From: Agarivorans sp. TSD2052
GTDB lineage: Bacteria; Pseudomonadota; Gammaproteobacteria; Enterobacterales; Celerinatantimonadaceae
Assembly: GCF_023238625.1 (NCBI RefSeq)
Contig: NZ_CP096670.1
Location: 3,390,501 to 3,454,500 of the forward strand
DNA: 64,000 bases
Reading direction: 5' to 3'
In this document: positions 1 to 64,000 of the stretch, piece by piece
Layout of the letters: each line of letters opens with the position of its first letter
How positions within the stretch are numbered: the stretch's first letter is position 1
Notes under the pieces: generated by a model
Told to the model about the DNA's origin: nothing
The model's input: the letters and a program-made list of their open reading frames with translations, nothing else
The model's database searches: none
Position numbers and translations under genes: made by a program

Positions 1-58
1 AGGCTGAGCTGAAACAGCCCCCCAATCGATGGTCGTATTCGAGGCCTTAGAAAAGTAG

Positions 59-298
59 TTAGGCTTTTTTCAAACGTTGATACAAAGAGTCTTTCAATAC
101 CGAGCGATCATGCTTGAGCTGATGCATAGCTTCATCATCGATTGGTGCGCCATTTAACTCCAATACTCGGATTTCTTTATCTAACGCATTGTAGCGTTTA
201 GTATCTTTAGCAAAAGCCTCGTCGCGCTTTACCAATGAGGTAATGGTATCGAGTAAATCAGGAAACTCTTTCGCTAAAGAATGATCTTCACCTAACAT
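59..298 (-). CDS. YdcH/DUF465 family small protein
   Basis: A 79-residue, highly charged, all-helical protein that matches the YdcH (DUF465) family in length and pattern: a short N-terminal HSLAKEFP segment, then a hydrophilic helix hairpin rich in Asp, Lys and Leu ending in LKDSLYQRLKKA. Family members are small cytoplasmic proteins of unknown function. An ATG start fits the family N terminus. There is no close partner: the downstream side runs to the window edge and more than 500 bases separate it from the next gene. Family assignment rests on remembered sequence style. Confidence 0.8.
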   Translation of the reverse strand: MLGEDHSLAKEFPDLLDTITSLVKRDEAFAKDTKRYNALDKEIRVLELNGAPIDDEAMHQLKHDRSVLKDSLYQRLKKA

Positions 299-805
299 AA
301 AAACTCCTTCAAATTAAACTTACAATAAGCAATAGTAAAGTGGCTATTACCACCTGTTTGCTATTTAACGTTAGCAAAAGGTAGAAAAAACACCGCTTTT
401 TATTGGTTAATAACGCTAATGGCAAGCAAGTTGAGCGGCCTATGACAATCTTGCTAATACTGCTGGACTGCAGATGAAAATCAGGGTGAATGCTAGACAC
501 TAAAAAACACTTTAGCGCCTTTACCTCACTTTTGGACAAAGCCCTGTACAGTATTTAGCTTTACTTGCAGGCCTCCAAAGAGAAAAAGTAACCGATGCCT
601 TTGCCCTAGCTATGAGCCCTTGAAAAACCACCCATACCCAGTACAGTAACGCGCGCCAACTAAATCTGTACCTTGCAGATTTAGAGAAAAAATTGTGACC
701 ATCAGTGGCTCAAATACTCTCCCCTTAAAAACAAAAAACTCCCTAGCACAAGGTACCAGAGAGTTTATTTGTAAGTCTAGTTATTGCGCTAACGACTAAC
801 TAGCG
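299..805. other. gene-poor stretch, possible coding remnant
   Basis: About 500 bases without a convincing gene. A plus-strand frame from roughly 516 to a TGA at 623 reads like the C-terminal end of a protein (for example LALLAGLQREKVTDAFALAM), but it has no start and a stop just upstream, so it may be a remnant. The 3' terminator of the BCCT transporter gene lies at 733-765. Confidence 0.35.
733..765 (-). terminator. intrinsic terminator of the BCCT transporter gene
   Basis: Read on the minus strand, an 8-bp stem (758-765 with 737-744, one G-U pair) with a 13-base loop is followed by a run of T residues. It lies about 40 bases after the stop codon of the BCCT transporter. Confidence 0.7.
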
Positions 806-2413
806 TCATTCATTAACTTGGTTAGTTGATACTTGGGGTTTATCAACTTCTGTCATTAAACCTTTCATCAGGCTAACACAGCCCAACAAAAGTATAATGG
901 TAAACGGCAATGCAGCAATAATGGTAATGGATTGCAGAGTTTGAACAGATTCAGTACCGCCAATCCACAACATAAGCATTGCGATAGCTCCAGAGATAAC
1001 AGCCCAAACGACTTTCTGTTTGATCGGTACTTCTAACTTACCCCCCGCGGTCATGCCATCAATAACAATAGAACCCGAGTCTAAGGTTGTCACAAAGAAA
1101 ACAACAATCAGTACTACAGCAATAACAGAAAGAACATTCCCTAAGGGGTACGCATCTAACATATAGAATAAGCTTAGAGAGACATCGGCAATGCCTTGAT
1201 CAAGGCCTAGTTGCCCCACCTTATCGATCACCTGTTGAATCGCAACGCCACCGAATACAGACATCCAAGCCGTTGTTACCAATGTTGGAATAAGCAATAC
1301 ACAAAGAAGAAACTCGCGAACGGTACGCCCTTTAGATATGCGAGCAACGAACATACCAAACAGAGGTGCATACGCAACCCACCATGCCCAATAGAACACC
1401 GTCCAACCGTGCAACCAAGCGGTATCATCACGGCCAGAAGTTTGGCTTAACGGAAGAATGTTTTTCACATAACCCGTTACAGCGGTAACCAAAGAATCCA
1501 ACACGGTGGTGAAATTAAAAACAGCAATCAGACCAAGGAATACAAACGCAATCACCATATTCAGATTACTTAAAAACTTAACGCCTCCATCCATGCCTCG
1601 TATAACAGAAACAATTGCTAAGCCCATAATCAACACAATAATGGCTTGCTGAAGATAGAGGTTATTTTCGATTCCGAAAACATGGCTGATACCGCTAGCC
1701 GCTTGTGCGCCCCCTAAACCAAGAGAGGTCGCTAGGCCAAACAAAGTAACCAATACTGTTAATACGTCAATTAGGTCACCCGTTTTACCCCAAACTCGGT
1801 CACCCAACAAAGGGTAAAACACAGAGCGCATAGAGAGTGGTAAGCCTTTGTTGTAAACAAAGTAGGCAAGGCTAAGGGCTGTCATGCCATAGATGGCCCA
1901 TGCGTGTAAGCCCCAGTGGAAGACAGTTGCCCCTAACGCCAGTTCACGACCAGCCTCGGTATAAGGTTCAGCATTTAGTGGCGTACCAAACCAGTTGGTA
2001 AAGAATGCCGTTGGCTCGGCAACGCCCCAAAAAATCAGCCCAATGCCCATGCCTGCAGCAAAGAGCATTGCTATCCAAGATGTTTTGGAATAATCAGGAG
2101 TTGCCTGATCCCCTCCTAAGCGAATTTTACCTAAAGGTGAAAACGCTAAAATAATGGCAACAACTAACAAGATGTTGGCTCCCCACATAAAGAGGAAGTC
2201 AAACTTAGACAGCGCAGCACCCTTAATGAAATCAATGGCTGCTTTTGCATCTGCTGGCGGTAATGCTAGAAGGGTAACAATGAAAAGAATAGACAAGCCA
2301 AGTGAGACGACAAAAACAGTGTTATGGACATCCATCCCCCATTTACTGATGTTATCTTGACCCACTTGATAGTCAGTAGATTCAATACTGTACTTTTTTG
2401 ATTTTAAACCCAT
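806..2413 (-). CDS. BCCT family betaine/carnitine/choline transporter
   Basis: A 535-residue integral membrane protein with about 12 transmembrane segments and the hallmarks of the BCCT family: the glycine-rich GMGIGLIFWGVAEP stretch of TM3 and the tryptophan box FYWAWWVAYAPLFGMF followed by ISKGRTVREF. Members import quaternary ammonium compounds such as glycine betaine or choline, driven by Na+ or H+, usually for osmoprotection. Length is typical for transporters without the long C-terminal osmosensory tail of some BetT/BetP proteins. No betaine synthesis genes are nearby, so the substrate cannot be named. The start is ATG; no strong ribosome site is visible. An interrupted inverted repeat at 2431-2448 sits upstream. 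Confidence 0.9.
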   Translation of the reverse strand: MGLKSKKYSIESTDYQVGQDNISKWGMDVHNTVFVVSLGLSILFIVTLLALPPADAKAAIDFIKGAALSKFDFLFMWGANILLVVAIILAFSPLGKIRLGGDQATPDYSKTSWIAMLFAAGMGIGLIFWGVAEPTAFFTNWFGTPLNAEPYTEAGRELALGATVFHWGLHAWAIYGMTALSLAYFVYNKGLPLSMRSVFYPLLGDRVWGKTGDLIDVLTVLVTLFGLATSLGLGGAQAASGISHVFGIENNLYLQQAIIVLIMGLAIVSVIRGMDGGVKFLSNLNMVIAFVFLGLIAVFNFTTVLDSLVTAVTGYVKNILPLSQTSGRDDTAWLHGWTVFYWAWWVAYAPLFGMFVARISKGRTVREFLLCVLLIPTLVTTAWMSVFGGVAIQQVIDKVGQLGLDQGIADVSLSLFYMLDAYPLGNVLSVIAVVLIVVFFVTTLDSGSIVIDGMTAGGKLEVPIKQKVVWAVISGAIAMLMLWIGGTESVQTLQSITIIAALPFTIILLLGCVSLMKGLMTEVDKPQVSTNQVNE

Positions 2414-2430
2414 AAATTATGATGTTCACA

Positions 2431-2448
2431 TATTCGAATTAACGAATA
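2431..2448. promoter_or_regulatory. inverted repeat upstream of BCCT transporter gene
   Basis: TATTCG (2431-2436) and CGAATA (2443-2448) form a perfect 6-bp inverted repeat around AATTAA, 18 bases before the transporter's start codon. It could be an operator, but the regulator is unknown and short AT-rich repeats arise by chance. Confidence 0.3.
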
Positions 2449-2955
2449 GTACGACCAACTCCATATCCAATGACAACTTGATTGACTAGCCACGCCATAA
2501 AAACATACATGATATAAGTGATTCATGGCCTTTGCTCAACCGCAAGCGGCGCATTCTATCACCAAATGGAGATCCCTTAATTGATGTTAGCCAGTCGCTA
2601 TCGAAGTTCTCTGTTTGCCAAAAAGGAATGACGGTAAGGCATTGCGAAATCATCGGTAGCCTAATCAAGAGAACAGACTGATATGTTGTAGCGGGGTTCG
2701 ACACATTCTGTAACTAAAAAATGGGGCTTAAATCTATCCTAACTAATGCTATCTCGTCTTGGCTGTAAATCATGTTGTGGAACAACGGTGTTGGCCTAAA
2801 ACCGTAACTCACATTTGGACAAAACTTGTTAAAAACTTTATAGGGGCTGAGTGAACTCAAATAATGTCAGCTATTAAAAATAGCATGCAAAGTTGTGGAC
2901 AATTTACGTATCCACAACAATTCAACGTTGAAATCGATAGATTCAAAGAAGGTAA
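2449..2955. other. intergenic region, no supported gene
   Basis: About 500 bases between the BCCT transporter promoter and the 3' end of the broken OB-fold gene. A 72-codon minus-strand frame (2486-2704) starts at GTG and lacks a recognisable domain, so I do not call it. Nothing else is evident. Confidence 0.4.
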
Positions 2956-3360
2956 CTACTGAGTTACTACTCTGATGCGGTCTACGTCGACTTTTACTGT
3001 TGTCCAACCTTGGTCTACTTCACCTTGAACAATAAGTTTAGTATCTGCTATCACATTAATACCGTGCCAATCTTCGTTTTCTATTTCCACAACAATTTGG
3101 CCCGTCTCATCACTAAACGTATATAGCTCATGACCAATTTGTTCTGTGATGTTGCCAGTAAGAGTCACATAAGCATCGTCTCTTGCTTCAGACGCAGCCT
3201 TAACCGTATCCGGATTAGCAATATTGCCGTTAAAACCAACCGATGATGACTGATTAGACGCATTCGCCTAACCCGAAGAGAACCCACCCTGCGCAAATGA
3301 GCCAGCACTGGTTAGCGTTACTAGAGTTAACACACTTGAAAGCAATAATTTATTTTTCAT
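2956..3360 (-). pseudogene. YgiW/YdeI-type OB-fold protein with in-frame amber codon
   Basis: Reading from the ATG at 3358-3360, the frame encodes a clear signal peptide (MKNKLLLSSVLTLVTLTSAG, then SFA) and then stops at codon 31, a TAG at 3268-3270. The same frame resumes directly and continues for 103 residues of a BOF/NirD-YgiW-YdeI domain: DAYVTLTGNITEQIGHELY, a DETGQIVVEIE strand and a WTTVKVDVDRI end. Family members are small periplasmic OB-fold proteins linked to stress tolerance. The stop could be one C-to-T change from CAG (Gln). The only in-frame restart is a GTG inside the domain at 3168, which would give a cytoplasmic fragment, so the gene is probably broken. A sequencing error or stop suppression cannot be excluded. 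The regulator at 3535-4440 lies just upstream on the same strand. Confidence 0.8.
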
Positions 3361-3496
3361 GATAAACCTTATTTAATTTAAATAGATACGAAGTAATTCC
3401 ATTTCTAGTACGTCTTGATTTAGGTCTATGCTAATGAGTCTGTAACAAAATGTGTAACTAGAAAGTATTCGAAAAACGAATACAATGCGCGAAATA

Positions 3497-3534
3497 CTAT
3501 AAATCCATTCTATAAATTCATTCTATAAATGTGG
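3497..3534. repeat. three tandem 13-bp repeats
   Basis: CTATAAATCCATT, CTATAAATTCATT and CTATAAATGTGG follow each other head to tail, ending exactly at the stop codon side of the LysR gene. It is an AT-rich microrepeat in the gap before the broken OB-fold gene; function unknown. Confidence 0.6.
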
Positions 3535-4440
3535 CTACTTGGTATAACCAAACCAATCCCTTAGGGCAAGAATGATCTCATCAATAACTTCACGGTGGGG
3601 ATAATCCAATCTGTAGTACAGCATCAGCTGAAATGACGGATCGATTTCTCTTTTATCAAAATTAAGCGACACCACTTGTTTCGATTGAATCGCTGGGTGC
3701 ACGATGTATTCCGGAAGCAATGCTATCCCTAGGTCGCTTTTGACCAGTGACACCACAGTATTAGCATCACTACACTCGATCATCTCTAGACTTTTGAATA
3801 AGGCTGTATCGTATTTATGGGTTTGTTCATAAGGAGCAGACCAAATAGAAGTTTGCGACAACAGCATATCCAATTGTACGTTCGGCTCGCCACACAAGGG
3901 ATTATTGGGGTGCGCAATCAAAGTCGTATTTTCTTCACCAACTAATGCTCCACCCACGTTGGGATAAAGGGAATCAGCGACAATACCCAGTGCAAAATCG
4001 ACGAGTTTGTTATCAAGAGCCAACTGAATATGGGTCATATCCGCATTTTTAAGCGAGATCTGTAGGTTAGGCCATGATGTTTTCAACCGACTAATTACAT
4101 CGGCAATACCTTCCCCATCTATTAACTCACCAAAACTGATCGCTAATTTAAGAGGTGTAGAGTCACTGTGTATGGAAAGCGCAAGGTTCTCAAATTTTTG
4201 CAGATATTCAATAGCAATCTTTGCTTTGGGAAGTAAAAGTTCGCCTTTTTCACTTAGGACAACAACTAAACCATTACTTTGACGATCAAAAAGCAAATAC
4301 CCTAACTCGTCTTCAAGTTCACCTATCCAGCGACTCACTGTAGACGAAGACTTGCCCAACTTACGAGCTGCTTTGTTAAATGTTCCCATTTCAGCAGCGG
4401 CGATAAAGCACTCAAGGTTGTGACTTGAAAATGTTAGCAC
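3535..4440 (-). CDS. LysR family transcriptional regulator
   Basis: A LysR-type regulator. The N-terminal winged HTH reads LECFIAAAEMGTFNKAARKL, then SSSTVSRWIGELEDELGYLLF. A substrate-binding effector domain of about 200 residues follows, with a typical GIALLPEYIV segment near the end. I place the start at the GTG at 4440 because a GAGG ribosome site lies 8 bases upstream and the N terminus then has usual LysR length; ATGs at 4464 or 4494 would add 8 or 18 unusual residues. It is divergent from the serine hydrolase gene at 4605, its most likely target. Confidence 0.85.
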   Translation of the reverse strand: MLTFSSHNLECFIAAAEMGTFNKAARKLGKSSSTVSRWIGELEDELGYLLFDRQSNGLVVVLSEKGELLLPKAKIAIEYLQKFENLALSIHSDSTPLKLAISFGELIDGEGIADVISRLKTSWPNLQISLKNADMTHIQLALDNKLVDFALGIVADSLYPNVGGALVGEENTTLIAHPNNPLCGEPNVQLDMLLSQTSIWSAPYEQTHKYDTALFKSLEMIECSDANTVVSLVKSDLGIALLPEYIVHPAIQSKQVVSLNFDKREIDPSFQLMLYYRLDYPHREVIDEIILALRDWFGYTK

Positions 4441-4604
4441 TGTTTCATCCTCTCGATTTCCCATAGCAATACAACCACTCCAAATATGGGTCATTTCGTG
4501 CTGCAGGCTTTCTCGTTATGGTGCGATTATAGAACACGTCAACACAAACAACTTAATTTAGAGGCTCCACATCAGGTTGCCTTTACAAACGAAAGGTATT
4601 TATT

Positions 4605-5819
4605 GTGAAAAAACCAATCTTAGCCACAATTCTATTAGCGACAACTATAGGCTCTATAACATTGGCATCGGCAGCAGATGAAGTGCCTCTATCTAAGTTT
4701 TATGAAGGCTACACGGTAGCGGAAATCCCAGCAGATGGATTCCAACAATGGCCTTATTACACATATGCATCAGCACACATCGAACAGTTTTTACGTTATG
4801 GCGTACACAAACTACCTGCATCAGTAAACCCTGTTAAAATTGAACGTGTAGGTGGATTTGAAATCTCACCGGAACTACGTAAAGACCTGATCGACACACA
4901 AGTAAAAGCATTCGTAGTGATGAAAGATGGCAAGGTGCTAGCTGAGCACTTCGACAATGGCTTTAAGGCTGGCATGTTAAATAACTTGCAATCAGCAGCG
5001 AAGTCTTACGTTGGTGTTTTACTAAGCCACGCGATTGATTCAGGCAAGGTTTCTCTTGATGAGAAAGCGAAAACTTATTTACCAGAGCTAGAAGGTTCTA
5101 TTATTGGCGAGGCAACTATCACCGAGTTGGCTACAATGAATTCGGGCATCGAGCCACTGAGTGACTATCACACTCCTGGCTCTAATGGTTACGAATGGGA
5201 AAAAGAGATTGGTCTACAGAACGCAGGTGAGCCAATTGGTCACTTAAATGCAATCAAAGCAGCTAAAGCGACACAAAGCGAGCGTGGCACAAACTGGGAT
5301 TACACAGACCAAAACACTGACACACTGGCTCTTATTATCGCTAAAGTTGAAGGTAAGCCATTTGAGACATTACTTGCTGAGCTACACAATAGCTACGGCG
5401 GTAATGATGAAATTCAAATCGCAAAAACATCTGATGGCACAACATCTCCATCGTATGGTATCAACACCAGTGCATACGACTACGCGTTATTCACTAGCTA
5501 CATTGCACAAGGTAAAGCTGGACAATCTTTTTATGCAGAATTAAAAAATTCATCTAACGATGTACTTAATGTTACGCCTTTGATTAAAGACGTATTTGCT
5601 GCAGCAAGCCCTACAACGTATGACATGCAGTCGTACACAATGAAAGCCGAAAATATCGTATATTCTCACGGTTCATTCGGTCAAACTGGTTTTTCTGACC
5701 TAGAATCTGGTTATTCTGTAATCTACCTATCAGATTGGTACACAAATACAGTTGCACCTAACCTACAAAAGCAACTAATCAATACGGTAGACATCATTAA
5801 TGAACTACGAGCTAAATAA
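4605..5819 (+). CDS. exported serine hydrolase, class C beta-lactamase-like
   Basis: A 404-residue protein with a Sec signal peptide (about residues 1-23, ending in LASA). The fold is that of class C beta-lactamase/penicillin-binding-protein-like esterases: the nucleophile motif S130-A-A-K133, a Tyr motif around WDYTD (Y233), and a late SHGSFGQTGF segment in place of the KTG box. Such proteins include carboxylesterases, amide hydrolases and D-aminopeptidases; the substrate cannot be read here. The start is GTG, fixed by the signal peptide. It is divergent from a LysR regulator 164 bases away and followed by a hairpin at 5837-5859. Confidence 0.85.
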   Translation: MKKPILATILLATTIGSITLASAADEVPLSKFYEGYTVAEIPADGFQQWPYYTYASAHIEQFLRYGVHKLPASVNPVKIERVGGFEISPELRKDLIDTQVKAFVVMKDGKVLAEHFDNGFKAGMLNNLQSAAKSYVGVLLSHAIDSGKVSLDEKAKTYLPELEGSIIGEATITELATMNSGIEPLSDYHTPGSNGYEWEKEIGLQNAGEPIGHLNAIKAAKATQSERGTNWDYTDQNTDTLALIIAKVEGKPFETLLAELHNSYGGNDEIQIAKTSDGTTSPSYGINTSAYDYALFTSYIAQGKAGQSFYAELKNSSNDVLNVTPLIKDVFAAASPTTYDMQSYTMKAENIVYSHGSFGQTGFSDLESGYSVIYLSDWYTNTVAPNLQKQLINTVDIINELRAK

Positions 5820-5836
5820 TATCAATTAGTTAAAAG

Positions 5837-5859
5837 CCATCGCCCGCATCGGGCGATGG
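5837..5859 (+). terminator. hairpin after serine hydrolase gene
   Basis: A perfect 10-bp GC-rich stem (5837-5846 with 5850-5859) with a 3-base loop lies 18 bases after the stop codon. The following bases (TCATAATTG) hold only a weak T-run, so termination may be inefficient. Confidence 0.6.
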
Positions 5860-6360
5860 TCATAATTGAAGTTCTATCGCCCGTTCTTCAGGGGCAGGTC
5901 TCGCCTTTTGCTCACCATTAGCTTACGTATTCCAAAATCAGAAGTCTACTGTGCGCTCTGATACCGCTTGCAACTCGTTTCGGTGCAAAAGTGAGTTACC
6001 TAACCCAACCCTGAACAGTTTCGAGTGACGACTGGAAGCAACAATGTCTTGAGAGGCTATAAAGTGTCTAGAATTTTCAGGCCTTACCAGCTCCACCTAA
6101 AGATAAATGGGGAAAATTCATTACGAGTGCCAATATAGACACTCGAATACTTAATGAGGCAAAGGTGAGCTAGGTTGTGCACTTTGTATGCTCACCAACG
6201 TCAAAGTAATAAAACTAAGCCAAACGAGTTATAAAATCCCACCATTATGGCGAGAAACTATCGTGGATAGATAAGCTATTGAATTACAAAAATTACATCC
6301 GATTGTAAAAATGACACTGTAAGCAAAATCTACAAACACCAGAAAAATATTTAGCGTAAG
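5860..6360. other. gene-free AT-rich intergenic region
   Basis: About 500 bases with no supported gene. The sequence is low in coding signal in all frames. The ars promoter begins at its right end. Confidence 0.4.
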
Positions 6361-6363
6361 GGC

Positions 6364-6392
6364 TTGCTCCAAACAAATATACGAAATATCAT
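6364..6392 (+). promoter_or_regulatory. candidate sigma-70 promoter of the ars operon
   Basis: TTGCTC (6364-6369) and TATCAT (6387-6392) are separated by 17 bases. This would start transcription around 6399, inside the palindrome at 6391-6414, so a bound repressor would block the promoter. Confidence 0.6.
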
Positions 6393-6414
6393 ATATATGA
6401 ATTTTCATATATAT
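6391..6414. promoter_or_regulatory. candidate ArsR operator, 11-2-11 inverted repeat
   Basis: Two perfect 11-bp arms (6391-6401 and 6404-6414) separated by two bases, 10 bases before the first ars gene. Size, AT-richness and geometry match the roughly 12-2-12 operators of the ArsR/SmtB family. The left arm overlaps the predicted -10 element. The natural ligand is the ArsR domain encoded immediately downstream, giving autoregulation relieved by arsenite. Confidence 0.75.
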
Positions 6415-6424
6415 AGTTTCAATT

Positions 6425-7219
6425 ATGTTATCAGTGTTATTTCTATGTACTGCCAATGCTGCTCGCTCCCAGTTAGCCGAGGCTTTGGTAAACCAACGCT
6501 ATGCGCAGCATTTTGTGGCTTATAGTGCCGGTACTCAGCCAAAAGGCATAGATCCAAGAACCCTGCGACTTTTAGAAACACATGGCTTATCAATTGATGG
6601 CTTAAGCAGTAAAACCATCCACCAGCTTGATCTTCAGTTACAACAACAGCATGGCCAACCGGCGCGATTTGATTTTATTATCACCCTATGTGATAGCGCT
6701 AAACAAGAATGCACCTTGCTGCCTAATGGTGCCGCTATTTTACATTGGAACTTAAGTGATCCAGCAGCCGAACCCGGCACCGCTTTATTTGAGCAAGTAT
6801 TTAGCGAGCTTGAATTACGCTTAGCCGAGTTTGTCCGCTTTAATCACAACCCCACAGCCGCATTACAATTACCCCCTATCGAGGTTTTTAAGCAATTTAG
6901 CGACAATACGCGCTTGCAGATTTTAATGTTAATTGAAGATGAGCTGCGGCTTTGTGTTAATCAGCTGTGTTTTGCCTTACAAGAAAGCCAGCCAAAGATA
7001 TCGCGCCATTTAGCGCTATTACGCGAATGCCAACTGTTGTCTACCACTCGCCAAGGCCAGCAGGTGTTTTATCATTTAAATCCACTGTTGCCAGAATGGG
7101 TGGCTCAAACGCTGTCTACCACACGTATGGCCAACCCCAGTTATATCAATCAGCCTTTATCGCGTATCCGCGAATGGGCTAGCCCAGAATTACTCACCCG
7201 TTTAATTAATCAAGATTAA
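6425..7219 (+). CDS. arsR: arsenate reductase-ArsR repressor fusion
   Basis: A 264-residue fusion. Residues 1-135 are a low-molecular-weight phosphatase/ArsC fold with the P-loop C8-TANAA-R14-S, a general-acid SDP (D112) and the pair C89/C96 with the same spacing as Cys82 and Cys89 of thioredoxin-linked ArsC. All three redox cysteines for arsenate reduction are therefore present. Residues 150-235 are an ArsR/SmtB winged helix with recognition segment SQPKISRHLALLRE. C177 and C182 (LCVNQLC) are candidate arsenite ligands in the place of the classic ELCVCDL motif. The ATG start is fixed by the P-loop strand (MLSVLFLC). Similar fusions are known in proteobacteria, though the role of the phosphatase half is less clear. 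It heads a tight operon; 9 bases separate it from the next gene. Confidence 0.9.
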   Translation: MLSVLFLCTANAARSQLAEALVNQRYAQHFVAYSAGTQPKGIDPRTLRLLETHGLSIDGLSSKTIHQLDLQLQQQHGQPARFDFIITLCDSAKQECTLLPNGAAILHWNLSDPAAEPGTALFEQVFSELELRLAEFVRFNHNPTAALQLPPIEVFKQFSDNTRLQILMLIEDELRLCVNQLCFALQESQPKISRHLALLRECQLLSTTRQGQQVFYHLNPLLPEWVAQTLSTTRMANPSYINQPLSRIREWASPELLTRLINQD

Positions 7220-7228
7220 GGTAACACT

Positions 7229-7723
7229 ATGTCTTCACATCCTATTTTTGCCGTTGATGTTAGCGACAACGCTCAATTGCTTTTAACCCCCTGCCCGGGT
7301 ACTAAAGGTGTTGATTTATCTACGTCTTTACAGCAGCTATGTTACAAAAACAGCCCTGCCCTTCTAACCATGATGACCAAGCAAGAAATGGCCGATAACC
7401 AAGTGAGCGACCTGCCTAAACACGCGGTGACTTACGATATGCAGTGGTTCCACTTAGCCCTAGAAGACGACACCGTGCCAGACCAAGCCTGGGAAGATTA
7501 CTTTTTGATTGTATTACCCCGCTTTGTACAGCTCATTAACAGCGGTGTAAGTTTGTCGCTGCATTGTAAAGGCGGCAGCGGCCGAACCGGGATGGTGGCA
7601 GCACGTATCATGCTTGCTTTGGGCTTTGAATTAGACGACGCCATCAGCAAGATTAAGGCGGTACGCCCTAACGCATTCACTGTGCCCGCACAGCTTGAAT
7701 ATATTCAGAAATTTGCCAAATAA
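7229..7723 (+). CDS. dual-specificity/tyrosine phosphatase-like protein in ars operon
   Basis: A 164-residue cytoplasmic protein with a cysteine-phosphatase active site HC113-KGGSG-R119-TG, of the cyclin-dependent-kinase-inhibitor-3/dual-specificity type. A candidate general-acid Asp lies in the [10 protein letters not shown] segment (about residues 77-85). This fold is distinct from the low-molecular-weight domain fused to ArsR upstream. It sits between that gene and the GAPDH gene with gaps of 9 and 14 bases, so it is co-transcribed with the arsenic genes. Substrate unknown. A role on phospho- or arseno-intermediates is inference from position only. A ribosome site (AAGG) precedes the ATG. 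Confidence 0.8.
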
Positions 7724-7737
7724 GAGTAACCGTTAAC

Positions 7738-8748
7738 ATGACAATTAAAGTAGGAATTAACGGCTTTGGCCGCATTGGTCGCTTAGCGCTACGTGCCGCT
7801 TACGATTGGCCAGAGTTAGAGTTTGTCACCATCAATGATGTCGCCGGTAACGCCGAAACGTTAGGGCACTTGCTAGAGTTTGATTCGGTGCAAGGCCGCT
7901 GGAATCATAGCGTTGAACACAATGCAGAAGGCATTGTGATTAACAATAAAACCATTAAGTGCTTTCAAGAAAAAGATTTAAACAACGTAGATTGGTCGGG
8001 CTGCGACGTCGTGCTGGAATCTACCGGCGTGCATCGTTCAAAAGCATTATTAGCCCCTTACTTAGCCCAAGGTGTGAAACGGGTGGTGGTATCAGCGCCA
8101 GTAAAAGAAGACGGCGTAGCTAACATTGTCGTGGGTGTGAACGACGATATTTTTGAGCCAAACTTGCATCAAATTGTTACTGCCGCGTCGTGTACCACCA
8201 ACTGCTTAGCCCCTGTCATTAAGGTCATTCAACAGCATTTAGGCATAGAGTCTGGGTGTATGACCACTATTCATGACCTAACCAATACCCAAACCATACT
8301 AGATGCGCCGCATAAAGACTTACGCCGTGCCCGCGCCTGTGGCATGTCGTTAATACCTACCACTACCGGCAGCGCTAAAGCGATATGCGATATCTTTCCT
8401 GAGCTAGACGGCAAGCTAAATGGTCATGCAGTGCGCGTGCCGTTGGCCAATGCGTCACTCACCGATATGGTGTTTACCCTTGAACGTGACACCACGGTAG
8501 AAGAAGTAAACAGCTTGTTTAAACAAGCCAGTGAAGGTGAGCTTAAAGGCATTTTAGGTTATGAAGAAAAGCCCCTAGTATCGATTGATTACAAAGGCGA
8601 CCAACGCTCTAGTATCGTAGATGCAAAATCAACCATGATGGTCGGCAAACGTATGCTTAAAATCTACGCTTGGTACGACAACGAAATGGGTTACGCCACC
8701 CGTACCAGTGAGCTGATCCGTACCGTTGGTTTGGCAGATAAAGGCTAG
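7738..8748 (+). CDS. gap: ArsJ-associated glyceraldehyde-3-phosphate dehydrogenase
   Basis: A 336-residue GAPDH with the N-terminal NAD-binding [15 protein letters not shown] motif, the catalytic S151-C152-TTNCLAP and [10 protein letters not shown] where most GAPDHs have TTVHAYT. The C-terminal signature [11 protein letters not shown] is intact. In arsenic islands, a GAPDH beside arsJ forms 1-arseno-3-phosphoglycerate from glyceraldehyde 3-phosphate and arsenate, and ArsJ exports it. The gene lies 14 bases after the phosphatase and 7 before arsJ, which supports that specialised role rather than general glycolysis. Whether the cell has another glycolytic GAPDH cannot be seen here. Confidence 0.92.
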
Positions 8749-8755
8749 ATAACTC

Positions 8756-9970
8756 ATGATTAAGACGCTACCCCAACAGCTCAAGCAGTATTTGCTAGTA
8801 ACCTTTAATTATTGGAACTTCACCATTACCGATGGCGCACTGCGCATGCTGGTTGTGTTGTACTTCTACCAGTTAGGTTATTCGGCCATTGCGATTGCTA
8901 TGCTGTTTTTGTTTTACGAGTTATTCGGGGTAGTGACTAATCTGATTGGTGGTTGGTTAGGGGCGCGGATTGGCCTAAACCACACCATGAATATCGGCTT
9001 GGCGATGCAAATTATTGCCCTGCTGGCATTGGGACTGCCCTCTGAGTATTTGTCGATCCCTCTAGTGATGGCCGCTCAGGCGCTCTCAGGTATTGCCAAA
9101 GATCTTAATAAAATGAGTGCCAAAAGCTCGATTAAAGGCTTAGTAAAACAAGACCAACAGCACAGCTTGTATAAGTGGGTGGCGATACTCACGGGCTCAA
9201 AAAACGCATTAAAAGGCTTTGGTTTTTTCTTAGGTGGCGCACTGCTTAATTCCATAGGTTTTCAATATTCGATGCTGGCTATGGCGGCTGTGTTATTTAT
9301 CGTGTTGATGCTGAGTTTACAGCTACTAGCAAAAGATCTTGGCAAAGCTAAAAGCAAACCCACGTTCTCTCAGTTGTTTTCTAAAAGCCGGCAAATCAAC
9401 ATACTGGCTGCAGCACGATTATTTTTATTTGCCGCCCGCGATGTATGGTTTGTAGTAGCACTGCCGGTATATTTATCAGCTAGCCTAGATTGGTCACACA
9501 TTCAAACAGGTAGCTTTATGGCCATTTGGGTAATCGCCTATGGAGTGGTTCAGGGTTTTGCACCACGCATCACCGGCAGTAAGACAGGCAAGGTGCCGGG
9601 GCGAAACTCTGCGCTTAGTTGGGCAGTATTACTCAGTGTTGTGACCGGTGTTTTAGCGTATTTAGTGCAACTTGCTTGGCAACCACAAACCACCATTATT
9701 GTAGGCTTGTTAGTGTTTGGTGTGGTCTTTGCGGTGAACTCCTCGTTACACTCTTATTTAGTGGTGAGTTATGCCAGTGATGATGGCGTTTCAATGGATG
9801 TGGGCTTTTATTACATGGCCAATGCCATGGGGCGTTTACTTGGAACCCTGTTATCAGGCGTGGTATTTCAAATGGCCGGCATAGCGGCGTGTTTATGGGT
9901 AAGCTTTACTCTATTAGCCATCACGAGTTTGATTAGTATCGGTTTGCCCAAACGAGCCCCAAAAACCTAG
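8756..9970 (+). CDS. arsJ: organoarsenical efflux MFS transporter ArsJ
   Basis: A 404-residue, about 12-TM major facilitator protein. The N-terminal YWNFTITDGALRMLVVLYFY and the following FYELFGVVTNLIGGWLGARIG are characteristic of ArsJ. Known ArsJ exports 1-arseno-3-phosphoglycerate made by the partner GAPDH, giving arsenate resistance without prior reduction. It is the last gene of the operon. The 18-bp palindrome at 9986-10003 follows its stop codon. Confidence 0.93.
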   Translation: MIKTLPQQLKQYLLVTFNYWNFTITDGALRMLVVLYFYQLGYSAIAIAMLFLFYELFGVVTNLIGGWLGARIGLNHTMNIGLAMQIIALLALGLPSEYLSIPLVMAAQALSGIAKDLNKMSAKSSIKGLVKQDQQHSLYKWVAILTGSKNALKGFGFFLGGALLNSIGFQYSMLAMAAVLFIVLMLSLQLLAKDLGKAKSKPTFSQLFSKSRQINILAAARLFLFAARDVWFVVALPVYLSASLDWSHIQTGSFMAIWVIAYGVVQGFAPRITGSKTGKVPGRNSALSWAVLLSVVTGVLAYLVQLAWQPQTTIIVGLLVFGVVFAVNSSLHSYLVVSYASDDGVSMDVGFYYMANAMGRLLGTLLSGVVFQMAGIAACLWVSFTLLAITSLISIGLPKRAPKT

Positions 9971-9985
9971 AAATATAAAACGAAC

Positions 9986-10003
9986 AGCCATAGCGCTATG
10001 GCT
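9986..10003. terminator. palindrome after arsJ, possible weak terminator
   Basis: An 18-bp perfect palindrome (AGCCATAGCGCTATGGCT) begins 16 bases after arsJ. It can fold into a hairpin, but no T-run follows (GACCCTAC). Confidence 0.4.
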
Positions 10004-10409
10004 GACCCTACAAGCTAACTAAGCGAGCAGCTATACTCGACGATAATGCCGCCATACACATGACACCGTAATGACAGGAACGTTGAACATTAAGTATCAA
10101 ACGTCATTCGTATCAGGGCTCAATTTATCGTTTTGCAATAAAAAACCTCGGCTAAAATACTAAATGCGCATCGCTGCCTGTTGATTGGTCTAGACTAAAA
10201 GAGTGTACGGCAAGCTAGAGGGGAAAGTAGTGCTTTAGCAGGCGTGAAATGACCAACCTTGAAGCACGGCTTGAATTATCCAGCACTACAATTGAAATCT
10301 AAATGACAATATGGTCGGTTTTTTGTTTAAACCCGCTCTCTCATCGTGTGTGAGAGCTTGATAAAAACAATGGGCAGTTGCTGATATTTAGGATAAATTG
10401 CTATATCTC
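10004..10409. other. intergenic region, no supported gene
   Basis: About 400 bases between the ars operon and the phosphodiesterase gene with no convincing reading frame. A short imperfect hairpin (GCTCTC...GAGAGC near 10340-10360) is the only structure noted besides the large palindrome that follows. Confidence 0.4.
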
Positions 10410-10439
10410 AATATAACTAACAAGCTTGTTAGTTATATT
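10410..10439. promoter_or_regulatory. 30-bp perfect palindrome upstream of phosphodiesterase gene
   Basis: Two 15-bp arms meet without spacer at AAG|CTT; the core is AACTAACAAGCTTGTTAGTT. It ends 63 bases before the start of the cyclic-di-GMP phosphodiesterase gene. As DNA it could be an operator for a dimeric regulator. As RNA it would form a 13-bp hairpin followed by TTTAAC. Confidence 0.5.
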
Positions 10440-10502
10440 TTAACATTAAACTAAATACCGATTGCTTTGTTGCTTCATATGTCAAATTAAGGTGTATTAT
10501 CA

Positions 10503-12974
10503 ATGGTTACCGATGACAGCTTGTTCCAAATAGTCAAAGATTTTCCTCCACAAGCTTGGTCAATCAACATTGATAGCAGCAGTTTTCAGTGTCCTAAACA
10601 GCTCATTGCAATGCTGGGTTATCCAAACCAATCGGTCATTACTTTGTCTCAGTTGTTTGCCGCTTTTGAAAAACCTCAGCTACTGCTGCTAAAAAAGCAC
10701 ATAACACAGGTGATCGACACCGGTGAATCCATCACTCAAACGGCGGTATTAAACACTTTTAACCACCGTTATATTGCAGAAATCATTATTCATGCAATGC
10801 CTAAAGGTAAACACCAAGTTACCGGTACCATAGAGTTAAAACAGTTTTTTCTTACCAAACAACAGGAATTAGAATTTTTAAAAAGCTTATTTGCTAAATC
10901 AAATGAAGGCTTTTTAATCGCTGACCAGAACCACTCTATATTAATGGTTAACGCCGCCATGTGTCGCAATACCGGTTACCCAGAGCACGAGTTATTGGGA
11001 CGCCCAGCCTCGATTTTGAAAAGTGGCCGTTACAATACGTCATTTTATAGAAAGCTTTGGCAACATGTAGATGCGCATAAAATATGGAAGGGCGAGTTAC
11101 TGGCTAAAAGTAAACAAGGCGAAGTATATGCTCATGAAACGCGCATTCAGCGTATCGACCTGCCCGACAAAAGCCATGTTTATGTTTCATCTAGCCATCG
11201 TTTAGAGACCGGCGCTGATTTGTGGGATGAAGATAATCCCGACAGTACCACCAAGGTTCATGTACCGGATAAACAGGCATTTACCAATCAACTCTCCACG
11301 GCTTACAAAGCGCTAAACAATAAAGATACCATTATTTGCTTAGTGTTTAGCCTGACTCTAGCTCAACAAACCAGCGTTATGACACAACAATGGCTAACGG
11401 CTCAGCGTTTCAATCAGCTAAACACACACGGTCACTTAGGCATTTTGAACCCAAAGATGTTTGCCGCTTATTGGGTGGTGCCGAAAAAAATGGAGCATGT
11501 TGAGCTCACCTTAAAGCAAGCGATAGCGGCATTAGAGGGAGAAAACAGTTACGAAGATATCGGCTTGTCTGCAACCATCCATGCGGGCGCTTCTGTTTTG
11601 CAAATTGATGCTTCTTCGCCAGCCCAATTGCTTAGCCATGCTAGCCAAGCTCTTATCGCCAATGCTCAAGGCAATGAGTCGACCCTGTATTACTTTGACC
11701 GAAGGCTTTCCAAACGTTTTAGCCGTAAATCTATTTTGGCCACAGAGCTCAATAAAGCGCTAAATGCCAACAAAGTAGAAGTCTATTATCAACCGATCGT
11801 GGCACTGCCCAGCTTAAGCATCGTAAAATTTGAAGCGCTATTTAGAATAAAACTTGATACTGACATTCCCTACAGTGTGCAAGAGCTGATCGAGATTGCC
11901 GAAGAATATAATTGGATAGACAAAATAGATGCTGCCGTCACGCGGCAAGCCTTGAACGATTTACCGATCCTGCAAAAACACTATCGCAGCGCCAAGCTGG
12001 GCATGTCGATTAATCGCTCAGTGGCAAATGACCGCTTATCTCATTGTTGTTTGGAAGACACCTTAAACATCTTTGAAGATAGCGATACAGACCTCAGCTT
12101 AATCACCCTTGAACTGACCGAATCTGCTTATTTTGACGATTCTTATTACCACTCTAAATGGTTAGATAAGCTTAAAGCCCATAACATTGCTATCGCGCTA
12201 GATGATTTCGGTACCGGCTTTTCTTCCTTCTCTTATCTACGGCAAATACCGGTTAATATTGTAAAAATAGATCGTTCATTTGTATCGGGTTTAAGCGAAG
12301 AGTCCAACGAATACTCCATGATTGACATGCTGTGTAAACTCACCCATAAAATGGGCGGTAAAGTGATCGCAGAGGGGGTAGAAACAGAAAAAGAATTGCA
12401 GTTATTATCTAAACTTAAAGTTGACATGCTTCAAGGTTATTTGTTTAGTAAACCTATTAGTCTGGCAGATACCTTGGCAAACTCGAGAGATAGAAAGTAT
12501 CTCCAATTGGGTCAATGTATCCATGTAGAAAAGGTGGTTGACGCACAGATGGTTATGCGTCGAGATATTCCTAAAATTGGCCCTGACGCACAATTAAAAG
12601 AAACCTTAGATTTGTTCGAGCAATACTTATCTAGGTATTTATTAGTGATAGAAAATAGCCGTTGCTTAGGAGTATTGCACCTTAAAGATGTGAACGCTGC
12701 CATTAGCCCCTATTTAAATACTAAAGGGGAGCAAAATAGAGATTTAGTCACACTCAACAAACGCGTACACCAAGTTATGCAAAAAGATCATACCCAAGTA
12801 AATTTAGACACACCGTTTGACCAGCTATTTAAAATATTTGTCAGCAACCCCTATACCGCCATTGCAGTAACAGGGCCTACCGGTGTCTGTTTGGGTATAA
12901 TCGCTTTACAAGATATGCTGTTAAAACAACAAGACAGTTTATTAGACTTCAACCTCAACGATAAAGTCACGTAA
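10503..12974 (+). CDS. PAS-EAL-CBS cyclic-di-GMP phosphodiesterase
   Basis: An 823-residue cytoplasmic signalling protein. Residues 1-115 are PAS-like and 120-240 a clear PAS domain (NEGFLIADQNHSILMVN, TGYPEHELLG). Residues about 255-400 occupy the place of a GGDEF domain but carry no GGDEF motif. Residues 412-655 form an EAL domain with E444-A-L, N504, E537, D567-D568, K588, E624 and Q644, so all metal and catalytic positions are present and the protein should hydrolyse c-di-GMP to pGpG. Residues 680-815 hold two CBS repeats (one begins VMRRDIPKIGPDA, the other VHQVMQKDHTQV) that may bind an adenine nucleotide. No membrane segment is present. The methyltransferase gene follows after 35 bases. 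Confidence 0.93.
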   Translation: MVTDDSLFQIVKDFPPQAWSINIDSSSFQCPKQLIAMLGYPNQSVITLSQLFAAFEKPQLLLLKKHITQVIDTGESITQTAVLNTFNHRYIAEIIIHAMPKGKHQVTGTIELKQFFLTKQQELEFLKSLFAKSNEGFLIADQNHSILMVNAAMCRNTGYPEHELLGRPASILKSGRYNTSFYRKLWQHVDAHKIWKGELLAKSKQGEVYAHETRIQRIDLPDKSHVYVSSSHRLETGADLWDEDNPDSTTKVHVPDKQAFTNQLSTAYKALNNKDTIICLVFSLTLAQQTSVMTQQWLTAQRFNQLNTHGHLGILNPKMFAAYWVVPKKMEHVELTLKQAIAALEGENSYEDIGLSATIHAGASVLQIDASSPAQLLSHASQALIANAQGNESTLYYFDRRLSKRFSRKSILATELNKALNANKVEVYYQPIVALPSLSIVKFEALFRIKLDTDIPYSVQELIEIAEEYNWIDKIDAAVTRQALNDLPILQKHYRSAKLGMSINRSVANDRLSHCCLEDTLNIFEDSDTDLSLITLELTESAYFDDSYYHSKWLDKLKAHNIAIALDDFGTGFSSFSYLRQIPVNIVKIDRSFVSGLSEESNEYSMIDMLCKLTHKMGGKVIAEGVETEKELQLLSKLKVDMLQGYLFSKPISLADTLANSRDRKYLQLGQCIHVEKVVDAQMVMRRDIPKIGPDAQLKETLDLFEQYLSRYLLVIENSRCLGVLHLKDVNAAISPYLNTKGEQNRDLVTLNKRVHQVMQKDHTQVNLDTPFDQLFKIFVSNPYTAIAVTGPTGVCLGIIALQDMLLKQQDSLLDFNLNDKVT

Positions 12975-13009
12975 ACTGCGCCCTATCAAATACCAAAGAA
13001 GTCAATCAG

Positions 13010-13780
13010 ATGGATTATTTAGCCTTAAATAAAGCCGCTTGGGATAAACGCACCGAGCTACATGTAGATTCTGAATTTTATGATGTTGCCAGCTTCTTAA
13101 CTGGCGCAAGCTCACTGAAGCCCATTGAGCTTAAATTAATGGGAGATGTAAAAGGTAAAAAACTTTTACACTTACAATGCCATTTTGGTTTAGACAGCCT
13201 GTCTTGGGCTCGTTTAGGCGCACAGGTTACCGCGGTAGATTTATCCAGTGAAGCGATCAGACAAGCCAAAGAACTCGCTCAAAAAACCGGGCTAAATGCA
13301 GAGTTTATCTGTGACGATGTTTATCATTTTGGTGAGAATACCCAAGCCATTCATGATTGGGTATTTACCTCTTATGGCGCTCTATGTTGGCTGCCAGATA
13401 TTAACCGCTGGGCACAAGTGGTCGCCGCCAGTTTGAAAGCGGGCGGTAAACTCTGTTTAGCCGAGTTTCACCCGGTGCATGATTTAATAAGCGGCTATGG
13501 TTATTTTCACCGCGAAGAAGCCGATTTAGACGAAGAAGGTACCTATACGGAAAACGACGATGGTGAAGTTAGCCCCATGCTCACTTGGGGACACCCCGTC
13601 TCTGATGTGGTTAATGCCTTAATTAAAGCCGGATTACATCTAGAACAATTAGATGAATACGATTACAGCCCTTACAACTGCTTTGAAGATCTAAAAGAGC
13701 GTAAAGCAGGTGAATTTGTTTATGAGCACGAGCATTATCCATCGCCTTTGGTTTACAGCATTATTGCTAGCAAACCTTAG
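13010..13780 (+). CDS. class I SAM-dependent methyltransferase
   Basis: A 256-residue protein with a Rossmann methyltransferase core. Motif I is LLHLQCHFGLDSLSWARLGA, where Gln-Cys-His-Phe-Gly replaces the usual GxGxG, followed by VTAVDLSSEAI (the acidic SAM-ribose residue) and a later GGKLCLAEFHPVHD strand. Close relatives are widespread uncharacterised methyltransferases of small molecules. It follows the phosphodiesterase gene by 35 bases and may be co-transcribed. Substrate unknown. Confidence 0.85.
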   Translation: MDYLALNKAAWDKRTELHVDSEFYDVASFLTGASSLKPIELKLMGDVKGKKLLHLQCHFGLDSLSWARLGAQVTAVDLSSEAIRQAKELAQKTGLNAEFICDDVYHFGENTQAIHDWVFTSYGALCWLPDINRWAQVVAASLKAGGKLCLAEFHPVHDLISGYGYFHREEADLDEEGTYTENDDGEVSPMLTWGHPVSDVVNALIKAGLHLEQLDEYDYSPYNCFEDLKERKAGEFVYEHEHYPSPLVYSIIASKP

Positions 13781-14124
13781 CCGTCAACACCAGGTCAAAC
13801 GGCGACGCTAAGGCTTCGCCTTTCATCGATAATCTTACTCATGCTTTTATTTACAACTGCACATACAGCATAGCTATAATAGCTATTCGTTAACTAAGTA
13901 AGCACTCGCTAAATAAATAGCATCTAAACCTGTCAAATCTCATTTTACCTACATTCAAATAGTCGCGATTCTATAGTGGCAGCCTTACTGCATGATGTTA
14001 CCAAGTAAAGTTTAGTAGATGAACTAATTGTCGCAAACATCAGATAAATGTAAAAAAATAATTGCGTTACATATAAACAATTATATTCTTAACGAGAATT
14101 TTAAAACCAAGGATGATAACTCCG
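13781..14124. other. intergenic region with likely promoter of next gene
   Basis: About 340 bases without a supported gene. The last 100 bases are very AT-rich and probably hold the promoter of the SHOCT-domain protein gene. AAGGCTTCGCCTT near 13811 can form a short hairpin after the methyltransferase gene but has no good T-run. Confidence 0.35.
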
Positions 14125-14655
14125 ATGTTAAACCGTTCATTTTTTTTACTTTTTGTGTGTTTTTTTCCCCTTTTAGTTAGTGCTAAAGTGTATACCACTT
14201 CTTTTAAAATCATTGACCCGAATGCTTCATCAGAAGCAGTAAAAATCGCTATCTATGATTCCTTAACACGACGCGGATGGACGGTGGACGAGCAAAACAA
14301 TCTACAAACCGTTGCTCACCTTCACAAACGCACAACCAAAGCAAAAGTAGTCATCGATTACAGTTCTACCCATGTAGACATTAATACCACAGGGACACGC
14401 ACTTACTCTGCTCCCGGCATGTCACCAAGTGAACCGATGGTGGAAACAGAGAAAACCTTCAACCCAAGAGGTTGGATTAAAAATATTGTAAACGACACAA
14501 AGCGCCTGCTACCAAATGCGATTAACCAAGTCAAAGATCAAGAAACTAGCCAAGAAAGTTTAACCGCTCAGTTAAGCGAATTAAAACAGCTATTTGAGCA
14601 AGGTTTAATTAGCGAAGAGATTTATTTGGAAAAACAACGCAATATTCTGCAGTAA
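14125..14655 (+). CDS. exported hypothetical protein with C-terminal SHOCT domain
   Basis: A 176-residue protein with a Sec signal peptide (MLNRSFFLLFVCFFPLLVSA). A middle domain of about 110 residues with alternating strands follows (VYTTSFKIIDPNA, AKVVIDYSSTHVDIN). The C-terminal 28 residues, LSELKQLFEQGLISEEIYLE, match the SHOCT (short C-terminal) domain found on many exported bacterial proteins. The start is set at 14125 because AAGGA lies 11 bases upstream; an ATG 12 bases earlier would sit on the ribosome site itself. Function unknown. The convergent MFS gene ends 22 bases away. Confidence 0.75.
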   Translation: MLNRSFFLLFVCFFPLLVSAKVYTTSFKIIDPNASSEAVKIAIYDSLTRRGWTVDEQNNLQTVAHLHKRTTKAKVVIDYSSTHVDINTTGTRTYSAPGMSPSEPMVETEKTFNPRGWIKNIVNDTKRLLPNAINQVKDQETSQESLTAQLSELKQLFEQGLISEEIYLEKQRNILQ

Positions 14656-14677
14656 TAACAAGGATTTGCCTGCTCCA

Positions 14678-15907
14678 CTAGCGCTGATCAATATAGCCCC
14701 ATTTAGCGGTTTGATTGGCGCGATTGTTAGGTTTAAGAAATATCCATGCGCCACAAGCAACCACTAACAAGGCGGCTACGCTAAACGCGACGATTCCCGC
14801 CCAGCCCCAAGCACTATAGAACGGCTGCATTAATGCCCCACCGCTGGCGGCGCCGACATAGTAACTAATGGTATACAAGGCCGAAGCACTTGCCTTAGCG
14901 TTAGTTGCATGTTGGTTTACCCATGCGCTAGCTTGAGCATGGCTAAAGAAGAACCCCATTGATGAAATCACCATAGCCAGTAGCAACACCCAAAGTTGAC
15001 CACTTAAGCTTAAAACACTGGCGGCAACCATCACCATCAAACCGATCAAAATACAGCTTTTTCCGCCGTAGCGTTGGGCAATACGCCCCGCCGAAGATGC
15101 CGTAAAAGTACCGCCTAAATAACTTAAAAATAGTAATGAGGTTATGCTGGCAGGAAGTGAGTATGGCGCGTCGGCCAAAATAAAAGTCAGGTACGAAAAC
15201 TGATTGATAAACACGCCAAAACCCACGCCCCCCACTAAGTAAGCACAGACTAACTGCGAATTAGCTAAATGCTGTTTATAGTGACTTAAACTGTGCAGCA
15301 AACGCCAAGGGCTAATGGCTTTAGGCGCTTCAGCGGGTAACAAAAAACACACCGCAATACCCATCAATAAACTTAACATTGCGACTAATACAAAGGCCAT
15401 TTGCCAAGACCCCAATAGATCAGCGCTCCACCCTCCTAGTAAACGGCCACCAATTCCTCCTAAGGAGTTCGCAGCGATAAAAATGCCAACTGATTTTATT
15501 AAGGCATTAGCGTTTAACTGCTCCGCTAAATAAGCAATAGCGACAGCCGGTACGCCCGCTAAAAAAAGGCCCTGAAAAAAGCGTAAGGCCACAATATAGT
15601 GAAAAGACTCGGGCTGAGCTAAGCCGATAATTAAACTAATACAAGGCACCAATATGATAGAACTCAGCAAAATTTTACGCCTGCCTATCGCATCAGATAA
15701 TGACGCCAACAACAACAAGCCAAGCGCCATGCCTAACATGGCAGCCGATAAGACGCTGCTAGCGGCTAATGCCGATATTTGATACTTAGTGGCGAATATC
15801 GGTAACAAGGGTTGAACCAAATAGAGGTTAAAAAAAGTCACCAAAGAGGCTGCCGATACGGCAGCGGTAACTTTCCAAAAGCCTTTACTGTTTTGCGGAT
15901 AATTCAT
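14678..15907 (-). CDS. MFS transporter, YnfM/arabinose-efflux-like
   Basis: A 409-residue, 12-TM major facilitator protein. The loop 2-3 motif reads SLSDAIGRRKIL, and FNLYLVQPLLPIFATKY in TM1 is typical of the YnfM-like drug/sugar efflux group. The substrate cannot be predicted. A LysR regulator gene is divergent from it, with about 108 bases between the two start codons, the usual arrangement for LysR control of an exporter. Confidence 0.88.
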   Translation of the reverse strand: MNYPQNSKGFWKVTAAVSAASLVTFFNLYLVQPLLPIFATKYQISALAASSVLSAAMLGMALGLLLLASLSDAIGRRKILLSSIILVPCISLIIGLAQPESFHYIVALRFFQGLFLAGVPAVAIAYLAEQLNANALIKSVGIFIAANSLGGIGGRLLGGWSADLLGSWQMAFVLVAMLSLLMGIAVCFLLPAEAPKAISPWRLLHSLSHYKQHLANSQLVCAYLVGGVGFGVFINQFSYLTFILADAPYSLPASITSLLFLSYLGGTFTASSAGRIAQRYGGKSCILIGLMVMVAASVLSLSGQLWVLLLAMVISSMGFFFSHAQASAWVNQHATNAKASASALYTISYYVGAASGGALMQPFYSAWGWAGIVAFSVAALLVVACGAWIFLKPNNRANQTAKWGYIDQR

Positions 15908-16015
15908 TATGGCGCTCGTTAAGCTTTGATGTACTCATGCTATGCCGACACTACCAATAAATAAAATATATTAGTATTATCGTAACCATAACTTTTGTTT
16001 ATGGATGGCAGTGAG

Positions 16016-16900
16016 ATGGAACTTCGACAGTTACGGCAGTTTGTTAGCGTAGTGCAACTGGGCAGCTTTACGGCGGCTGCTAAACACCTCGGTATTGCTC
16101 AGCCAGCGATCAGCGCCACCATAAAAAAACTAGAACAACAATTGGCGATGCAATTACTGCAGCGTAACGAACGTAAGATCATTGTAAGTGCCGAAGGCAA
16201 GGTATTATACCAACACGCTGTTCAACTCCTTAAGCAAGCCGAAGATGCTGAGCAGGCGATGCAGTCACTTAAAGGCTTAGACAGTGGTACGGTCACGATT
16301 GGTATTCCAAGCATGATGGGCTCATACTTTTTCCCTCCCTTACTGATGGGCTTTAAAAGCCAATACCCACAACTTAACTTGTCAGTAGTGGATGCGGGCA
16401 CAGAGCTAGTCAGAAAAAAACTTCTGAGCGGGGAGTTAGATTTAGGCATCGTTGTGACTCAAGATGTCCCCGCAGAATTGCATTGCGAGCCTATCTATAA
16501 AGGCGAATTATTAGCCTGTTGCAGCCAAGATAATCCACTTAGTAAACAATCCAGTATCAGCCACAAAGAGTTTTTGGATCACGAGCTGGTGTTATTTCGC
16601 GAAGGGTATTTCCATCACAAGGTGATTGAACAAATTAGCCGCGAGCAACAGCAAGTCCCTCAAGTGTCTTTTCAAACCAACCTGATCCCACTGATCAAAT
16701 CAATTGTCGCCAGAGATTTTGGCATCACAACACTGCTTAGCATGGTGGTACAGCCCGGAGACGCGCTGCACTCTTTAAGTTTTAATCCCCCCTTCTTTCT
16801 TGAACTAGGGCTAGCTTGGCGACGCGATGCTTACATGTCGCGCGCCAATCAACGTTTCAAAGATTTTGTACTAGAGAATTGTAGATTAGCTGACAGCTAA
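16016..16900 (+). CDS. LysR family transcriptional regulator
   Basis: About 294 residues. The N-terminal winged HTH is MELRQLRQFVSVVQLGSF, then TAAAKHLGIAQPAISATIKK, followed by a LysR effector domain (DSGTVTIGIPSMMG onward). I take the ATG at 16016 as start because MELRQL is the standard LysR N terminus; an ATG at 16001 or TTG at 15995 would add up to seven residues. It is divergent from the MFS exporter, its probable target. Its 3' end overlaps the convergent azoR gene by four bases. Confidence 0.88.
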   Translation: MELRQLRQFVSVVQLGSFTAAAKHLGIAQPAISATIKKLEQQLAMQLLQRNERKIIVSAEGKVLYQHAVQLLKQAEDAEQAMQSLKGLDSGTVTIGIPSMMGSYFFPPLLMGFKSQYPQLNLSVVDAGTELVRKKLLSGELDLGIVVTQDVPAELHCEPIYKGELLACCSQDNPLSKQSSISHKEFLDHELVLFREGYFHHKVIEQISREQQQVPQVSFQTNLIPLIKSIVARDFGITTLLSMVVQPGDALHSLSFNPPFFLELGLAWRRDAYMSRANQRFKDFVLENCRLADS

Positions 16901-17487
16901 ACTAAGGCAGCTAATTGCTCTTTAGCGGCTTGCATCTGTTGCTTAGCTTGCTGCTCACCCATGTTTAAAGCTTCTGCATACACCACCTCAACGTCGCTAA
17001 TGCCCAAAAATCCCAAAACTAGTTTTAGATGAGGAATTTGAGTGTCGCTAACCGCATCTTTATGCACACCACCGCGAGTAGTCACAATAATCGCTTTGGT
17101 ATTATTGACCAAGCCGACCGGACCTTGTTCAGTATATTTAAATGTGAGACCAGCACGGGCCACTAAATCTAACCAGTTTTTAAGCTGAGTAGGAATGGAA
17201 AAGTTATACATGGGTGCTGCAAGCACCAACACATCAGCGGCTTGTAACTCTTCGACCAAAAGGTTCGACAAGCTAAGTGCTTGCTGCTGGGCTTGGTTTA
17301 AATGGTCACTACCGCGTAATGCTGTGGCAATTTCTCCGGTTAACACGGGTAAAGCTTCAGCGGCTAAATCGCGAGCAATAAGCTTGGCACCCTGCTGCAA
17401 ATAGCGCTCTGATAACTGATCGATTAAAGCAGATGAACTGGAATATTCTCCCAATATGCTCGACTTAAGCGTTAATACTGTACTCAT
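16897..17487 (-). CDS. azoR: FMN-dependent NADH-azoreductase AzoR
   Basis: A 196-residue flavodoxin-like protein of AzoR length. Family marks: the N-terminal LKSSILGEYSSSSALIDQL FMN-phosphate loop, VLAAPMYNFSIPTQLKNWLD at the isoalloxazine site and TTRGGVH. AzoR reduces quinones and azo compounds with NADH by two-electron transfer and counts as a thiol/electrophile stress enzyme. It is transcribed toward the LysR gene. No regulator sits directly upstream. Confidence 0.93.
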   Translation of the reverse strand: MSTVLTLKSSILGEYSSSSALIDQLSERYLQQGAKLIARDLAAEALPVLTGEIATALRGSDHLNQAQQQALSLSNLLVEELQAADVLVLAAPMYNFSIPTQLKNWLDLVARAGLTFKYTEQGPVGLVNNTKAIIVTTRGGVHKDAVSDTQIPHLKLVLGFLGISDVEVVYAEALNMGEQQAKQQMQAAKEQLAALV

Positions 17488-17674
17488 AAGAATGACATCC
17501 CATTTAATGACTATTGATTTTGATGAGATGAATTTACCAACAAATAATTAGAACAAAAACCTCAACTTTTCGCCACTAATCTTCGATTTAGTAGACATAT
17601 AATCCGAAACTGCTCGCTGCCAATTTCAAATAAACTCGATATACTAAGGCTATCCCCCTCTCAAGGACGAGCCA

Positions 17675-18508
17675 GTGTCTAGCGAAAAACCCACTCAAAG
17701 CCCCATGCAAAAAAAGCTTTACGAAATCATATTTGGTTACAATAGTAGCGCGGGGAAACGCTTCGACTTAATGCTAATTGTGGCCATTTTAACCAGTGTA
17801 CTGGTGGTGATATTGAACTCCGTTGGCTCCTTAGAACAGCAGTATCACTTTTGGTTTATTACGATTGAAGTGGTGTTTACGGTGTTCTTCACCCTTGAAT
17901 ACATAGCTAGGTTGTACTGCTCTCCCAGCCCTAAAGAGTACGCAAAGAGTTTTTATGGGGTCGTTGATTTACTGGCTATTTTGCCCACTTACTTAGCGCT
18001 AATCTACCCTCCAGCTCAAGTGATGCTGCTATTTCGATTGCTACGAATACTAAGAATTTTACGGGTATTAAAACTAGTCCGGTATATGAGCGAAGCCAAT
18101 GTACTTCTGCGCGCCTTAATGCTGGCTAGACGCAAGATCTTAGTATTCTTATTCTGTATTTGCTTAACCACCACCATTTATGGCGCTCTCATGTACGCCA
18201 TTGAAGGCCCTGAAAATGGCTTTACCAGTATTCCTAAAAGTATTTACTGGGCAATTGTCACCATCACAACGGTGGGATATGGCGACATTTCTCCCGTAAC
18301 GCCGCTCGGCCAAGCACTGGCAGCCTTGGTAATGATTACTGGTTTTTCAATTATTACCGTCCCTACGGGCATTGTTGGTGCCGAACTAGCTAATGAGATG
18401 CGCAGAGAGCAACAAGCCAACCGCTGCTTGCATTGTGAGAGAGCCGGTCACGACCACGATGCTGACTACTGTAAACACTGTGGAGCAAGTTTATTGGAGG
18501 AGTCATAA
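17675..18508 (+). CDS. voltage-gated-type K+ channel with C-terminal zinc ribbon
   Basis: A 277-residue six-TM channel. S4 is visible at residues 116-137 with Arg/Lys at about every third position (RLLRILRILRVLKLVR). The pore selectivity filter is TTVGYGD (198-204). The cytoplasmic tail, after about residue 240, carries two CxxC knuckles, C251-LH-C254 and C266-KH-C269 with His-rich spacer AGHDHDAD, which look like a zinc ribbon. Start is GTG, supported by AAGGA 7 bases upstream. Homologues are annotated as ion transporters; the zinc ribbon may be a metal or redox sensor (inference). The gene stands alone. Confidence 0.9.
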   Translation: MSSEKPTQSPMQKKLYEIIFGYNSSAGKRFDLMLIVAILTSVLVVILNSVGSLEQQYHFWFITIEVVFTVFFTLEYIARLYCSPSPKEYAKSFYGVVDLLAILPTYLALIYPPAQVMLLFRLLRILRILRVLKLVRYMSEANVLLRALMLARRKILVFLFCICLTTTIYGALMYAIEGPENGFTSIPKSIYWAIVTITTVGYGDISPVTPLGQALAALVMITGFSIITVPTGIVGAELANEMRREQQANRCLHCERAGHDHDADYCKHCGASLLEES

Positions 18509-18590
18509 AACTGTATTACACTGCAATTAAGCTACGAAGCTAAAATCAACTTAGCACAAGGCATGCGCCTGAGCACGAAGAGGAATCAGC

Positions 18591-19304
18591 ATGGCAATAA
18601 TTGCAGGGCACCGGGGCGTAACCGGTAGCACTCCCGAAAACACCCTGGCTGGCTTAGATAAAGCGGCTGAGTTAGGTTTGGAGTGGGTAGAGTTTGATGT
18701 TTTTCTAAGTAAAGACCATCAAGCGATTGTTTTTCATGACGAGAGCTTGGAGCGCTGCACTAATGGCAGTGGAAAAGCGACCGAATACACCTTGTCTCAG
18801 TTACAGACCTTAGATGCAGGCGCATGGTTTGCACCGTCGTTTAGTGGTCAAAACATTCCTAGTTTACGCGAGTATTTATTGCACGCGAAAAGACTCGGCT
18901 TAAAGCTAAATCTAGAGTTAAAGTACCACCAGCAACCTCGTCAGCAGTTAGTTGAGGCGGTGTTAGCTGAACTGGCGCATTGCAGCTTTCCGCTTAACAA
19001 TTTACTGATATCAAGCTTTGATCATCAAGTATTGCTATTTTTGCATCACCAAGCACCAGAAATAGACCTTGCGCAACTCTATACAGACATTCCAGAACAC
19101 TGGTTACAACAGTTGAAAGATATCGATGCCGTTGCTTGTCATTGCGATTATAAGAAGCTAAGTGTATTACAAGCTAGAGAAATCAAACTGGCGGGTTATC
19201 GTTTGTCTACATACACTGTAAATGAGCCCTCAGAAATAACCACCTTGATGCCATGGTTAGATATGGTGATAAGTGATTATCCAGAGCGTTTTTTATTAGC
19301 TTAG
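18591..19304 (+). CDS. ugpQ: glycerophosphodiester phosphodiesterase
   Basis: A 237-residue TIM-barrel GDPD of cytosolic UgpQ length, with no signal peptide. Family motifs: HRGVTGSTPENTLAG (catalytic HR and E), VEFDVFLSKDHQAIVFHD (metal ligands and catalytic His), LNLELK and a late VISDYP. It hydrolyses glycerophosphodiesters to glycerol 3-phosphate and an alcohol. AGAGGA precedes the ATG. The TetR-like gene follows after 42 bases. The ugp transport genes are not in this window, so the symbol is by similarity. Confidence 0.88.
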   Translation: MAIIAGHRGVTGSTPENTLAGLDKAAELGLEWVEFDVFLSKDHQAIVFHDESLERCTNGSGKATEYTLSQLQTLDAGAWFAPSFSGQNIPSLREYLLHAKRLGLKLNLELKYHQQPRQQLVEAVLAELAHCSFPLNNLLISSFDHQVLLFLHHQAPEIDLAQLYTDIPEHWLQQLKDIDAVACHCDYKKLSVLQAREIKLAGYRLSTYTVNEPSEITTLMPWLDMVISDYPERFLLA

Positions 19305-19317
19305 AGTGATGCGACAA

Positions 19318-19342
19318 CGCTTCCGCTCTATCGCAGGAAGCG
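19318..19342 (+). promoter_or_regulatory. hairpin enclosing the ribosome site of the TetR-like gene
   Basis: A 7-bp stem (CGCTTCC 19318-19324 with GGAAGCG 19336-19342) buries the AGGAAG ribosome site of the gene starting at 19347. It also stands where a terminator of the preceding gene would be but lacks a T-run. It may limit translation of the regulator. Confidence 0.4.
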
Positions 19343-19346
19343 AAAA

Positions 19347-19847
19347 ATGTCCCACTTAAGTGTCGTCTCGGAACAGCAGCTTAAAGAAACAATACTTGAC
19401 CAAGTATTGGCGTTTTTATTGGAGGGGGATTGGCAGCAAATCGAAATGAAAAATATTGCGATTCACTGCCAAATCAGCGATCAACAATTAGCGAGTTGTT
19501 TTCCTAACTTACAAGCGATTACTTCTGCTGTGAATCTTAGGTTAACTGAAAATTTTATACAGCACTTAGATCTAAGCTCCCGCGAGAGCTTGCGCCTTTC
19601 TTGGTTAGATAGCCTAGAGTCACCTCGTTTTAGTGCTATTGTTCACTTGTTCATTGATGCTTCTAGGCAAAAAAGTATTGCATGGCGACTAGCCAATGTA
19701 GGTTGGAGCCAATTTACCAATCATGTCGCCAACCATTTAGGTTATCAAGCAGTAAACCAAGACTTGCCATGGTTACTGGGTAAGTCGATGCTCAAGTTTA
19801 TCAATCAACGTAGTCGTATTAATCTAAAAAGTAGCAACACCACTTAA
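19347..19847 (+). CDS. TetR/AcrR-like transcriptional regulator
   Basis: A 166-residue all-helical protein. The first 60 residues resemble a TetR HTH (LKETILDQVLAFLLEGDWQQ, then MKNIAIHCQISDQQLASCF), though the recognition helix is unusual. The C-terminal ligand domain is short (about 100 residues) for TetR proteins. Its ribosome site lies in a hairpin. It follows the glycerophosphodiesterase gene by 42 bases. Target and ligand unknown; family call moderate. Confidence 0.65.
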   Translation: MSHLSVVSEQQLKETILDQVLAFLLEGDWQQIEMKNIAIHCQISDQQLASCFPNLQAITSAVNLRLTENFIQHLDLSSRESLRLSWLDSLESPRFSAIVHLFIDASRQKSIAWRLANVGWSQFTNHVANHLGYQAVNQDLPWLLGKSMLKFINQRSRINLKSSNTT

Positions 19848-19917
19848 GCGAGTTTTGCCGGCGAAAGGTGGTCTCGTTGGACGGCTATTATTAGAACAAC
19901 GCTAAATAACACAGAAT

Positions 19918-20448
19918 TTATAAGTCGCTAGGTATTAGCGAATAAATAGCTGCATGCACTGGTTTACCATATTCGACGACTCTCGCTCTTGCTAGACCTT
20001 CAAACTGGGCATTGGCTTTGTCTGCCACCCTACGGCTTGCAAAATTGTGCTCAGCAATCACCATTTCTAACCGATTTAACTGCAAGGCATTAAAGGCATA
20101 ATCGGCCATCAAGCTTACCGCTTCAGTAGCAATACCTGCTCCACTGGCGCTTTCTCTAACCCAATAACCAAGATTGGCCGAGCGATAATTCCACTCAATT
20201 CGGTTTATCGCAATGGCCCCCAAGAACGCCCCGCCCTGGTTGGCAAAAATGCCCATGTCAAAAGCGATGTTCTTAGCAATAGCCGCTTGGCTCAAGGCTA
20301 ACCAAGAACGGCTCTCATCTTCTGGATAATCTTCTTCCATCCACTCTAGCCAACGCTGTCCATTTTCTGCGGTTTCACGTACAGCCTGAGCATGCGCAGC
20401 TGCGTCTTCAGGCAAATAAGGGCGGATTAATACCTGTTGGCCTCGCAT
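19918..20448 (-). CDS. GNAT acetyltransferase, RimJ/RimL type
   Basis: A 176-residue N-acetyltransferase. The N-terminal RGQQVLIRPYLPEDA strand is followed by NRIEWNYRSANLGYWV. The acetyl-CoA region reads ASGAGIATEAVSLMADYAF, and NRLEMVIAEHNFASRRVADK is the RimL-like signature. It may modify a ribosomal protein N terminus or a small amine; which cannot be said. AGGAG precedes the ATG. The DUF2956 gene ends 12 bases upstream, so the two are likely one operon. Confidence 0.85.
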   Translation of the reverse strand: MRGQQVLIRPYLPEDAAAHAQAVRETAENGQRWLEWMEEDYPEDESRSWLALSQAAIAKNIAFDMGIFANQGGAFLGAIAINRIEWNYRSANLGYWVRESASGAGIATEAVSLMADYAFNALQLNRLEMVIAEHNFASRRVADKANAQFEGLARARVVEYGKPVHAAIYSLIPSDL

Positions 20449-20460
20449 TCATATCTCCTA

Positions 20461-20796
20461 TTAACTGGCATTCACATAAATATAGCCAATAAAACCCAAC
20501 CAAGATAAACCCAGTAACGCCCATGGTAGCCATTGACGCTGAGGCGACTCAAGCGATGTTGTTTGAGGCTCATGCGGCACACTAACAGCCACCTTAGATT
20601 GTTTTTTACGTTGTTTGTCAGCTTCTCGCATCTTCGCTTTATGCTGTTTTTTGTATTGCTCAATCCCTTTTTGAATACCCGCAGAAATAAGCTTCGTTTG
20701 CTCTTTGCTTTGTCCGGGTCGCTGGGTTGCTTTGGCGATACTGTCAGCGGTTGCGACAGTTTCATTTGATATTTGAGATTTATTTGCTTTGGCCAC
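20461..20796 (-). CDS. DUF2956 family membrane-anchored protein
   Basis: A 111-residue protein with the DUF2956 signature AKATQRPGQSKEQTKLISAG, then GIEQYKKQHKAKMREADKQR. A Lys/Arg-rich helix, a Ser/Pro linker and one C-terminal TM (WLPWALLGLSWLGFIGYIYV) follow, so it is a tail-anchored cytoplasmic protein. The start is GTG at 20796: AGGAG lies five bases upstream. The ATG two bases earlier opens a different frame without family similarity. The family is restricted to Vibrio/Shewanella-like gammaproteobacteria and has no known function. Confidence 0.82.
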   Translation of the reverse strand: MAKANKSQISNETVATADSIAKATQRPGQSKEQTKLISAGIQKGIEQYKKQHKAKMREADKQRKKQSKVAVSVPHEPQTTSLESPQRQWLPWALLGLSWLGFIGYIYVNAS

Positions 20797-20967
20797 ATGC
20801 GCTCCTAGGTTTTTGTATTACTTTGAACCAAACTGCTAGCCAAGTCCAAGATTTCACACAACTCTATTAAAACACTGAGTTTTTCACAGAGTAACTATCT
20901 TGATCATTTTTTTGAATCACGCTTAAGCGTACACTAAAGAAATTTTTTTATTCAGGGAGAGAAACCA

Positions 20968-22185
20968 ATGAATACCCCTCTACTGGGGGCACAAATGCTA
21001 CTTGTTGCATTTGGTGCTACTACTTTAGTTCCACTACTTACAGGGATTAGTCCAAACCTCGCTTTGCTTGGTGCAGGTATTGGTACTTTAATATTTCAAA
21101 TTTGTACCCGTCGACAAATCCCTATTTTTTTAGGTAGCTCATTTGCATTTATTGGCCCAATTATACTAGGTATTCAACAATTTGGACTACCTGCCACACT
21201 CAGTGGTTTGATGGCGGCCGGGGTAATGTTCCTCATTATTAGTGCCATTGTTAAAGTACGTGGCGTAAGAGTAATAGAACGCTTTTTACCGCCGGTGGTG
21301 GTTGGTCCCGTTATTATGGTGATTGGTTTAGGGTTAGCACCAGTGGCGGTAAACATGGCCTTGGGTAAAACCGGTGATGGCTCGGCGGTATTAGTAGAAC
21401 AAGATGTGGCCTTGCTAATATCCTTAGCCTCTCTATTCACCACTATTGTGGTGTCTATTTTTGCTAAAGGCATGTTGAAATTAATGCCGATTATTAGCGG
21501 TGTGGCAGTGGGTTACATTTTGAGCCTATTCTTTGGTTTAGTTGATTTTAGCTCGGTAGCCAGTGCCGCTTGGTTTGCTATTCCTGAATTTGTGACACCA
21601 GAGTTTAATTGGCAAGCCATTTTGTTTATTGCCCCTATCGGCTTGATTGTTACCATTGAACACTTTGGTGATATTTTGGCTATCTCTAACGTTACCGGTA
21701 AAAACTTTGTAGAGAATCCGGGCATTCATCGCTCGTTATTAGGTGATGGCTTAGCCACCATTACCGCCGCCAGCTTTGGCGCGCCACCCGTAGTGAGTTA
21801 TGGCGAAGTAACCGGCGCGGTAAGTTTATTGAAAACTTACAATCCAGTGATTATGACTTGGGCAGCGGTATTTGCTATTGGCCTAGCTTTTGTAGGTAAA
21901 ACAGGTGCCTTACTATTGTCTATTCCAGTACCAGTAATGGGCGGTATTATGTGTTTGTTATTTGGTGCTATTGCAGCCATTGGTTTAAACACCCTTATTA
22001 GCAAGCAAGTAGACTTATCTATTCCACGCAACCTAGTGATAGTTTCAGTCACCCTAGTATTTGGGATTGGAGGCATGGCTGTAGGCTTAGGCGAATTCAC
22101 CTTAAAAGGTGTTGGTTTATGCGGCATAGTGGCGATTATTCTTAACTTGGTATTACCCCAAGAAGAAAAAGCGACAGAGGCATAA
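20968..22185 (+). CDS. uraA: uracil permease, NCS2 family
   Basis: A 405-residue, 14-TM nucleobase:H+ symporter that aligns along its length with E. coli UraA. It has GSSFAFIGPI in TM3, the substrate-site Glu in TIEHFGDILAIS (UraA has EHVGHLV), and FGAPPVVSYGEVTGAVSL (UraA has GSTPNTTYGENIGV). It imports uracil with protons. No upp gene is adjacent. GGGAGAG precedes the ATG, and a strong terminator follows at 22207. The Asp after HFG and the V-S in place of T-T are differences that could shift specificity. Confidence 0.88.
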   Translation: MNTPLLGAQMLLVAFGATTLVPLLTGISPNLALLGAGIGTLIFQICTRRQIPIFLGSSFAFIGPIILGIQQFGLPATLSGLMAAGVMFLIISAIVKVRGVRVIERFLPPVVVGPVIMVIGLGLAPVAVNMALGKTGDGSAVLVEQDVALLISLASLFTTIVVSIFAKGMLKLMPIISGVAVGYILSLFFGLVDFSSVASAAWFAIPEFVTPEFNWQAILFIAPIGLIVTIEHFGDILAISNVTGKNFVENPGIHRSLLGDGLATITAASFGAPPVVSYGEVTGAVSLLKTYNPVIMTWAAVFAIGLAFVGKTGALLLSIPVPVMGGIMCLLFGAIAAIGLNTLISKQVDLSIPRNLVIVSVTLVFGIGGMAVGLGEFTLKGVGLCGIVAIILNLVLPQEEKATEA

Positions 22186-22206
22186 GCTGATTATTGATAA
22201 CTAAAC

Positions 22207-22235
22207 AGGGCCAGCATATTGCTGGCCCTTTTTAT
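22207..22235 (+). terminator. intrinsic terminator of uraA
   Basis: A perfect 10-bp stem (22207-22216 with 22220-22229) with a 3-base loop is followed directly by TTTTTATT, 21 bases after the uraA stop. Confidence 0.9.
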
Positions 22236-22253
22236 TACGAGTAGAGAAACAAG

Positions 22254-23600
22254 TTAACTAAACATTGATAAATGGGTTTGGTTAAAGTTACTCAGGCTTG
22301 GAAATAGCTCCAAAATTTCGCTATCACTTAGGCCAAACCAACTGGCTAAGCTAGCAAAGTATTGCTCGTTGGCCACTTGCGGTATCATCCGGCCACCGCC
22401 AACATCATAGGCGCTATCCAGCGCTTGTTCGATAACCGAACCGTATATCTCACCACCGTTTACTGCGCCGCCCATCACTAGCTGGTTGCCCGCCCACCCA
22501 TGGTCGGTACCGTCACCATTCGAGCTTAAGGTTCGGCCAAAATCAGACATAGTGAAGGTAGTCACTTGGTTAGATAAACCTAAGGTTGTCATAGCACCAT
22601 CAAACTCTGCCATCGCTTGCGATAGCTGCTGCAACAAGGCTGGATGATTAACATTTTGATCATCGTGGGTATCAAAGCCGCCCATGCCGACAAAAAATAC
22701 CTGACGCCCAACCCCAAACTGAGATTGTACCGACAAGGTTTTTGCTACAGCTTGTAACTGACTAGATAACTCTGTGTCACTAAACACATCAGTAAACTCA
22801 TTGGCCCCCGCTAAGGCTTGGTTAAGCTGCTCGGTATTACCCACCGATGAAGCCAATTTGTCACTGTAGCTTTTTGCCAAAGGATGACTTGCTTCACTAA
22901 ACATTTGTTCTAACTGTTGCCTAAACGCCTGGGTTCGCTGCGAAGTACTGTTGTAAGCACTGACTCGAGTAATACCCGATTTATTCATAGCAAATGGCAC
23001 CGAGTTAGGCCCTGTTTGCCAAAGATTATTGCCCGACAAAGAGATGTTAGAACCAAAAGTATCATGCTGGTTAAGTAGTTCTAATATGCGCCCACCCCAA
23101 CCATAATTTAGGCTTTCTTTTTCACGCCCTTGCATCCATGTGGCTTGCTGATCGTTGTGGGAAAACAAATTATTGGGAATAGCCGCGCTCTTTTGCTTGT
23201 ATTGCTCCAAGGTAATAGGAACAAGCAAACTCCCCACCCCCGATACCACAGCCAAGTTTTGATTAGTAAAAAGCGGGGCTATAGGAGCCAAAGCTGGGTG
23301 TAAGCCTACCCCACCAGCTACTGCTGTAGTTGGGTCAATACTTATAGCATCGGAGACCGCTAAATTCTGCCGGCTATTTAAATACGCTGATAAAGGGTCA
23401 CCTTGCTGAGGGATCAGCATGTTAAACGAATCGTTGCCCCCCTTTAAGAAAATGCATACTAAGGCTTTAAAGTCACCTGTACTCGCCGCTGGCGCCGCCA
23501 TACCGGTCATCGCTTTTAGCTGCATGCTAGTTAATGCCGCCATTGACACGCCGCCTTTTAGGCACAGCGACAGAAACTCTCGCCTGTTTTTATAATTCAT
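22254..23600 (-). CDS. DUF1501 family protein, Tat-exported
   Basis: A 448-residue protein with a twin-arginine signal (NRREFLSLCLKGGVSMAALT). The DUF1501 domain (alkaline-phosphatase/sulfatase-like fold) follows: CIFLKGGNDSFNMLIP, a GVGLHPALAPIAPLF segment, FFVGMGGFDTHDDQ and TMSDFGRTLSSNGDGTDHGW, where Asp/His residues may bind metal. Members always partner a DUF1800 protein, as here, with 9 bases between the two genes. Function unknown; proposed as a periplasmic hydrolase by fold only. It is the distal gene of the pair. Confidence 0.9.
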   Translation of the reverse strand: MNYKNRREFLSLCLKGGVSMAALTSMQLKAMTGMAAPAASTGDFKALVCIFLKGGNDSFNMLIPQQGDPLSAYLNSRQNLAVSDAISIDPTTAVAGGVGLHPALAPIAPLFTNQNLAVVSGVGSLLVPITLEQYKQKSAAIPNNLFSHNDQQATWMQGREKESLNYGWGGRILELLNQHDTFGSNISLSGNNLWQTGPNSVPFAMNKSGITRVSAYNSTSQRTQAFRQQLEQMFSEASHPLAKSYSDKLASSVGNTEQLNQALAGANEFTDVFSDTELSSQLQAVAKTLSVQSQFGVGRQVFFVGMGGFDTHDDQNVNHPALLQQLSQAMAEFDGAMTTLGLSNQVTTFTMSDFGRTLSSNGDGTDHGWAGNQLVMGGAVNGGEIYGSVIEQALDSAYDVGGGRMIPQVANEQYFASLASWFGLSDSEILELFPSLSNFNQTHLSMFS

Positions 23601-23609
23601 CTCAGGCTC

Positions 23610-25508
23610 CTAAAGCTGAATAACATAGTCGGGAGAAACCGACACGGTAAATAACAAAAATGCGACTTGATGATTAATCCCCCATGACGACCATATATCT
23701 TGTACTTCGCGCAACGTTTGTCGTTGAGAAGTACTCATCGCCCCGCTATAAAACACAGTATTGTAGTAATCGAGCAAGGCTTCTAAACCTTGTAACTCAA
23801 GAATGTTAGCGTGCGCCTGCATACTTAACAAAATACGATTGTCACTAGGATCAGACACTTCTTCTTTAATATTCCATAGAAAATTACCGTATTGATTATT
23901 AAACTGACCAATTAACGCGGCATCGTTGGCAATTTGTAACTCTGGTGCCACGATGTCCAAATCCAATAAATCAGCAGGCTGGTAATCGGGTCTAAAAAAG
24001 TTAAAAACCGATGGCGAACCTAAAGGGCTTTGGCCATGGCTGTCGTTTAACGACCAAGTGAAATACCAACCACTAGGGCTAGCCGCATCTAACTCACGCC
24101 AAAATTGAACAGTGCGTAATAAAGGCTCTCGCACTTTACCGTAGTAGCTTATTACCCCTGAGTTTTGGCGGGCTTCGTCGTCTAACAAAATAGCGCGAAC
24201 TACTGCCGCCAAATCACCGCGAACACCATGGCCATTGTTGTTAAATACACTGGCTACACGCGCCACGTATTGCGGCGTAGGGTTAGAGGTAATTAAACGT
24301 TGGATAAGCTGTTTACCAATAAATGGCCCCACGTTAGGGTGGTTAAATAAATTATCTAACGCCGCTTGCATATCGTCTTCTGGGCTTTGTCCGCCGGCGA
24401 TGACTTCTCCACTTAATAAGGTTTTGTCTTTTTGCGAGTGGTAATCGGGGTAGGCTTCCATCGGAATCGTATAGTTACGGCTAGGTCGGTTCCAGCGGGC
24501 GCTCGCGCCAAATGTCCAGCCGGTAAATACTCTAGCAAAGCCTTCAATTTGTGGTTGACCGTAAGTGGCAATCGTATTGCCTTCGCCATCGCGCTTGGGG
24601 CTGCCATCAAGATTTAATTCCGCTAAACCAATAGTGAATAACTGCATCACTTCACGCGCGTAGTTTTCATCAGGGCGAATGTTTAACTCTTCATCGGCTT
24701 TTTCGTTGCCTAAGTGACTTAAGTAAGTCCCCATGACTGGCGATAAGGTGACTTCTTCTAGTAACTCTCGGTAGTTACCAAAAGCGTGCTCGAGTAAAAT
24801 ATCTTGGTAATGAGCCATACCTTCTGGTTCACCACGCAACGCATTATTACTATCTGATACCACCAAAATTTCGCTTAAGGCAAAAGCCACCCGTTGACGC
24901 AACTGATCAGGCGCATTGAGTGATGCCTTCCACCAAGCGTCCACTCGATTGATTTGATTAGGCTCCTCTCTATCGGGGTAGTTTTTTACCAACGGCGAAT
25001 GAAAAGTAATCGGCAATTGCATTTGCTCGTCTAACCATTCTTGCTCACTAATACCGATTGCTTGTTCTATCTCAATGCCTTTAGGGCCTAGCGTAGCTTG
25101 ATGCAGCAAGCGGGCTGCTTGGGCTGAGCTCATTGCTTGTTTCACTTCAAAGCTCAATTGCTGGCGAGTAACGTTGTCTTGCTCATTAGTAATGGCTACT
25201 TCAAAGGTATAGGTATCAGCATCCAGAGCGTTATTACTGGCGGGGGTTATTTCCAACTCTAGGCTATCGCTTTGATTAAAGCTGATACTTGGCCCTGCAA
25301 CTTGGCGCCACTCCACTTTACTAATAGTACCCACACCAGAAGCTTTTGCTTTTAATGTTACGGGCTGGCCCTTACGGGCAGTTTGGCTCAACTCAATATC
25401 CACATTAGGGTTTTGAGGTTCGTCCGAGACTGATTCCGAGCCACCACCACAAGCTAACAATGATAAAAGCAAGGTGATACCAACAATACTTCGCATTAAC
25501 ACATCCAT
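23610..25508 (-). CDS. DUF1800 family lipoprotein
   Basis: A 632-residue protein beginning with a lipoprotein signal (MRSIVGITLLLSLLAC, then GGGSE). Residues about 35-125 form an Ig/PKD-like domain (VDIELSQTARKGQPVTLKAK), and the DUF1800 domain fills the rest (AARLLHQATLGPKGIEIEQA, YAREVMQLFTIGL, NHPNVGPFIGKQLIQRLITS). It is the usual partner of DUF1501. The lipobox suggests outer-membrane anchoring, with the Tat-exported partner in the periplasm. The start may be the ATG at 25508 or the one at 25496; neither has a good ribosome site. Function unknown. Confidence 0.88.
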   Translation of the reverse strand: MDVLMRSIVGITLLLSLLACGGGSESVSDEPQNPNVDIELSQTARKGQPVTLKAKASGVGTISKVEWRQVAGPSISFNQSDSLELEITPASNNALDADTYTFEVAITNEQDNVTRQQLSFEVKQAMSSAQAARLLHQATLGPKGIEIEQAIGISEQEWLDEQMQLPITFHSPLVKNYPDREEPNQINRVDAWWKASLNAPDQLRQRVAFALSEILVVSDSNNALRGEPEGMAHYQDILLEHAFGNYRELLEEVTLSPVMGTYLSHLGNEKADEELNIRPDENYAREVMQLFTIGLAELNLDGSPKRDGEGNTIATYGQPQIEGFARVFTGWTFGASARWNRPSRNYTIPMEAYPDYHSQKDKTLLSGEVIAGGQSPEDDMQAALDNLFNHPNVGPFIGKQLIQRLITSNPTPQYVARVASVFNNNGHGVRGDLAAVVRAILLDDEARQNSGVISYYGKVREPLLRTVQFWRELDAASPSGWYFTWSLNDSHGQSPLGSPSVFNFFRPDYQPADLLDLDIVAPELQIANDAALIGQFNNQYGNFLWNIKEEVSDPSDNRILLSMQAHANILELQGLEALLDYYNTVFYSGAMSTSQRQTLREVQDIWSSWGINHQVAFLLFTVSVSPDYVIQL

Positions 25509-25813
25509 GTCATTAATTGATAAACAAACGAATTCTCGGGATACTTGGCTTTAAAATCAACAATTTGATAACACATAATTCTGCTACGGTGTTACCGAAG
25601 CTTTACGCTAAAAACGTAGAGGCTAATAAAATCAAAGAAAGTTGGATTGAAACTTATAAAAACAACCACTTTCAAAAATAAAGCTATACTTTTCTTTAAT
25701 TTACCTTTTTTTGATAATTAGTTAACCCAATGTATTTGGCATCTTTTAGTCAATTTAACTGCCTGTAAAGCCTACCATGTAACTAAATTTGTCAGAATAG
25801 CCATTTTATACCA
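25509..25813. other. intergenic region holding the DUF1800/DUF1501 promoter
   Basis: About 300 AT-rich bases between the 5' end of the DUF1800 gene and the 3' end of the LysE-type exporter gene. No gene and no clear binding site are recognisable. Confidence 0.35.
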
Positions 25814-26407
25814 TTACAGCCATAGCAGTAGCACACAACCAGCGGTGAGGCATGACATAGTTATGTTAAAGTTTTGCCTAGCGACCGGAGAGCTTAACCA
25901 GCGGGCGATAAACTTACCAAAACTAACCCAAACCGTCGCGGTCACCGGATTGACGAGAAAAAATGACAATACCAAGCCTGCGATAGATGGCCAATAGTGT
26001 TCACCGGGGATAGCAAAACTAGCCACTGCCGATGAAGTCATCATCCATGCTTTGGGGTTTAAATACTGGAAGCCCAATGATTCTAAAAAGCTGAGAGGTT
26101 TCGCCATGCTTTGCTTCGCCAATGTAGATTGGCCTAATATACGGTAGGCCAAGTACAATAAATAAGCACTACCTAAAATTTTCAGCCCCCACTGCAATAG
26201 CGGGTAATGCTGAAATACCCAGTTTAAACCTAAAGCCATCAGCAAGATCATCGAAGCAATGCCAACCGGAATTCCTGCCATTTGCGGCAAAGTGCGCTTA
26301 AAGCCAAAATTGGCGCCAGAAAAAGTCAGTAGCATATTATTTGGCCCCGGCGTTCCAGCCATAACCACTGCAAATATAATCATTGATGAAAACAAAGCAA
26401 TATCCAT
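25814..26407 (-). CDS. LysE/RhtB family amino-acid exporter
   Basis: A 197-residue, six-TM protein. The LysE signature GTPGPNNMLLTFSGANFGFKR follows TM1, with QYLNPKAWMMTSSA in the middle. Members export amino acids such as lysine, threonine or homoserine lactones. I place the start at the ATG at 26407 because GGAGGGG sits just upstream; an earlier start at 26464 would run through the palindromic operator. A MocR-type regulator is divergent from it and very likely controls it. Confidence 0.88.
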   Translation of the reverse strand: MDIALFSSMIIFAVVMAGTPGPNNMLLTFSGANFGFKRTLPQMAGIPVGIASMILLMALGLNWVFQHYPLLQWGLKILGSAYLLYLAYRILGQSTLAKQSMAKPLSFLESLGFQYLNPKAWMMTSSAVASFAIPGEHYWPSIAGLVLSFFLVNPVTATVWVSFGKFIARWLSSPVARQNFNITMSCLTAGCVLLLWL

Positions 26408-26419
26408 ATCCCCTCCAAA

Positions 26420-26435
26420 ATTGTATCGATACAAT
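26420..26435. promoter_or_regulatory. 16-bp palindromic operator between lysE-type and mocR-type genes
   Basis: ATTGTATCGATACAAT is a perfect palindrome 12 bases before the exporter start and 84 before the regulator start. GntR/MocR proteins often bind such TGTATCGATACA-like sites; assignment to the adjacent regulator is inference from position. Confidence 0.65.
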
Positions 26436-26519
26436 ATAGTAAAAACTGTGAAAAACACTGCCAAACATCTAAGTTACACGCTAATATAGCCTTACAACGG
26501 CGTCAAAAGGTTTATTGTC

Positions 26520-27905
26520 ATGATGACAATTTGGAACAAGTTGAATAAAGAAGGAAATAAAGCCGCTCAAATTGTTGAGCAGCTAAGAGAGTTAGTCGCC
26601 AGTAGCTCTCTGCTACCCGGAGAAAAACTGCCTCCTCAACGGCATTTAGCCGAGTGGCTTGAAGTCACCGTGGGCACCATAAGCCGAGCTTATACCCAAG
26701 CCGAGCAGCAAGGCATAATTGAATCTAGAACCGGTAGCGGAAGCTATGTAAAAAAAATGCCTGACTACCAACAGCAATGGGGAAGCCTAAAAGGGGATAA
26801 CCAAAACATAGGCTTATGGCAAAATACGGCGTTTACCCAAGCTAGGGCTCAGCACTTAAGTCAGTTACTGCAAGGCTATAGCCAAGCAGGTGAACAGTTG
26901 GATGACTTGCTAGATAACGACTTCAGTCAAAACATCATCAGCCAACGCCAAGCGATGTGTAGTTGGACGAATCAACAAGGTTTTCACTTTAAGCCTGAAC
27001 AGTTGTTTTTTTCCTATGGGGCACAACATGGCCTACACCTATGTTTAATTGCTATGGATTTAGTTGGTGAGCGCGTTCTTTGCGAATCTTTGTGTTACCC
27101 CGGTCTGATTACCTTGGCCAAACAGCTTAAGATTGAATTAAAGGGCCTGAAGCTAGACCAACAGGGGATCTGCCCAATCGACCTGTTGCATCATATTGAA
27201 AAGTTTCACCCCAAAGCCCTCTACCTCACCCCGACTTTGCAAAACCCCACTACCGCAATTATGTCTGAGCAGCGGCGCCTAGAAATTATCGAGATTTGTC
27301 AGCAACACCAAGTGATCATTATTGAGGATGACGTATGTGGTTTACTGCCAGATCAGCGCCCCAGGTCAATGGTTGAGATTGCTCCCGAGCAAGTCATCTA
27401 TCTAAATAGTTTTTCTAAAGGAGCATTTAAGGGCTTACGTTTTGCTTATCTACACGCGCCAAAACACCTAAATGATGCACTTAACAGCGCGATTCGAGGA
27501 AGTGTGTGGAATATTAGCCCCTTGTTGGTTGATATCGCCATTCAGTGGATCCAAGCAGGCCATGCCGATCAAGCACTCATCGAGCAGCGCCGCAGGGTGA
27601 ACCAGCGGGCCCAGTTGCTTCATCATCATATGGCGGGCTTAGATTACACCTACCAACCAGGCGGCTTACACTGTTGGTTGAAGCTCCCCTCTGGGTGGCG
27701 TTGCGCCCAATTTGTAGAAGCGGCTAGGCAACAAGGCGTAGAAGTGGCCTCGGCTGAACACTTTGTGGTTGATAACCAAGCGAGCCCTAACGCTGTTCGT
27801 TTGTCATTAGGCCAGGCGGAATCAAACCTTTTACTAGATGAAGCCTTAGCTAAACTGGCCATATTACTAAACTGCGGCCCCAGCATCCCCACACAAATCA
27901 TCTAA
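26520..27905 (+). CDS. MocR family regulator, GntR HTH plus aminotransferase domain
   Basis: A 461-residue MocR-type protein. Residues 1-75 are a GntR winged helix (GEKLPPQRHLAEWLEVTVGT, then ISRAYTQAEQQGIIESRTGS). Residues 115-450 are a class I PLP aminotransferase fold with TPTLQNPTTAIM, the ribose-phosphate Asp in IIEDDVCGLL and the PLP-binding Lys in YLNSFSKGAFKGLRFAY. MocR proteins use the aminotransferase part to sense PLP or an amino-acid aldimine. The divergent LysE-type exporter and shared palindrome suggest control of amino-acid efflux. A hairpin follows at 27935. Confidence 0.92.
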   Translation: MMTIWNKLNKEGNKAAQIVEQLRELVASSSLLPGEKLPPQRHLAEWLEVTVGTISRAYTQAEQQGIIESRTGSGSYVKKMPDYQQQWGSLKGDNQNIGLWQNTAFTQARAQHLSQLLQGYSQAGEQLDDLLDNDFSQNIISQRQAMCSWTNQQGFHFKPEQLFFSYGAQHGLHLCLIAMDLVGERVLCESLCYPGLITLAKQLKIELKGLKLDQQGICPIDLLHHIEKFHPKALYLTPTLQNPTTAIMSEQRRLEIIEICQQHQVIIIEDDVCGLLPDQRPRSMVEIAPEQVIYLNSFSKGAFKGLRFAYLHAPKHLNDALNSAIRGSVWNISPLLVDIAIQWIQAGHADQALIEQRRRVNQRAQLLHHHMAGLDYTYQPGGLHCWLKLPSGWRCAQFVEAARQQGVEVASAEHFVVDNQASPNAVRLSLGQAESNLLLDEALAKLAILLNCGPSIPTQII

Positions 27906-27934
27906 TCGAGTAAAGTGGGTGAGAAACTTGCATC

Positions 27935-27962
27935 TGCGCTAGTCTGTACCTAGACTAGCGCA
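27935..27962 (+). terminator. hairpin after the MocR-type gene
   Basis: A perfect 11-bp stem (27935-27945 with 27952-27962), 6-base loop, 29 bases after the stop; a weak T-containing stretch (TTATCATC) follows. Confidence 0.6.
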
Positions 27963-28014
27963 TTATCATCAGCTTTCGTTTGATGCCCTTTCTTATCAAT
28001 ACAGAGACTACACT

Positions 28015-28857
28015 TTGTTAAGCTATCGCCACTCTTATCACGCGGGTAATTTTGCCGACGTACTAAAGCATTTAGTACAACAGCGAATTCTTACTCATCT
28101 CACTCAAAAAGATAAACCTCTTTGTTATATCGATACTCACGCTGGCGCCGGTGCGTATAGCTTAAATAGCCCTGAAGCTAAGAAAAAGAGTGAGTATGAA
28201 AACGGCATTGGCAAACTGTGGGACGCTGAAGATTTACCGCAGTTGCTAAAAAACTATTTAAAACTGGTGAACCAACTGCACCCAGAAAAAACCCGCCAGT
28301 ATTACCCGGGCTCACCGTGGATCGCTAAAATGATGCTGCGCCGTGATGACCGACTGTTTTTGCACGAGTTACACCCTAGTGAGCAAGCGCCTTTAAGTAG
28401 TTTGTTTCAACGCGATCGTCGCTGTAAAATTCGCCAAGAAAACGGCCACCAAAGCTGTGTGGCACTAATGCCCCCTAAAGAACGTCGAGGCTTAGTATTA
28501 ATTGATCCGTCCTATGAAGTGAAAGACGAGTATCGCACCGTGGTAAGCACTTTAGTTGAGTCTCACAAACGCTTTGCTTCTGGTACTTATGCCTTGTGGT
28601 ACCCGGTCGTTGAACGCTTTCGTATCGATAAGCTCGAAAAAGCCTTAATCCGTAGCGGCATGACCAATATTCAACTGTTTGAATTAGGTATTCAGCACGA
28701 CAGCGATGAGTTTGGTATGACTGCCAGTGGCATGATTGTTATCAACCCACCGTGGACCTTGATGAAAGAAATGCAAGAGGTGTTACCTTACTTAGCCGAA
28801 ACCTTAGGTGAAAACGGCGAAGGCAATTGGCGCGCCGAAGTGCTAGTAGAAGAATAA
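28015..28857 (+). CDS. rlmJ: 23S rRNA (adenine(2030)-N6)-methyltransferase RlmJ
   Basis: A 280-residue protein, full length for RlmJ. MLSYRHSYHAGNFADVLKH is the family N terminus, and this fixes the start at a TTG codon at 28015. DTHAGAGAYSL is the SAM-binding loop, and LVLIDPSYEVKDEY contains the DPPY-type catalytic tetrad as DPSY. It methylates N6 of A2030 in 23S rRNA before 50S assembly. The gene stands alone, with hairpins on both sides. Confidence 0.95.
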   Translation: MLSYRHSYHAGNFADVLKHLVQQRILTHLTQKDKPLCYIDTHAGAGAYSLNSPEAKKKSEYENGIGKLWDAEDLPQLLKNYLKLVNQLHPEKTRQYYPGSPWIAKMMLRRDDRLFLHELHPSEQAPLSSLFQRDRRCKIRQENGHQSCVALMPPKERRGLVLIDPSYEVKDEYRTVVSTLVESHKRFASGTYALWYPVVERFRIDKLEKALIRSGMTNIQLFELGIQHDSDEFGMTASGMIVINPPWTLMKEMQEVLPYLAETLGENGEGNWRAEVLVEE

Positions 28858-28869
28858 AGCCCGCCTGCA

Positions 28870-28897
28870 GCGCATTTAAGCTGACACTTGAATGCGC
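28870..28897. terminator. bidirectional hairpin between rlmJ and thiK
   Basis: An 11-bp stem (28870-28880 with 28887-28897, one G-U pair) with a 6-base loop lies in the 41-base convergent gap. There is no strong T-run on either side. Confidence 0.55.
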
Positions 28898-28898
28898 G

Positions 28899-29711
28899 CT
28901 ATACCTTGATACTTTCTAACCAAGCCAAAGAACGCGGCATCAATAGTGGCTGTTCAGCCTGATATTGCCAATACCAGGCCAAGTCTAACAATGTCACACC
29001 TTTTTCTAATAATGCAAATTGTTCAAGACCTAGGTCGGATAGCTTGAGCAATTGCTGGCGCTGCTCAATGTTCACCGGACAGCGCACCGACACGCTGGCT
29101 GCATCCCAGCCAAGCATAGAGGTAGCCGCATACTCCCAATCTAATACCAACAGTTTTTGCTGAGGCGTAACGAGCAAATTTTCAAGGTGTAAGTCATGAT
29201 GATTAAAGGCCGTAGCGCTTGGCCAATTTTGCTGTTCTATCCAACGTAAGGCCCGCTGTCGCCAGCCTTGTGCTTGAGCGTTTGTCACATCACAAACGTA
29301 ATGTGTTAGGTAACCAAGCATATCAAAATGTGGCAAGCCCTTACCGGCTTTTGGTAATTGCTGAAGTATCATTAATAGCTGCTGCCAAAGCACTGGTTGT
29401 CGCCATTGATTATGGCTCACTACCTCGCCTTGTTGATAATAATACAGTAAAAAATGACTACTATTACTCAATGGGTGTAACTTGATCGCCCAAGGAACTA
29501 AGTTAAGCTGTTGTAATACTTCTCTTTCGCGTTGATAATCCAAGCCATAACAAGGCTGATGCTGATTTAGACGCAATACTAACAGTTCGGTTTGCGTTTT
29601 AAGTAACCAAGAATGCTGATGGCCACCGCTTAAACGGTCGGCTTTCAGTAATGGTCCAAGGTGTAACTCTAGGTAACTTAAGACTGGTTCGGGTAATGCA
29701 AAACTCGGCAC
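28899..29711 (-). CDS. thiK: thiamine kinase-like aminoglycoside phosphotransferase-fold protein
   Basis: A 270-residue APH/choline-kinase fold protein. A short N-terminal lobe (LSGGHQHSWLLKTQTELLVL) is followed by the catalytic NHHDLHLENLLV (HxDxxxxN) and the metal-binding LDWEYAA. Its divergent position, 49 bases from thiBPQ, points to thiamine kinase (ThiK), which phosphorylates imported thiamine, rather than choline or aminoglycoside kinase. Start is GTG with a weak ribosome site. The first His of HHDLH replaces the more usual HGD. Confidence 0.75.
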   Translation of the reverse strand: MPSFALPEPVLSYLELHLGPLLKADRLSGGHQHSWLLKTQTELLVLRLNQHQPCYGLDYQREREVLQQLNLVPWAIKLHPLSNSSHFLLYYYQQGEVVSHNQWRQPVLWQQLLMILQQLPKAGKGLPHFDMLGYLTHYVCDVTNAQAQGWRQRALRWIEQQNWPSATAFNHHDLHLENLLVTPQQKLLVLDWEYAATSMLGWDAASVSVRCPVNIEQRQQLLKLSDLGLEQFALLEKGVTLLDLAWYWQYQAEQPLLMPRSLAWLESIKV

Positions 29712-29760
29712 ACTAAGTTCCGTAAGTGGTCACAGAAAAATTATTATCAAGGAGTGTAAG

Positions 29761-30744
29761 ATGAAAAAACTGCTATGGCTAGCATGCTGTGCATTGAGTG
29801 TAGTAGGCTTTAATAGCCAAGCTAAAACCGAACTATCCGTATATACCTACCAAAGTTTTGTTTCTGATTGGGGACCTGGACCAGCACTAACTAAAGCCTT
29901 TGAACGCCAATGTGACTGCACGATTTCGTGGGTAGGTTTAGATGATGGTGTGGCTATTTTAAATCGCTTGAAACTAGAAGGTAAGCGCAACAAAGCCGAC
30001 ATTATTCTAGGCTTAGACACCAACTTAATCCCTGAAGCCAACGCTATTGATTCGGTACAAGCCCATCAATTAACACTGCCCCCGCTTGCCATTGACTGGC
30101 AAGATAATAACTTTGTGCCGTTTGACTATGGCTACTTCGCCTTTGTCTACAATACTGAAAAATTAGCCAAAGCCCCAAGCTCTATGCAAGAGCTAATTAA
30201 CGACTTTGACGGCACCATTTTGTATCAGGATCCACGAACTAGCACACCAGGTCAGGGCTTGATGTTGTGGATTAAAGCCTTATACGGTGACCAAGCAACT
30301 CAAGCGTGGGACAAGCTCAAAACCAAAACAGTGACAGTGACTAAAGGCTGGAGCGAAGCTTACGGCATGTTCTTAAAGGGTGAAGCAGATTTAGTACTAA
30401 GCTACACCACCTCCCCTGCCTATCACATGGTCGCAGAGCAAGAAAATCGCTACCAAGCAGCTGAGTTCAGCGAAGGGCATATGAGCCAAGTAGAAGTAGC
30501 GGCTATTAGCTCAACCAGTCAAAATGTTGAATTATCTCAGCAATTTTTACAGTTTTTGCTTGGTGAAGAAGCACAACAAATCATCGCCACCAGCAATTGG
30601 ATGCTACCGGTTAATCCAAAGGCAGAGTTGCCTGAAGCATTTTCAAGCTTGATAATGCCAAAGCCTCTTAGTATCGACAATCAAACAGTCAGTAAACAAC
30701 GTCAGCAATGGACCAAAGAGTGGCGGAACGCAGTAAGCCAATAA
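29761..30744 (+). CDS. thiB: thiamine ABC transporter, substrate-binding protein ThiB
   Basis: A 327-residue periplasmic protein with signal peptide MKKLLWLACCALSVVGFNSQ then AKTEL. It aligns with E. coli TbpA/ThiB: LSVYTYQSFVSDWGPGPALT, then VGLDDGVAILNRL and KADIILGLDTNL. It binds thiamine and its phosphates. AAGGAG precedes the ATG by six bases. It is the first gene of thiBPQ, 10 bases before thiP. The 49-base gap to thiK has no room for the TPP riboswitch that precedes this operon in many relatives. Confidence 0.95.
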   Translation: MKKLLWLACCALSVVGFNSQAKTELSVYTYQSFVSDWGPGPALTKAFERQCDCTISWVGLDDGVAILNRLKLEGKRNKADIILGLDTNLIPEANAIDSVQAHQLTLPPLAIDWQDNNFVPFDYGYFAFVYNTEKLAKAPSSMQELINDFDGTILYQDPRTSTPGQGLMLWIKALYGDQATQAWDKLKTKTVTVTKGWSEAYGMFLKGEADLVLSYTTSPAYHMVAEQENRYQAAEFSEGHMSQVEVAAISSTSQNVELSQQFLQFLLGEEAQQIIATSNWMLPVNPKAELPEAFSSLIMPKPLSIDNQTVSKQRQQWTKEWRNAVSQ

Positions 30745-30754
30745 GCCACTTATA

Positions 30755-32317
30755 ATGCCCAAGTTAGCAGCGCTATTAGGCTATGCCGCCACAGCGACAA
30801 TCGCCTTGATTGTGGCTGTGGCTTTTTATGGTTTAGCCGAACAAGCTAAACAGCTTAGCTGGGCAGCATTTAATGACCCCTATTTATGGCGAGTTTTACG
30901 CTTTAGTCTTTGGCAAGCCTTAGCGTCTGCGGCGCTAGCGTGCGGAGGCGGAGTGCTGATTGCTAGAGCGTGGTTTTACTTGCAACCCAAGTCGTTGGCC
31001 TGGCAATTACGAATAGCCAATTTATGCTTTGTTAGCCCGGTTATTTTAGTTGTTCTAGGGTGCGTAGGCAGCTTTGGCTCAAATGGGTTTTGGCAACAGA
31101 TAAGCCCATTTTCATGGAATATATACGGATTACCTGGGATTTTAATCGCACATAGCTTCTTGAACATGCCGTTAATTGCCCGCTATTGCTACCTGCAATT
31201 TAACGATATTCCTGCCAGCTATTGGCGGCAAGCTAAACAACTAGGCTTCAGTGATTTACAGCGCTGGCGGAATGTAGAGTGGCCACTGCTCCGTTCTCGT
31301 CTAGCGGGTTTATTTGGCTTAGTATTTTTACTTTGCTTTGGTAGTTTCACCATTGTATTGGCACTAGGCGGTGGCCCTCGTAGCACCACTTTAGAAGTGG
31401 CAATTTATCAGGCTTTACGCTACGACTTTGATCCCTTATTTGCTTTGCAATGTGCCCTGTTGCAATTAATTATCGCCGCCAGTTTAGGTTGGTTATTATT
31501 AGGCCGAGAACAAGAAGACGCGCCCCGCCTTAAGCAATCCTATATCGAAAAAATTAACGCTTCTGCTGGCCTCTGTATGTTCTATCGTGTTGCTCTGAGC
31601 ATCTATTATCTATTCATACTATCAGTAACATTGGGGATTTTAAGCCCACTATTTACACTTAATTGGCACCAACTGCCTTGGGCTCAATGGCAAAGCAGTA
31701 TTACTTGGTCACTCAGTATTGCCTTACAAAGCACACTATGGGTAACGGTGTTGGGATTTTGCTTATTGGCCCACTACGCACATAACCTCAACCAACAGCG
31801 CCGCAGTAAAACCAATCGAATTCAAGAGCTCTTTGCCTCGGTCATGTTACTTGCGCCAGCGATGGTGATCACTACAGGCTTGTTTTTCTTTCTAATTCGA
31901 CGAACAGATATTGCTGAATATACGCAAGCCCTAGTCGCACTAATCAATGCCTTGATGAGCCTGCCATTTTTTATTCGTAGCTTAAAACCAGCGCTCAATG
32001 ACTTGGTGAAGCAATACCGTAAACTCAACCTCAGCTTAGCATTGCCAATGTCTAGTCAAATACGTTTTATTGCTTGGCCCTTGCTGCGAAAACCACTGAG
32101 TCTCGCCCTGGGTTTATCGATGGTATTATCTTTGGGGGATATGGGTGTCATCGCCTTGATAGGCAGTGTGGATGTCGTCACTTTACCGCTGTTGTTATAT
32201 CAACAATTGGGCACTTATCAATATGCGCTAGCCAGTGCAACCGGACTGATTATGTTGCTGTTATGCACCAGTATTTTCTATCTACTCGATCGTACCATAG
32301 GACGAAGCCCATGCTGA
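30755..32317 (+). CDS. thiP: thiamine ABC transporter, permease ThiP
   Basis: A 520-residue inner-membrane protein with two fused permease halves, about 12 TMs in all. Each half carries an EAA-type loop: SYWRQAKQLGFSDLQRWRNV in the first and a matching YRKLNLSLALPMSSQIRF in the second. The length matches ThiP of E. coli (536). It forms the channel for thiamine with ThiB and ThiQ. Its stop overlaps the thiQ start by seven bases. Confidence 0.93.
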   Translation: MPKLAALLGYAATATIALIVAVAFYGLAEQAKQLSWAAFNDPYLWRVLRFSLWQALASAALACGGGVLIARAWFYLQPKSLAWQLRIANLCFVSPVILVVLGCVGSFGSNGFWQQISPFSWNIYGLPGILIAHSFLNMPLIARYCYLQFNDIPASYWRQAKQLGFSDLQRWRNVEWPLLRSRLAGLFGLVFLLCFGSFTIVLALGGGPRSTTLEVAIYQALRYDFDPLFALQCALLQLIIAASLGWLLLGREQEDAPRLKQSYIEKINASAGLCMFYRVALSIYYLFILSVTLGILSPLFTLNWHQLPWAQWQSSITWSLSIALQSTLWVTVLGFCLLAHYAHNLNQQRRSKTNRIQELFASVMLLAPAMVITTGLFFFLIRRTDIAEYTQALVALINALMSLPFFIRSLKPALNDLVKQYRKLNLSLALPMSSQIRFIAWPLLRKPLSLALGLSMVLSLGDMGVIALIGSVDVVTLPLLLYQQLGTYQYALASATGLIMLLLCTSIFYLLDRTIGRSPC

Positions 32318-33012
32318 AGATAAACCAACTAAGCTGCCAGCGTGAACAACAGCTGTTTAATTACCAGTTAGACGTGGCGGCAGGAGAAGTGGTGGCCCTG
32401 TTAGGCGCGAGTGGTAGTGGTAAAAGTACGCTGTTAGAGCTTATTGCTGGTTTTGTACCCGCCACTTCTGGCGAGTTAATTTGGCAAGGGGAAAACATAT
32501 TACAACAACCCATTGCTCAACGCCCTGTCACCAGTTTGTTTCAGCAACACAATTTATTTCACCACCTTACTCTTGCCCAAAATATTGCATTAGGTATCGC
32601 CCCTTCCCTTAAACCCAGTAAAAACCAACAACAGCAAATTAGTGAAGTGGCTGACAGCTTGGGGATCGCAGATTTACTTCAGAAACGCCCAGACCAAGTG
32701 TCAGGTGGTCAGCAACAACGAGCGGCATTAGCGCGTTGCTTAGTCAGGCAACAACCTATCTTATTACTGGACGAGCCTTTTAGCGCACTCGATCCGATGC
32801 TGCGTTTAGAGTGCTTGGAGTTAGTTAAGCAGTTAGCAGAACAATGGCAGCTGGCGGTGTTAATGGTCACTCACCAATGGCAAGACGCCTCAAGAGTTGC
32901 CAAGCGTGTAGCCTTTATCGAACAAGGAAAAACTCAGCAGTTTGCTGAAACAGACACCTTACAGAACTACCCGGCCAATAGTCATATAGCCCATTACTTG
33001 GCCTGCAGCTGA
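32311..33012 (+). CDS. thiQ: thiamine ABC transporter, ATPase ThiQ
   Basis: A 233-residue ABC ATPase: Walker A LLGASGSGKSTLLELIAG, Q-loop LFQQHNLFHHL, signature VSGGQQQRAALARCL, Walker B ILLLDEPFSALDP and a MVTHQWQDA H-loop. The start is the ATG at 32311 (MLKINQLSCQRE), overlapping the thiP stop. The open frame continues upstream to 32074, but that part is out-of-frame thiP. It energises thiamine import and ends the operon. Confidence 0.94.
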   Translation: MLKINQLSCQREQQLFNYQLDVAAGEVVALLGASGSGKSTLLELIAGFVPATSGELIWQGENILQQPIAQRPVTSLFQQHNLFHHLTLAQNIALGIAPSLKPSKNQQQQISEVADSLGIADLLQKRPDQVSGGQQQRAALARCLVRQQPILLLDEPFSALDPMLRLECLELVKQLAEQWQLAVLMVTHQWQDASRVAKRVAFIEQGKTQQFAETDTLQNYPANSHIAHYLACS

Positions 33013-33078
33013 GAAAGGCTAAAGCTCATGTAACAGTGGCCGATATACTTGTTATTCAAGCTTAGAGGGGGCTTTATC

Positions 33079-33417
33079 ATGCAAGTTAATTACAATTTAC
33101 AAGCGGCCTCGCTAGAGTCTACTTATGCTGCCCGTACCCGCATAGAAAACACCGCCCCTAGGCAAACATTAAGCGAGTATACCGCGCGTAGACAAATGTC
33201 TAGCCCAGGCAGTGCGGTGTATAACGGTAATGACGTTCAGCCAAACCAATCAGCAACTCAATTGCGTGATGGCGACGATGCCAAGCAAGCTAACCGTAAG
33301 CAAATTCGCGAAGCGATGGGAAGAAGTGTTGATCAAGCGGCCACTCACATTCGTTTGTATTTTCAGTATATGGATGAAAAAAGTTCTCGCGGGCCACAGC
33401 TGTTAGCTAAAGCTTAA
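33079..33417 (+). CDS. hypothetical protein, 112 residues
   Basis: I do not recognise this protein. It is hydrophilic, with a disordered-looking Gln/Asn/Ser-rich middle and a C-terminal helix (REAMGRSVDQAATHIRLYFQ). It lacks a signal peptide, cysteines or membrane segments. The ATG at 33079 follows AGAGGGG by about 10 bases; an in-frame start at 33049 would pass through that ribosome site. It lies 66 bases after thiQ and could be read from the same transcript. Confidence 0.6.
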   Translation: MQVNYNLQAASLESTYAARTRIENTAPRQTLSEYTARRQMSSPGSAVYNGNDVQPNQSATQLRDGDDAKQANRKQIREAMGRSVDQAATHIRLYFQYMDEKSSRGPQLLAKA

Positions 33418-33687
33418 ACACTTATCCACAGTCAAGAATAAATCGGACCTAGAACCCGTTGGTTTAGCCATCGCCCCTCCACCAACATCCTTCGCTACAA
33501 CCCACTGATCATTTACGTCTATCAATCATTGAGTCTCTTCTTCTCACCAGCCTCCACCTTAGTACAAAAAACCAGCAAAAAAATCATAAATAAATTATTA
33601 ATTCAAAAATAACCACTAATCGGGTTCAAAATTTGCTAAAAGACCTTATGCAGCATTTTTTTGACTTATAGATTTAAGGACTAACTC

Positions 33688-35193
33688 TTGAACAAGGCAA
33701 TTTCTACAACCTTTTTAGCCACTTTATTGTTATCTGGATGTGGCGGTGGTGGTGACTCATCAGCACCCAGTGCCCCAAAATACAAGTGGCAAATTATTCA
33801 GTTACAAACGCAAAAAGAAAGTGAGATGAAATCTGGCTGTATTATCTATGGAACCTCAGAGACAGATGACAGCCGAGTGATGACCGCCTCCGTTGCGAAT
33901 ACTGGTTACAACATTCTATTTCACAATGCTGATGGCACTATCATTGACGAACACACCATCCCTGCCGCGGATGTTCCCAGCACGGGAATTGTCACCATTA
34001 ATAGTGCTTTAGTACCCGATGAAGGGTACGTATCTTTAGAAGAACTTGACCGAGACTTTACCGGGCAACCCGATGTGTACATGTTAAGTGTTGAAAAGTC
34101 TTTATTATCCGACTCGGTGTTTAGTGTGCGTAGTGCGCAAACGGGCAGTGATTGCTATAAAGGAAAAGACTACCGCACAACGGTTGATACCTCTGACACC
34201 GCGGCCTTAAGCGCATTGCAATTAAGCGGTGTTAGCTACTATAAAACCAGTTACTCGGCAGAGTTAGTCGCTGGCAGTGAAATATCGGCACACGTCCCTG
34301 TACGCTCACCTTTACCGGCCACTAAAAACACCTTGGTCACGGCGTTCTATGCTAGCGAAAATCAACAGCATACTGACCTCGCCTATTACGGGTTTATTGA
34401 GCCACAGTATATTTATGATACCGAAGACAGCGGCGATATCATCTCGGTGGAGCTTACTAGTGAAGACTTACTACCGATGTATTGGCAAGCGGCATCTAAC
34501 CTTAGTTTAGATGACGGTAGCGCAATACTGGCCATCCACAATAACAATAGCTATCACTGGCAAACCTTATATGAGCAGGTTGACGAATTTAGTATTTTCT
34601 CTAATAGCCGCTTAGTCAGCCACTGGGTGGGGCTTTTTTCTGGAAGCACATTAGACAGTCAATGGCAATTTGATAGCTTTGTAGCCATCGACTCAGATAG
34701 CTCAGCTGTAAGCCTTGAATTGCCCGATTTGGCATCCATCGATTCGGTTAATTTAAGCAGCAATTGCTCTAGCGAGTACTCCGCGGCCAGCTACTGCTTA
34801 GATAATGGTAATAGCTTCAGTAGCGAGCATTTTGCCTTGCAACGTAGCCAGCTACGTTTGCTGTCTCATGCTGATAGTCGCGTTTTTTATCAAACTATTT
34901 ATGCCCAGCCTAAGGCTGCTCAAGTGGTACTGCAAAGCAGCGCTTCAGAGTTACAAGTTAGCTCGGTAGACCGACTTGAATTAGCCCTGCTTAATGGCGA
35001 ATTATCAGCAGATAAGCGTGATTACTTCATGGCAAGTTATATGGATAGCCAAACCATTGCAGAAAGCAATATAGTGAATGAATTTAGTGATGCAAACGGT
35101 TTGGTCGTCACCCCTGAGGAGCTAGATAATTTGTATCTCAATATGCTGAAGAATACCTCTACCATCTCACACAATGCCAAAACTGGAAGTTAA
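33688..35193 (+). CDS. hypothetical lipoprotein
   Basis: A 501-residue protein with a clear lipoprotein signal, TLLLSGC18, followed by GGGGDSS; the Gly-rich run suggests outer-membrane sorting. The rest is acidic and rich in Ser, Thr and Asp, with many short beta strands and a few cysteines (for example SGCIIYG, SDCYKG, SNCSSEYSAASYC) that may form disulphides. Start is TTG, supported by TAAGGA seven bases upstream and by the signal peptide. I recognise no domain. Surface or periplasmic role likely. A very stable hairpin follows. Confidence 0.75.
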   Translation: MNKAISTTFLATLLLSGCGGGGDSSAPSAPKYKWQIIQLQTQKESEMKSGCIIYGTSETDDSRVMTASVANTGYNILFHNADGTIIDEHTIPAADVPSTGIVTINSALVPDEGYVSLEELDRDFTGQPDVYMLSVEKSLLSDSVFSVRSAQTGSDCYKGKDYRTTVDTSDTAALSALQLSGVSYYKTSYSAELVAGSEISAHVPVRSPLPATKNTLVTAFYASENQQHTDLAYYGFIEPQYIYDTEDSGDIISVELTSEDLLPMYWQAASNLSLDDGSAILAIHNNNSYHWQTLYEQVDEFSIFSNSRLVSHWVGLFSGSTLDSQWQFDSFVAIDSDSSAVSLELPDLASIDSVNLSSNCSSEYSAASYCLDNGNSFSSEHFALQRSQLRLLSHADSRVFYQTIYAQPKAAQVVLQSSASELQVSSVDRLELALLNGELSADKRDYFMASYMDSQTIAESNIVNEFSDANGLVVTPEELDNLYLNMLKNTSTISHNAKTGS

Positions 35194-35196
35194 GCC

Positions 35197-35243
35197 TTAA
35201 GCTTAAGCGTCGCTCAGATAACGCTGACGACGCTTAAGCTTAA
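35197..35243. terminator. long hairpin between convergent genes
   Basis: Perfect 16-bp arms (35197-35212 and 35228-35243), with an extra inner TCAG/CTGA pairing in the 15-base loop, fill the gap between the lipoprotein gene and the GGDEF-like gene. It has no T-run, so it may act as a bidirectional RNA 3'-end stabiliser or terminator. Confidence 0.6.
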
Positions 35244-35250
35244 CCACACA

Positions 35251-36075
35251 TTAATAGGGCGACAATAATTCTACGGAATCTAAGCGATGAGCCAATAGAG
35301 TATCTACGTTATCCCCATGCTCAGGATAGTAGGCCCACCCTACTTTTAAACTATCCAAAGACACGCCTTGTAATTGTTGTTGTAGCTGTAAAGTCAGTTT
35401 TTCTGCCACGCTGTTGGCCGCGGCTCTGCTTGCCCCATATAACAAAGCAATTAACTCGCCATCACTATATTGGGCGATACTGTCAGAACGCCGCAACTGT
35501 TGTTGTAAAACTTGGGCAACAATAGCGCACACCAACGAAGAGTCATTGCTAGAGTAATGCAAAGTGAGAATGGCAAAGGGTTCATGATTGCGTTGGCTTA
35601 AACGCATCGCTTGAATCAGCAACTCACGAAATAAAGGGGCAGACAGCAAACCACTTTGCGGATCGCGTAGTTTAGTCTCATCGTTAATCACCGGCATGGT
35701 TAAGGGTAATACACTGGCTAGCAAGTAATGTTGCTGCTGAATTTCAACCGGCATACCGTGAAGGCGCAACCACTCATCTTCACTATGGCAATAATGACAA
35801 ACCAGTGCCGTGTTATTGCTTAAGCTAGCATGCATCGCTTGCTGGAAAGCCGACCGGCACCGAATATCAATTTTCTGCAACCATTGCTCTAAAGACATTT
35901 TATCCGTTTCATTGGCCACCCAAGGGTAACGTACAGTCACGAGATCATCATTTGGCTGAAACAACCAATAACCACTATCCGTTTCCACAATACTATGAAA
36001 AAAGCTCACAAGATCTACATCCGCCACGCCACGTCCTTTTTCAGTGTTTACATAGAGTGTAGCAAAGCTATTCAC
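35251..36075 (-). CDS. degenerate GGDEF-domain protein
   Basis: About 275 residues. The N-terminal half resembles a PAS-like sensor (DSGYWLFQPNDDLVTVRYPW, SEDEWLRLHGMPVEI). The C-terminal half is a GGDEF fold: LRDPQSGLLSAPLFRELLIQ, then RRSDSIAQYSDGELIALLYG. The signature is S-D-G-E-L instead of GG[DE]EF, so it should not synthesise c-di-GMP; it may bind it or act by interaction. The start is uncertain: I use a GTG at 36075, while the frame stays open to a TTG at 36114 inside the T-run of the dapA terminator. Confidence 0.7.
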   Translation of the reverse strand: MNSFATLYVNTEKGRGVADVDLVSFFHSIVETDSGYWLFQPNDDLVTVRYPWVANETDKMSLEQWLQKIDIRCRSAFQQAMHASLSNNTALVCHYCHSEDEWLRLHGMPVEIQQQHYLLASVLPLTMPVINDETKLRDPQSGLLSAPLFRELLIQAMRLSQRNHEPFAILTLHYSSNDSSLVCAIVAQVLQQQLRRSDSIAQYSDGELIALLYGASRAAANSVAEKLTLQLQQQLQGVSLDSLKVGWAYYPEHGDNVDTLLAHRLDSVELLSPY

Positions 36076-36110
36076 TTCGCTTACTAGTATTGTTTTGCTA
36101 TTTAACAGGC

Positions 36111-36137
36111 ACAAAAAAGGCTGAGCATGCTCAGCCT
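36111..36137 (-). terminator. intrinsic terminator of dapA
   Basis: On the minus strand the perfect palindrome AGGCTGAGCATGCTCAGCCT (36118-36137) is followed by TTTTTTG, 22 bases after the dapA stop. It would insulate the GGDEF-like gene from dapA. Confidence 0.85.
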
Positions 36138-36159
36138 AAATTAACGTTGCTTGATAAGC

Positions 36160-37032
36160 CTATATCAACTCAAGAGTTTCCATTTCCTTACGGATGCGGC
36201 TCTTGGTGGTGTCAGACAACTCAGTTACGGGTAAACGGCACTCGGCTTTACATTTGTTAAGCAAAGACATGGCGTACTTAGCACCGGCAGGGCTTGGCTC
36301 CAAAAACATCGCCTGATGCAAAGGAATCAACTTGTCTTGAATCTCACTCGCTTTCGCATAGTCACCATCTAAAGTGGCTTGTTGCATTTGCGAACATAAC
36401 TTGGGTGCAACGTTAGCGGTGACAGAGATACACCCTTGGCCACCACTCAAATTATAAGAGACTGCGGTTGCATCCTCACCACTTAACCAACAAAAGTCAG
36501 CACTGATTAATTGACGTTCAAACAACGGTCGTGATAAATCACCGGTAGCGTCTTTCACGCCGACGATACGGGGTAACAAAGCCAACTTAGCGATGGTCAC
36601 GGGGCTCAAATCCACCACCGCACGAGGTGGAATGTTATACAAAACAATCGGAATATCGGTCGCGTCATGCAACATCTTAAAGTGTTGGTAAAGGCCTTCT
36701 TGATTTGGGCGGTTATAATAACCCGCCACATGCAATGTCGCGTCGGCTCCAGCTTGTTGAGCAGCCTTTGTATATTCAATCGCTTCAACCGGGTTATTAG
36801 ACCCCGCGCCAGCGATAACAGGTACTCTTCCCTTAGCTTGTTCAACTACCGCTCTTACCACCGCGATATGTTCGTCATGGCTTAAGGTGGGGCTTTCACC
36901 AGTCGTACCTACTGGTACAATACCGTGAGTCCCTTGATTAATATGCCATTCAACTAACTCGCGAATCGCCGCATAATCCACCTCGCCTTCTGTAAAGGGA
37001 GTAACTAGCGCTACAATCGATCCTCTAAACAT
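36160..37032 (-). CDS. dapA: 4-hydroxy-tetrahydrodipicolinate synthase DapA
   Basis: A 290-residue TIM-barrel aldolase, standard DapA length. Motifs: [17 protein letters not shown], the catalytic Tyr in [13 protein letters not shown], the Schiff-base Lys in [11 protein letters not shown] and [13 protein letters not shown]. It condenses pyruvate and aspartate semialdehyde in lysine and diaminopimelate synthesis. The usual neighbour bamC is absent; a terminator and an unrelated GGDEF-like gene follow. Its 5' leader carries an intrinsic terminator 34 bases before the ATG, which suggests attenuation. Confidence 0.94.
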
Positions 37033-37056
37033 GCCCGCTCCATCAACTTACTTCAA

Positions 37057-37090
37057 AAATAAAAAAACCCGGTCACAGTGGCCGGGTTCA
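37057..37090 (-). terminator. terminator in the dapA leader, possible attenuator
   Basis: On the minus strand, stem arms 37082-37088 and 37066-37072, extended inward by GGTGAC-type pairing, are followed by TTTTTTTATTTTTG. It ends about 25 bases before the dapA start codon. No other minus-strand gene lies upstream, so it either ends an RNA encoded in 37090-37260 or controls dapA by premature termination. Confidence 0.75.
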
Positions 37091-37350
37091 AAAATGTTGT
37101 TTCGTTTTAATAACACCCAGCCATTAACCACCCGTTTTTTATTTCGGGCCGTTTATACTTCTTCAACTCTAAAGAAAGTGGCAACACGGTGCAGTCCTTT
37201 AACAACGAAAATCTTACTAGCTAGTTTCCTTAGCACGCACTAAAAGTCAAGTAACCTGAAAAATAAATCCATAGTAACTGCGATGAGATAGCCTTTTCTG
37301 TGAAAACTTCCTATTATTGCCACCATTAAATACCGTGATAAAGCCTAACT
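37091..37350. other. dapA upstream region, leader or small RNA
   Basis: About 260 bases between the dapA leader terminator and rsmC. On the minus strand a second imperfect hairpin lies near 37125-37154 (AACGGCCCG against CGGGTGGTT). A 33-codon frame is open but has no good ribosome site, and lysine codons are not strikingly dense. No lysine-riboswitch consensus was recognised. The right end must also hold the rsmC promoter. Confidence 0.4.
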
Positions 37351-38382
37351 ATGAACACCTCGCTACATACCACCAGCCAAGTACTCGCCCGTCATGACAA
37401 TTTATTTGCTCAACAACACTTAGTTGTAGCAGGTCAGTTAGCCGACAACTACCCTTTATCACTATTAGAACAGGTTGAATCCTTACAACTATGCTGTACT
37501 CACTATGGGCACTACCGCTACTACCAAGCTAATCAACACCGTAGGCTCACTAGCCAATTTTCAGCGACCCCAGTGATAAACCCTGATAGCAACGCCCTGC
37601 TGTTGTTTATGCCCAAAGCAAAACAAGAAGCGGCCTACCTATTTGCTCAGCTATTACCGCAACTGCAAATTGGCGCAAGTATTTTTGTGGTTGGCGAGAA
37701 TAGAGGCGGAGTAAAGAGTTGTGAAAAACTACTTGCCGAATTTGGGGTTAAGATGAACAAAATTGATAGTGCTCGCCGCTGTGGGCTCTATCATGGAGAG
37801 TTAACCCAAGCGGCCCCTCCGTTTGTTGCCGAGCAATGGCAATCAGAGTTCACCATTCCCGCTGACGATAAAAGCTTGAGTGTTAAATCTATGCCTGGCG
37901 TATTTAACCATGGGAAACTAGACTACGGCAGCCAACTTTTACTTGAGCAACTACCGCCTATGCGTGGCTCGGTGCTCGACTTTGGGTGCGGCGCGGGCGT
38001 TATTGGTGCAAGCTTGGCACTTCGTTATGAAATCGATATCACGCTGCTCGATGTTAGTGCATTTGCTGTCGCTAGCAGCCGAGCAACTTTAGCAGCAAAC
38101 TCGCTAGATGGAACAGTACTTGCTTCAGATGGATTAAGCGAGGTGGGTCAACGCTTTGATTTTATCGTTACTAACCCGCCATTCCATGCTGGTATTGATA
38201 CGCAATATGAAACAACTGAAACGTTTCTTATTCAAGCAAAACAGCATTTAAACGCTAACGGCGAATTATGGTTAGTGGCAAATAGTTTTCTTCAGTATGA
38301 AGCAATTATTAAGCAACACTTCTCTCGCTGTGAAAGCAAGCTAGATAACAAAAAATTCAAGATTTTGCGTTGTTGCATATAG
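37351..38382 (+). CDS. rsmC: 16S rRNA (guanine(1207)-N2)-methyltransferase RsmC
   Basis: A 343-residue protein with two tandem methyltransferase-like domains, as in RsmC. The N-terminal half is degenerate. The C-terminal half has the SAM loop LDFGCGAGVIGASLALRY and the catalytic VTNPPFHAG tetrad. PGVFNHGKLDYGSQLLLEQL at the domain junction is a RsmC signature. It methylates N2 of G1207 in 30S subunits. Confidence 0.94.
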   Translation: MNTSLHTTSQVLARHDNLFAQQHLVVAGQLADNYPLSLLEQVESLQLCCTHYGHYRYYQANQHRRLTSQFSATPVINPDSNALLLFMPKAKQEAAYLFAQLLPQLQIGASIFVVGENRGGVKSCEKLLAEFGVKMNKIDSARRCGLYHGELTQAAPPFVAEQWQSEFTIPADDKSLSVKSMPGVFNHGKLDYGSQLLLEQLPPMRGSVLDFGCGAGVIGASLALRYEIDITLLDVSAFAVASSRATLAANSLDGTVLASDGLSEVGQRFDFIVTNPPFHAGIDTQYETTETFLIQAKQHLNANGELWLVANSFLQYEAIIKQHFSRCESKLDNKKFKILRCCI

Positions 38383-38517
38383 AAAATCACTATTTTCATT
38401 ATGGATTTATTAAAACGACTATTCTGCTGTTTACATTAGAGCAAATATCTGGAAACTTAGACGGATTACGTGAAAACGATTTCATAACTTAAAATTTAAA
38501 TAGAGGTACTAGGTCCC

Positions 38518-39738
38518 ATGGCTGGAATTCTTACAATGATCCTCGCGGGTGGAGAAGGCACACGCCTTTATCCGCTAACAGATAGCCGCACTAAACCCGC
38601 GGTTCCTTTTGGGGGGAGCTATCGGCTTATCGACTTCGCCTTAAATAACTTTGTTAACTCTGATTTTTTAAAGATTTATGTTCTCACTCAGTTTAAATCG
38701 CAATCACTAAATATCCATTTACGCCAAGCTTGGCACTTATCAGGCATTACTGACCGCTTTATTGACGCGGTTCCCGCTCAAATGCGAGTGGGTAAACGCT
38801 GGTACGACGGAACCGCTGATGCCATTTACCAAAATGCGCGATTTATTGAGATAAATGAGCCTGATCACGTTTGTATTTTTGGTAGCGACCACATCTACAA
38901 GATGGACGTTCGTCAAATGGTAGATGAACATCGCCGTAAAGAAGCAGACCTAACTGTAGCCGCCATTAAGGTGCCTAAAGAGCAAGCCGACCAATTTGGT
39001 ATCATCGAAGTCGACGTAGAGGGGAGAATGATTGGTTTTGAAGAAAAACCTAAAGTAAACCCTAAAACCATTCCTGGCGACCCTGACCATGTACTGGCCT
39101 CTATGGGCAACTACGTATTTGAACGTAAAGTCTTATTAGAATCACTCTACGATGATGCTAAAGAAGACAATTCTACGCATGATTTTGGCCACGACATCAT
39201 TCCAAAGCTCTACCCTAAGGGTAATGTATTCGCTTACGACTTTACTCAAAACGACATACCAGGTGAGACAACTAGCGGCTATTGGCGTGATGTAGGTACC
39301 TTAGATGCCTATTGGGCGGCTCACATGGACTTATTAGATGAAGAGCCACCATTTTCGCTATACAACCCTAAATTTCCACTGCACACCCATTACCCTCCAT
39401 TGCCACCAGCAACCTTTAAGGATGTAGGAGACAAAAAAGTAAGTATCAGCCAATCTCTGATATCTGCGGGTAGTTTTGTTTTAGGTTCAGAGGTTAACCG
39501 CAGTGTACTTGGTTTCAGAAGCCACGTTCGCCCGGGCTCGGTCATTAGCGAGTCGGTGTTAATTGCTAATTGTAGAATTGGCGAAGGCTGTCAGATTCGT
39601 CGAACAATCATCGACAAAAATGCTGAAATTGCCCCCGGAACCATTATAGGAGAAAATTTAGAAGAAGATCGCAAACGTTTTACGGTATCTCCAGAAGGAA
39701 TTGTAGTGATACCGAAAAACGCTAAAGTTGGCTTTTAA
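38518..39738 (+). CDS. glgC: glucose-1-phosphate adenylyltransferase GlgC
   Basis: A 406-residue ADP-glucose pyrophosphorylase. The nucleotidyltransferase domain has MILAGGEGTRLYPLTDSRTK, then PAVPFGGSYRLIDF, AQMRVGKRWYDGTADAIYQN and the glucose-phosphate loop GFEEKP. A C-terminal left-handed beta helix follows from about residue 290. It makes ADP-glucose, the committed glycogen precursor. glgA follows after 92 bases in the same direction. Branching enzyme and phosphorylase genes are not in this window. Confidence 0.95.
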   Translation: MAGILTMILAGGEGTRLYPLTDSRTKPAVPFGGSYRLIDFALNNFVNSDFLKIYVLTQFKSQSLNIHLRQAWHLSGITDRFIDAVPAQMRVGKRWYDGTADAIYQNARFIEINEPDHVCIFGSDHIYKMDVRQMVDEHRRKEADLTVAAIKVPKEQADQFGIIEVDVEGRMIGFEEKPKVNPKTIPGDPDHVLASMGNYVFERKVLLESLYDDAKEDNSTHDFGHDIIPKLYPKGNVFAYDFTQNDIPGETTSGYWRDVGTLDAYWAAHMDLLDEEPPFSLYNPKFPLHTHYPPLPPATFKDVGDKKVSISQSLISAGSFVLGSEVNRSVLGFRSHVRPGSVISESVLIANCRIGEGCQIRRTIIDKNAEIAPGTIIGENLEEDRKRFTVSPEGIVVIPKNAKVGF

Positions 39739-39791
39739 TTGACCAAGTCACCTTGTAAATAGACAAGCAATTACTCTAATATGAACTTATT

Positions 39792-39812
39792 TAAGGCACC
39801 CTAGGTGCCTTA
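39792..39812 (+). other. hairpin between glgC and glgA
   Basis: A perfect 9-bp stem (TAAGGCACC/GGTGCCTTA) with 3-base loop sits just before the AAGGAG ribosome site of glgA. Without a T-run it looks like a processing or stability element, or a weak partial terminator, within the glgCA transcript. Confidence 0.45.
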
Positions 39813-39830
39813 ATAGTTAAGGAGCTCTCT

Positions 39831-41303
39831 GTGACAGCCAATCCTGTCAGGATATTATTTATAGCCTCTGAAGTTGAAAGCCTTGCTAAAACAGGCGGTT
39901 TAGCTGACGTGGCTAAATCTTTACCTCTTGCCCTAAAGGAACATGGACAAGACGTAAGAATTATCATGCCTTTCTATAAAACCTTAAAGCGCCATGATGA
40001 AGCTGAAAAACTCTTCGACTTACGTTTACACACTAATCATGATGACATCGAATATTCTGTTTATCGTTTAATGCTTGAAGATGTCCCCGTTTATCTTATC
40101 CAGCAACATGCTTATTTCGAACGGGATCAATTATATAGCGAAGGCGAGTTTGCCTATGATGATAATGGCGAACGTTTCTCTTTTTTCTCTAGGGCGGTTT
40201 TTCAAGTCGCTGAAGCACTAGACTTTAAGCCTGATATTTTTCATTGTAACGACTGGCACACTGCTTTAATCCCTTATCTTCTCAAGCAAAAGTATGCCCA
40301 TCACCCGTTCTTTTGTAATAGTAAATCGGTATTAACTATCCACAATGCCGCATTCCAAGGCATCTTTGAAAAACACCAGTTTCACCTTCTTGAAGGTTTA
40401 GCTGATGGCCTAGTTGACCAAATATTGGATGGCTATAATTGCTTAAACTTACTGAAAGCAGGGATCCGTTACGCCGACAAAATCAATGCTGTTAGCCCTA
40501 ACTATGCACAAGAGCTACTCACTCGCTTAGGCTCTCACGGTTTATGTGACTATTTCGAACAGCGAAGAGCAGACCTAGTCGGCATTTTGAACGGCTGTGA
40601 TTATTCTGATTGGGATCCCGCTACTGATCACTTATTACCCACCAATTATTCAAGCAGCGATCTCAGCGGCAAAGCGGTCTGTCGTCATACTTTGCAGGTG
40701 AAAACTAATCTTGCTCAGATTGATGTGCCGATATTTGGGATGGTATGCCGTTTAACGGAACAGAAAGGGTTCTACTTATTGCTACCAGCGCTACAACAGT
40801 TTTTACGTCATAATGTACAAGTTGTGATTGTTGGGACCGGTGATAGTGGCATTGTGGGCGAACTAGAAGCGCTGGAAAAACAATGGCCTGATAAGCTTCG
40901 CTTTATTCACGCTTACAGTAATGAACTAGCCCATTTAGTTGAAGCAGGGGCAGACTTCTTCCTGATGCCTTCTCTATTTGAACCTTGCGGCTTAAACCAA
41001 ATGTATAGTTTGGCTTATGCGACCTTACCTATTGTTCGCGGAGTGGGTGGTTTAAAAGATACGGTTGTCGATTATGATGAAGATCCAAGCCAAGCAACCG
41101 GACATATTTTCTATGATCCAGAGCCAGCAGATCTACTCAATATCTTACGCCGAGCATTGTTGCTATATCTAGAGCACCCCGAAGAATTTCAAGCAATGCG
41201 CCACCGCGCAATGAAGTCTCGCTTCCATTGGCAAGAGTCTGTTTGGCAATACGAGGCGCTGTATAATGAAGCGCTAAATGTGAGTCCGGTTCAACAACCA
41301 TAA
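39831..41303 (+). CDS. glgA: glycogen synthase GlgA
   Basis: A 490-residue GT5 glycosyltransferase. ADP-glucose-binding KTGGLADVAKSLP is near the N terminus, with HCNDWHTALIPYLLK and VLTIHNAAFQGIF in the first Rossmann domain. GMVCRLTEQKGFYLL and MPSLFEPCGLNQMYSLAYAT lie in the second. It extends alpha-1,4-glucan from ADP-glucose supplied by GlgC. The start is GTG, 8 bases after AAGGAG. A hairpin follows the stop. Confidence 0.95.
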   Translation: MTANPVRILFIASEVESLAKTGGLADVAKSLPLALKEHGQDVRIIMPFYKTLKRHDEAEKLFDLRLHTNHDDIEYSVYRLMLEDVPVYLIQQHAYFERDQLYSEGEFAYDDNGERFSFFSRAVFQVAEALDFKPDIFHCNDWHTALIPYLLKQKYAHHPFFCNSKSVLTIHNAAFQGIFEKHQFHLLEGLADGLVDQILDGYNCLNLLKAGIRYADKINAVSPNYAQELLTRLGSHGLCDYFEQRRADLVGILNGCDYSDWDPATDHLLPTNYSSSDLSGKAVCRHTLQVKTNLAQIDVPIFGMVCRLTEQKGFYLLLPALQQFLRHNVQVVIVGTGDSGIVGELEALEKQWPDKLRFIHAYSNELAHLVEAGADFFLMPSLFEPCGLNQMYSLAYATLPIVRGVGGLKDTVVDYDEDPSQATGHIFYDPEPADLLNILRRALLLYLEHPEEFQAMRHRAMKSRFHWQESVWQYEALYNEALNVSPVQQP

Positions 41304-41311
41304 TATTATCT

Positions 41312-41333
41312 GTCAGAGTCTAGCGACTCTGAC
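41312..41333 (+). terminator. hairpin after glgA
   Basis: A perfect 9-bp stem (41312-41320 with 41325-41333), 4-base loop, nine bases after the glgA stop; the following TATTCTTA is a weak T-run. Confidence 0.6.
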
Positions 41334-41378
41334 TATTCTTATGTAACCTGAAGACATACATTTATTTGAGGAATTTAC

Positions 41379-41657
41379 ATGCGCTTATCAGAGGAAATTC
41401 ATAACTTTACTGAGTTCCTAGTAGGTGAACAACTACATGCCTTAAACATTCAAAAGCGCTGTGATTTAGATACCTTGCAAGACTTATGTTGCTTGGTACT
41501 TAACCGCTTACCACCGCGTTACATCAGGCATGACGTTGATGTACTAAGTGCAATTAGTGACGAAGAACGGGTGCTATTAGTAGAAAAAACTAAGGTAGCG
41601 ATTGAAGAAGGGCTTAAGTTTCTCGAACAGGACCGTCGTAAAGGCCCCCGCGATTAA
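41379..41657 (+). CDS. ComFB-domain protein
   Basis: A 92-residue helical protein that matches the late competence ComFB family, with the diagnostic CCLVLNRLPPRYIRHDVD segment in the middle. Family members include small cytoplasmic proteins, some reported to bind cyclic dinucleotides. It lies 75 bases after glgA, beyond a hairpin, and its last four bases overlap the convergent zinc-ribbon gene. Given two c-di-GMP-type proteins elsewhere in the window, a nucleotide-binding role is possible but inferred. Confidence 0.75.
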   Translation: MRLSEEIHNFTEFLVGEQLHALNIQKRCDLDTLQDLCCLVLNRLPPRYIRHDVDVLSAISDEERVLLVEKTKVAIEEGLKFLEQDRRKGPRD

Positions 41658-41857
41658 GATATTTCAAGTTCAATCGCTGTACAGCCCTTGCCACAATAGA
41701 CCCCGGGTGTTTTTTCTTGATTAGGTAAAACCACAAACAAAGGTTGCTTACAGCTTTCACACAATTTGGTTTTACCCGCTAGTACTTGTTTAATCACCTG
41801 GCGCTGTTGCTGAAACGAGTTAGCACTACGCTTGTTCAGTTCTTTAAATCCTGACAT
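41654..41857 (-). CDS. small zinc-ribbon hypothetical protein
   Basis: A 67-residue protein with two Cys pairs, C-ES-C and C-GKG-C, about 25 residues apart, forming a probable zinc ribbon after a basic N-terminal helix (FKELNKRSANSFQQQRQVIK). I take the ATG at 41857, which has a GGGA seven bases upstream; a GTG at 41887 would add ten residues. Its stop overlaps the convergent ComFB gene. Function unknown. Confidence 0.65.
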   Translation of the reverse strand: MSGFKELNKRSANSFQQQRQVIKQVLAGKTKLCESCKQPLFVVLPNQEKTPGVYCGKGCTAIELEIS

Positions 41858-41934
41858 TTTATTATCCCACGCTATTTTTATGCTCACTTTAGAGCCTCAA
41901 GGTTTTACTTACAATTGCTAATCACGCGAATTGG

Positions 41935-42807
41935 CTAACGCGCAAGCCAAGTGCGTAGGCTTGCTCCAAATACACAACTGATTAGGCCCAACAATACTAA
42001 ACAGGTTCCCATCCATTCTATAATCGTTAGGTGTTCGTTAAATGCCAAACTGGCGGTGAGCATTCCCACCACCGGAACCAATAAAGCAAAAGGGGTGACT
42101 GTTGCCGCACTATATTTCGTCAACAAACGCCCCCATAAAGCAAACGCAAGCAGCGTAGAAATAAAGCCGACATAGGCCAAAGCCAACCAAGTAGTCCATT
42201 GCGCGTTCAGCAATAATGCTATTGGTTGCTTTGATTCAAATAAATAAGAAAACAGCAGCAAAGGTAAGGGGGGAACAAGGCTTACCCACACCATAAAGTG
42301 CAATACATTAACCCCACCCGCTCGTTTCATAAAAAGATTAGATACCGCCCAAGACAACCCCGCAAGTAGCAGTAAGAGCATACTAAGCAACGTTAAATTT
42401 TCCGAGCTGTTGCTAAAAAATAACGCGAAGCCACCACAGGCAATGAAGATCCCTAGCAGCTGGTAAACGGTGATTTTTTCCTTAAACCATATATAGCTTA
42501 GTAAAATGGTGAACATCACCTGTGCTTGTAACAATAGAGAGGCTAAGCCCGCGGAAGCTCCTACCTTCATAGCGATAAACAACAAACTAAACTTTATCAC
42601 GCCAAGAAAAACACCAACAGCCAGTACGTTACGCACTGCTGTTTTTGGGAAAGGAACAATTAGCACCGCTGGGATAGCAACAACGGCAAAACGCAGCGCC
42701 GAAAATAACACCGGCGGCCACTCCATTAAGCCAAATTTTATAACCGAAAAATTTACCCCCCAAATAGTTGCCACCAACAAGGCGAAAAACACATCCAATG
42801 GTTTCAT
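41935..42807 (-). CDS. eamA: EamA family exporter
   Basis: A 290-residue, 10-TM drug/metabolite transporter with two EamA repeats. It is close to E. coli EamA/YdeD along its length: VATIWGVNFSVIKFGL, SAGLASLLLQAQVMFTILLS and TPFALLVPVVGMLTASLAFN. EamA exports O-acetylserine and cysteine pathway products, but the specificity of this homologue is not proven. A divergent AraC regulator 238 bases away may control it. Confidence 0.85.
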   Translation of the reverse strand: MKPLDVFFALLVATIWGVNFSVIKFGLMEWPPVLFSALRFAVVAIPAVLIVPFPKTAVRNVLAVGVFLGVIKFSLLFIAMKVGASAGLASLLLQAQVMFTILLSYIWFKEKITVYQLLGIFIACGGFALFFSNSSENLTLLSMLLLLLAGLSWAVSNLFMKRAGGVNVLHFMVWVSLVPPLPLLLFSYLFESKQPIALLLNAQWTTWLALAYVGFISTLLAFALWGRLLTKYSAATVTPFALLVPVVGMLTASLAFNEHLTIIEWMGTCLVLLGLISCVFGASLRTWLAR

Positions 42808-43044
42808 ACAATCCCTATCATCTCATAGCGTTTGATTCAGCATTCTCCGCAAAGCTTCAGCCTACTATTGGTTGGTGGCAGGGTCAAAGCTCGCCCTCGC
42901 CTTAACGTTGAGCATTCGGCTTTGATCGTCAATTAAATCTTACCCATTACCCTGGTTGATAGCCTACAATAGCCATACATAGACACTTTGAATCCATAAG
43001 GCCCAAATATTGATTCAGACTGTAGAGATAAGAAGTGAGACGTA

Positions 43045-44064
43045 ATGAAAGACTTTAACATTTCGTTTATTCGATTAAATTTTATCAAGCCGATCATTGA
43101 TGGATTAAAGGCTGAATACGGCATTAGCAGTCAAGACTTAGGGATCCCCGATAAACTGCTGGAAGAACCGCTGTCCTTGGTCCCTCAAACTATGTGTAAT
43201 CACTGGTTAGAGCTAGCTGAGCGGCTAAGCGAAGACCCGCTATTTATGCTTAAGTTATCTCCCTACTTGCGCTTTGAGAATATTCAGCACTTTAACAACT
43301 GGGTTTATTATACCCCTGATTTAGCGATCACCTTTCGTCGCATCAACTATGGAACCTCATGTTTGCAATCAGGTTGTACATTCCACGGTTTGCAATCGGG
43401 TCATATTATTAAATGGTGTTACCTTAACCCTTTTGTACACAAGCAAGGGCGTTTGCACGACAGTGTTCGCGTCGCCCTAATGATGGTAAACATGCTACGC
43501 CATTATCTTGGTGACAAGTTTGTTCCACTGCAAGTTAACTTAACAGGTCCTACTAGGGACAAACCTCGATTAGAAGCATTTTTTGGTTGTAAGGTAAATG
43601 TCGGTACAGCGCAAACCGAAGTGTGGCTTAATAACTCTGTGATCGCACCCAACAATGAAAGCCAATGGCAAAAGCAAGCACCATTGCGCTTAAATGACGC
43701 CCAGTTAGATGAATTAGTGAATATTCCACAACCGCACGACATGGCAAAATCACTCTATTCCCTGATTAACTTCTCGCGCTATTACGGTAGACCGAGTGTG
43801 GCCTTTTTAGCGGACTGTTTGGATATGTCTCGGCAACAATTACAACGTCGTTTATTAGCCCATGGCTGGAATTTTTCGTCGATGACTAGCTATGTATTGT
43901 GTAATGAGGCCATCCAGTATCTGTTCAAAGGTTATCAGATTGAAGACATTTCAGAGCGCCTAGCATACAGCAATCAACAAAGTTTCTGCCGCGCCTTTAA
44001 ACGTTTACGCGGTATTACTCCCCATCAATACTTGCAAAGCTTAAACAACCCCCCCGTTAACTAG
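43045..44064 (+). CDS. AraC family transcriptional regulator
   Basis: A 339-residue regulator. The N-terminal half is of the arabinose-binding-like type used by OruR/ArgR-like AraC proteins (LNFIKPIIDGLKAEYGISSQ, HWLELAERL). The C-terminal AraC domain has two HTH motifs (PSVAFLADCLDMSRQQLQRR and QIEDISERLAYSNQQSFCRA), then FKRLRGITPHQYL. It is divergent from the EamA exporter. Ligand unknown. A CCCCG/CGGGG hairpin spans its stop codon. Confidence 0.88.
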   Translation: MKDFNISFIRLNFIKPIIDGLKAEYGISSQDLGIPDKLLEEPLSLVPQTMCNHWLELAERLSEDPLFMLKLSPYLRFENIQHFNNWVYYTPDLAITFRRINYGTSCLQSGCTFHGLQSGHIIKWCYLNPFVHKQGRLHDSVRVALMMVNMLRHYLGDKFVPLQVNLTGPTRDKPRLEAFFGCKVNVGTAQTEVWLNNSVIAPNNESQWQKQAPLRLNDAQLDELVNIPQPHDMAKSLYSLINFSRYYGRPSVAFLADCLDMSRQQLQRRLLAHGWNFSSMTSYVLCNEAIQYLFKGYQIEDISERLAYSNQQSFCRAFKRLRGITPHQYLQSLNNPPVN

Positions 44065-44071
44065 CGGGGCT

Positions 44072-44482
44072 CTACTCCACCCTGCCTTGTTTAAACTGTG
44101 GTAAGTTGTCACAAATGTCATTCCAATTTGCTTTATTGGCAACAAAGATATGTGCATCGGGTTTTAGCGCAATATCAGTGTCTAGGGTCGCTAAACTAAA
44201 TTCGATAAACTGGCCATCGTCATTGTCGGGTGCGAAGGTTAAACTGGAACCGCAAGTCCCGCAAAATTGACGAGTGGTGCCATTATGAGCTTTATATTGT
44301 TGCAGTTTTTCCACACCACTCAACCAGCTAAAGTGTTCAGCCTTCGCCTCGCCATAAGTCGCAAATGCCGCGCCATGAAACTTTCTACACATGCTGCAAT
44401 GGCAATGCCCCATGCGCGGCTCCAATTGCGTGACTTGATAGGATATCTGGCCACATAAGCACTTCCCTGAATATATCGTCAT
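44072..44482 (-). CDS. GFA/CENP-V family zinc protein
   Basis: A 136-residue protein of the glutathione-dependent formaldehyde-activating enzyme-like (GFA) fold. Zinc cysteines are visible in KCLCGQISY, GHCHCSMCRKFHGAAF and QFCGTCGSSL. The reaction originally claimed for this family is uncertain and most members are uncharacterised. It converges on the AraC gene with a 7-base gap. Confidence 0.88.
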   Translation of the reverse strand: MTIYSGKCLCGQISYQVTQLEPRMGHCHCSMCRKFHGAAFATYGEAKAEHFSWLSGVEKLQQYKAHNGTTRQFCGTCGSSLTFAPDNDDGQFIEFSLATLDTDIALKPDAHIFVANKANWNDICDNLPQFKQGRVE

Positions 44483-44634
44483 AACTTTCCTCTAGCAGTA
44501 AACAATCGGCTTAATACTTCACTCTACCCCTTAAATCAGCAATTGTTGAGTGAACTTTATTGTGCCACCATTATGTCAGTTCATTTATAGCGCCAGATAT
44601 AGCGCTAATACCATTCTAGATAGGAATAGCTTCG

Positions 44635-45105
44635 ATGTTAAAAATCATTAGCGATAAGGATTTCTCGACCTTTAGCGACAATGCAAAAGCAGCGCCCCGC
44701 CAACGTAGCCACCACAATGTGCACGATAGCTTAGACGCTAATGTACAGCGCCTATTCATCGCTACCGAACCAGATACCTACATGCGCCCACATCGCCATA
44801 GCGAAGCCCACAAGTGGGAATTATTTTTGGTCCTGAAAGGGCAATTAGATCTATTGATCTTTAATGATGAAGGCCAGCTTACCCAGCGCCATAGTTTGTC
44901 ACCCGCCACCAACCGAGCGATTGAAATCCCACCTAACACTTGGCATGGTTATGCTTGTATGCAAACCGGAACTGTGGGTTTAGAGATTAAAGAAGGCGCT
45001 TACGTCCCCACCCCAAAGGAAGATTTTGCCCCTTGGTCACCCGCCGAAGGCGATGAAGAGGCCGATCAATACCGTGAATGGATGCGTAAGGCCCAAGTAA
45101 AATAG
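44635..45105 (+). CDS. WbuC family cupin metalloprotein
   Basis: A 156-residue cupin. Likely metal ligands are in the first cupin motif, MRPHRHSEAHKWELFLVLKG, and the second, IEIPPNTWHGYACM. The N-terminal KAAPRQRSHHNVHDS segment is typical of the WbuC group, first named from O-antigen clusters. No polysaccharide genes surround it here. Function unknown. An intrinsic terminator follows. Confidence 0.85.
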   Translation: MLKIISDKDFSTFSDNAKAAPRQRSHHNVHDSLDANVQRLFIATEPDTYMRPHRHSEAHKWELFLVLKGQLDLLIFNDEGQLTQRHSLSPATNRAIEIPPNTWHGYACMQTGTVGLEIKEGAYVPTPKEDFAPWSPAEGDEEADQYREWMRKAQVK

Positions 45106-45130
45106 TCACCAAAAACTATTACAAAAAGTG

Positions 45131-45163
45131 AGCTTTAGGTGACTATGCGGCCTAAAGCTTTTT
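45131..45163 (+). terminator. intrinsic terminator after the WbuC-type gene
   Basis: A perfect 9-bp stem (AGCTTTAGG 45131-45139 with CCTAAAGCT 45151-45159), 11-base loop, followed by TTTTC. Confidence 0.75.
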
Positions 45164-45269
45164 CAAACAAATAGTCTAATTGGCTTAACAGCATATTCCG
45201 TAATCAATAAAAAGCCGCTACTATCAAAGCACTAAACTCAATGTTGCTTGATGGAGTACAGGAAATTTA

Positions 45270-46394
45270 ATGCGCCCCTTTGTTCTGCCGCTACTCTTCA
45301 GTTTCGTTCTCAGCCCTTTATTGAGAGCAGAAACCGAGCAAACTGACCTTCCGGACAATATACCGTCGATCAGCGAGCAATTTCAGCACGACTACTTCAG
45401 TGCGCTCGATCTTGATGAAGATAAAGATTGGATCCAGCTAGATTCAGGTGAAGTGATTCAAGGAGAGTTAGAAGAGCTATACCAAAAGGAAGCATTGTTC
45501 GACAGTGACGAGCTCGATGATCTCACCATAGACATTGATGACATCCACCGCTTACGCACAGCAAAGTGGTATCAGGTAAACTTGCGGGGTTTAGGCGTGG
45601 TACGAGGCCGCTTAATGGTGAATGAAGATAAAGTTACTATTGTTGGCAAGGATACGCACCATGCCTCTCGTTACGATGTAATTTCGGTATATCGAGTAGC
45701 CGAAAGCGAAGCCGACCGCTGGGAAAACAAAGCCACCCTAAGTGCCAACATAGCGAGTGGTAATACCAATACCCTAGAAATCAATGGTAAGTTAAATAGC
45801 GAGCGTAAAACCGCATTAAATCGAACGATCATTACCTATCTTGGGGTGATTTCTGAATCGAACAGTGAAACCACCGCACGTAACCATCGTATCACCTTGT
45901 CTCACGATTTATACAAGCATCATGATTGGTTTTTTCGCCCCATTTTGGCCGACTTTTACCATGCGCCGCTTAAAAACATCAAGCTACAGTCCCAGCTGGC
46001 CTCACAGGTAGGTTATATAGCGGTGGATGATGACGATAAAAAGTGGGAGCTATCAATTGGTCCATCTTGGCAACAAACGCGCTTTGAAGAAGTGAGCGCC
46101 GGCAATTCTGATAAAGAAAGCAGCTTGGGTTTATCTTTTGGCTCTAATTTCGAAATAGATATCACTAAAGATATTGAGTTAACCCACGACTATCAAATGA
46201 CCTTATCACAACAAAAAACCGGTGGTTATCAACATCATAACTTGGTTAATCTAGCTATTGATATTACCGATGATTTAGATTTAGATATCGACTTTATTTG
46301 GGACTATACCGACTCGCCAACAGCAGATGCTGACGACATTACGCCCGTTAAAAACGACTACCGCCTTGTCGTTGGGATTGGCTTAGACTTCTAA
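45270..46394 (+). CDS. DUF481 (YdiY-like) outer-membrane protein
   Basis: A 374-residue exported protein: signal peptide MRPFVLPLLFSFVLSPLLRA, an acidic N-terminal domain with a DWIQLDSGEVIQGELEEL strand pair, then a DUF481 beta-barrel (about residues 150-374) with alternating amphipathic strands and a C-terminal F (LVVGIGLDF), as in outer-membrane proteins. E. coli YdiY is acid-induced and Vibrio relatives salt-induced; function unknown. A small hairpin (GGGGAG/CTCCCC) at 46400-46416 follows without a T-run. Confidence 0.85.
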   Translation: MRPFVLPLLFSFVLSPLLRAETEQTDLPDNIPSISEQFQHDYFSALDLDEDKDWIQLDSGEVIQGELEELYQKEALFDSDELDDLTIDIDDIHRLRTAKWYQVNLRGLGVVRGRLMVNEDKVTIVGKDTHHASRYDVISVYRVAESEADRWENKATLSANIASGNTNTLEINGKLNSERKTALNRTIITYLGVISESNSETTARNHRITLSHDLYKHHDWFFRPILADFYHAPLKNIKLQSQLASQVGYIAVDDDDKKWELSIGPSWQQTRFEEVSAGNSDKESSLGLSFGSNFEIDITKDIELTHDYQMTLSQQKTGGYQHHNLVNLAIDITDDLDLDIDFIWDYTDSPTADADDITPVKNDYRLVVGIGLDF

Positions 46395-46439
46395 TGTTTG
46401 GGGAGAATTGCTCCCCCCATGTGAAAAACAAACCAGAAA

Positions 46440-47069
46440 TTACAATGTTTTGGTTTCTGTAGGCGTAATTTCTTCTACTTTTACAGTATTAGCATTAGTG
46501 GTATTACTCAGCTTCGCCAAATTTCTAATATGCTCGACACAATATTCCACTGATCGTGCTAACTCTCGCTTTAAGGCATCACCCTTTTCCAGCTCTGCGT
46601 AAGACGGCGCTTTTCCTGTATCTTCATACTCGGGCATATTGTTACAAACTTCTTCTGCAATAACATTGCCTTTTTCTTGGTCAATTAAGCGCGCATGAAC
46701 GTGATAACTCACTCGGTAGTTATCCCAATCACTAGGATAGTAAATGGAACTCCAGCTTAGTGTACGTACATCCAAAATATAATCATATTCACTGTATAAG
46801 CTAATTATATTGGGTACTTCAGGCGTGGTTACTACTCTTGAATCATCGTCAATCACTTTAACGCGATAACTATTACTCAATCCATTCGCTAGTTCACGGG
46901 CGATGTCTAATGCAGGGTCTTCAACCTTGTTGTTTACAATCATTGCGTTACCGTTTGATATAACGGTAGCTAAACCTAGTAAGCCAAATTGAACATTCGC
47001 TGCCGTTTGTGCAGGAAAATCAAGCACTATGATATATAAATTGAACGCCCCCAATAATTGCATATACAA
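46440..47069 (-). CDS. hypothetical protein, probably 5'-truncated lipoprotein/periplasmic family
   Basis: A frame of 209 residues. From about residue 22 (AQTAANVQFGLLGLATVISN, then NKVEDPALDIARELANGLS) it resembles exported proteins that normally start with a signal peptide or lipobox. Here the first 20 residues (MYMQLLGAFNLYIIVLDF) have no such signal, and most are encoded by one arm of the hairpin that follows malate synthase. The frame cannot extend further, as the malate synthase stop is only 37 bases upstream. Either translation starts downstream (ATG at codon 44) or a deletion removed the real 5' end. I do not know the function. Confidence 0.55.
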   Translation of the reverse strand: MYMQLLGAFNLYIIVLDFPAQTAANVQFGLLGLATVISNGNAMIVNNKVEDPALDIARELANGLSNSYRVKVIDDDSRVVTTPEVPNIISLYSEYDYILDVRTLSWSSIYYPSDWDNYRVSYHVHARLIDQEKGNVIAEEVCNNMPEYEDTGKAPSYAELEKGDALKRELARSVEYCVEHIRNLAKLSNTTNANTVKVEEITPTETKTL

Positions 47070-47084
47070 ATATTGGGGGCATTC
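47043..47084. terminator. hairpin after malate synthase gene
   Basis: Two 14-base arms (47043-47056 and 47071-47084, one G-U pair, core GCCCCCAATA/TATTGGGGGC) lie 22 bases after the malate synthase stop. On the minus strand no T-run follows. On the plus strand GGGCGTTTTTTG follows nearby. It overlaps the start of the 209-residue frame. Confidence 0.55.
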
Positions 47085-47105
47085 TATAGGGCGTTTTTTG
47101 AGGGA

Positions 47106-49304
47106 CTAGCTTGCTTTAAACTTACGTCGCCAAGCATGTAACAGCGGTTCAGTGTAACCACTTGGTTGCTCACAACCTTTAAAGACTAAATCGAGCGCGG
47201 CTTGGTATGCGCAACTATCGGCAACATTACCAGCCATATTTTGGTATAGAGGGTCACCACTGTTCTGCTGGTCAACTAAAGCGGCAATCACTTCAAAACG
47301 TTGCTTAACTAAAGCTTCACTCACCACCTCATGCTTCAGCCAGTTGGCGACATGCTGGCTAGAGATACGTAAAGTTGCTCGGTCTTCCATTAAACCTACG
47401 CCGTTAATATCAGGGACTTTTGAACAACCCACTCCTTGCTCAACCCAACGCACCACGTAACCTAGAATACCTTGAATGTTGTTATCCAACTCGGCAATTA
47501 GCTGTTGCTCTGTCCACGTGGTTTCTATCGCCAAAGGCGGGGTGAGTAAATCAGCCAAGCGTTGCTTATTCAATGGGTTCAATTGTGCAACTAGTTGCTG
47601 CTGAATACTAAATACATCGACTTGATGATAATGTATGGCGTGCAAGGTAGCGGCGGTAGGCGAAGGAACCCAAGCTGTACTTGCGCCACTTTTTGGATGC
47701 GCTTGTTTAGTCTGCATCATCGCAGCCATCATCTCCGGCATTGCCCACATGCCTTTGCCTATTTGTGCCTTACCGAGTAAACCACACTCTAATCCGGCCT
47801 CTACGTTATTAAGTTCATAGGCTTTAATCCAAGCGCTTTCTTTAATGTCCCCTTTTGCCACCATCGCGCCAGCACACATACTGGTATGGATTTCGTCGCC
47901 GGTTCTATCTAAAAAGCCCGTATTAATGAAGACCACCCGTTGATTCGCTTCAGCGATACACGCACTTAGGTTTACACTGGTGCGGCGCTCTTCATCCATA
48001 ATGCCTAGTTTAATGGTATTGGCGGCTAAACCTAATAACTCTTCCACCGCAGAAAAAACTTGGTTACTAAAAGCCACTTCCTCTGGGCCATGCATCTTAG
48101 GTTTCACAATGTAGATAGAGCCTTCTCGCGAATTGCGATAAGGGCTATTTCCGAGCAAGTCGTGCTTAGCTATTAAACTGGTAAACACGGCATCTAGCAG
48201 CCCTTCTGGAACTTCATTGCCGTCAGCATCAAGCATCAAATCACTGGTCATCAAGTGGCCAACATTACGCACAAACATCAAAGAACGGCCACTTAAGCTA
48301 AAGCCATGCCCTTGGGCATTAATGTAATGACGATTTGGCGCTAACTGGCGAGTGATTGTCTTATCATTTTTTGTCAGCGATTCACTTAGATTCCCGCACA
48401 TTAAACCTAGCCAGTTTTTATATACCGCAACTTTGTCTGCAGCATCAACCGCAGCAATAGAATCTTCACAGTCCATGATAGTCGTCAGTGCTGACTCTAA
48501 GACAATGTCTTTTATGTTTGCGGTATCCTGTGAACCAATTTGGTGCTCAGCATCAAACTGAATCTCAATATGCAAGCCATGCTGCTGAAGTAAGATAACC
48601 TTGGGTTGCTCGGCTTCACCTTGATAGCCAGCAAAATGAGAAGCTTCGACTAGGGTGGTATTGGAGCCATCTTTTAAACAAACCAGTAAACCTCCAGACA
48701 ACACCCTGTAGTCTGTGGCGTCTGTATGGCTGCCGTGCGCCAGAGGACAGTGTTCATCTAAGAATGCGCGCCCATAGGCGATCACCGCGGCCCCACGAGC
48801 GGGATTGTAGCTTGCACCTGGTGCCAACTCACCGCTTTGGTCAAGTACATCAGTGCCATATAAAGCATCATACAAGCTGCCCCAGCGCGCATTGGCGGCG
48901 TTTAAGGCGTAACGTGCGTTCATTACCGGCACCACCAATTGGGGCCCCGCTAATAAAGCCAACTCTCGGTCAACTTTTGAAGTGTCTAAACTAACATGAG
49001 TGGGTTGCTCCACAAGATAGCCGATACTGCGTAAAAACTGCTGATAAACATCGGCGGAAAATGGCGCAGGGTGTTGAGCGTGCCATTGATCTATTTGAGC
49101 CTGCAATGCATCACGCTTAGCCAAAAGTATTTTATTGTTAGGGGTAAACTGCAATAAATAGCTTTCTAAATCAGACCAAAATGCCGCTTCATTGACACCC
49201 GTACCAGGCAATACATCTTGGTTTATAAACTGGTACAGCAAACTTGATACTTGAAAGTGTTTTAGTGGTAGATAGTTGGATTCCTTGTTGGTCAGCTTAC
49301 TCAT
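47106..49304 (-). CDS. glcB: malate synthase G
   Basis: A 732-residue malate synthase of the large monomeric G form (E. coli GlcB, 723). Marks: [20 protein letters not shown], a [19 protein letters not shown] catalytic segment, [32 protein letters not shown] and a C-terminal [15 protein letters not shown] domain. It condenses glyoxylate with acetyl-CoA to malate. The start is the ATG at 49304, seven bases after AAGGGA; an in-frame ATG at 49340 lies upstream of that site. Isocitrate lyase and glycolate oxidase genes are not in the window. Confidence 0.95.
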
Positions 49305-49593
49305 CAATTGTTCCCTTAATTTATAGTTATTATTTAGCATTAGCTTATGCTTAGCGTTTTAGTTAATGTAACCCTGTATTAAGATAAATTTGCACCCCAA
49401 AAAAGATACAAAATAGGTGTCAGGCTAGCATCCCACATATCAGTATGGCTTTACCATTGGCCAAATGTCGCATTTGCAATCATACAACTCTTTGATAACA
49501 TTTTTCAAACACTTGTTTAAAGTCGTATGAAGCGTCAAACTCAACATACTAAAATTCAATATCTAATACTATGATTTAACTACATAAAGAGGC

Positions 49594-50517
49594 ATGGATT
49601 TGCTAGCGCTAATTTCTCGATATTCAACTCAATTACTGGCAAGCTGTGTCATCATCGGTTTTAGCTTCCCTCAGCTTTCAAACGCGCTACTGCCTTATTT
49701 ACCAAGCGTATTGTTTGGCTTAATGTTGCTCACCATTGTCAGCCTACACATAGGGACTTTAGTAAAAGATTTGTGCCAGGTGTCGGTATGGCTATACGCC
49801 CTTTGGCATACTTTAGGGGTTACCGCTTTAGTCATGTTGTTAGTTTGGCTGCTAAACATCAATAGCCAGTTATATTTAGCAATAGCCGCTACCTGCGCCA
49901 CCGGGTCTTTATTCGCCAGCCCTGCCATTGTGCGTTCTTTAGGTTTAGATGCGCAGCGCTGCATGGCGATGACAATTGCGTCGACCCTTTTAATGCCTTT
50001 TATATTGCTGCTCAATGGCTTTATTTTTAGCCGCTTCAGTGGCGCTGAGCAGCTAACACTGGATTTGCAGGTATACAGTCAACGTTTAGCGATTTTTATC
50101 CTTCTTCCCATCATTGTTAGCTTACTTTGCCATAAGCTCATTAAGGCAAAACTGATTGAACAAGCCTTGATACGAATTCGCCCTTTTACCATCGTATTGG
50201 TTTTTTTCTTTCCTTTGGGCCTTATGGGGGCATTTCGAGAGGTGTTTAATGCCCGTCCCAGCCTAGCATTAGAATATTTGCTAATTGCGAGTAGCATATC
50301 CACATTACTATTTGTTAGTAGCTTTTGGCTTTATCTACGACAAGGAAAAGACTTGGCAATAATTAGCGCTATCACTGCTACCAATCGCAATGTACTACTC
50401 ACTTATAGCGTTACGGGTAGTTTTTTGGGGGCGGAATATATGATTTATATGGGGGCGATACAGTTGCCTATTTATCTATTGCCCATGTTAGTCAAACTGG
50501 CATATCGCTCAAGCTAA
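49594..50517 (+). CDS. BASS-like (bile acid:Na+ symporter fold) transporter
   Basis: A 307-residue, about 10-TM membrane protein. Segments such as LPSVLFGLMLLTIVSLHIGT, then ATCATGSLFASPAIVRSLGL and ISAITATNRNVLLTYSVTGS follow the BASS/NhaA-fold pattern, where unwound polar helices cross at the substrate site. The substrate is unknown. The start at 49594 has no strong ribosome site. phhB follows by about 40 bases. Confidence 0.7.
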   Translation: MDLLALISRYSTQLLASCVIIGFSFPQLSNALLPYLPSVLFGLMLLTIVSLHIGTLVKDLCQVSVWLYALWHTLGVTALVMLLVWLLNINSQLYLAIAATCATGSLFASPAIVRSLGLDAQRCMAMTIASTLLMPFILLLNGFIFSRFSGAEQLTLDLQVYSQRLAIFILLPIIVSLLCHKLIKAKLIEQALIRIRPFTIVLVFFFPLGLMGAFREVFNARPSLALEYLLIASSISTLLFVSSFWLYLRQGKDLAIISAITATNRNVLLTYSVTGSFLGAEYMIYMGAIQLPIYLLPMLVKLAYRSS

Positions 50518-50556
50518 CCTAGGCTCAATAGAACACCGACCATTTTGGAGATGACA

Positions 50557-50856
50557 ATGGCAGAGCAACAAGTGCTTAGTAAGCCAGCGATACAGAGGGC
50601 TCTGAAACACTTACCCAACTGGCAATACCAAGATAATGCCATTTCAAACAACTACCAATTTAAAGACTTTGTTCAAGCTTTTGAATTTATGGGAAGAGTG
50701 GCTGATTACGCCGAGCAACAAAACCACCACCCAGATTGGAGCAATTGCTATAACAAAGTAGATATAAGCCTAACGACTCATGAACTAGGCGGGGTGAGTG
50801 AACGGGACTTTAAACTGGCTAAGCTAATAGAAGAGCTTTACCAGCAATACTACTAA
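50557..50856 (+). CDS. phhB: 4a-hydroxytetrahydrobiopterin (pterin-4a-carbinolamine) dehydratase
   Basis: A 99-residue protein, full length for PCD/DCoH, with the active-site block [20 protein letters not shown] and [10 protein letters not shown]. It dehydrates 4a-carbinolamine pterins and normally supports phenylalanine hydroxylase, which is not adjacent here. The ATG at 50557 has GGAG six bases upstream; an upstream in-frame TTG/ATG would overlap that site. Confidence 0.93.
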
Positions 50857-50892
50857 GCCACCGACGCGCTCTGTTTCGGTGGCAATTAAAAG

Positions 50893-51366
50893 CTATAACT
50901 TAGCCGCATCAATCGGCTTTATTTCAGGCCAATTTTGGTTAGCATCTACAATCAATTCATGGGTGTTTTCCAACCAGCGCTGTTGTACTTTTTTATCTAG
51001 ATTCAGGTAAAGTTTACCGTCGACAATTTTCCAAGCATTTGGGTCAGTTTCAAACTTTTTCTCCATGGCTACACCAAATGCGCAATAACCACCGTATTGC
51101 GGTGCGTATTTGGCTGGTTCTGCTTTAAATGCATCTCGATTGCTAGCAGAAGAAAAGTGATAAATGGCGTTATTGTGAGTTGCCGAATAATCAGCCGTGC
51201 CTTGTGTGGGCTGGCCGCTAGAAAAATAGGCCACCGGATCATACCCCTTAATCGCCAAGTCATTACTATCCACGCTGATGCCGACATCAGCGGCAAAACT
51301 CAATCCACTAAACGCCAAGGCCGTAACAAGAGTGGTATAACGAATAGCTGCTTTCAATTTGTTCAT
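50893..51366 (-). CDS. exported YHS-domain protein
   Basis: A 157-residue protein with a signal peptide (ATALAFSGLSFA), then a YHS-type domain: LAIKGYDPVAYFSSGQPTQG, IYHFSSASNRDAFKAEPAKY and APQYGGYCAFGVAM. YHS domains are thought to bind metal ions, and exported single-domain forms are common in marine bacteria with unknown role. It is divergent from an AraC regulator gene 114 bases away. Confidence 0.88.
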   Translation of the reverse strand: MNKLKAAIRYTTLVTALAFSGLSFAADVGISVDSNDLAIKGYDPVAYFSSGQPTQGTADYSATHNNAIYHFSSASNRDAFKAEPAKYAPQYGGYCAFGVAMEKKFETDPNAWKIVDGKLYLNLDKKVQQRWLENTHELIVDANQNWPEIKPIDAAKL

Positions 51367-51480
51367 TGTCTTTCTCCATAAAGTAACCGCTAACTGCGAT
51401 GATGAAAATTTAACGCCTTAGTCCGGTCTATTGGGATACAATCGTCCGCTTGTTGGTGCGAAAAGTACGGAGTGTTATTG

Positions 51481-52311
51481 ATGGACCATTTATCCACCTT
51501 ACTACGACAGTTTTCGGTAACCGCAGGGGTCTTTTACTCTGGTCAATTATGTGGTTTATCGACCATTGAAAATAGCCAAGAGTTGGTGGGTCATATTCAT
51601 GTGCTCAAACAAGGAAAGCTATCAGTTCAATATGCTAAACAAACAATAACGGTAGACCAACCAAGTTTAATTTTTTTCCCTAAACCCTTAGCACATAGGC
51701 TGATAGTCGATGATGAACAACCCGCTGAACTGGTGTGCGCTACCGTAAGATATGGCAACAACACTAGCAGCCCTTTAGCCAATGCCTTGCCTCCACAACT
51801 GGTATTAGCGCTAGGGCAACAGCCACAATTGTCTAGAACCATCGATTTACTCTTTGCTGAAGCGTTCGCCCCAGAAGAAGGGGCGCTAGTCATAATGGAT
51901 CACTTGGTTGAAGTTCTGATCACCCTATTACTGCGTCATCATCTGAATCAACAACAAGCAGATACAGGGATAATTGCTGGTTTAATGCACCCTAAACTTT
52001 CTTTAGCGCTGGCCTTACTACACGCTAGTCCAGCGGCGCCTCATTCGATTGAGTCCTTAGCCCAGCAAGCCGGCATGTCACGAACCAGTTTTATGGAAAC
52101 CTTTACTAAAGTGATTGGCAGCTCGCCAGGGGATTACTTAGTAGATTGGAAAATAAACCATGCTCAACAACTACTAAAAAGTGGTAAATCTATCGCTTGG
52201 ACAGCGACGGCGGTGGGTTACCAAAGCGTATCGGGTTTCAACCGAGCCTTTCGGAGTCGAATTGAACTATCGCCCAAACAATGGCTTGAAAAACAACTAA
52301 ATGAACATTAA
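51481..52311 (+). CDS. AraC family transcriptional regulator with cupin N terminus
   Basis: A 276-residue regulator. The N-terminal cupin resembles the AraC_N/Cupin_6 group (GHIHVLKQGKLSVQYAKQTI, LIFFPKPLAHRLIVDDEQPA). The C-terminal AraC domain has HTH1 SIESLAQQAGMSRTSFMETF and HTH2 IAWTATAVGYQSVSGFNRAF, then ELSPKQWL. Start at the ATG at 51481, preceded by GGAG. It is divergent from the YHS gene, a plausible target. Its end overlaps the convergent glycosylase gene by four bases. Confidence 0.88.
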   Translation: MDHLSTLLRQFSVTAGVFYSGQLCGLSTIENSQELVGHIHVLKQGKLSVQYAKQTITVDQPSLIFFPKPLAHRLIVDDEQPAELVCATVRYGNNTSSPLANALPPQLVLALGQQPQLSRTIDLLFAEAFAPEEGALVIMDHLVEVLITLLLRHHLNQQQADTGIIAGLMHPKLSLALALLHASPAAPHSIESLAQQAGMSRTSFMETFTKVIGSSPGDYLVDWKINHAQQLLKSGKSIAWTATAVGYQSVSGFNRAFRSRIELSPKQWLEKQLNEH

Positions 52312-52922
52312 GCCTTATTAAACAACAGCTCGCTAATCGCCATTTTTAGCTTGGGTAACAAGGTTTGCTCAAACCAAGGGTTGGCAGCGAGCCAATGACG
52401 ATTTCTTGGCGAAGGATGAGGTAGAGGCCAAATACCCAGCTGGCTGAACTGTTCAAAACTCGCAACTTTATCAGTCAGTTTGCGTTGAGTGGCATTAGGT
52501 AGATAAAGAGCTTGCGCATACTGACCGATGAGCAAGGTAAGCTTCACTTCTGGCAACGCAGCCAAGACCTGTTGATGCCAAGTGGCAAAACATATCTTGG
52601 GTGGAGGCAAATCCCCATGCTTGCCTTTACCGGGGTAACAAAACCCGCTGGGGACAATCGCCACATGTTGCGGGTTATAAAAGATTGCCTCATCAATGCC
52701 CAACCACTCACGAAGGCGTTTACCACTCACATCATCCCATGGCACTCCACTTTGGTGGACTTTTAATCCCGGTGCTTGACCAATAATAAGTAAGCGAGCC
52801 TCTTTCGAGGCCTGAATAACCGGCCGAGGTTCAAATTGCTTAGCGCATAAACGACAGGCTCGAATGTCTGCTAACAACCCGGTTAGTGGCTGGATTGGGT
52901 CAATGTCTACGCCCTTATTCAT
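52308..52922 (-). CDS. uracil-DNA glycosylase family protein
   Basis: A 204-residue protein of the UDG superfamily: motif A LLIIGQAPGLKVHQSGVPWD, a central SGFCYPGKGKHGDLPPP segment and motif B LPHPSPRNRHWLAANPWFE. An N-terminal RACRLCAKQFEPRP with a CxxC could be part of an iron-sulphur site. The group includes uncharacterised relatives of families 4/5, so glycosylase activity is inferred. I use the ATG at 52922; an in-frame TTG at 52964 would overlap the upstream tas-like gene by 10 bases. It is transcribed behind that gene. Confidence 0.82.
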   Translation of the reverse strand: MNKGVDIDPIQPLTGLLADIRACRLCAKQFEPRPVIQASKEARLLIIGQAPGLKVHQSGVPWDDVSGKRLREWLGIDEAIFYNPQHVAIVPSGFCYPGKGKHGDLPPPKICFATWHQQVLAALPEVKLTLLIGQYAQALYLPNATQRKLTDKVASFEQFSQLGIWPLPHPSPRNRHWLAANPWFEQTLLPKLKMAISELLFNKA

Positions 52923-52954
52923 CGTCGTTCTCGCTTCAGTTTTACAGTCATTCT

Positions 52955-53998
52955 TTACGGACAAGGGATACGGTGTTCGTCACCCAACTCTTGCATACGT
53001 TGCTCCATATCATCAGAAATGACTACTTGACTGCTTTGAATATTCTCTTTTAATTGCTCTAGGTTGGTAGCACCAATAATATTAGAGGCAACAAAGCTAC
53101 GCTGGTTGACAAAGGCTAAAGCCAGTTGGGCAGGACTAAGTCCGAACTCTTTAGCAAGATCAACATAAGCTTGAATAGCTTTCTGGGCTCGATCAGAGCC
53201 ATAACGGGCAAAACGTTTATACAAGGTTAAACGAGCACCTTCTGGCCATTGATCGTTTAGATACTTACCCGTCAACGCACCAAACGCTAAGGGAGAGTAA
53301 GCAAGTAGCGGTAGGTTCTCACGGTGCGATATTTCAGCCATTGATACTTCATAGCTACGATTGAGTAAATTATATGGGTTTTGTACCGACACTATTTTTG
53401 GCAAATTGTGTTTTTCTGCCAACTGAATGTAACGCATCGCTCCCCAAGGGGTTTCATTAGATATTCCCAAGTAGCGCACTTTTCCGGTTTTTACCAAATC
53501 TGCTAATGCTTCTAAGGTTTCAATAATCGGCGTTTGAGCGGCATCCTCGTTATGTGAATAGTTCAATTGACCAAAAAAGTTAGTCGCCCTATCCGGCCAA
53601 TGCACCTGATATAAATCCAAATAGTCGGTCTGTAAACGATTCAAAGAATCTTCTACCGCCTGATGAATGCTGTTCCAAGTTAAAGTCATGTCACTACGAA
53701 TATACCCGCCACGATCACTGCCAGAAGGTGCCGCGACTTTAGACGCCAAGATAATCTCGTCACGATTATCACGCTGCTTCATATAATGGCCGAGTATGGT
53801 TTCTGTATCACCTTGAGTGGTTTGTTGAGGGGGAACGGGATACATTTCGGCGGTATCAACAAAATTAACCCCGTTAGCTAACGCAAAATCAAGTTGAGAA
53901 AAAGCCTCGGCCTGAGTATTTTGCTCTCCCCAAGTCATCGTACCTAAGCAAATTTCACTGACGTCTAAAGTAGAGTGTCCTAAACGGCGATATTTCAT
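52955..53998 (-). CDS. tas: Tas-type aldo/keto reductase
   Basis: A 347-residue NADP-dependent aldo/keto reductase, closest to E. coli Tas: LGHSTLDVSEICLGTMTWGE, VDTAEMYPVPPQQTTQGDTE (catalytic Asp and Tyr), the Lys in ILASKVAAPSG and the His in DLYQVHWPDR. Tas of E. coli complements tyrosine auxotrophy under starvation; its native substrate is unclear. It is the first gene of a pair with the glycosylase-like gene. Start ATG. Confidence 0.9.
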   Translation of the reverse strand: MKYRRLGHSTLDVSEICLGTMTWGEQNTQAEAFSQLDFALANGVNFVDTAEMYPVPPQQTTQGDTETILGHYMKQRDNRDEIILASKVAAPSGSDRGGYIRSDMTLTWNSIHQAVEDSLNRLQTDYLDLYQVHWPDRATNFFGQLNYSHNEDAAQTPIIETLEALADLVKTGKVRYLGISNETPWGAMRYIQLAEKHNLPKIVSVQNPYNLLNRSYEVSMAEISHRENLPLLAYSPLAFGALTGKYLNDQWPEGARLTLYKRFARYGSDRAQKAIQAYVDLAKEFGLSPAQLALAFVNQRSFVASNIIGATNLEQLKENIQSSQVVISDDMEQRMQELGDEHRIPCP

Positions 53999-54224
53999 TA
54001 CTTATTCCTCAATCGGTTTAATCTAAGCGAATCATCAGTCATCGTAACCCATAATTAAAAGAGATGAAAAATTGTACAATTTTTATCCGAAATGATTCAG
54101 AGATCGGAGCTGTGTCAATTTTTCTTTAAAATTTAACACTGTATTGGTGATCTACTTGCTACTTCTTTACTGTTTTTTTAGTTATTATGCTTTCATGCAG
54201 CTTAAACAAGTTAATGGAGTAATT

Positions 54225-55598
54225 GTGCAAAGAGCATCCATATTTATTTTACTTTTCTGGTGTATCAGTACAGTTGCCACTGCGGCTAACGTTACCGTGC
54301 ACTACAAAAGTACAGCAAACAACTACGATGGTTGGGGCCTACACATTTGGGCTGGCGAAGAAATGGTTAACGGAAAAGAAGTCGGCGCTCGTACCGATTT
54401 CCGTTTAAGAAAGGGCACTACGCCCGATACACCATTAATGCCTAGCAAATTTGATGACTTTGGTGTGGCATTTACCATCCCAGTAAGAAACGACGCTAAG
54501 CAATTTTCTTACACGCTTACCAATGGTGCTTCACACCATATGGGTGTTGAAGAGTGGAAGTGGATTAAAAGTAAACATGGCTTAAACATTTGGATTGTGG
54601 AGAAAGACCCTAAGATCTACACGTCTTTGCCCGCTAAATATAGCAATACGGCAAGCACAACCAAAAAAGCAACAACCACAACAAAAGCTAGCGCGGTATT
54701 GCCGCCGCCAGTGCCAAAAGCGCCAAAAGCGGCTACCACCGCAACGGTTGCTGCAACTAAAACTGTCGCGAAGCCTAAGCCTAAGCCTAAGCCAAAAGCG
54801 GTAGCTAAAAGCACGACTAGCCCAGAGATGAAGCGAACTTTAGCCGTTCTCAAAGACGACTTAAACAAGAAGAATCGAACCATTAGTAAACTTCAATCTG
54901 CGTTAAATGATACGCAGAAAATCAACCAGCGTTTACAGAATGACTTAAATAGTAAACTGATTGATTACCAAGCTTTACTACAACTAAATGATAAAGTTAG
55001 TAATGAAAATAGAACGCTAACAGCAACCAACCAGAGCTTATACAGCCAGGTGGAGCAAGCTGGTAGCAGTAATGCGGAACAAAAACTGATTGAACGCAAT
55101 CAGCAATTAGAGACGCAGTTAGCAGGCCTTAATGAGCAAATGCTCGGTCTACAAAAAACCATTACTGAAAACAATGTCGATGTTGGGCAACAGAAACAGC
55201 TGCAAGAACAATTCAGCCAGTTACAAACTCAACGCGACGAACTGCGTGAGCAAAACAATAAGTTGAGTGCGCATATTGTTGAGTTAGTACAACGAGCTGA
55301 AAGCAGCGGTCAACCTCAGCAGTCAGGAATTGCTTGGTGGTTATTTGGTGCCGTAGTCGCTGTGCTAGTGGTATTGATTGGTTTGGTCTTCGTAGCAACA
55401 AGCAAGCGCTATAAAGATTTACAGTTTGATATGGAAGATGCCATCAAGCGTAAAGAAGAAGAAATTAAAACTGAGAAGATTTACGCTGCAGCCGCGAATG
55501 AAAAACTACGCAAAGTTCTTCATGGCGAAGCACAACAGCGCAGTTGGGCCCCCCTACCCGACGGCTTACCCGAAAATCTAAAGAAAGATACTGCATAA
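54225..55598 (+). CDS. CBM41-like domain, coiled coil and C-terminal membrane helix
   Basis: A 457-residue exported protein. Signal peptide residues 1-20 (MQRASIFILLFWCISTVATA). Residues 22-135 resemble a CBM41/pullulanase-associated alpha-glucan-binding domain: VTVHYKSTANNYDGWGLHIW, then WKWIKSKHGLNIWIVEKDP. A Thr/Ala linker and a (KP)n stretch are at about 140-200, a long Gln/Asn/Leu coiled coil at 205-365, one TM at about 370-392 (WWLFGAVVAVLVVLIGLVFV) and a charged cytoplasmic coil to the end. The GTG start at 54225 has GGAG five bases upstream and gives a clean signal peptide. No catalytic domain is present. It may tether or sense alpha-glucans at the cell surface; that is inference. Confidence 0.82.
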   Translation: MQRASIFILLFWCISTVATAANVTVHYKSTANNYDGWGLHIWAGEEMVNGKEVGARTDFRLRKGTTPDTPLMPSKFDDFGVAFTIPVRNDAKQFSYTLTNGASHHMGVEEWKWIKSKHGLNIWIVEKDPKIYTSLPAKYSNTASTTKKATTTTKASAVLPPPVPKAPKAATTATVAATKTVAKPKPKPKPKAVAKSTTSPEMKRTLAVLKDDLNKKNRTISKLQSALNDTQKINQRLQNDLNSKLIDYQALLQLNDKVSNENRTLTATNQSLYSQVEQAGSSNAEQKLIERNQQLETQLAGLNEQMLGLQKTITENNVDVGQQKQLQEQFSQLQTQRDELREQNNKLSAHIVELVQRAESSGQPQQSGIAWWLFGAVVAVLVVLIGLVFVATSKRYKDLQFDMEDAIKRKEEEIKTEKIYAAAANEKLRKVLHGEAQQRSWAPLPDGLPENLKKDTA

Positions 55599-55701
55599 CA
55601 ATCAAGGCCAGCTAAGCTGGCCTTTTTTCTGCCTAGCTGTAAACGATTTAATGTGTTAATTAACTGTCCATGCCATGTAACGCCGTTTAGCCGAGGAAGC
55701 T

Positions 55702-56373
55702 TTGGAACTGTATATATTCGACTTAGATGAAACCCTAATTGCTGGCGATAGTGGAATGCTATGGCACAAATTTCTAGTGGACAAAGGTCTCATTACAGAC
55801 AGCCGTTTTCTCGCTAAAGATACAGAGCTAATGAGGCTATACGCCTTAGGTGAATTGCAATTGCAGCAATACATCCAATTTAGCCTGCAACCCATACAGC
55901 ACCTCGATAAAGGATTTATAGATAAGCTGGTGATTGAGTTTGTTAAACGAGATATAAGCCAGCTGATATATCCTGATGCCAAGCAATTATTAGCTCAGCT
56001 AACGGCCCAGCAGAAAACTATTTTAATTATCTCTGCTACCGTCAGTTTCATCGTAAAAGCTGCCGCTGAGTTATTAGGAGTTAAGCACTGTATTGGTGTT
56101 GATCTCGTGCTGGATGATCACCGCTACAGTGCTAACATAGAAGGCATTGCCAGCTATAGAGCTGGCAAAGTAATGCGCTTGCAAGAATGGCAAACAGAAC
56201 AACGCGAGCACTACACTACGTTGTATTTCTATTCCGATTCGATAAACGACCAAGCAATGCTAGAGCATGTAGACATAGCTTACACCGTTAATCCTTGCCC
56301 TCAACTTAGTCTTTTAGCTAAACAAAAAGGCTGGCCAATACTAAATTGGCAAACACACCAACATCGAGACTAA
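55702..56373 (+). CDS. HAD family hydrolase, subfamily IB
   Basis: A 223-residue HAD phosphatase similar to SerB/PGP-type IB enzymes: motif I FDLDETLIAGDSGMLW, motif II IISAT, and motif III region FYSDSINDQAMLEHVDIAY. The helical cap lies between motifs I and II. The substrate is unknown; possibly a phospho-lipid or phosphoserine-like compound. Start is TTG, with GAGGA just upstream and motif I at the N terminus. Confidence 0.85.
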   Translation: MELYIFDLDETLIAGDSGMLWHKFLVDKGLITDSRFLAKDTELMRLYALGELQLQQYIQFSLQPIQHLDKGFIDKLVIEFVKRDISQLIYPDAKQLLAQLTAQQKTILIISATVSFIVKAAAELLGVKHCIGVDLVLDDHRYSANIEGIASYRAGKVMRLQEWQTEQREHYTTLYFYSDSINDQAMLEHVDIAYTVNPCPQLSLLAKQKGWPILNWQTHQHRD

Positions 56374-56417
56374 GACTGTCAAAAACCGACAGCATCCACC
56401 GTCGGCCTAACTAGATA

Positions 56418-56885
56418 TTAGAGCTGGCTTTGGATATAGTTTTCTAAACCAATTTTCTTGATCATTCCCAGCTGTTGCTCTAACCAATAAGCATGATCCA
56501 TTTCGGTATCGTCGATCAATGTTTGCAACATATTCCGAGTCACGTAGTCTTGCTTAGTTTCACATAAAGCCATCGTGCTTTTCAGTAAAGCGTCTACCTC
56601 GTACTCTACCTTTAAGTCGTTCTCTAACATGCTTGGCACATCTTTACCTACTCGCAGTGGCTCTCGCTGAGTCAAATCAGGAGTTCCCTCTAAAAAAAGA
56701 ATGCGTTGAATAAGTAATGATGCGTGACCTTTTTCATCATCAAACTCATGATCAATGCGCTCATAAAGTTTATTGATCCCCCAATCTTCATACATTCTTG
56801 AGTGTATAAAGTATTGATCCATCGCGGTTAATTCGTTCATTAACAGTCGATTAAGAGCATCTATGACTTCACTATCACCCTTCAT
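56418..56885 (-). CDS. bfr: bacterioferritin, ferroxidase-type subunit
   Basis: A 155-residue four-helix ferritin. In E. coli Bfr numbering, ferroxidase ligands E18, E51, H54, E94, E127 and H130 are all present (NELTAMDQYF, DDEKGHA, LKVEYE, EMDHAYW). The haem-axial Met52 is replaced by Lys. This subunit should oxidise iron but not bind haem by itself. Its ATG overlaps the stop of the preceding bacterioferritin gene (TAATG), so the two are translated together and likely form a mixed 24-mer, as in known two-subunit bacterioferritins. Confidence 0.92.
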   Translation of the reverse strand: MKGDSEVIDALNRLLMNELTAMDQYFIHSRMYEDWGINKLYERIDHEFDDEKGHASLLIQRILFLEGTPDLTQREPLRVGKDVPSMLENDLKVEYEVDALLKSTMALCETKQDYVTRNMLQTLIDDTEMDHAYWLEQQLGMIKKIGLENYIQSQL

Positions 56886-57364
56886 TAGTCGTCTCCTTCG
56901 GTAATTTGCGCCGCTAAATAGTTTTCTATACCCATTTTTTCTATTTGATATTGTTGGGTTTCAATCCAATCTATGTGATCTTCTTCATAACTTAGAATAT
57001 CTTCGACTAAATCTCTGCTAACAAAATCTCTGGCAGCTTCACAAGCCGCTATCGTCTCTTTGAGGATTGGCAACTGCTCTAGTTGAAAATCCATATCACA
57101 TTGCAGCATCTCTTCTGTGGACTCGCCGATACGCAGGCTGCCCAGCATATGTACATGCGGTAAACTTTCCAAAAACAGGATCCGCTCCATCAATTTGTCG
57201 GCCTGTTTCATATCCTTAATTGATTTTTTGTAGTTTTTTTCATTTAGCGCATCAAAGCCCCAGTTGCGATACATTCTGGCATGCAGAAAATATTGATTGA
57301 TTGAGGTTAACTCGCTTGTAAGCACCTTATTTAACAAGGCGATTATTGTAGGTTCAGCTTTCAT
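56885..57364 (-). CDS. bfr: bacterioferritin, haem-binding subunit
   Basis: A 159-residue bacterioferritin. Met52 (E. coli numbering), the haem ligand, is kept in IKDMKQADK. Ferroxidase positions are changed: E51 to Asp, H54 to Gln, E94 to Gln (DMDFQLE), with E18, E127 and H130 kept. It should bind haem at subunit interfaces but have a weak or dead diiron centre, complementing the next gene. The ATG at 57364 has AAGGAG eight bases upstream; a GTG two codons earlier is too close. A Fur-like box lies about 100 bases upstream. Confidence 0.92.
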   Translation of the reverse strand: MKAEPTIIALLNKVLTSELTSINQYFLHARMYRNWGFDALNEKNYKKSIKDMKQADKLMERILFLESLPHVHMLGSLRIGESTEEMLQCDMDFQLEQLPILKETIAACEAARDFVSRDLVEDILSYEEDHIDWIETQQYQIEKMGIENYLAAQITEGDD

Positions 57365-57465
57365 TAGCACGCTCCTTACTCATCAATTATCTAATCAATG
57401 AGTATATACCAAGCACCAGCAAACACACATTACATTTACATTCCATCAACTTACGCAACAATAGT

Positions 57466-57481
57466 GATAATTGTTATCATT
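57466..57481. promoter_or_regulatory. candidate Fur box upstream of the bfr pair
   Basis: GATAATTGTTATCATT; on the minus strand it matches 14 of 16 bases of the Fur consensus core AATGATAATCATTATC. It lies 102 bases before the first bfr start and within its probable promoter region. Confidence 0.55.
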
Positions 57482-57666
57482 TTTATTTACCACCAAACAA
57501 GACGATAATCATGACTTTGAAGCGGCTCACACCATCAATAAACGTTCAAAAAAACAGCAAGCCAGTTTGATGTAAAACAAGTTTTTCCGTTTCTCTGCTG
57601 TTCGCTATCACTTATAATTTTAAACAGATAAGCACCAAGGATGGCTAAACAAAAAGTGAGGTCATT

Positions 57667-57792
57667 ATGCTATTTCAATTCTTAAAAACCCTGTCCAAAG
57701 CTGGCTTAATTGCTATATCCATATTTGTGATATTACTGGTTTTGAAACACTCCGCACAATATACGGTTCAGCTATTTCAAGCGGCTCTCTAG
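57667..57792 (+). CDS. small single-pass membrane protein, 41 residues
   Basis: A short gene with ATG at 57667, a GAGG ribosome site five bases upstream and TAG at 57790. The product has a basic amphipathic start (MLFQFLKTLSKAG), one hydrophobic helix (LIAISIFVILLVL) and a short polar tail (KHSAQYTVQLFQAAL). I recognise no family. The good ribosome site and textbook membrane-peptide layout support it. It converges on mtgA with a 15-base gap and is divergent from the bfr genes. Confidence 0.55.
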   Translation: MLFQFLKTLSKAGLIAISIFVILLVLKHSAQYTVQLFQAAL

Positions 57793-57807
57793 CTGATGTT
57801 GATTGAA

Positions 57808-58506
57808 TTACTTCAAGTCTAGATAGTTACCACCTAACTGGCGCATTTGTTGGCTTATCCATAAAATGCGCTGATTGATATAGGCTGAACGCGGCCACAA
57901 TTGATAGCGATAAGGACTAGGCAATAAAGCCGCCAAACTGGCCGCTTGTTCACGACTTAATCGTTTAGACGAATGCTTAAAGTAATGCTGACTAGCGGCT
58001 TCTACGCCATAAATACCAGGCCCATACTCGGCAATGTTTAAGTAAACTTCCAAAATACGAGACTTACTGAGGTTAAGTTCTAGCATTAAGCTGAAACCCG
58101 CTTCTAGTGCTTTACGCCAATAGCTTTGACTGGGCCACAACCACAGATTCTTTGCGGTTTGCTGGGTGATGGTACTGGCGCCACGTAGCCTAGAGCCCTG
58201 CTGATTGTCTTTCACTGCTTGCCATATCGATGCGAAGTCTATCCCCCAATGAACGGGAAACTTTTGGTCTTCTGCAGCCACTACTGCCAAGCTCATATTT
58301 GGACTGATCTCATCGATGCCCCGCCAATCATGGTTAATTTGCTGAGGGTAACTACTTGGAGGGTCAATACTTCGGTGAATTCGCCATGCCCAAATAGGAG
58401 GGTCTATCCAGCGCAGTGCTAAAACCATAATTTCAGCACTAATCATTATACCTACAAACAACCACAACAAGCCTTTACCCAGCCGTTTTAGCATCTGTGC
58501 AACCAT
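57808..58506 (-). CDS. mtgA: monofunctional biosynthetic peptidoglycan transglycosylase MtgA
   Basis: A 232-residue GT51 glycosyltransferase with one N-terminal TM (GLLWLFVGIMISAEIMVLAL). Motifs: VAAEDQKFPVHWGIDF (catalytic Glu), RGASTITQQTAKNLWLWPS, KSRILEVYLNIAEYGPGIYG and AASLAALLPSP. There is no transpeptidase domain, as expected for MtgA. It polymerises lipid II at the periplasmic face. Start ATG at 58506. Confidence 0.95.
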   Translation of the reverse strand: MVAQMLKRLGKGLLWLFVGIMISAEIMVLALRWIDPPIWAWRIHRSIDPPSSYPQQINHDWRGIDEISPNMSLAVVAAEDQKFPVHWGIDFASIWQAVKDNQQGSRLRGASTITQQTAKNLWLWPSQSYWRKALEAGFSLMLELNLSKSRILEVYLNIAEYGPGIYGVEAASQHYFKHSSKRLSREQAASLAALLPSPYRYQLWPRSAYINQRILWISQQMRQLGGNYLDLK

Positions 58507-58570
58507 TTTTAAGCGTGTATCACTACGTTAACCAATTATACTAAATAAATGAAGATATTAAGCCGTTCAA

Positions 58571-59737
58571 TCATTTACAACGCGCTAAATATGCGGCGAA
58601 ATAATGTACCAATAAGCCCAAGCTCAAGCCCCAAAAGGCGCTACCAATGCCTCCTATACTAAAACCAGAAGCTGTAGCAACAAAGGTTATTACAGCGGCA
58701 TCTCGCCCGTTAGGCTGAGCCAGAGCTGTCGCCAAGCTATTGGCCACCGTGCTCAATAAAGCTAAGCCCGCTATCGCCATCACTAATGCTTCAGGAAAAG
58801 CCGAGAATACGCTTACCACAGTTGCTCCCAATAAACCGACCGCAACATAAAAAACGCCGGCCCAAACAGCAGCCCAATAACGCCTGCTAGGGTCTTCGTC
58901 CGCGTCTTTCCCCATACATATTGCAGCCGTTATGGCCGACAAATTAAATGCGAAACCGCCAAATGGAGCCAGTAGCAGCCCAGTAATGCCGGTCCAAGAG
59001 ATAAGTGGCGAGATTGGAGGCCGATACCCATTGGCATGCAACGCGGCAATGCCTGGCATATTTTGCGAAGCCATGGTCACGATAAATAATGGTAACCCGA
59101 CCCCAACCATCGCTTGAAATGATAATACCGGACTAATCCATTCTGGGCGGGCTAAATCCAAACTCAATTTGCTACCATCCAACAAACCTAAGGCATAAGC
59201 GATACTACAACCAAGCATTAAGCTAATCAGCATCACGTAACGTGGCAGGGCATAGCGAACCAGCAAGTAACACGCGAGCATGGGCCCAACGAATAGTAAT
59301 TGGCTCTCAAGAGCCGTAAACAGCTGTAAGCAAAACTGCAACAACACGCCCGCCAACATTGCCGCCGCCAAAGACTGAGGGATCCATTTGATTAGCTTGT
59401 CTACCAAACCACTTAAGCCACAAAGTGTAATAAGTAGCGAACTAAATAAAAATGCCCCTACAGCCTCGTTTATCGACAAACCAGATAAACTGGTTACCAA
59501 TAAAGCCGCGCCTGGTGTTGACCAAGCGGTAAGAACCGGCTGCTTATAATAAAGTGACAAGCCAATGCTACTGCACCCCATTCCTAAACCAAGCGCCCAT
59601 AACCACGAGGCGATTTGCTGTTCACTTGCACCGACTGCGGCAGCGGCTTGAAAGATAATTACAGCAGAACTGCTATAGCCAACTAAAACCGCAATGAAGC
59701 CCGCTGATATATGTGACAAACTTATTAAACGTCGCAA
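58571..59737 (-). CDS. benE: BenE family benzoate/H+ symporter
   Basis: A 388-residue, about 12-TM transporter close to E. coli YdcO/BenE: GYSSSAVIIFQAAAAVGAS, VLTAWSTPGAALLVTSLSGL, LPLFIVTMASQNMPGIAALH and SPFGGFAF-like NLSAITAAICMG. BenE of Acinetobacter transports benzoate; no benzoate catabolic genes are nearby. Start is TTG at 59737, with GGAGGG eight bases upstream. It is divergent from an XRE-cupin regulator, with paired operator-like repeats between them. Confidence 0.88.
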   Translation of the reverse strand: MRRLISLSHISAGFIAVLVGYSSSAVIIFQAAAAVGASEQQIASWLWALGLGMGCSSIGLSLYYKQPVLTAWSTPGAALLVTSLSGLSINEAVGAFLFSSLLITLCGLSGLVDKLIKWIPQSLAAAMLAGVLLQFCLQLFTALESQLLFVGPMLACYLLVRYALPRYVMLISLMLGCSIAYALGLLDGSKLSLDLARPEWISPVLSFQAMVGVGLPLFIVTMASQNMPGIAALHANGYRPPISPLISWTGITGLLLAPFGGFAFNLSAITAAICMGKDADEDPSRRYWAAVWAGVFYVAVGLLGATVVSVFSAFPEALVMAIAGLALLSTVANSLATALAQPNGRDAAVITFVATASGFSIGGIGSAFWGLSLGLLVHYFAAYLARCK

Positions 59738-59780
59738 GCTAAAGCCCTCCCTAACAAGCTCAATTACCTTTAACCCACCC

Positions 59781-59796
59781 GTGCGCTATAACGCAC
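59781..59796. promoter_or_regulatory. operator-like palindrome 1 between benE and XRE gene
   Basis: GTGCGCTATAACGCAC, a 16-bp palindrome with one mismatched pair. The same GTGCGCTATAAC core recurs at 59819, and both lie in the divergent promoter region. Confidence 0.65.
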
Positions 59797-59818
59797 AACA
59801 TGGACAAGCCTAGCACTT

Positions 59819-59834
59819 GTGCGCTATAACATAC
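59819..59834. promoter_or_regulatory. operator-like repeat 2 between benE and XRE gene
   Basis: GTGCGCTATAACATAC repeats 13 of 16 bases of the site at 59781, 38 bases away (near four helical turns), so two dimers could bind on about the same face. Confidence 0.6.
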
Positions 59835-59868
59835 AAGAATTAAATACTAGTCAATCAAAGGTCTTCAA

Positions 59869-60432
59869 GTGCAAGCTCTCAATCAGTACCTCGCTCAAAT
59901 GCTAAAAACCAAACGGCAACAAAAACAGTGGAGCTTAACCAAAGCGGCGCAAGAAACGGGAGTAAGTAAAGCAATGTTAGGCCAGATCGAACGCGGTGAG
60001 TCGAGCCCAACTATCGCAACCTTATGGAAAATTGCCGGAGGGTTTAATACGTCTCTATCTTATTTTATAGAGCCTAGCTTAAGTGATAGTCAACACTCAG
60101 AGGTAAGAAGCGCCGAGCAGCTTCGCCAACAGCCCGCCAGCGACAGCATGTTGGTTGCCACATTATTTCCCTTTGATCCCCATTATGGCTTTGAGATGTT
60201 TGAGTTAACCTTATTACCAGGTTATGAGCGCTTATCTGAAGCCCACGAACCTGGTGTCAGCGAGCATATTGTGGTCATTAGCGGTGAAATGGAAGTGCTA
60301 ATAAAAGGGCAGTGGATACCATTAAGCAAAGGACAAGCAATACGGTTTGCCGGCGACCAAGAACATGGCTATCGCAACCTCAGTCAACAAGCGGTGGTGT
60401 TTAATGATCTGATCCACTACTCAGTGAATTAA
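59869..60432 (+). CDS. XRE family regulator with C-terminal cupin
   Basis: A 187-residue regulator. HTH_XRE at residues 8-62 (WSLTKAAQETGVSKAMLGQI, then ERGESSPTIATLWKIA), and a cupin at 105-185 (GVSEHIVVISGEMEVLIKGQ, GDQEHGYRNLS). Such proteins usually repress a neighbouring transporter or catabolic gene and sense a small ligand in the cupin. Here the target is most likely the divergent benE gene and itself, through the two repeats between them. Start GTG, with AAGG seven bases upstream. Confidence 0.9.
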   Translation: MQALNQYLAQMLKTKRQQKQWSLTKAAQETGVSKAMLGQIERGESSPTIATLWKIAGGFNTSLSYFIEPSLSDSQHSEVRSAEQLRQQPASDSMLVATLFPFDPHYGFEMFELTLLPGYERLSEAHEPGVSEHIVVISGEMEVLIKGQWIPLSKGQAIRFAGDQEHGYRNLSQQAVVFNDLIHYSVN

Positions 60433-60498
60433 TCACTGCAACGATAAGTCGAGGCCAATAACGGTGTGAGGGATAGGCTAGGCTTAAAACCTGAAACG

Positions 60499-60527
60499 AA
60501 AAAAGCCTGCATAAATGCAGGCTTTTT
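60499..60527 (-). terminator. terminator of tRNA-Phe, possibly bidirectional
   Basis: An 8-bp stem (AGCCTGCA 60504-60511 with TGCAGGCT 60516-60523), 4-base loop, with A-run on the left and T-run on the right. On the minus strand it follows the tRNA 3' end. On the plus strand it could also end the XRE gene transcript. Confidence 0.85.
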
Positions 60528-60532
60528 AAAGG

Positions 60533-60608
60533 TGGTGCCCGGAGGCGGAATCGAACCACCGACACGAGGATTTTCAATCCTCTGCTCTACCGACTGAGCT
60601 ATCCGGGC
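60533..60608 (-). tRNA. tRNA-Phe (GAA)
   Basis: 76 bases on the minus strand, starting GCCCGGATAGCTCAGTCGGT and ending GGGCACCA with encoded CCA. The anticodon loop reads TTGAAAA, anticodon GAA. The acceptor stem GCCCGGA pairs with TCCGGGC, the T arm has GGTTCGATTCC, and it closely matches E. coli tRNA-Phe. Confidence 0.97.
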
Positions 60609-60616
60609 AACGGCGG

Positions 60617-60647
60617 CTATTAAACGTTTTTAGCCCAAACAAGTCAA
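60617..60647 (-). promoter_or_regulatory. possible promoter of tRNA-Phe
   Basis: On the minus strand TTGACT (60642-60647) and TAATAG (60617-60622) are 19 bases apart, followed by a GC-rich discriminator (CCGCCG) typical of stable-RNA promoters. The spacing is longer than ideal. Confidence 0.4.
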
Positions 60648-60965
60648 CCGATTTTTATAAAATTAGCACTGAGTGCTTACAAAGCAAGCAAAGCAGGTGA
60701 AATTCACTCAATCTGAGTAAAACTAAACCAATACACCCGCACGTCTCTCAGCGCTTTCAAAGCGCGGTTCTTGTTACTGTTAGAATTTGCCAGTGTAGAA
60801 GACTGCAAATCAATTTTAGTGGAATAGAACGGCAACGGCAGTGAATAAGGATTTAACACTCGCTATAGGCTTAACCCTAATTTACACCAGAAATGAAAAT
60901 AGTCATTTGTTTACAAGCGCTTAAATAGTGAGCCAGCACTCACAAATTGCTATATAGATGACAAA
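60648..60965. other. intergenic region upstream of zur, no supported gene
   Basis: About 320 bases between the tRNA promoter and the zur promoter. No reading frame with a ribosome site, no family signal and no strong hairpin was seen. Confidence 0.4.
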
Positions 60966-60971
60966 GCTGAC

Positions 60972-61004
60972 TTGCCAACTTAAGCTCATTGTTATAATGT
61001 AACG
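60972..61004 (+). promoter_or_regulatory. zur promoter with overlapping Zur-like box
   Basis: TATAAT (60993-60998) is a perfect -10, with TTGCCA (60972-60977) as a -35 at a short 15-base spacing. TGTTATAATGTAACG (60990-61004) matches 13 of 15 bases of the gammaproteobacterial Zur consensus core TGTTATANTATAACA and covers the -10. This suggests zinc-dependent autorepression. Confidence 0.5.
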
Positions 61005-61064
61005 CTCAAATTTGTAGACCTGCTGAAGGTTTACATCCAACTCACTGTTCTCAATCGGAAATTC

Positions 61065-61514
61065 ATGTCTACAGTAGAATACATACAACACGTTAGTGAT
61101 TACTGTAGCGAACTTAAGCTTAACTTTACGCCTAATCGTGAGGCGGTATTAGCCTTACTGCACCGCAGTAATGAGCCCTTAAGCGCTTATGACATTTTAG
61201 CCGAGCTGCAAAAACAGCAACCGAAAACTAAACCACCTACCGTTTACCGTGCGTTGGAGTTTTTATTACAGCATCATTTCATTCAGCACTTAGAATCCAG
61301 CAGCCGCTATCTGGTTAGCCAACAAGATACGTCTTTTGGGCCTAAGCCGCTATTAATATGTACCGATTGTAAATCAGTGACTCAACTTGATTTATCCAAC
61401 CAACTAAAAACTGAACTGGATAACTTTGCGGGTAAACAGGGATTTAGTTTGCATCCACAAACTTACGAGTTTCAAGGATTATGTTCTGGTTGCCAACACA
61501 GGCAAACACCATGA
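61065..61514 (+). CDS. zur: Fur family zinc-responsive repressor Zur
   Basis: A 149-residue Fur-family regulator of the Zur type. The winged helix includes TKPPTVYRALEFLLQHHFIQ, and zinc-site pairs are C-TD-C (LLICTDCKS) and C-SG-C near the end (GLCSGCQH). The Fur-type HHHDH motif is absent and the chain is short at the C terminus, as in Zur. It represses zinc uptake genes when zinc is ample. A Zur-like box overlaps its own promoter. The mepM gene follows by 87 bases; znuABC is not in the window. Confidence 0.9.
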   Translation: MSTVEYIQHVSDYCSELKLNFTPNREAVLALLHRSNEPLSAYDILAELQKQQPKTKPPTVYRALEFLLQHHFIQHLESSSRYLVSQQDTSFGPKPLLICTDCKSVTQLDLSNQLKTELDNFAGKQGFSLHPQTYEFQGLCSGCQHRQTP

Positions 61515-61601
61515 CATTAACTTGCAAAAAGACTCTGTTCATCACCAATAACACTAAAACAACAGCTGCATTAAGACAGTGTGTGATAGGTAATAGATAG
61601 T

Positions 61602-63026
61602 ATGTTCAACAGTAAAGCCCAAATGTTTGGCCGACCTAGCAAGCTACCCAGTAAACACTGGCAGCTTATATTGGCTTGTGGTGCTGTCATCACCATAGCC
61701 AGTATTTGGCCAACGCAGCAGTCAACAACCAGTAGCTCACGTCAATTGATTGAGCTTCCGCAAAACAGCTTTAATCAAGATAATGACACCCAAGTATTTG
61801 AGTTAGCGCCAAGCTCTCGCAAGACGATTGAATTAGCGAGTAAAACGACCCAAACAGAACCCAGTGCTGAACAGTTTAAACAACACGCTGAGCCAAGCGT
61901 CACTAAAGAAAATGATGCCCCACAGGCTGCGGCCGAACCCAGTAATGCATTAGAAAATAGTGTACAAACTTACCGCTACACGATAAAAAAAGGTGATACC
62001 TTAGGCAAAATCTTTACTCGCTTCAACATTGATCAAACCACCATGTATCAAGTACTAGAAGCCGATATATCGGTGCTAGCGTTAGATACTTTAAGCCTTG
62101 GACACCAACTTACATTTACCATTGACCACGATAAGCAAGAGTTACAAGCCTTACAGTTGGCCTTTAACCCTGCTCAGCAAATCGTGTTTAAAAGAGTGGA
62201 TGCCACCAGCTTTGAATATGAAACCGTCACTATTGAAGGTCAATGGCAAAAACAAGCCATTAGCGGCACCATTGAAGGTAGCTTTTACGTCTCGGCACGC
62301 AAAGCAGGATTAAATGCCAACGAAGTCGACCAAGTGTCCCAAATGTTTCAAGACAAGATTCGTTTTTCGAGAGACTTTAGGGCTGGTGACGTCTTTCAAG
62401 TAGTAAGAAATCGCCAGTACATTGACGGGGCGCTCACCGGTCAAAGTGAAATAAGTGCGGTGCGTATTTTTAATCGTGGTAACGAATATAGCGCTTACCT
62501 ATTTAGTAACGGTAACTATTACGATAAAGAGGGCGAAAGTTTAGCCCGCGCCTTTATGCGCATTCCATTAAAACGTAAGCAACGTGTTAGTTCGCCCTTT
62601 AATCCCCGTCGGAAGCACCCCATTACTGGCCGAATTTCGCCACACAACGGCACTGATTTTGGTGTAGCTATTGGCACCCCTGTATTAGCGGCCGGTGATG
62701 GTGTGATCACTCGCATCGAAAACCACCCTTACGCTGGCAAATATATCGTGATTCAGCATGGTGGTAAGTACCGCTCTCGTTACTTACATTTGAATAAGTT
62801 TAAAGTGCGGAAAGGCCAGCGAGTCACTCGTGGTCAAGTGATTGCCGAATCGGGCAATACCGGCCGTTCTACCGGTCCGCATTTACATTATGAATTTCAC
62901 ATCAATGGTCGAGCAGTCAACCCGATGAAAGCTAAAATTCCGTTGGCATCGGCTATCGACAAGCAGGACCGTATCGCCTTCAATCAGTTAATTACTGATA
63001 TGAACCAGCTAATTGAGTCTAGTTAA
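61602..63026 (+). CDS. mepM: murein DD-endopeptidase MepM-like, OapA/LysM plus M23
   Basis: A 474-residue protein. One N-terminal TM (LILACGAVITIASIW), a Gln/Ser/Thr-rich periplasmic linker to about residue 125, an OapA/LysM-like domain (YTIKKGDTLGKIFTRFNIDQ), then an M23 peptidase. The metal site comprises the His and Asp of HNGTDFGVAIGTPVLAAGD and the HLH motif of STGPHLHYEFHINGRAVNP. It cleaves D-Ala-mDAP crosslinks during wall growth. In E. coli mepM lies beside znuA; here it follows zur, keeping a zinc-linked context for a zinc enzyme. Start ATG. Confidence 0.93.
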   Translation: MFNSKAQMFGRPSKLPSKHWQLILACGAVITIASIWPTQQSTTSSSRQLIELPQNSFNQDNDTQVFELAPSSRKTIELASKTTQTEPSAEQFKQHAEPSVTKENDAPQAAAEPSNALENSVQTYRYTIKKGDTLGKIFTRFNIDQTTMYQVLEADISVLALDTLSLGHQLTFTIDHDKQELQALQLAFNPAQQIVFKRVDATSFEYETVTIEGQWQKQAISGTIEGSFYVSARKAGLNANEVDQVSQMFQDKIRFSRDFRAGDVFQVVRNRQYIDGALTGQSEISAVRIFNRGNEYSAYLFSNGNYYDKEGESLARAFMRIPLKRKQRVSSPFNPRRKHPITGRISPHNGTDFGVAIGTPVLAAGDGVITRIENHPYAGKYIVIQHGGKYRSRYLHLNKFKVRKGQRVTRGQVIAESGNTGRSTGPHLHYEFHINGRAVNPMKAKIPLASAIDKQDRIAFNQLITDMNQLIESS

Positions 63027-63086
63027 GGCCAGCTGAACTATTTAAAACGGTACGTTTAACCAAATCGCTTTATATTGATTGTAAGG

Positions 63087-63115
63087 GCTAGATAGCTAAC
63101 ATTCAGCTATCTAGC
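63087..63115. terminator. bidirectional hairpin between mepM and edd
   Basis: Perfect 11-bp arms (GCTAGATAGCT and AGCTATCTAGC) around a 7-base loop, in the convergent gap. No T-run follows on either strand. Confidence 0.55.
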
Positions 63116-63139
63116 TGCCATAAACCGCCCTCCCTCAGC

Positions 63140-64000
63140 TTAAAACGAGTCAAACAATACCGTGGCCCCTGTTTCAGCACTGCTAATTAAGCGTCGAAAT
63201 GGGCTAAACAGTTCACGCCCAGTGCCAACATGTTGGTCTGGTTTACTATCAGCTTGCGACTCTCGTTGTTGTAGCTGTTGCGCGGTCAGCCTGCAATCTA
63301 AGATCCCTTGGTTAGCATCTAAATGAATAATGTCCCCGTCTCGCAGCTTACTCAATATACCGCCCTTTGCCGTTTCAGGGTTTAAATGAATAGCTGAAGG
63401 GATTTTCCCTGATGCTCCAGACAGACGACCATCAGTCACTAATGCAACTTTAAAACCCTTGTTTTGTAAGTTAGCCAATACCGGCATGAGTTTATGCAAC
63501 TCTGGCATTCCATTGGCCGATGGCCCGTTATAACGAACCACCACCACCACATCTTGGTTAAACTCTCCTTTTTGATAAGCTTCTGCAACATCATGCTGGC
63601 TATCAAACACCCGAGCAGAGGCTGTAATCACTCGCTGCGAGGCCTCTAAAGCACTGGTCTTAATCACTGCCCGTCCTAGGTTACCGGCTAATACCTGTAA
63701 ACCACCGCTATTGGAAAACTGCTGATCGTCGGCGGCAATCACTGCAGGATCTTTAGAGGCGAGCACTGGCACCCAACTTATGCGATTATCTTCCAAGCAA
63801 GCTTGCTTTAAGTAGTCGCTAACCGTGCCGTAAATGGTACTGGCGTCCATATGAATTAGCTTTCGCTGGGCGAGCAAACGCATTAAGCAGGGAACCGCTC
63901 CGGCTTGTTCAAAAGCATTGATATCGGCCGGCCCATTAGGATACATGCGGGTTAATTGAGGCACACAGCTTGCCAGTTTGGCAAAATCATCCCAATTTAG
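63140..64000 (-). CDS. edd: phosphogluconate dehydratase Edd, C-terminal part
   Basis: The frame is open to the window edge, so the 5' end lies beyond 64000; about 286 C-terminal residues are seen of roughly 600. It matches Edd rather than IlvD: DDFAKLASCVPQLTRMYPNG, then PADINAFEQAG, GGLQVLAGNLGRAVIKTSAL, VVVRYNGPSANGMPELHKLM and ALVTDGRLSGASGKIPSAIH. Edd dehydrates 6-phosphogluconate to KDPG in the Entner-Doudoroff pathway with an Fe-S cluster. Most cluster cysteines would lie in the missing part. Confidence 0.95.
   Translation of the reverse strand, partial: LNWDDFAKLASCVPQLTRMYPNGPADINAFEQAGAVPCLMRLLAQRKLIHMDASTIYGTVSDYLKQACLEDNRISWVPVLASKDPAVIAADDQQFSNSGGLQVLAGNLGRAVIKTSALEASQRVITASARVFDSQHDVAEAYQKGEFNQDVVVVVRYNGPSANGMPELHKLMPVLANLQNKGFKVALVTDGRLSGASGKIPSAIHLNPETAKGGILSKLRDGDIIHLDANQGILDCRLTAQQLQQRESQADSKPDQHVGTGRELFSPFRRLISSAETGATVLFDSF

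Follow-up and report, generated by a model that had tools for sequence, protein, structure and literature searches.

The window analysed here is a stretch of 64,000 nucleotides from Agarivorans sp. TSD2052. It encodes a 457-residue protein in which a CBM41 carbohydrate-binding domain (the PUD family of Pfam) is followed by a spacer, a long coiled coil and a single C-terminal transmembrane helix. Tentatively, we read this protein as a receptor, whose coil and transmembrane helix would relay the presence of a periplasmic glycan to a partner of its cytoplasmic tail. The features of the gene and its product are listed below, by window position.

54216..54219, + strand: GGAG ribosome-binding-like site, 5 nt ahead of the GTG, present in 7/7 Agarivorans genomes compared
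54225..55598, + strand: PUD/CBM41-coil-TM protein of 457 aa with GTG start; the open reading frame is exact, 457 codons plus stop
54225..54287, + strand: predicted signal peptide, residues 1-21 (hydrophobic windows lie in residues 3-25, and the sequence shows an AxA motif)
54291..54623, + strand: PUD/CBM41 domain, residues 23-133 (PF03714 match; fold match to 2j71)
54636..54821, + strand: Thr/Lys/Ala/Pro-rich spacer, residues 138-199 (composition; pLDDT <50 at 143-198; lowest conservation)
54822..55304, + strand: coiled-coil stalk, residues 200-360 (predicted helices; heptad-like periodicity)
55329..55403, + strand: transmembrane helix, residues 369-393 (hydropathy up to 3.1; helix in the model)
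55407..55595, + strand: predicted cytoplasmic tail, residues 395-457, 63 residues (conservation among 7 orthologs)
55604..55624, + strand: terminator-like hairpin with a T run after it, 3' of the stop codon (9 base pairs, of which 6 are G-C)

The gene probably starts at the GTG, because the GGAG site precedes it in all seven genomes and because an upstream ATG is out of frame by one base in another Agarivorans genome (G005). The first 21 codons (54225-54287) have a pS of 0.26, compared with 0.52-0.76 elsewhere in the gene, and this low synonymous divergence is possibly a constraint from translation start. A scan for sigma-70 promoters between 53990 and 55720 found none, against 3.1 expected, while the terminator scan of the region gave five sites against 2.4 expected.

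The original prediction described a coiled coil and a single membrane helix without an enzyme, and this description holds. In the Pfam search of the protein, PUD was the only family over the cut-off, with no enzyme, GGDEF, EAL or SH3 domain, and no family above cut-off was found for the tail. The spacer contains 14 Thr, 13 Lys, 13 Ala and 9 Pro in its 62 residues. The coil is modelled as three helices (200-278, 282-315 and 320-360), and its hydrophobic residues recur with a period of 3.5 (p = 0.004 against shuffled sequences, seven periods having been tried). If it were one straight helix it would be about 24 nm long, which is about the width of a periplasm. There is one C-terminal hydropathy peak (residues 373-391), and the predicted helix runs without a break across the transmembrane segment and into the tail (371-432). 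Only one Lys or Arg is present in the 20 residues before the helix (350-369), compared with six in the 20 after it (394-413), and the C-terminus is therefore predicted to be cytoplasmic. The combination of signal peptide and C-terminal membrane anchor places the CBM41 domain, by prediction, in the periplasm and not on the cell surface. With a pLDDT of 63.7 and a pTM of 0.30, the model of the whole protein is poor, and is too weak to be used for coil packing or dimerisation.

The assignment of the N-terminal domain is much firmer. It matches PF03714 with an E value of 2.4e-14 and 54.4 bits (cut-off 25), over positions 2-97 of a profile of 97, and the same profile found a match in only one of 14 control genomes, that of Thermotoga maritima. 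A PDB search with the full-length single protein gave no match, and a search with sequence profiles gave the CBM41 structures 2j44, 2j43, 2ya1, 2j71 and 2wan. When the PUD was modelled alone, from an alignment of 49 rows, the pLDDT was 87.4. Foldseek returned 15 matches at E <= 0.001, all of them pullulanase or SpuA-type CBM41 entries. In VIA-align the best match was 2j71 (Z 14.2, rmsd 2.4, 97 residues aligned); the top 11 rows were CBM41-bearing entries, followed by CBM25/26 at Z 9.7 and the CBM41 entry 6az5 at 9.6. The best 50 rows contained no fold other than starch-binding ones, which leaves room for families not listed there. The CBM41 call of the original prediction is therefore borne out by both sequence profile and model: assignment to another fold would have spoken against it, and it is CBM41 structures that match first. 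The CBM20 domain of mammalian STBD1 was also in the VIA-align list (Z 7.3), a match that, on the modelled structure, appears to reflect only the common starch-binding fold.

The putative binding site is less typical. The ligand residues of the Thermotoga CBM41, which we take to be W27, W29, K76 and D81, correspond to positions 23, 25, 72 and 77 of the 2j71 chain, and their spacing agrees with the chain sequence. We aligned 242 unique PUD rows, which include multiple PUDs per protein, fragments, Agarivorans proteins and two typed rows; the counts at the four positions are 172 for His, 213 for Trp, 193 for Lys and 198 for Asp. The window protein has H40, W42, His and Glu. The same four residues are found in its six orthologs (two with identical PUDs, counted once), and a second alignment, in which the last two positions are Lys in 42/49 and Asp in 44/49, again gives His and Glu for the window protein. 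A paralog in the same genome has His, Trp, Phe and Glu. The usual His, Trp, Lys and Asp are present in three GGDEF-EAL proteins and in five lipoprotein-like PUDs, all described below. W37, H40 and W42 are conserved in 7/7 orthologs and in the paralog, and the tryptophans corresponding to W20 and W25 in the chain of 2j71 are retained. Judged from these residues, the aromatic stacking platform appears intact and the polar contacts altered. Binding of an α-glucan by the PUD is plausible, and its affinity or specificity may differ from that of a usual CBM41. Compared with the modules of T. maritima PulA (2j71) and the streptococcal enzymes (2j44, 2j43), the window protein thus shares fold and family, but it has no glycoside hydrolase, it is membrane anchored, and His/Glu replace Lys/Asp.

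The altered residues also suit a different explanation, in which the CBM41 fold has been adapted to a new ligand (some other glycan, material linked to peptidoglycan, or a protein) and the protein serves, like YgiM, as a scaffold in the envelope. The exchange of Lys and Asp for His and Glu in every ortholog would fit this, as would a Thr-Asn-Gly in the window protein where His-Lys/Arg-Gly is commoner. YgiM (TIGR04211, SH3_and_anchor) has a similar layout of signal peptide, N-terminal domain, coil and C-terminal transmembrane helix, and its profile matches the coil and transmembrane helix of the window protein with an E value of 9.5e-10, a match repeated in the orthologs. However, YgiM has an SH3 domain at the N-terminus where the window protein has PUD, and the score of 38.4 bits is under the cut-off of 65. 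The profile matches many genomes below its cut-off: it had matches at E <= 0.001 in 11 of 14 controls, of which two were over the cut-off. Comparison with the Agarivorans YgiM by hhalign aligned just 27 columns of the coil (probability 58.6), and a true YgiM is encoded separately in 7/7 Agarivorans genomes. Membership of YgiM/TIGR04211 was rejected on the score, the missing SH3 domain and the confinement of the hhalign match to the coil. W37 and W42 are also kept. We consider a changed ligand with a scaffold role somewhat less likely than the receptor reading, but not far behind it.

Indirect support for the receptor reading comes from elsewhere in the order. In three genomes of another family (f20; genomes G030, G118 and G131) a single open reading frame combines PUD, coil, one transmembrane helix, GGDEF and EAL, and Pfam finds PUD, GGDEF and EAL in all three proteins.

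L049:5534-7954, + strand: PUD-coil-TM-GGDEF-EAL protein, 806 aa, genome G030
L053:5878-8160, + strand: PUD-coil-TM-GGDEF-EAL protein
L048:5171-7423, + strand: PUD-coil-TM-GGDEF-EAL protein

The fusion was found in 3/7 genomes of f20, and the other PUD reading frames listed there are longer than 1,200 aa. Named records show the same loci in MAG RGIG665 and in a Corallincola sp. MAG, both of them from assemblies that belong to a single genus and are incomplete (88% and 60%), and the frame in G131 is interrupted by a contig end. By eye, the GGDEF and EAL motifs are kept at L049, and the EAL motif at L053 is ETM. Like the window protein, the fusions have a PUD, a spacer or coil, a single transmembrane helix and a cytoplasmic helix. 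They differ in carrying GGDEF and EAL and in having the usual Lys/Asp (3/3), where the Agarivorans protein has a private tail of 63 residues. Judged by their domains, the PUD-coil-TM front in these three genomes forms the outer part of a c-di-GMP enzyme, and the window protein resembles a front of this kind that ends in its own tail instead of an enzyme. At the level of sequence, homology between window protein and fusions is secure for the PUD only; coils align with anything, and the coil and transmembrane helix share layout alone. On the opposite strand at all three fusion loci there is a long gene that by eye is α-2-macroglobulin-like; at L049 this gene had no NCBIfam model match at 1e-20.

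The PUD itself is widespread, being present in 110/394 genomes of the order sample and in 23/398 of the phylum sample, and a scan of genome contigs gave at least 80 PUD loci, mostly in actinomycete records. Most PUD reading frames among the matches listed exceed 1,000 aa, and from their length we read these as pullulanases. Every Agarivorans genome (7/7) has at least one longer PUD reading frame, the one tested in the window genome being a pullulanase, and in G027, where PUD reading frames of 781 and 841 aa are listed, the shorter one is pullulanase-like by eye. The statement that pullulanases are the normal carriers of CBM41 modules fits the long reading frames that make up the bulk of the matches listed, but enzyme-free PUDs do exist elsewhere. 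In one genus (family f11, genus g14) at least seven short reading frames are listed, and the five that were read (L149, L150, L151, L152 and L154) are 149-160 aa long and begin like lipoproteins; the PUD at L154 adjoins a gene for a GH77 4-α-glucanotransferase and that at L149 a GH18 gene. A further example is secreted.

L198:1315-1845, + strand: secreted 177-aa PUD protein, genome G967, with PUD as its only Pfam domain

It lies downstream of sugar ABC-transporter permeases and has an amylase nearby (all by eye).

In the genomes searched, the full architecture of the window protein was found in one genus only. It is present in 7/7 Agarivorans genomes and 0/5 other genomes of the family. Among the 394 genomes of the order sample, 14 had any match and seven a full-length match, all seven being Agarivorans; a search with the full alignment in the class sample gave 1/369, the window's own genome. 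The six orthologs outside the window genome are 81-86% identical to the window protein. Mean pairwise identity among the seven orthologs is 95.3% for the tail, 90.9% for the PUD, 88.9% for the coil, 88.2% each for the transmembrane helix and the signal peptide, and 64.5% for the spacer. The pooled Nei-Gojobori estimate of dN/dS is 0.031 in the tail, compared with 0.037 in the PUD; synonymous sites in the coil are saturated, and no value is given there. These low ratios, together with the intact gene in all seven genomes, indicate that the gene is not a product of chance. They also contradict the idea of a misread frame, or of a functionless remnant decaying from what was once a PUD-GGDEF-EAL gene or a pullulanase gene. 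Restriction to a single genus is what such a remnant might show, but with purifying selection on both PUD and tail we consider it highly improbable.

We asked whether the tail is the best-conserved part of the protein. Variable columns number 9/63 in the tail, 21/116 in the PUD, 40/166 in the coil, 8/29 in the transmembrane helix and 46/62 in the spacer, and the tail does not separate from the PUD (Fisher p = 0.68), the coil (0.15) or the transmembrane helix (0.15), so this suggestion is not supported. Constraint on the tail, as estimated from the alignment, is nevertheless strong and about equal to that on the PUD. A search with the tail found it in 7/394 genomes of the order, all Agarivorans and no other genus, and its core is 48% identical over 48 residues in the paralog. 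Such conservation is as expected for a docking surface, and would not be explained by anchoring alone.

The receptor we propose would be a single-pass inner-membrane protein, in which the flexible spacer and the long coil hold the CBM41 domain in the periplasm. There the domain would bind an α-1,4-glucan, for example maltodextrin that enters this compartment, or some related glycan. The bound ligand would alter the coil, which is probably a dimer, and the change would be relayed through the transmembrane helix to the conserved cytoplasmic tail, which would act on a separate cytoplasmic protein. The fold, the layout, the topology signals, the conservation of the tail and the similar fronts fused to GGDEF-EAL are computed results; we infer that the protein binds a glycan, dimerises and signals, and that it has a partner. 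We favour the receptor because a CBM41 fold is present without an enzyme, because similar fronts are fused to GGDEF-EAL in three genomes, because the private tail is constrained, because W37, H40 and W42 are kept, and because each Agarivorans genome has at least one separate, longer PUD reading frame. Several observations count against it. The protein has no output domain and no linked partner gene, and the gene is closed by a terminator-like hairpin. The usual Lys/Asp of CBM41 is His/Glu here and Phe/Glu in the paralog. The difference in identity between tail and PUD is not significant, homology to the fusions covers the PUD only, and the full-length model is poor. The original prediction of a surface receptor or sensor thus gains indirect support from the fusions as regards sensing, while the surface location gives way to a predicted periplasmic one.

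Nearly as likely as a receptor is a passive tether or scaffold, in which the CBM41 domain would hold an α-glucan or an enzyme-glucan complex near the inner membrane, in the way STBD1 is proposed to tether glycogen through its CBM20. This would aid uptake or breakdown on the spot and involve no signalling, and the tail would serve only to anchor or localise. A plain anchor architecture with no output domain is what this would require, and the stand-alone PUDs are in keeping with it, one beside a GH77 gene (L154) and one beside permease-like genes (L198). The presence of STBD1 among the structural matches points the same way, within the limits of a common starch-binding fold. On the other hand, a mere anchor would not need a tail constrained as much as the PUD, and inspection by eye of the genes flanking the window gene and its ortholog in G001 revealed neither a transport gene nor an amylase gene.

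Two known systems resemble the window protein in layout. RsgI anti-sigma factors of Clostridium thermocellum have a polysaccharide-binding module outside, one transmembrane helix and a short cytoplasmic part; the likeness is one of layout only, and RsgI differs in its reverse domain order, its other CBM families and its known sigma-I partner. Mammalian STBD1 is a proposed glycogen receptor or tether with a CBM20 module. It too joins a starch-binding module to a membrane anchor and has no enzyme, but it is eukaryotic and its module is CBM20. In principle the window protein perhaps works like RsgI or STBD1, but it belongs to neither.

The original prediction also suggested a link to glycogen, for which we found no specific support. 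Upstream of the gene the window contains a pair of glycogen genes, and no further ones were recognised by eye within it.

38518-41303, + strand: glgC and glgA pair

The distance from this pair is 12.9 kb here, about 12.7 kb in G001 and about 8.7 kb in G003. Its proximity was considered as evidence and rejected, because the whole stretch is syntenic in G001 and G003 and also holds unrelated genes, such as a dapA-like gene. From gene order, the nearness of glgC/glgA reflects synteny and not a glycogen operon, and the hairpin closes the gene. The immediate neighbours are a divergent aldo-keto reductase upstream and a HAD hydrolase downstream, beyond which are bacterioferritin-like genes (by eye); the order of the neighbours is identical in G001 and G003. 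In G003 the aldo-keto reductase beside the ortholog is found as two overlapping frames (L051:9956-10998, + strand), and may be frame-shifted or mis-sequenced. The nearest HAD homolog in four of the five other genomes of the family is 42-48% identical and has different neighbours within 1.5 kb; the fifth gave no HAD homolog match.

The paralog is encoded elsewhere in the window genome, and a search of the six other Agarivorans genomes did not find it.

L046:10403-11776, - strand: paralog of the window protein, 40% identical

It is flanked by a gene for a GH16 enzyme and by a GGDEF-EAL gene, the latter within about 390 bp. This neighbour was rejected as evidence for a partner, because the GGDEF-EAL gene is present in 7/7 Agarivorans genomes and the paralog in 1/7 (two of the loci in genomes without the paralog were read).

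As far as our literature search shows, the CBM41 module belongs to a known family and the membrane-anchored, enzyme-free architecture is undescribed: no description of a CBM41-coil-TM protein was found, in a search whose coverage leaves out most subscription journals. In the passages that mention both CBM41 and GGDEF, the two terms are unrelated. If the protein is a receptor, a starch-binding module that elsewhere assists an enzyme would here have become a sensor. A broader proposal, more doubtful than either the receptor or the tether, is that CBM41 was recruited from pullulanases as the head of transmembrane receptors, fused to c-di-GMP enzymes in some gammaproteobacteria and free-standing in Agarivorans, with a private tail and a partner in trans. 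A receptor would open a possible route by which starch-like sugars, through c-di-GMP, influence how marine polysaccharide degraders attach or move, and the GGDEF-EAL fusions make the idea of α-glucan acting on c-di-GMP directly testable.

Elsewhere in the window, at 6425-9970 on the + strand, there is an arsenate-type operon. One of its ORFs has an ArsR-type domain and another looks by eye like a phosphatase; the others encode an ArsJ-associated GAPDH and ArsJ.
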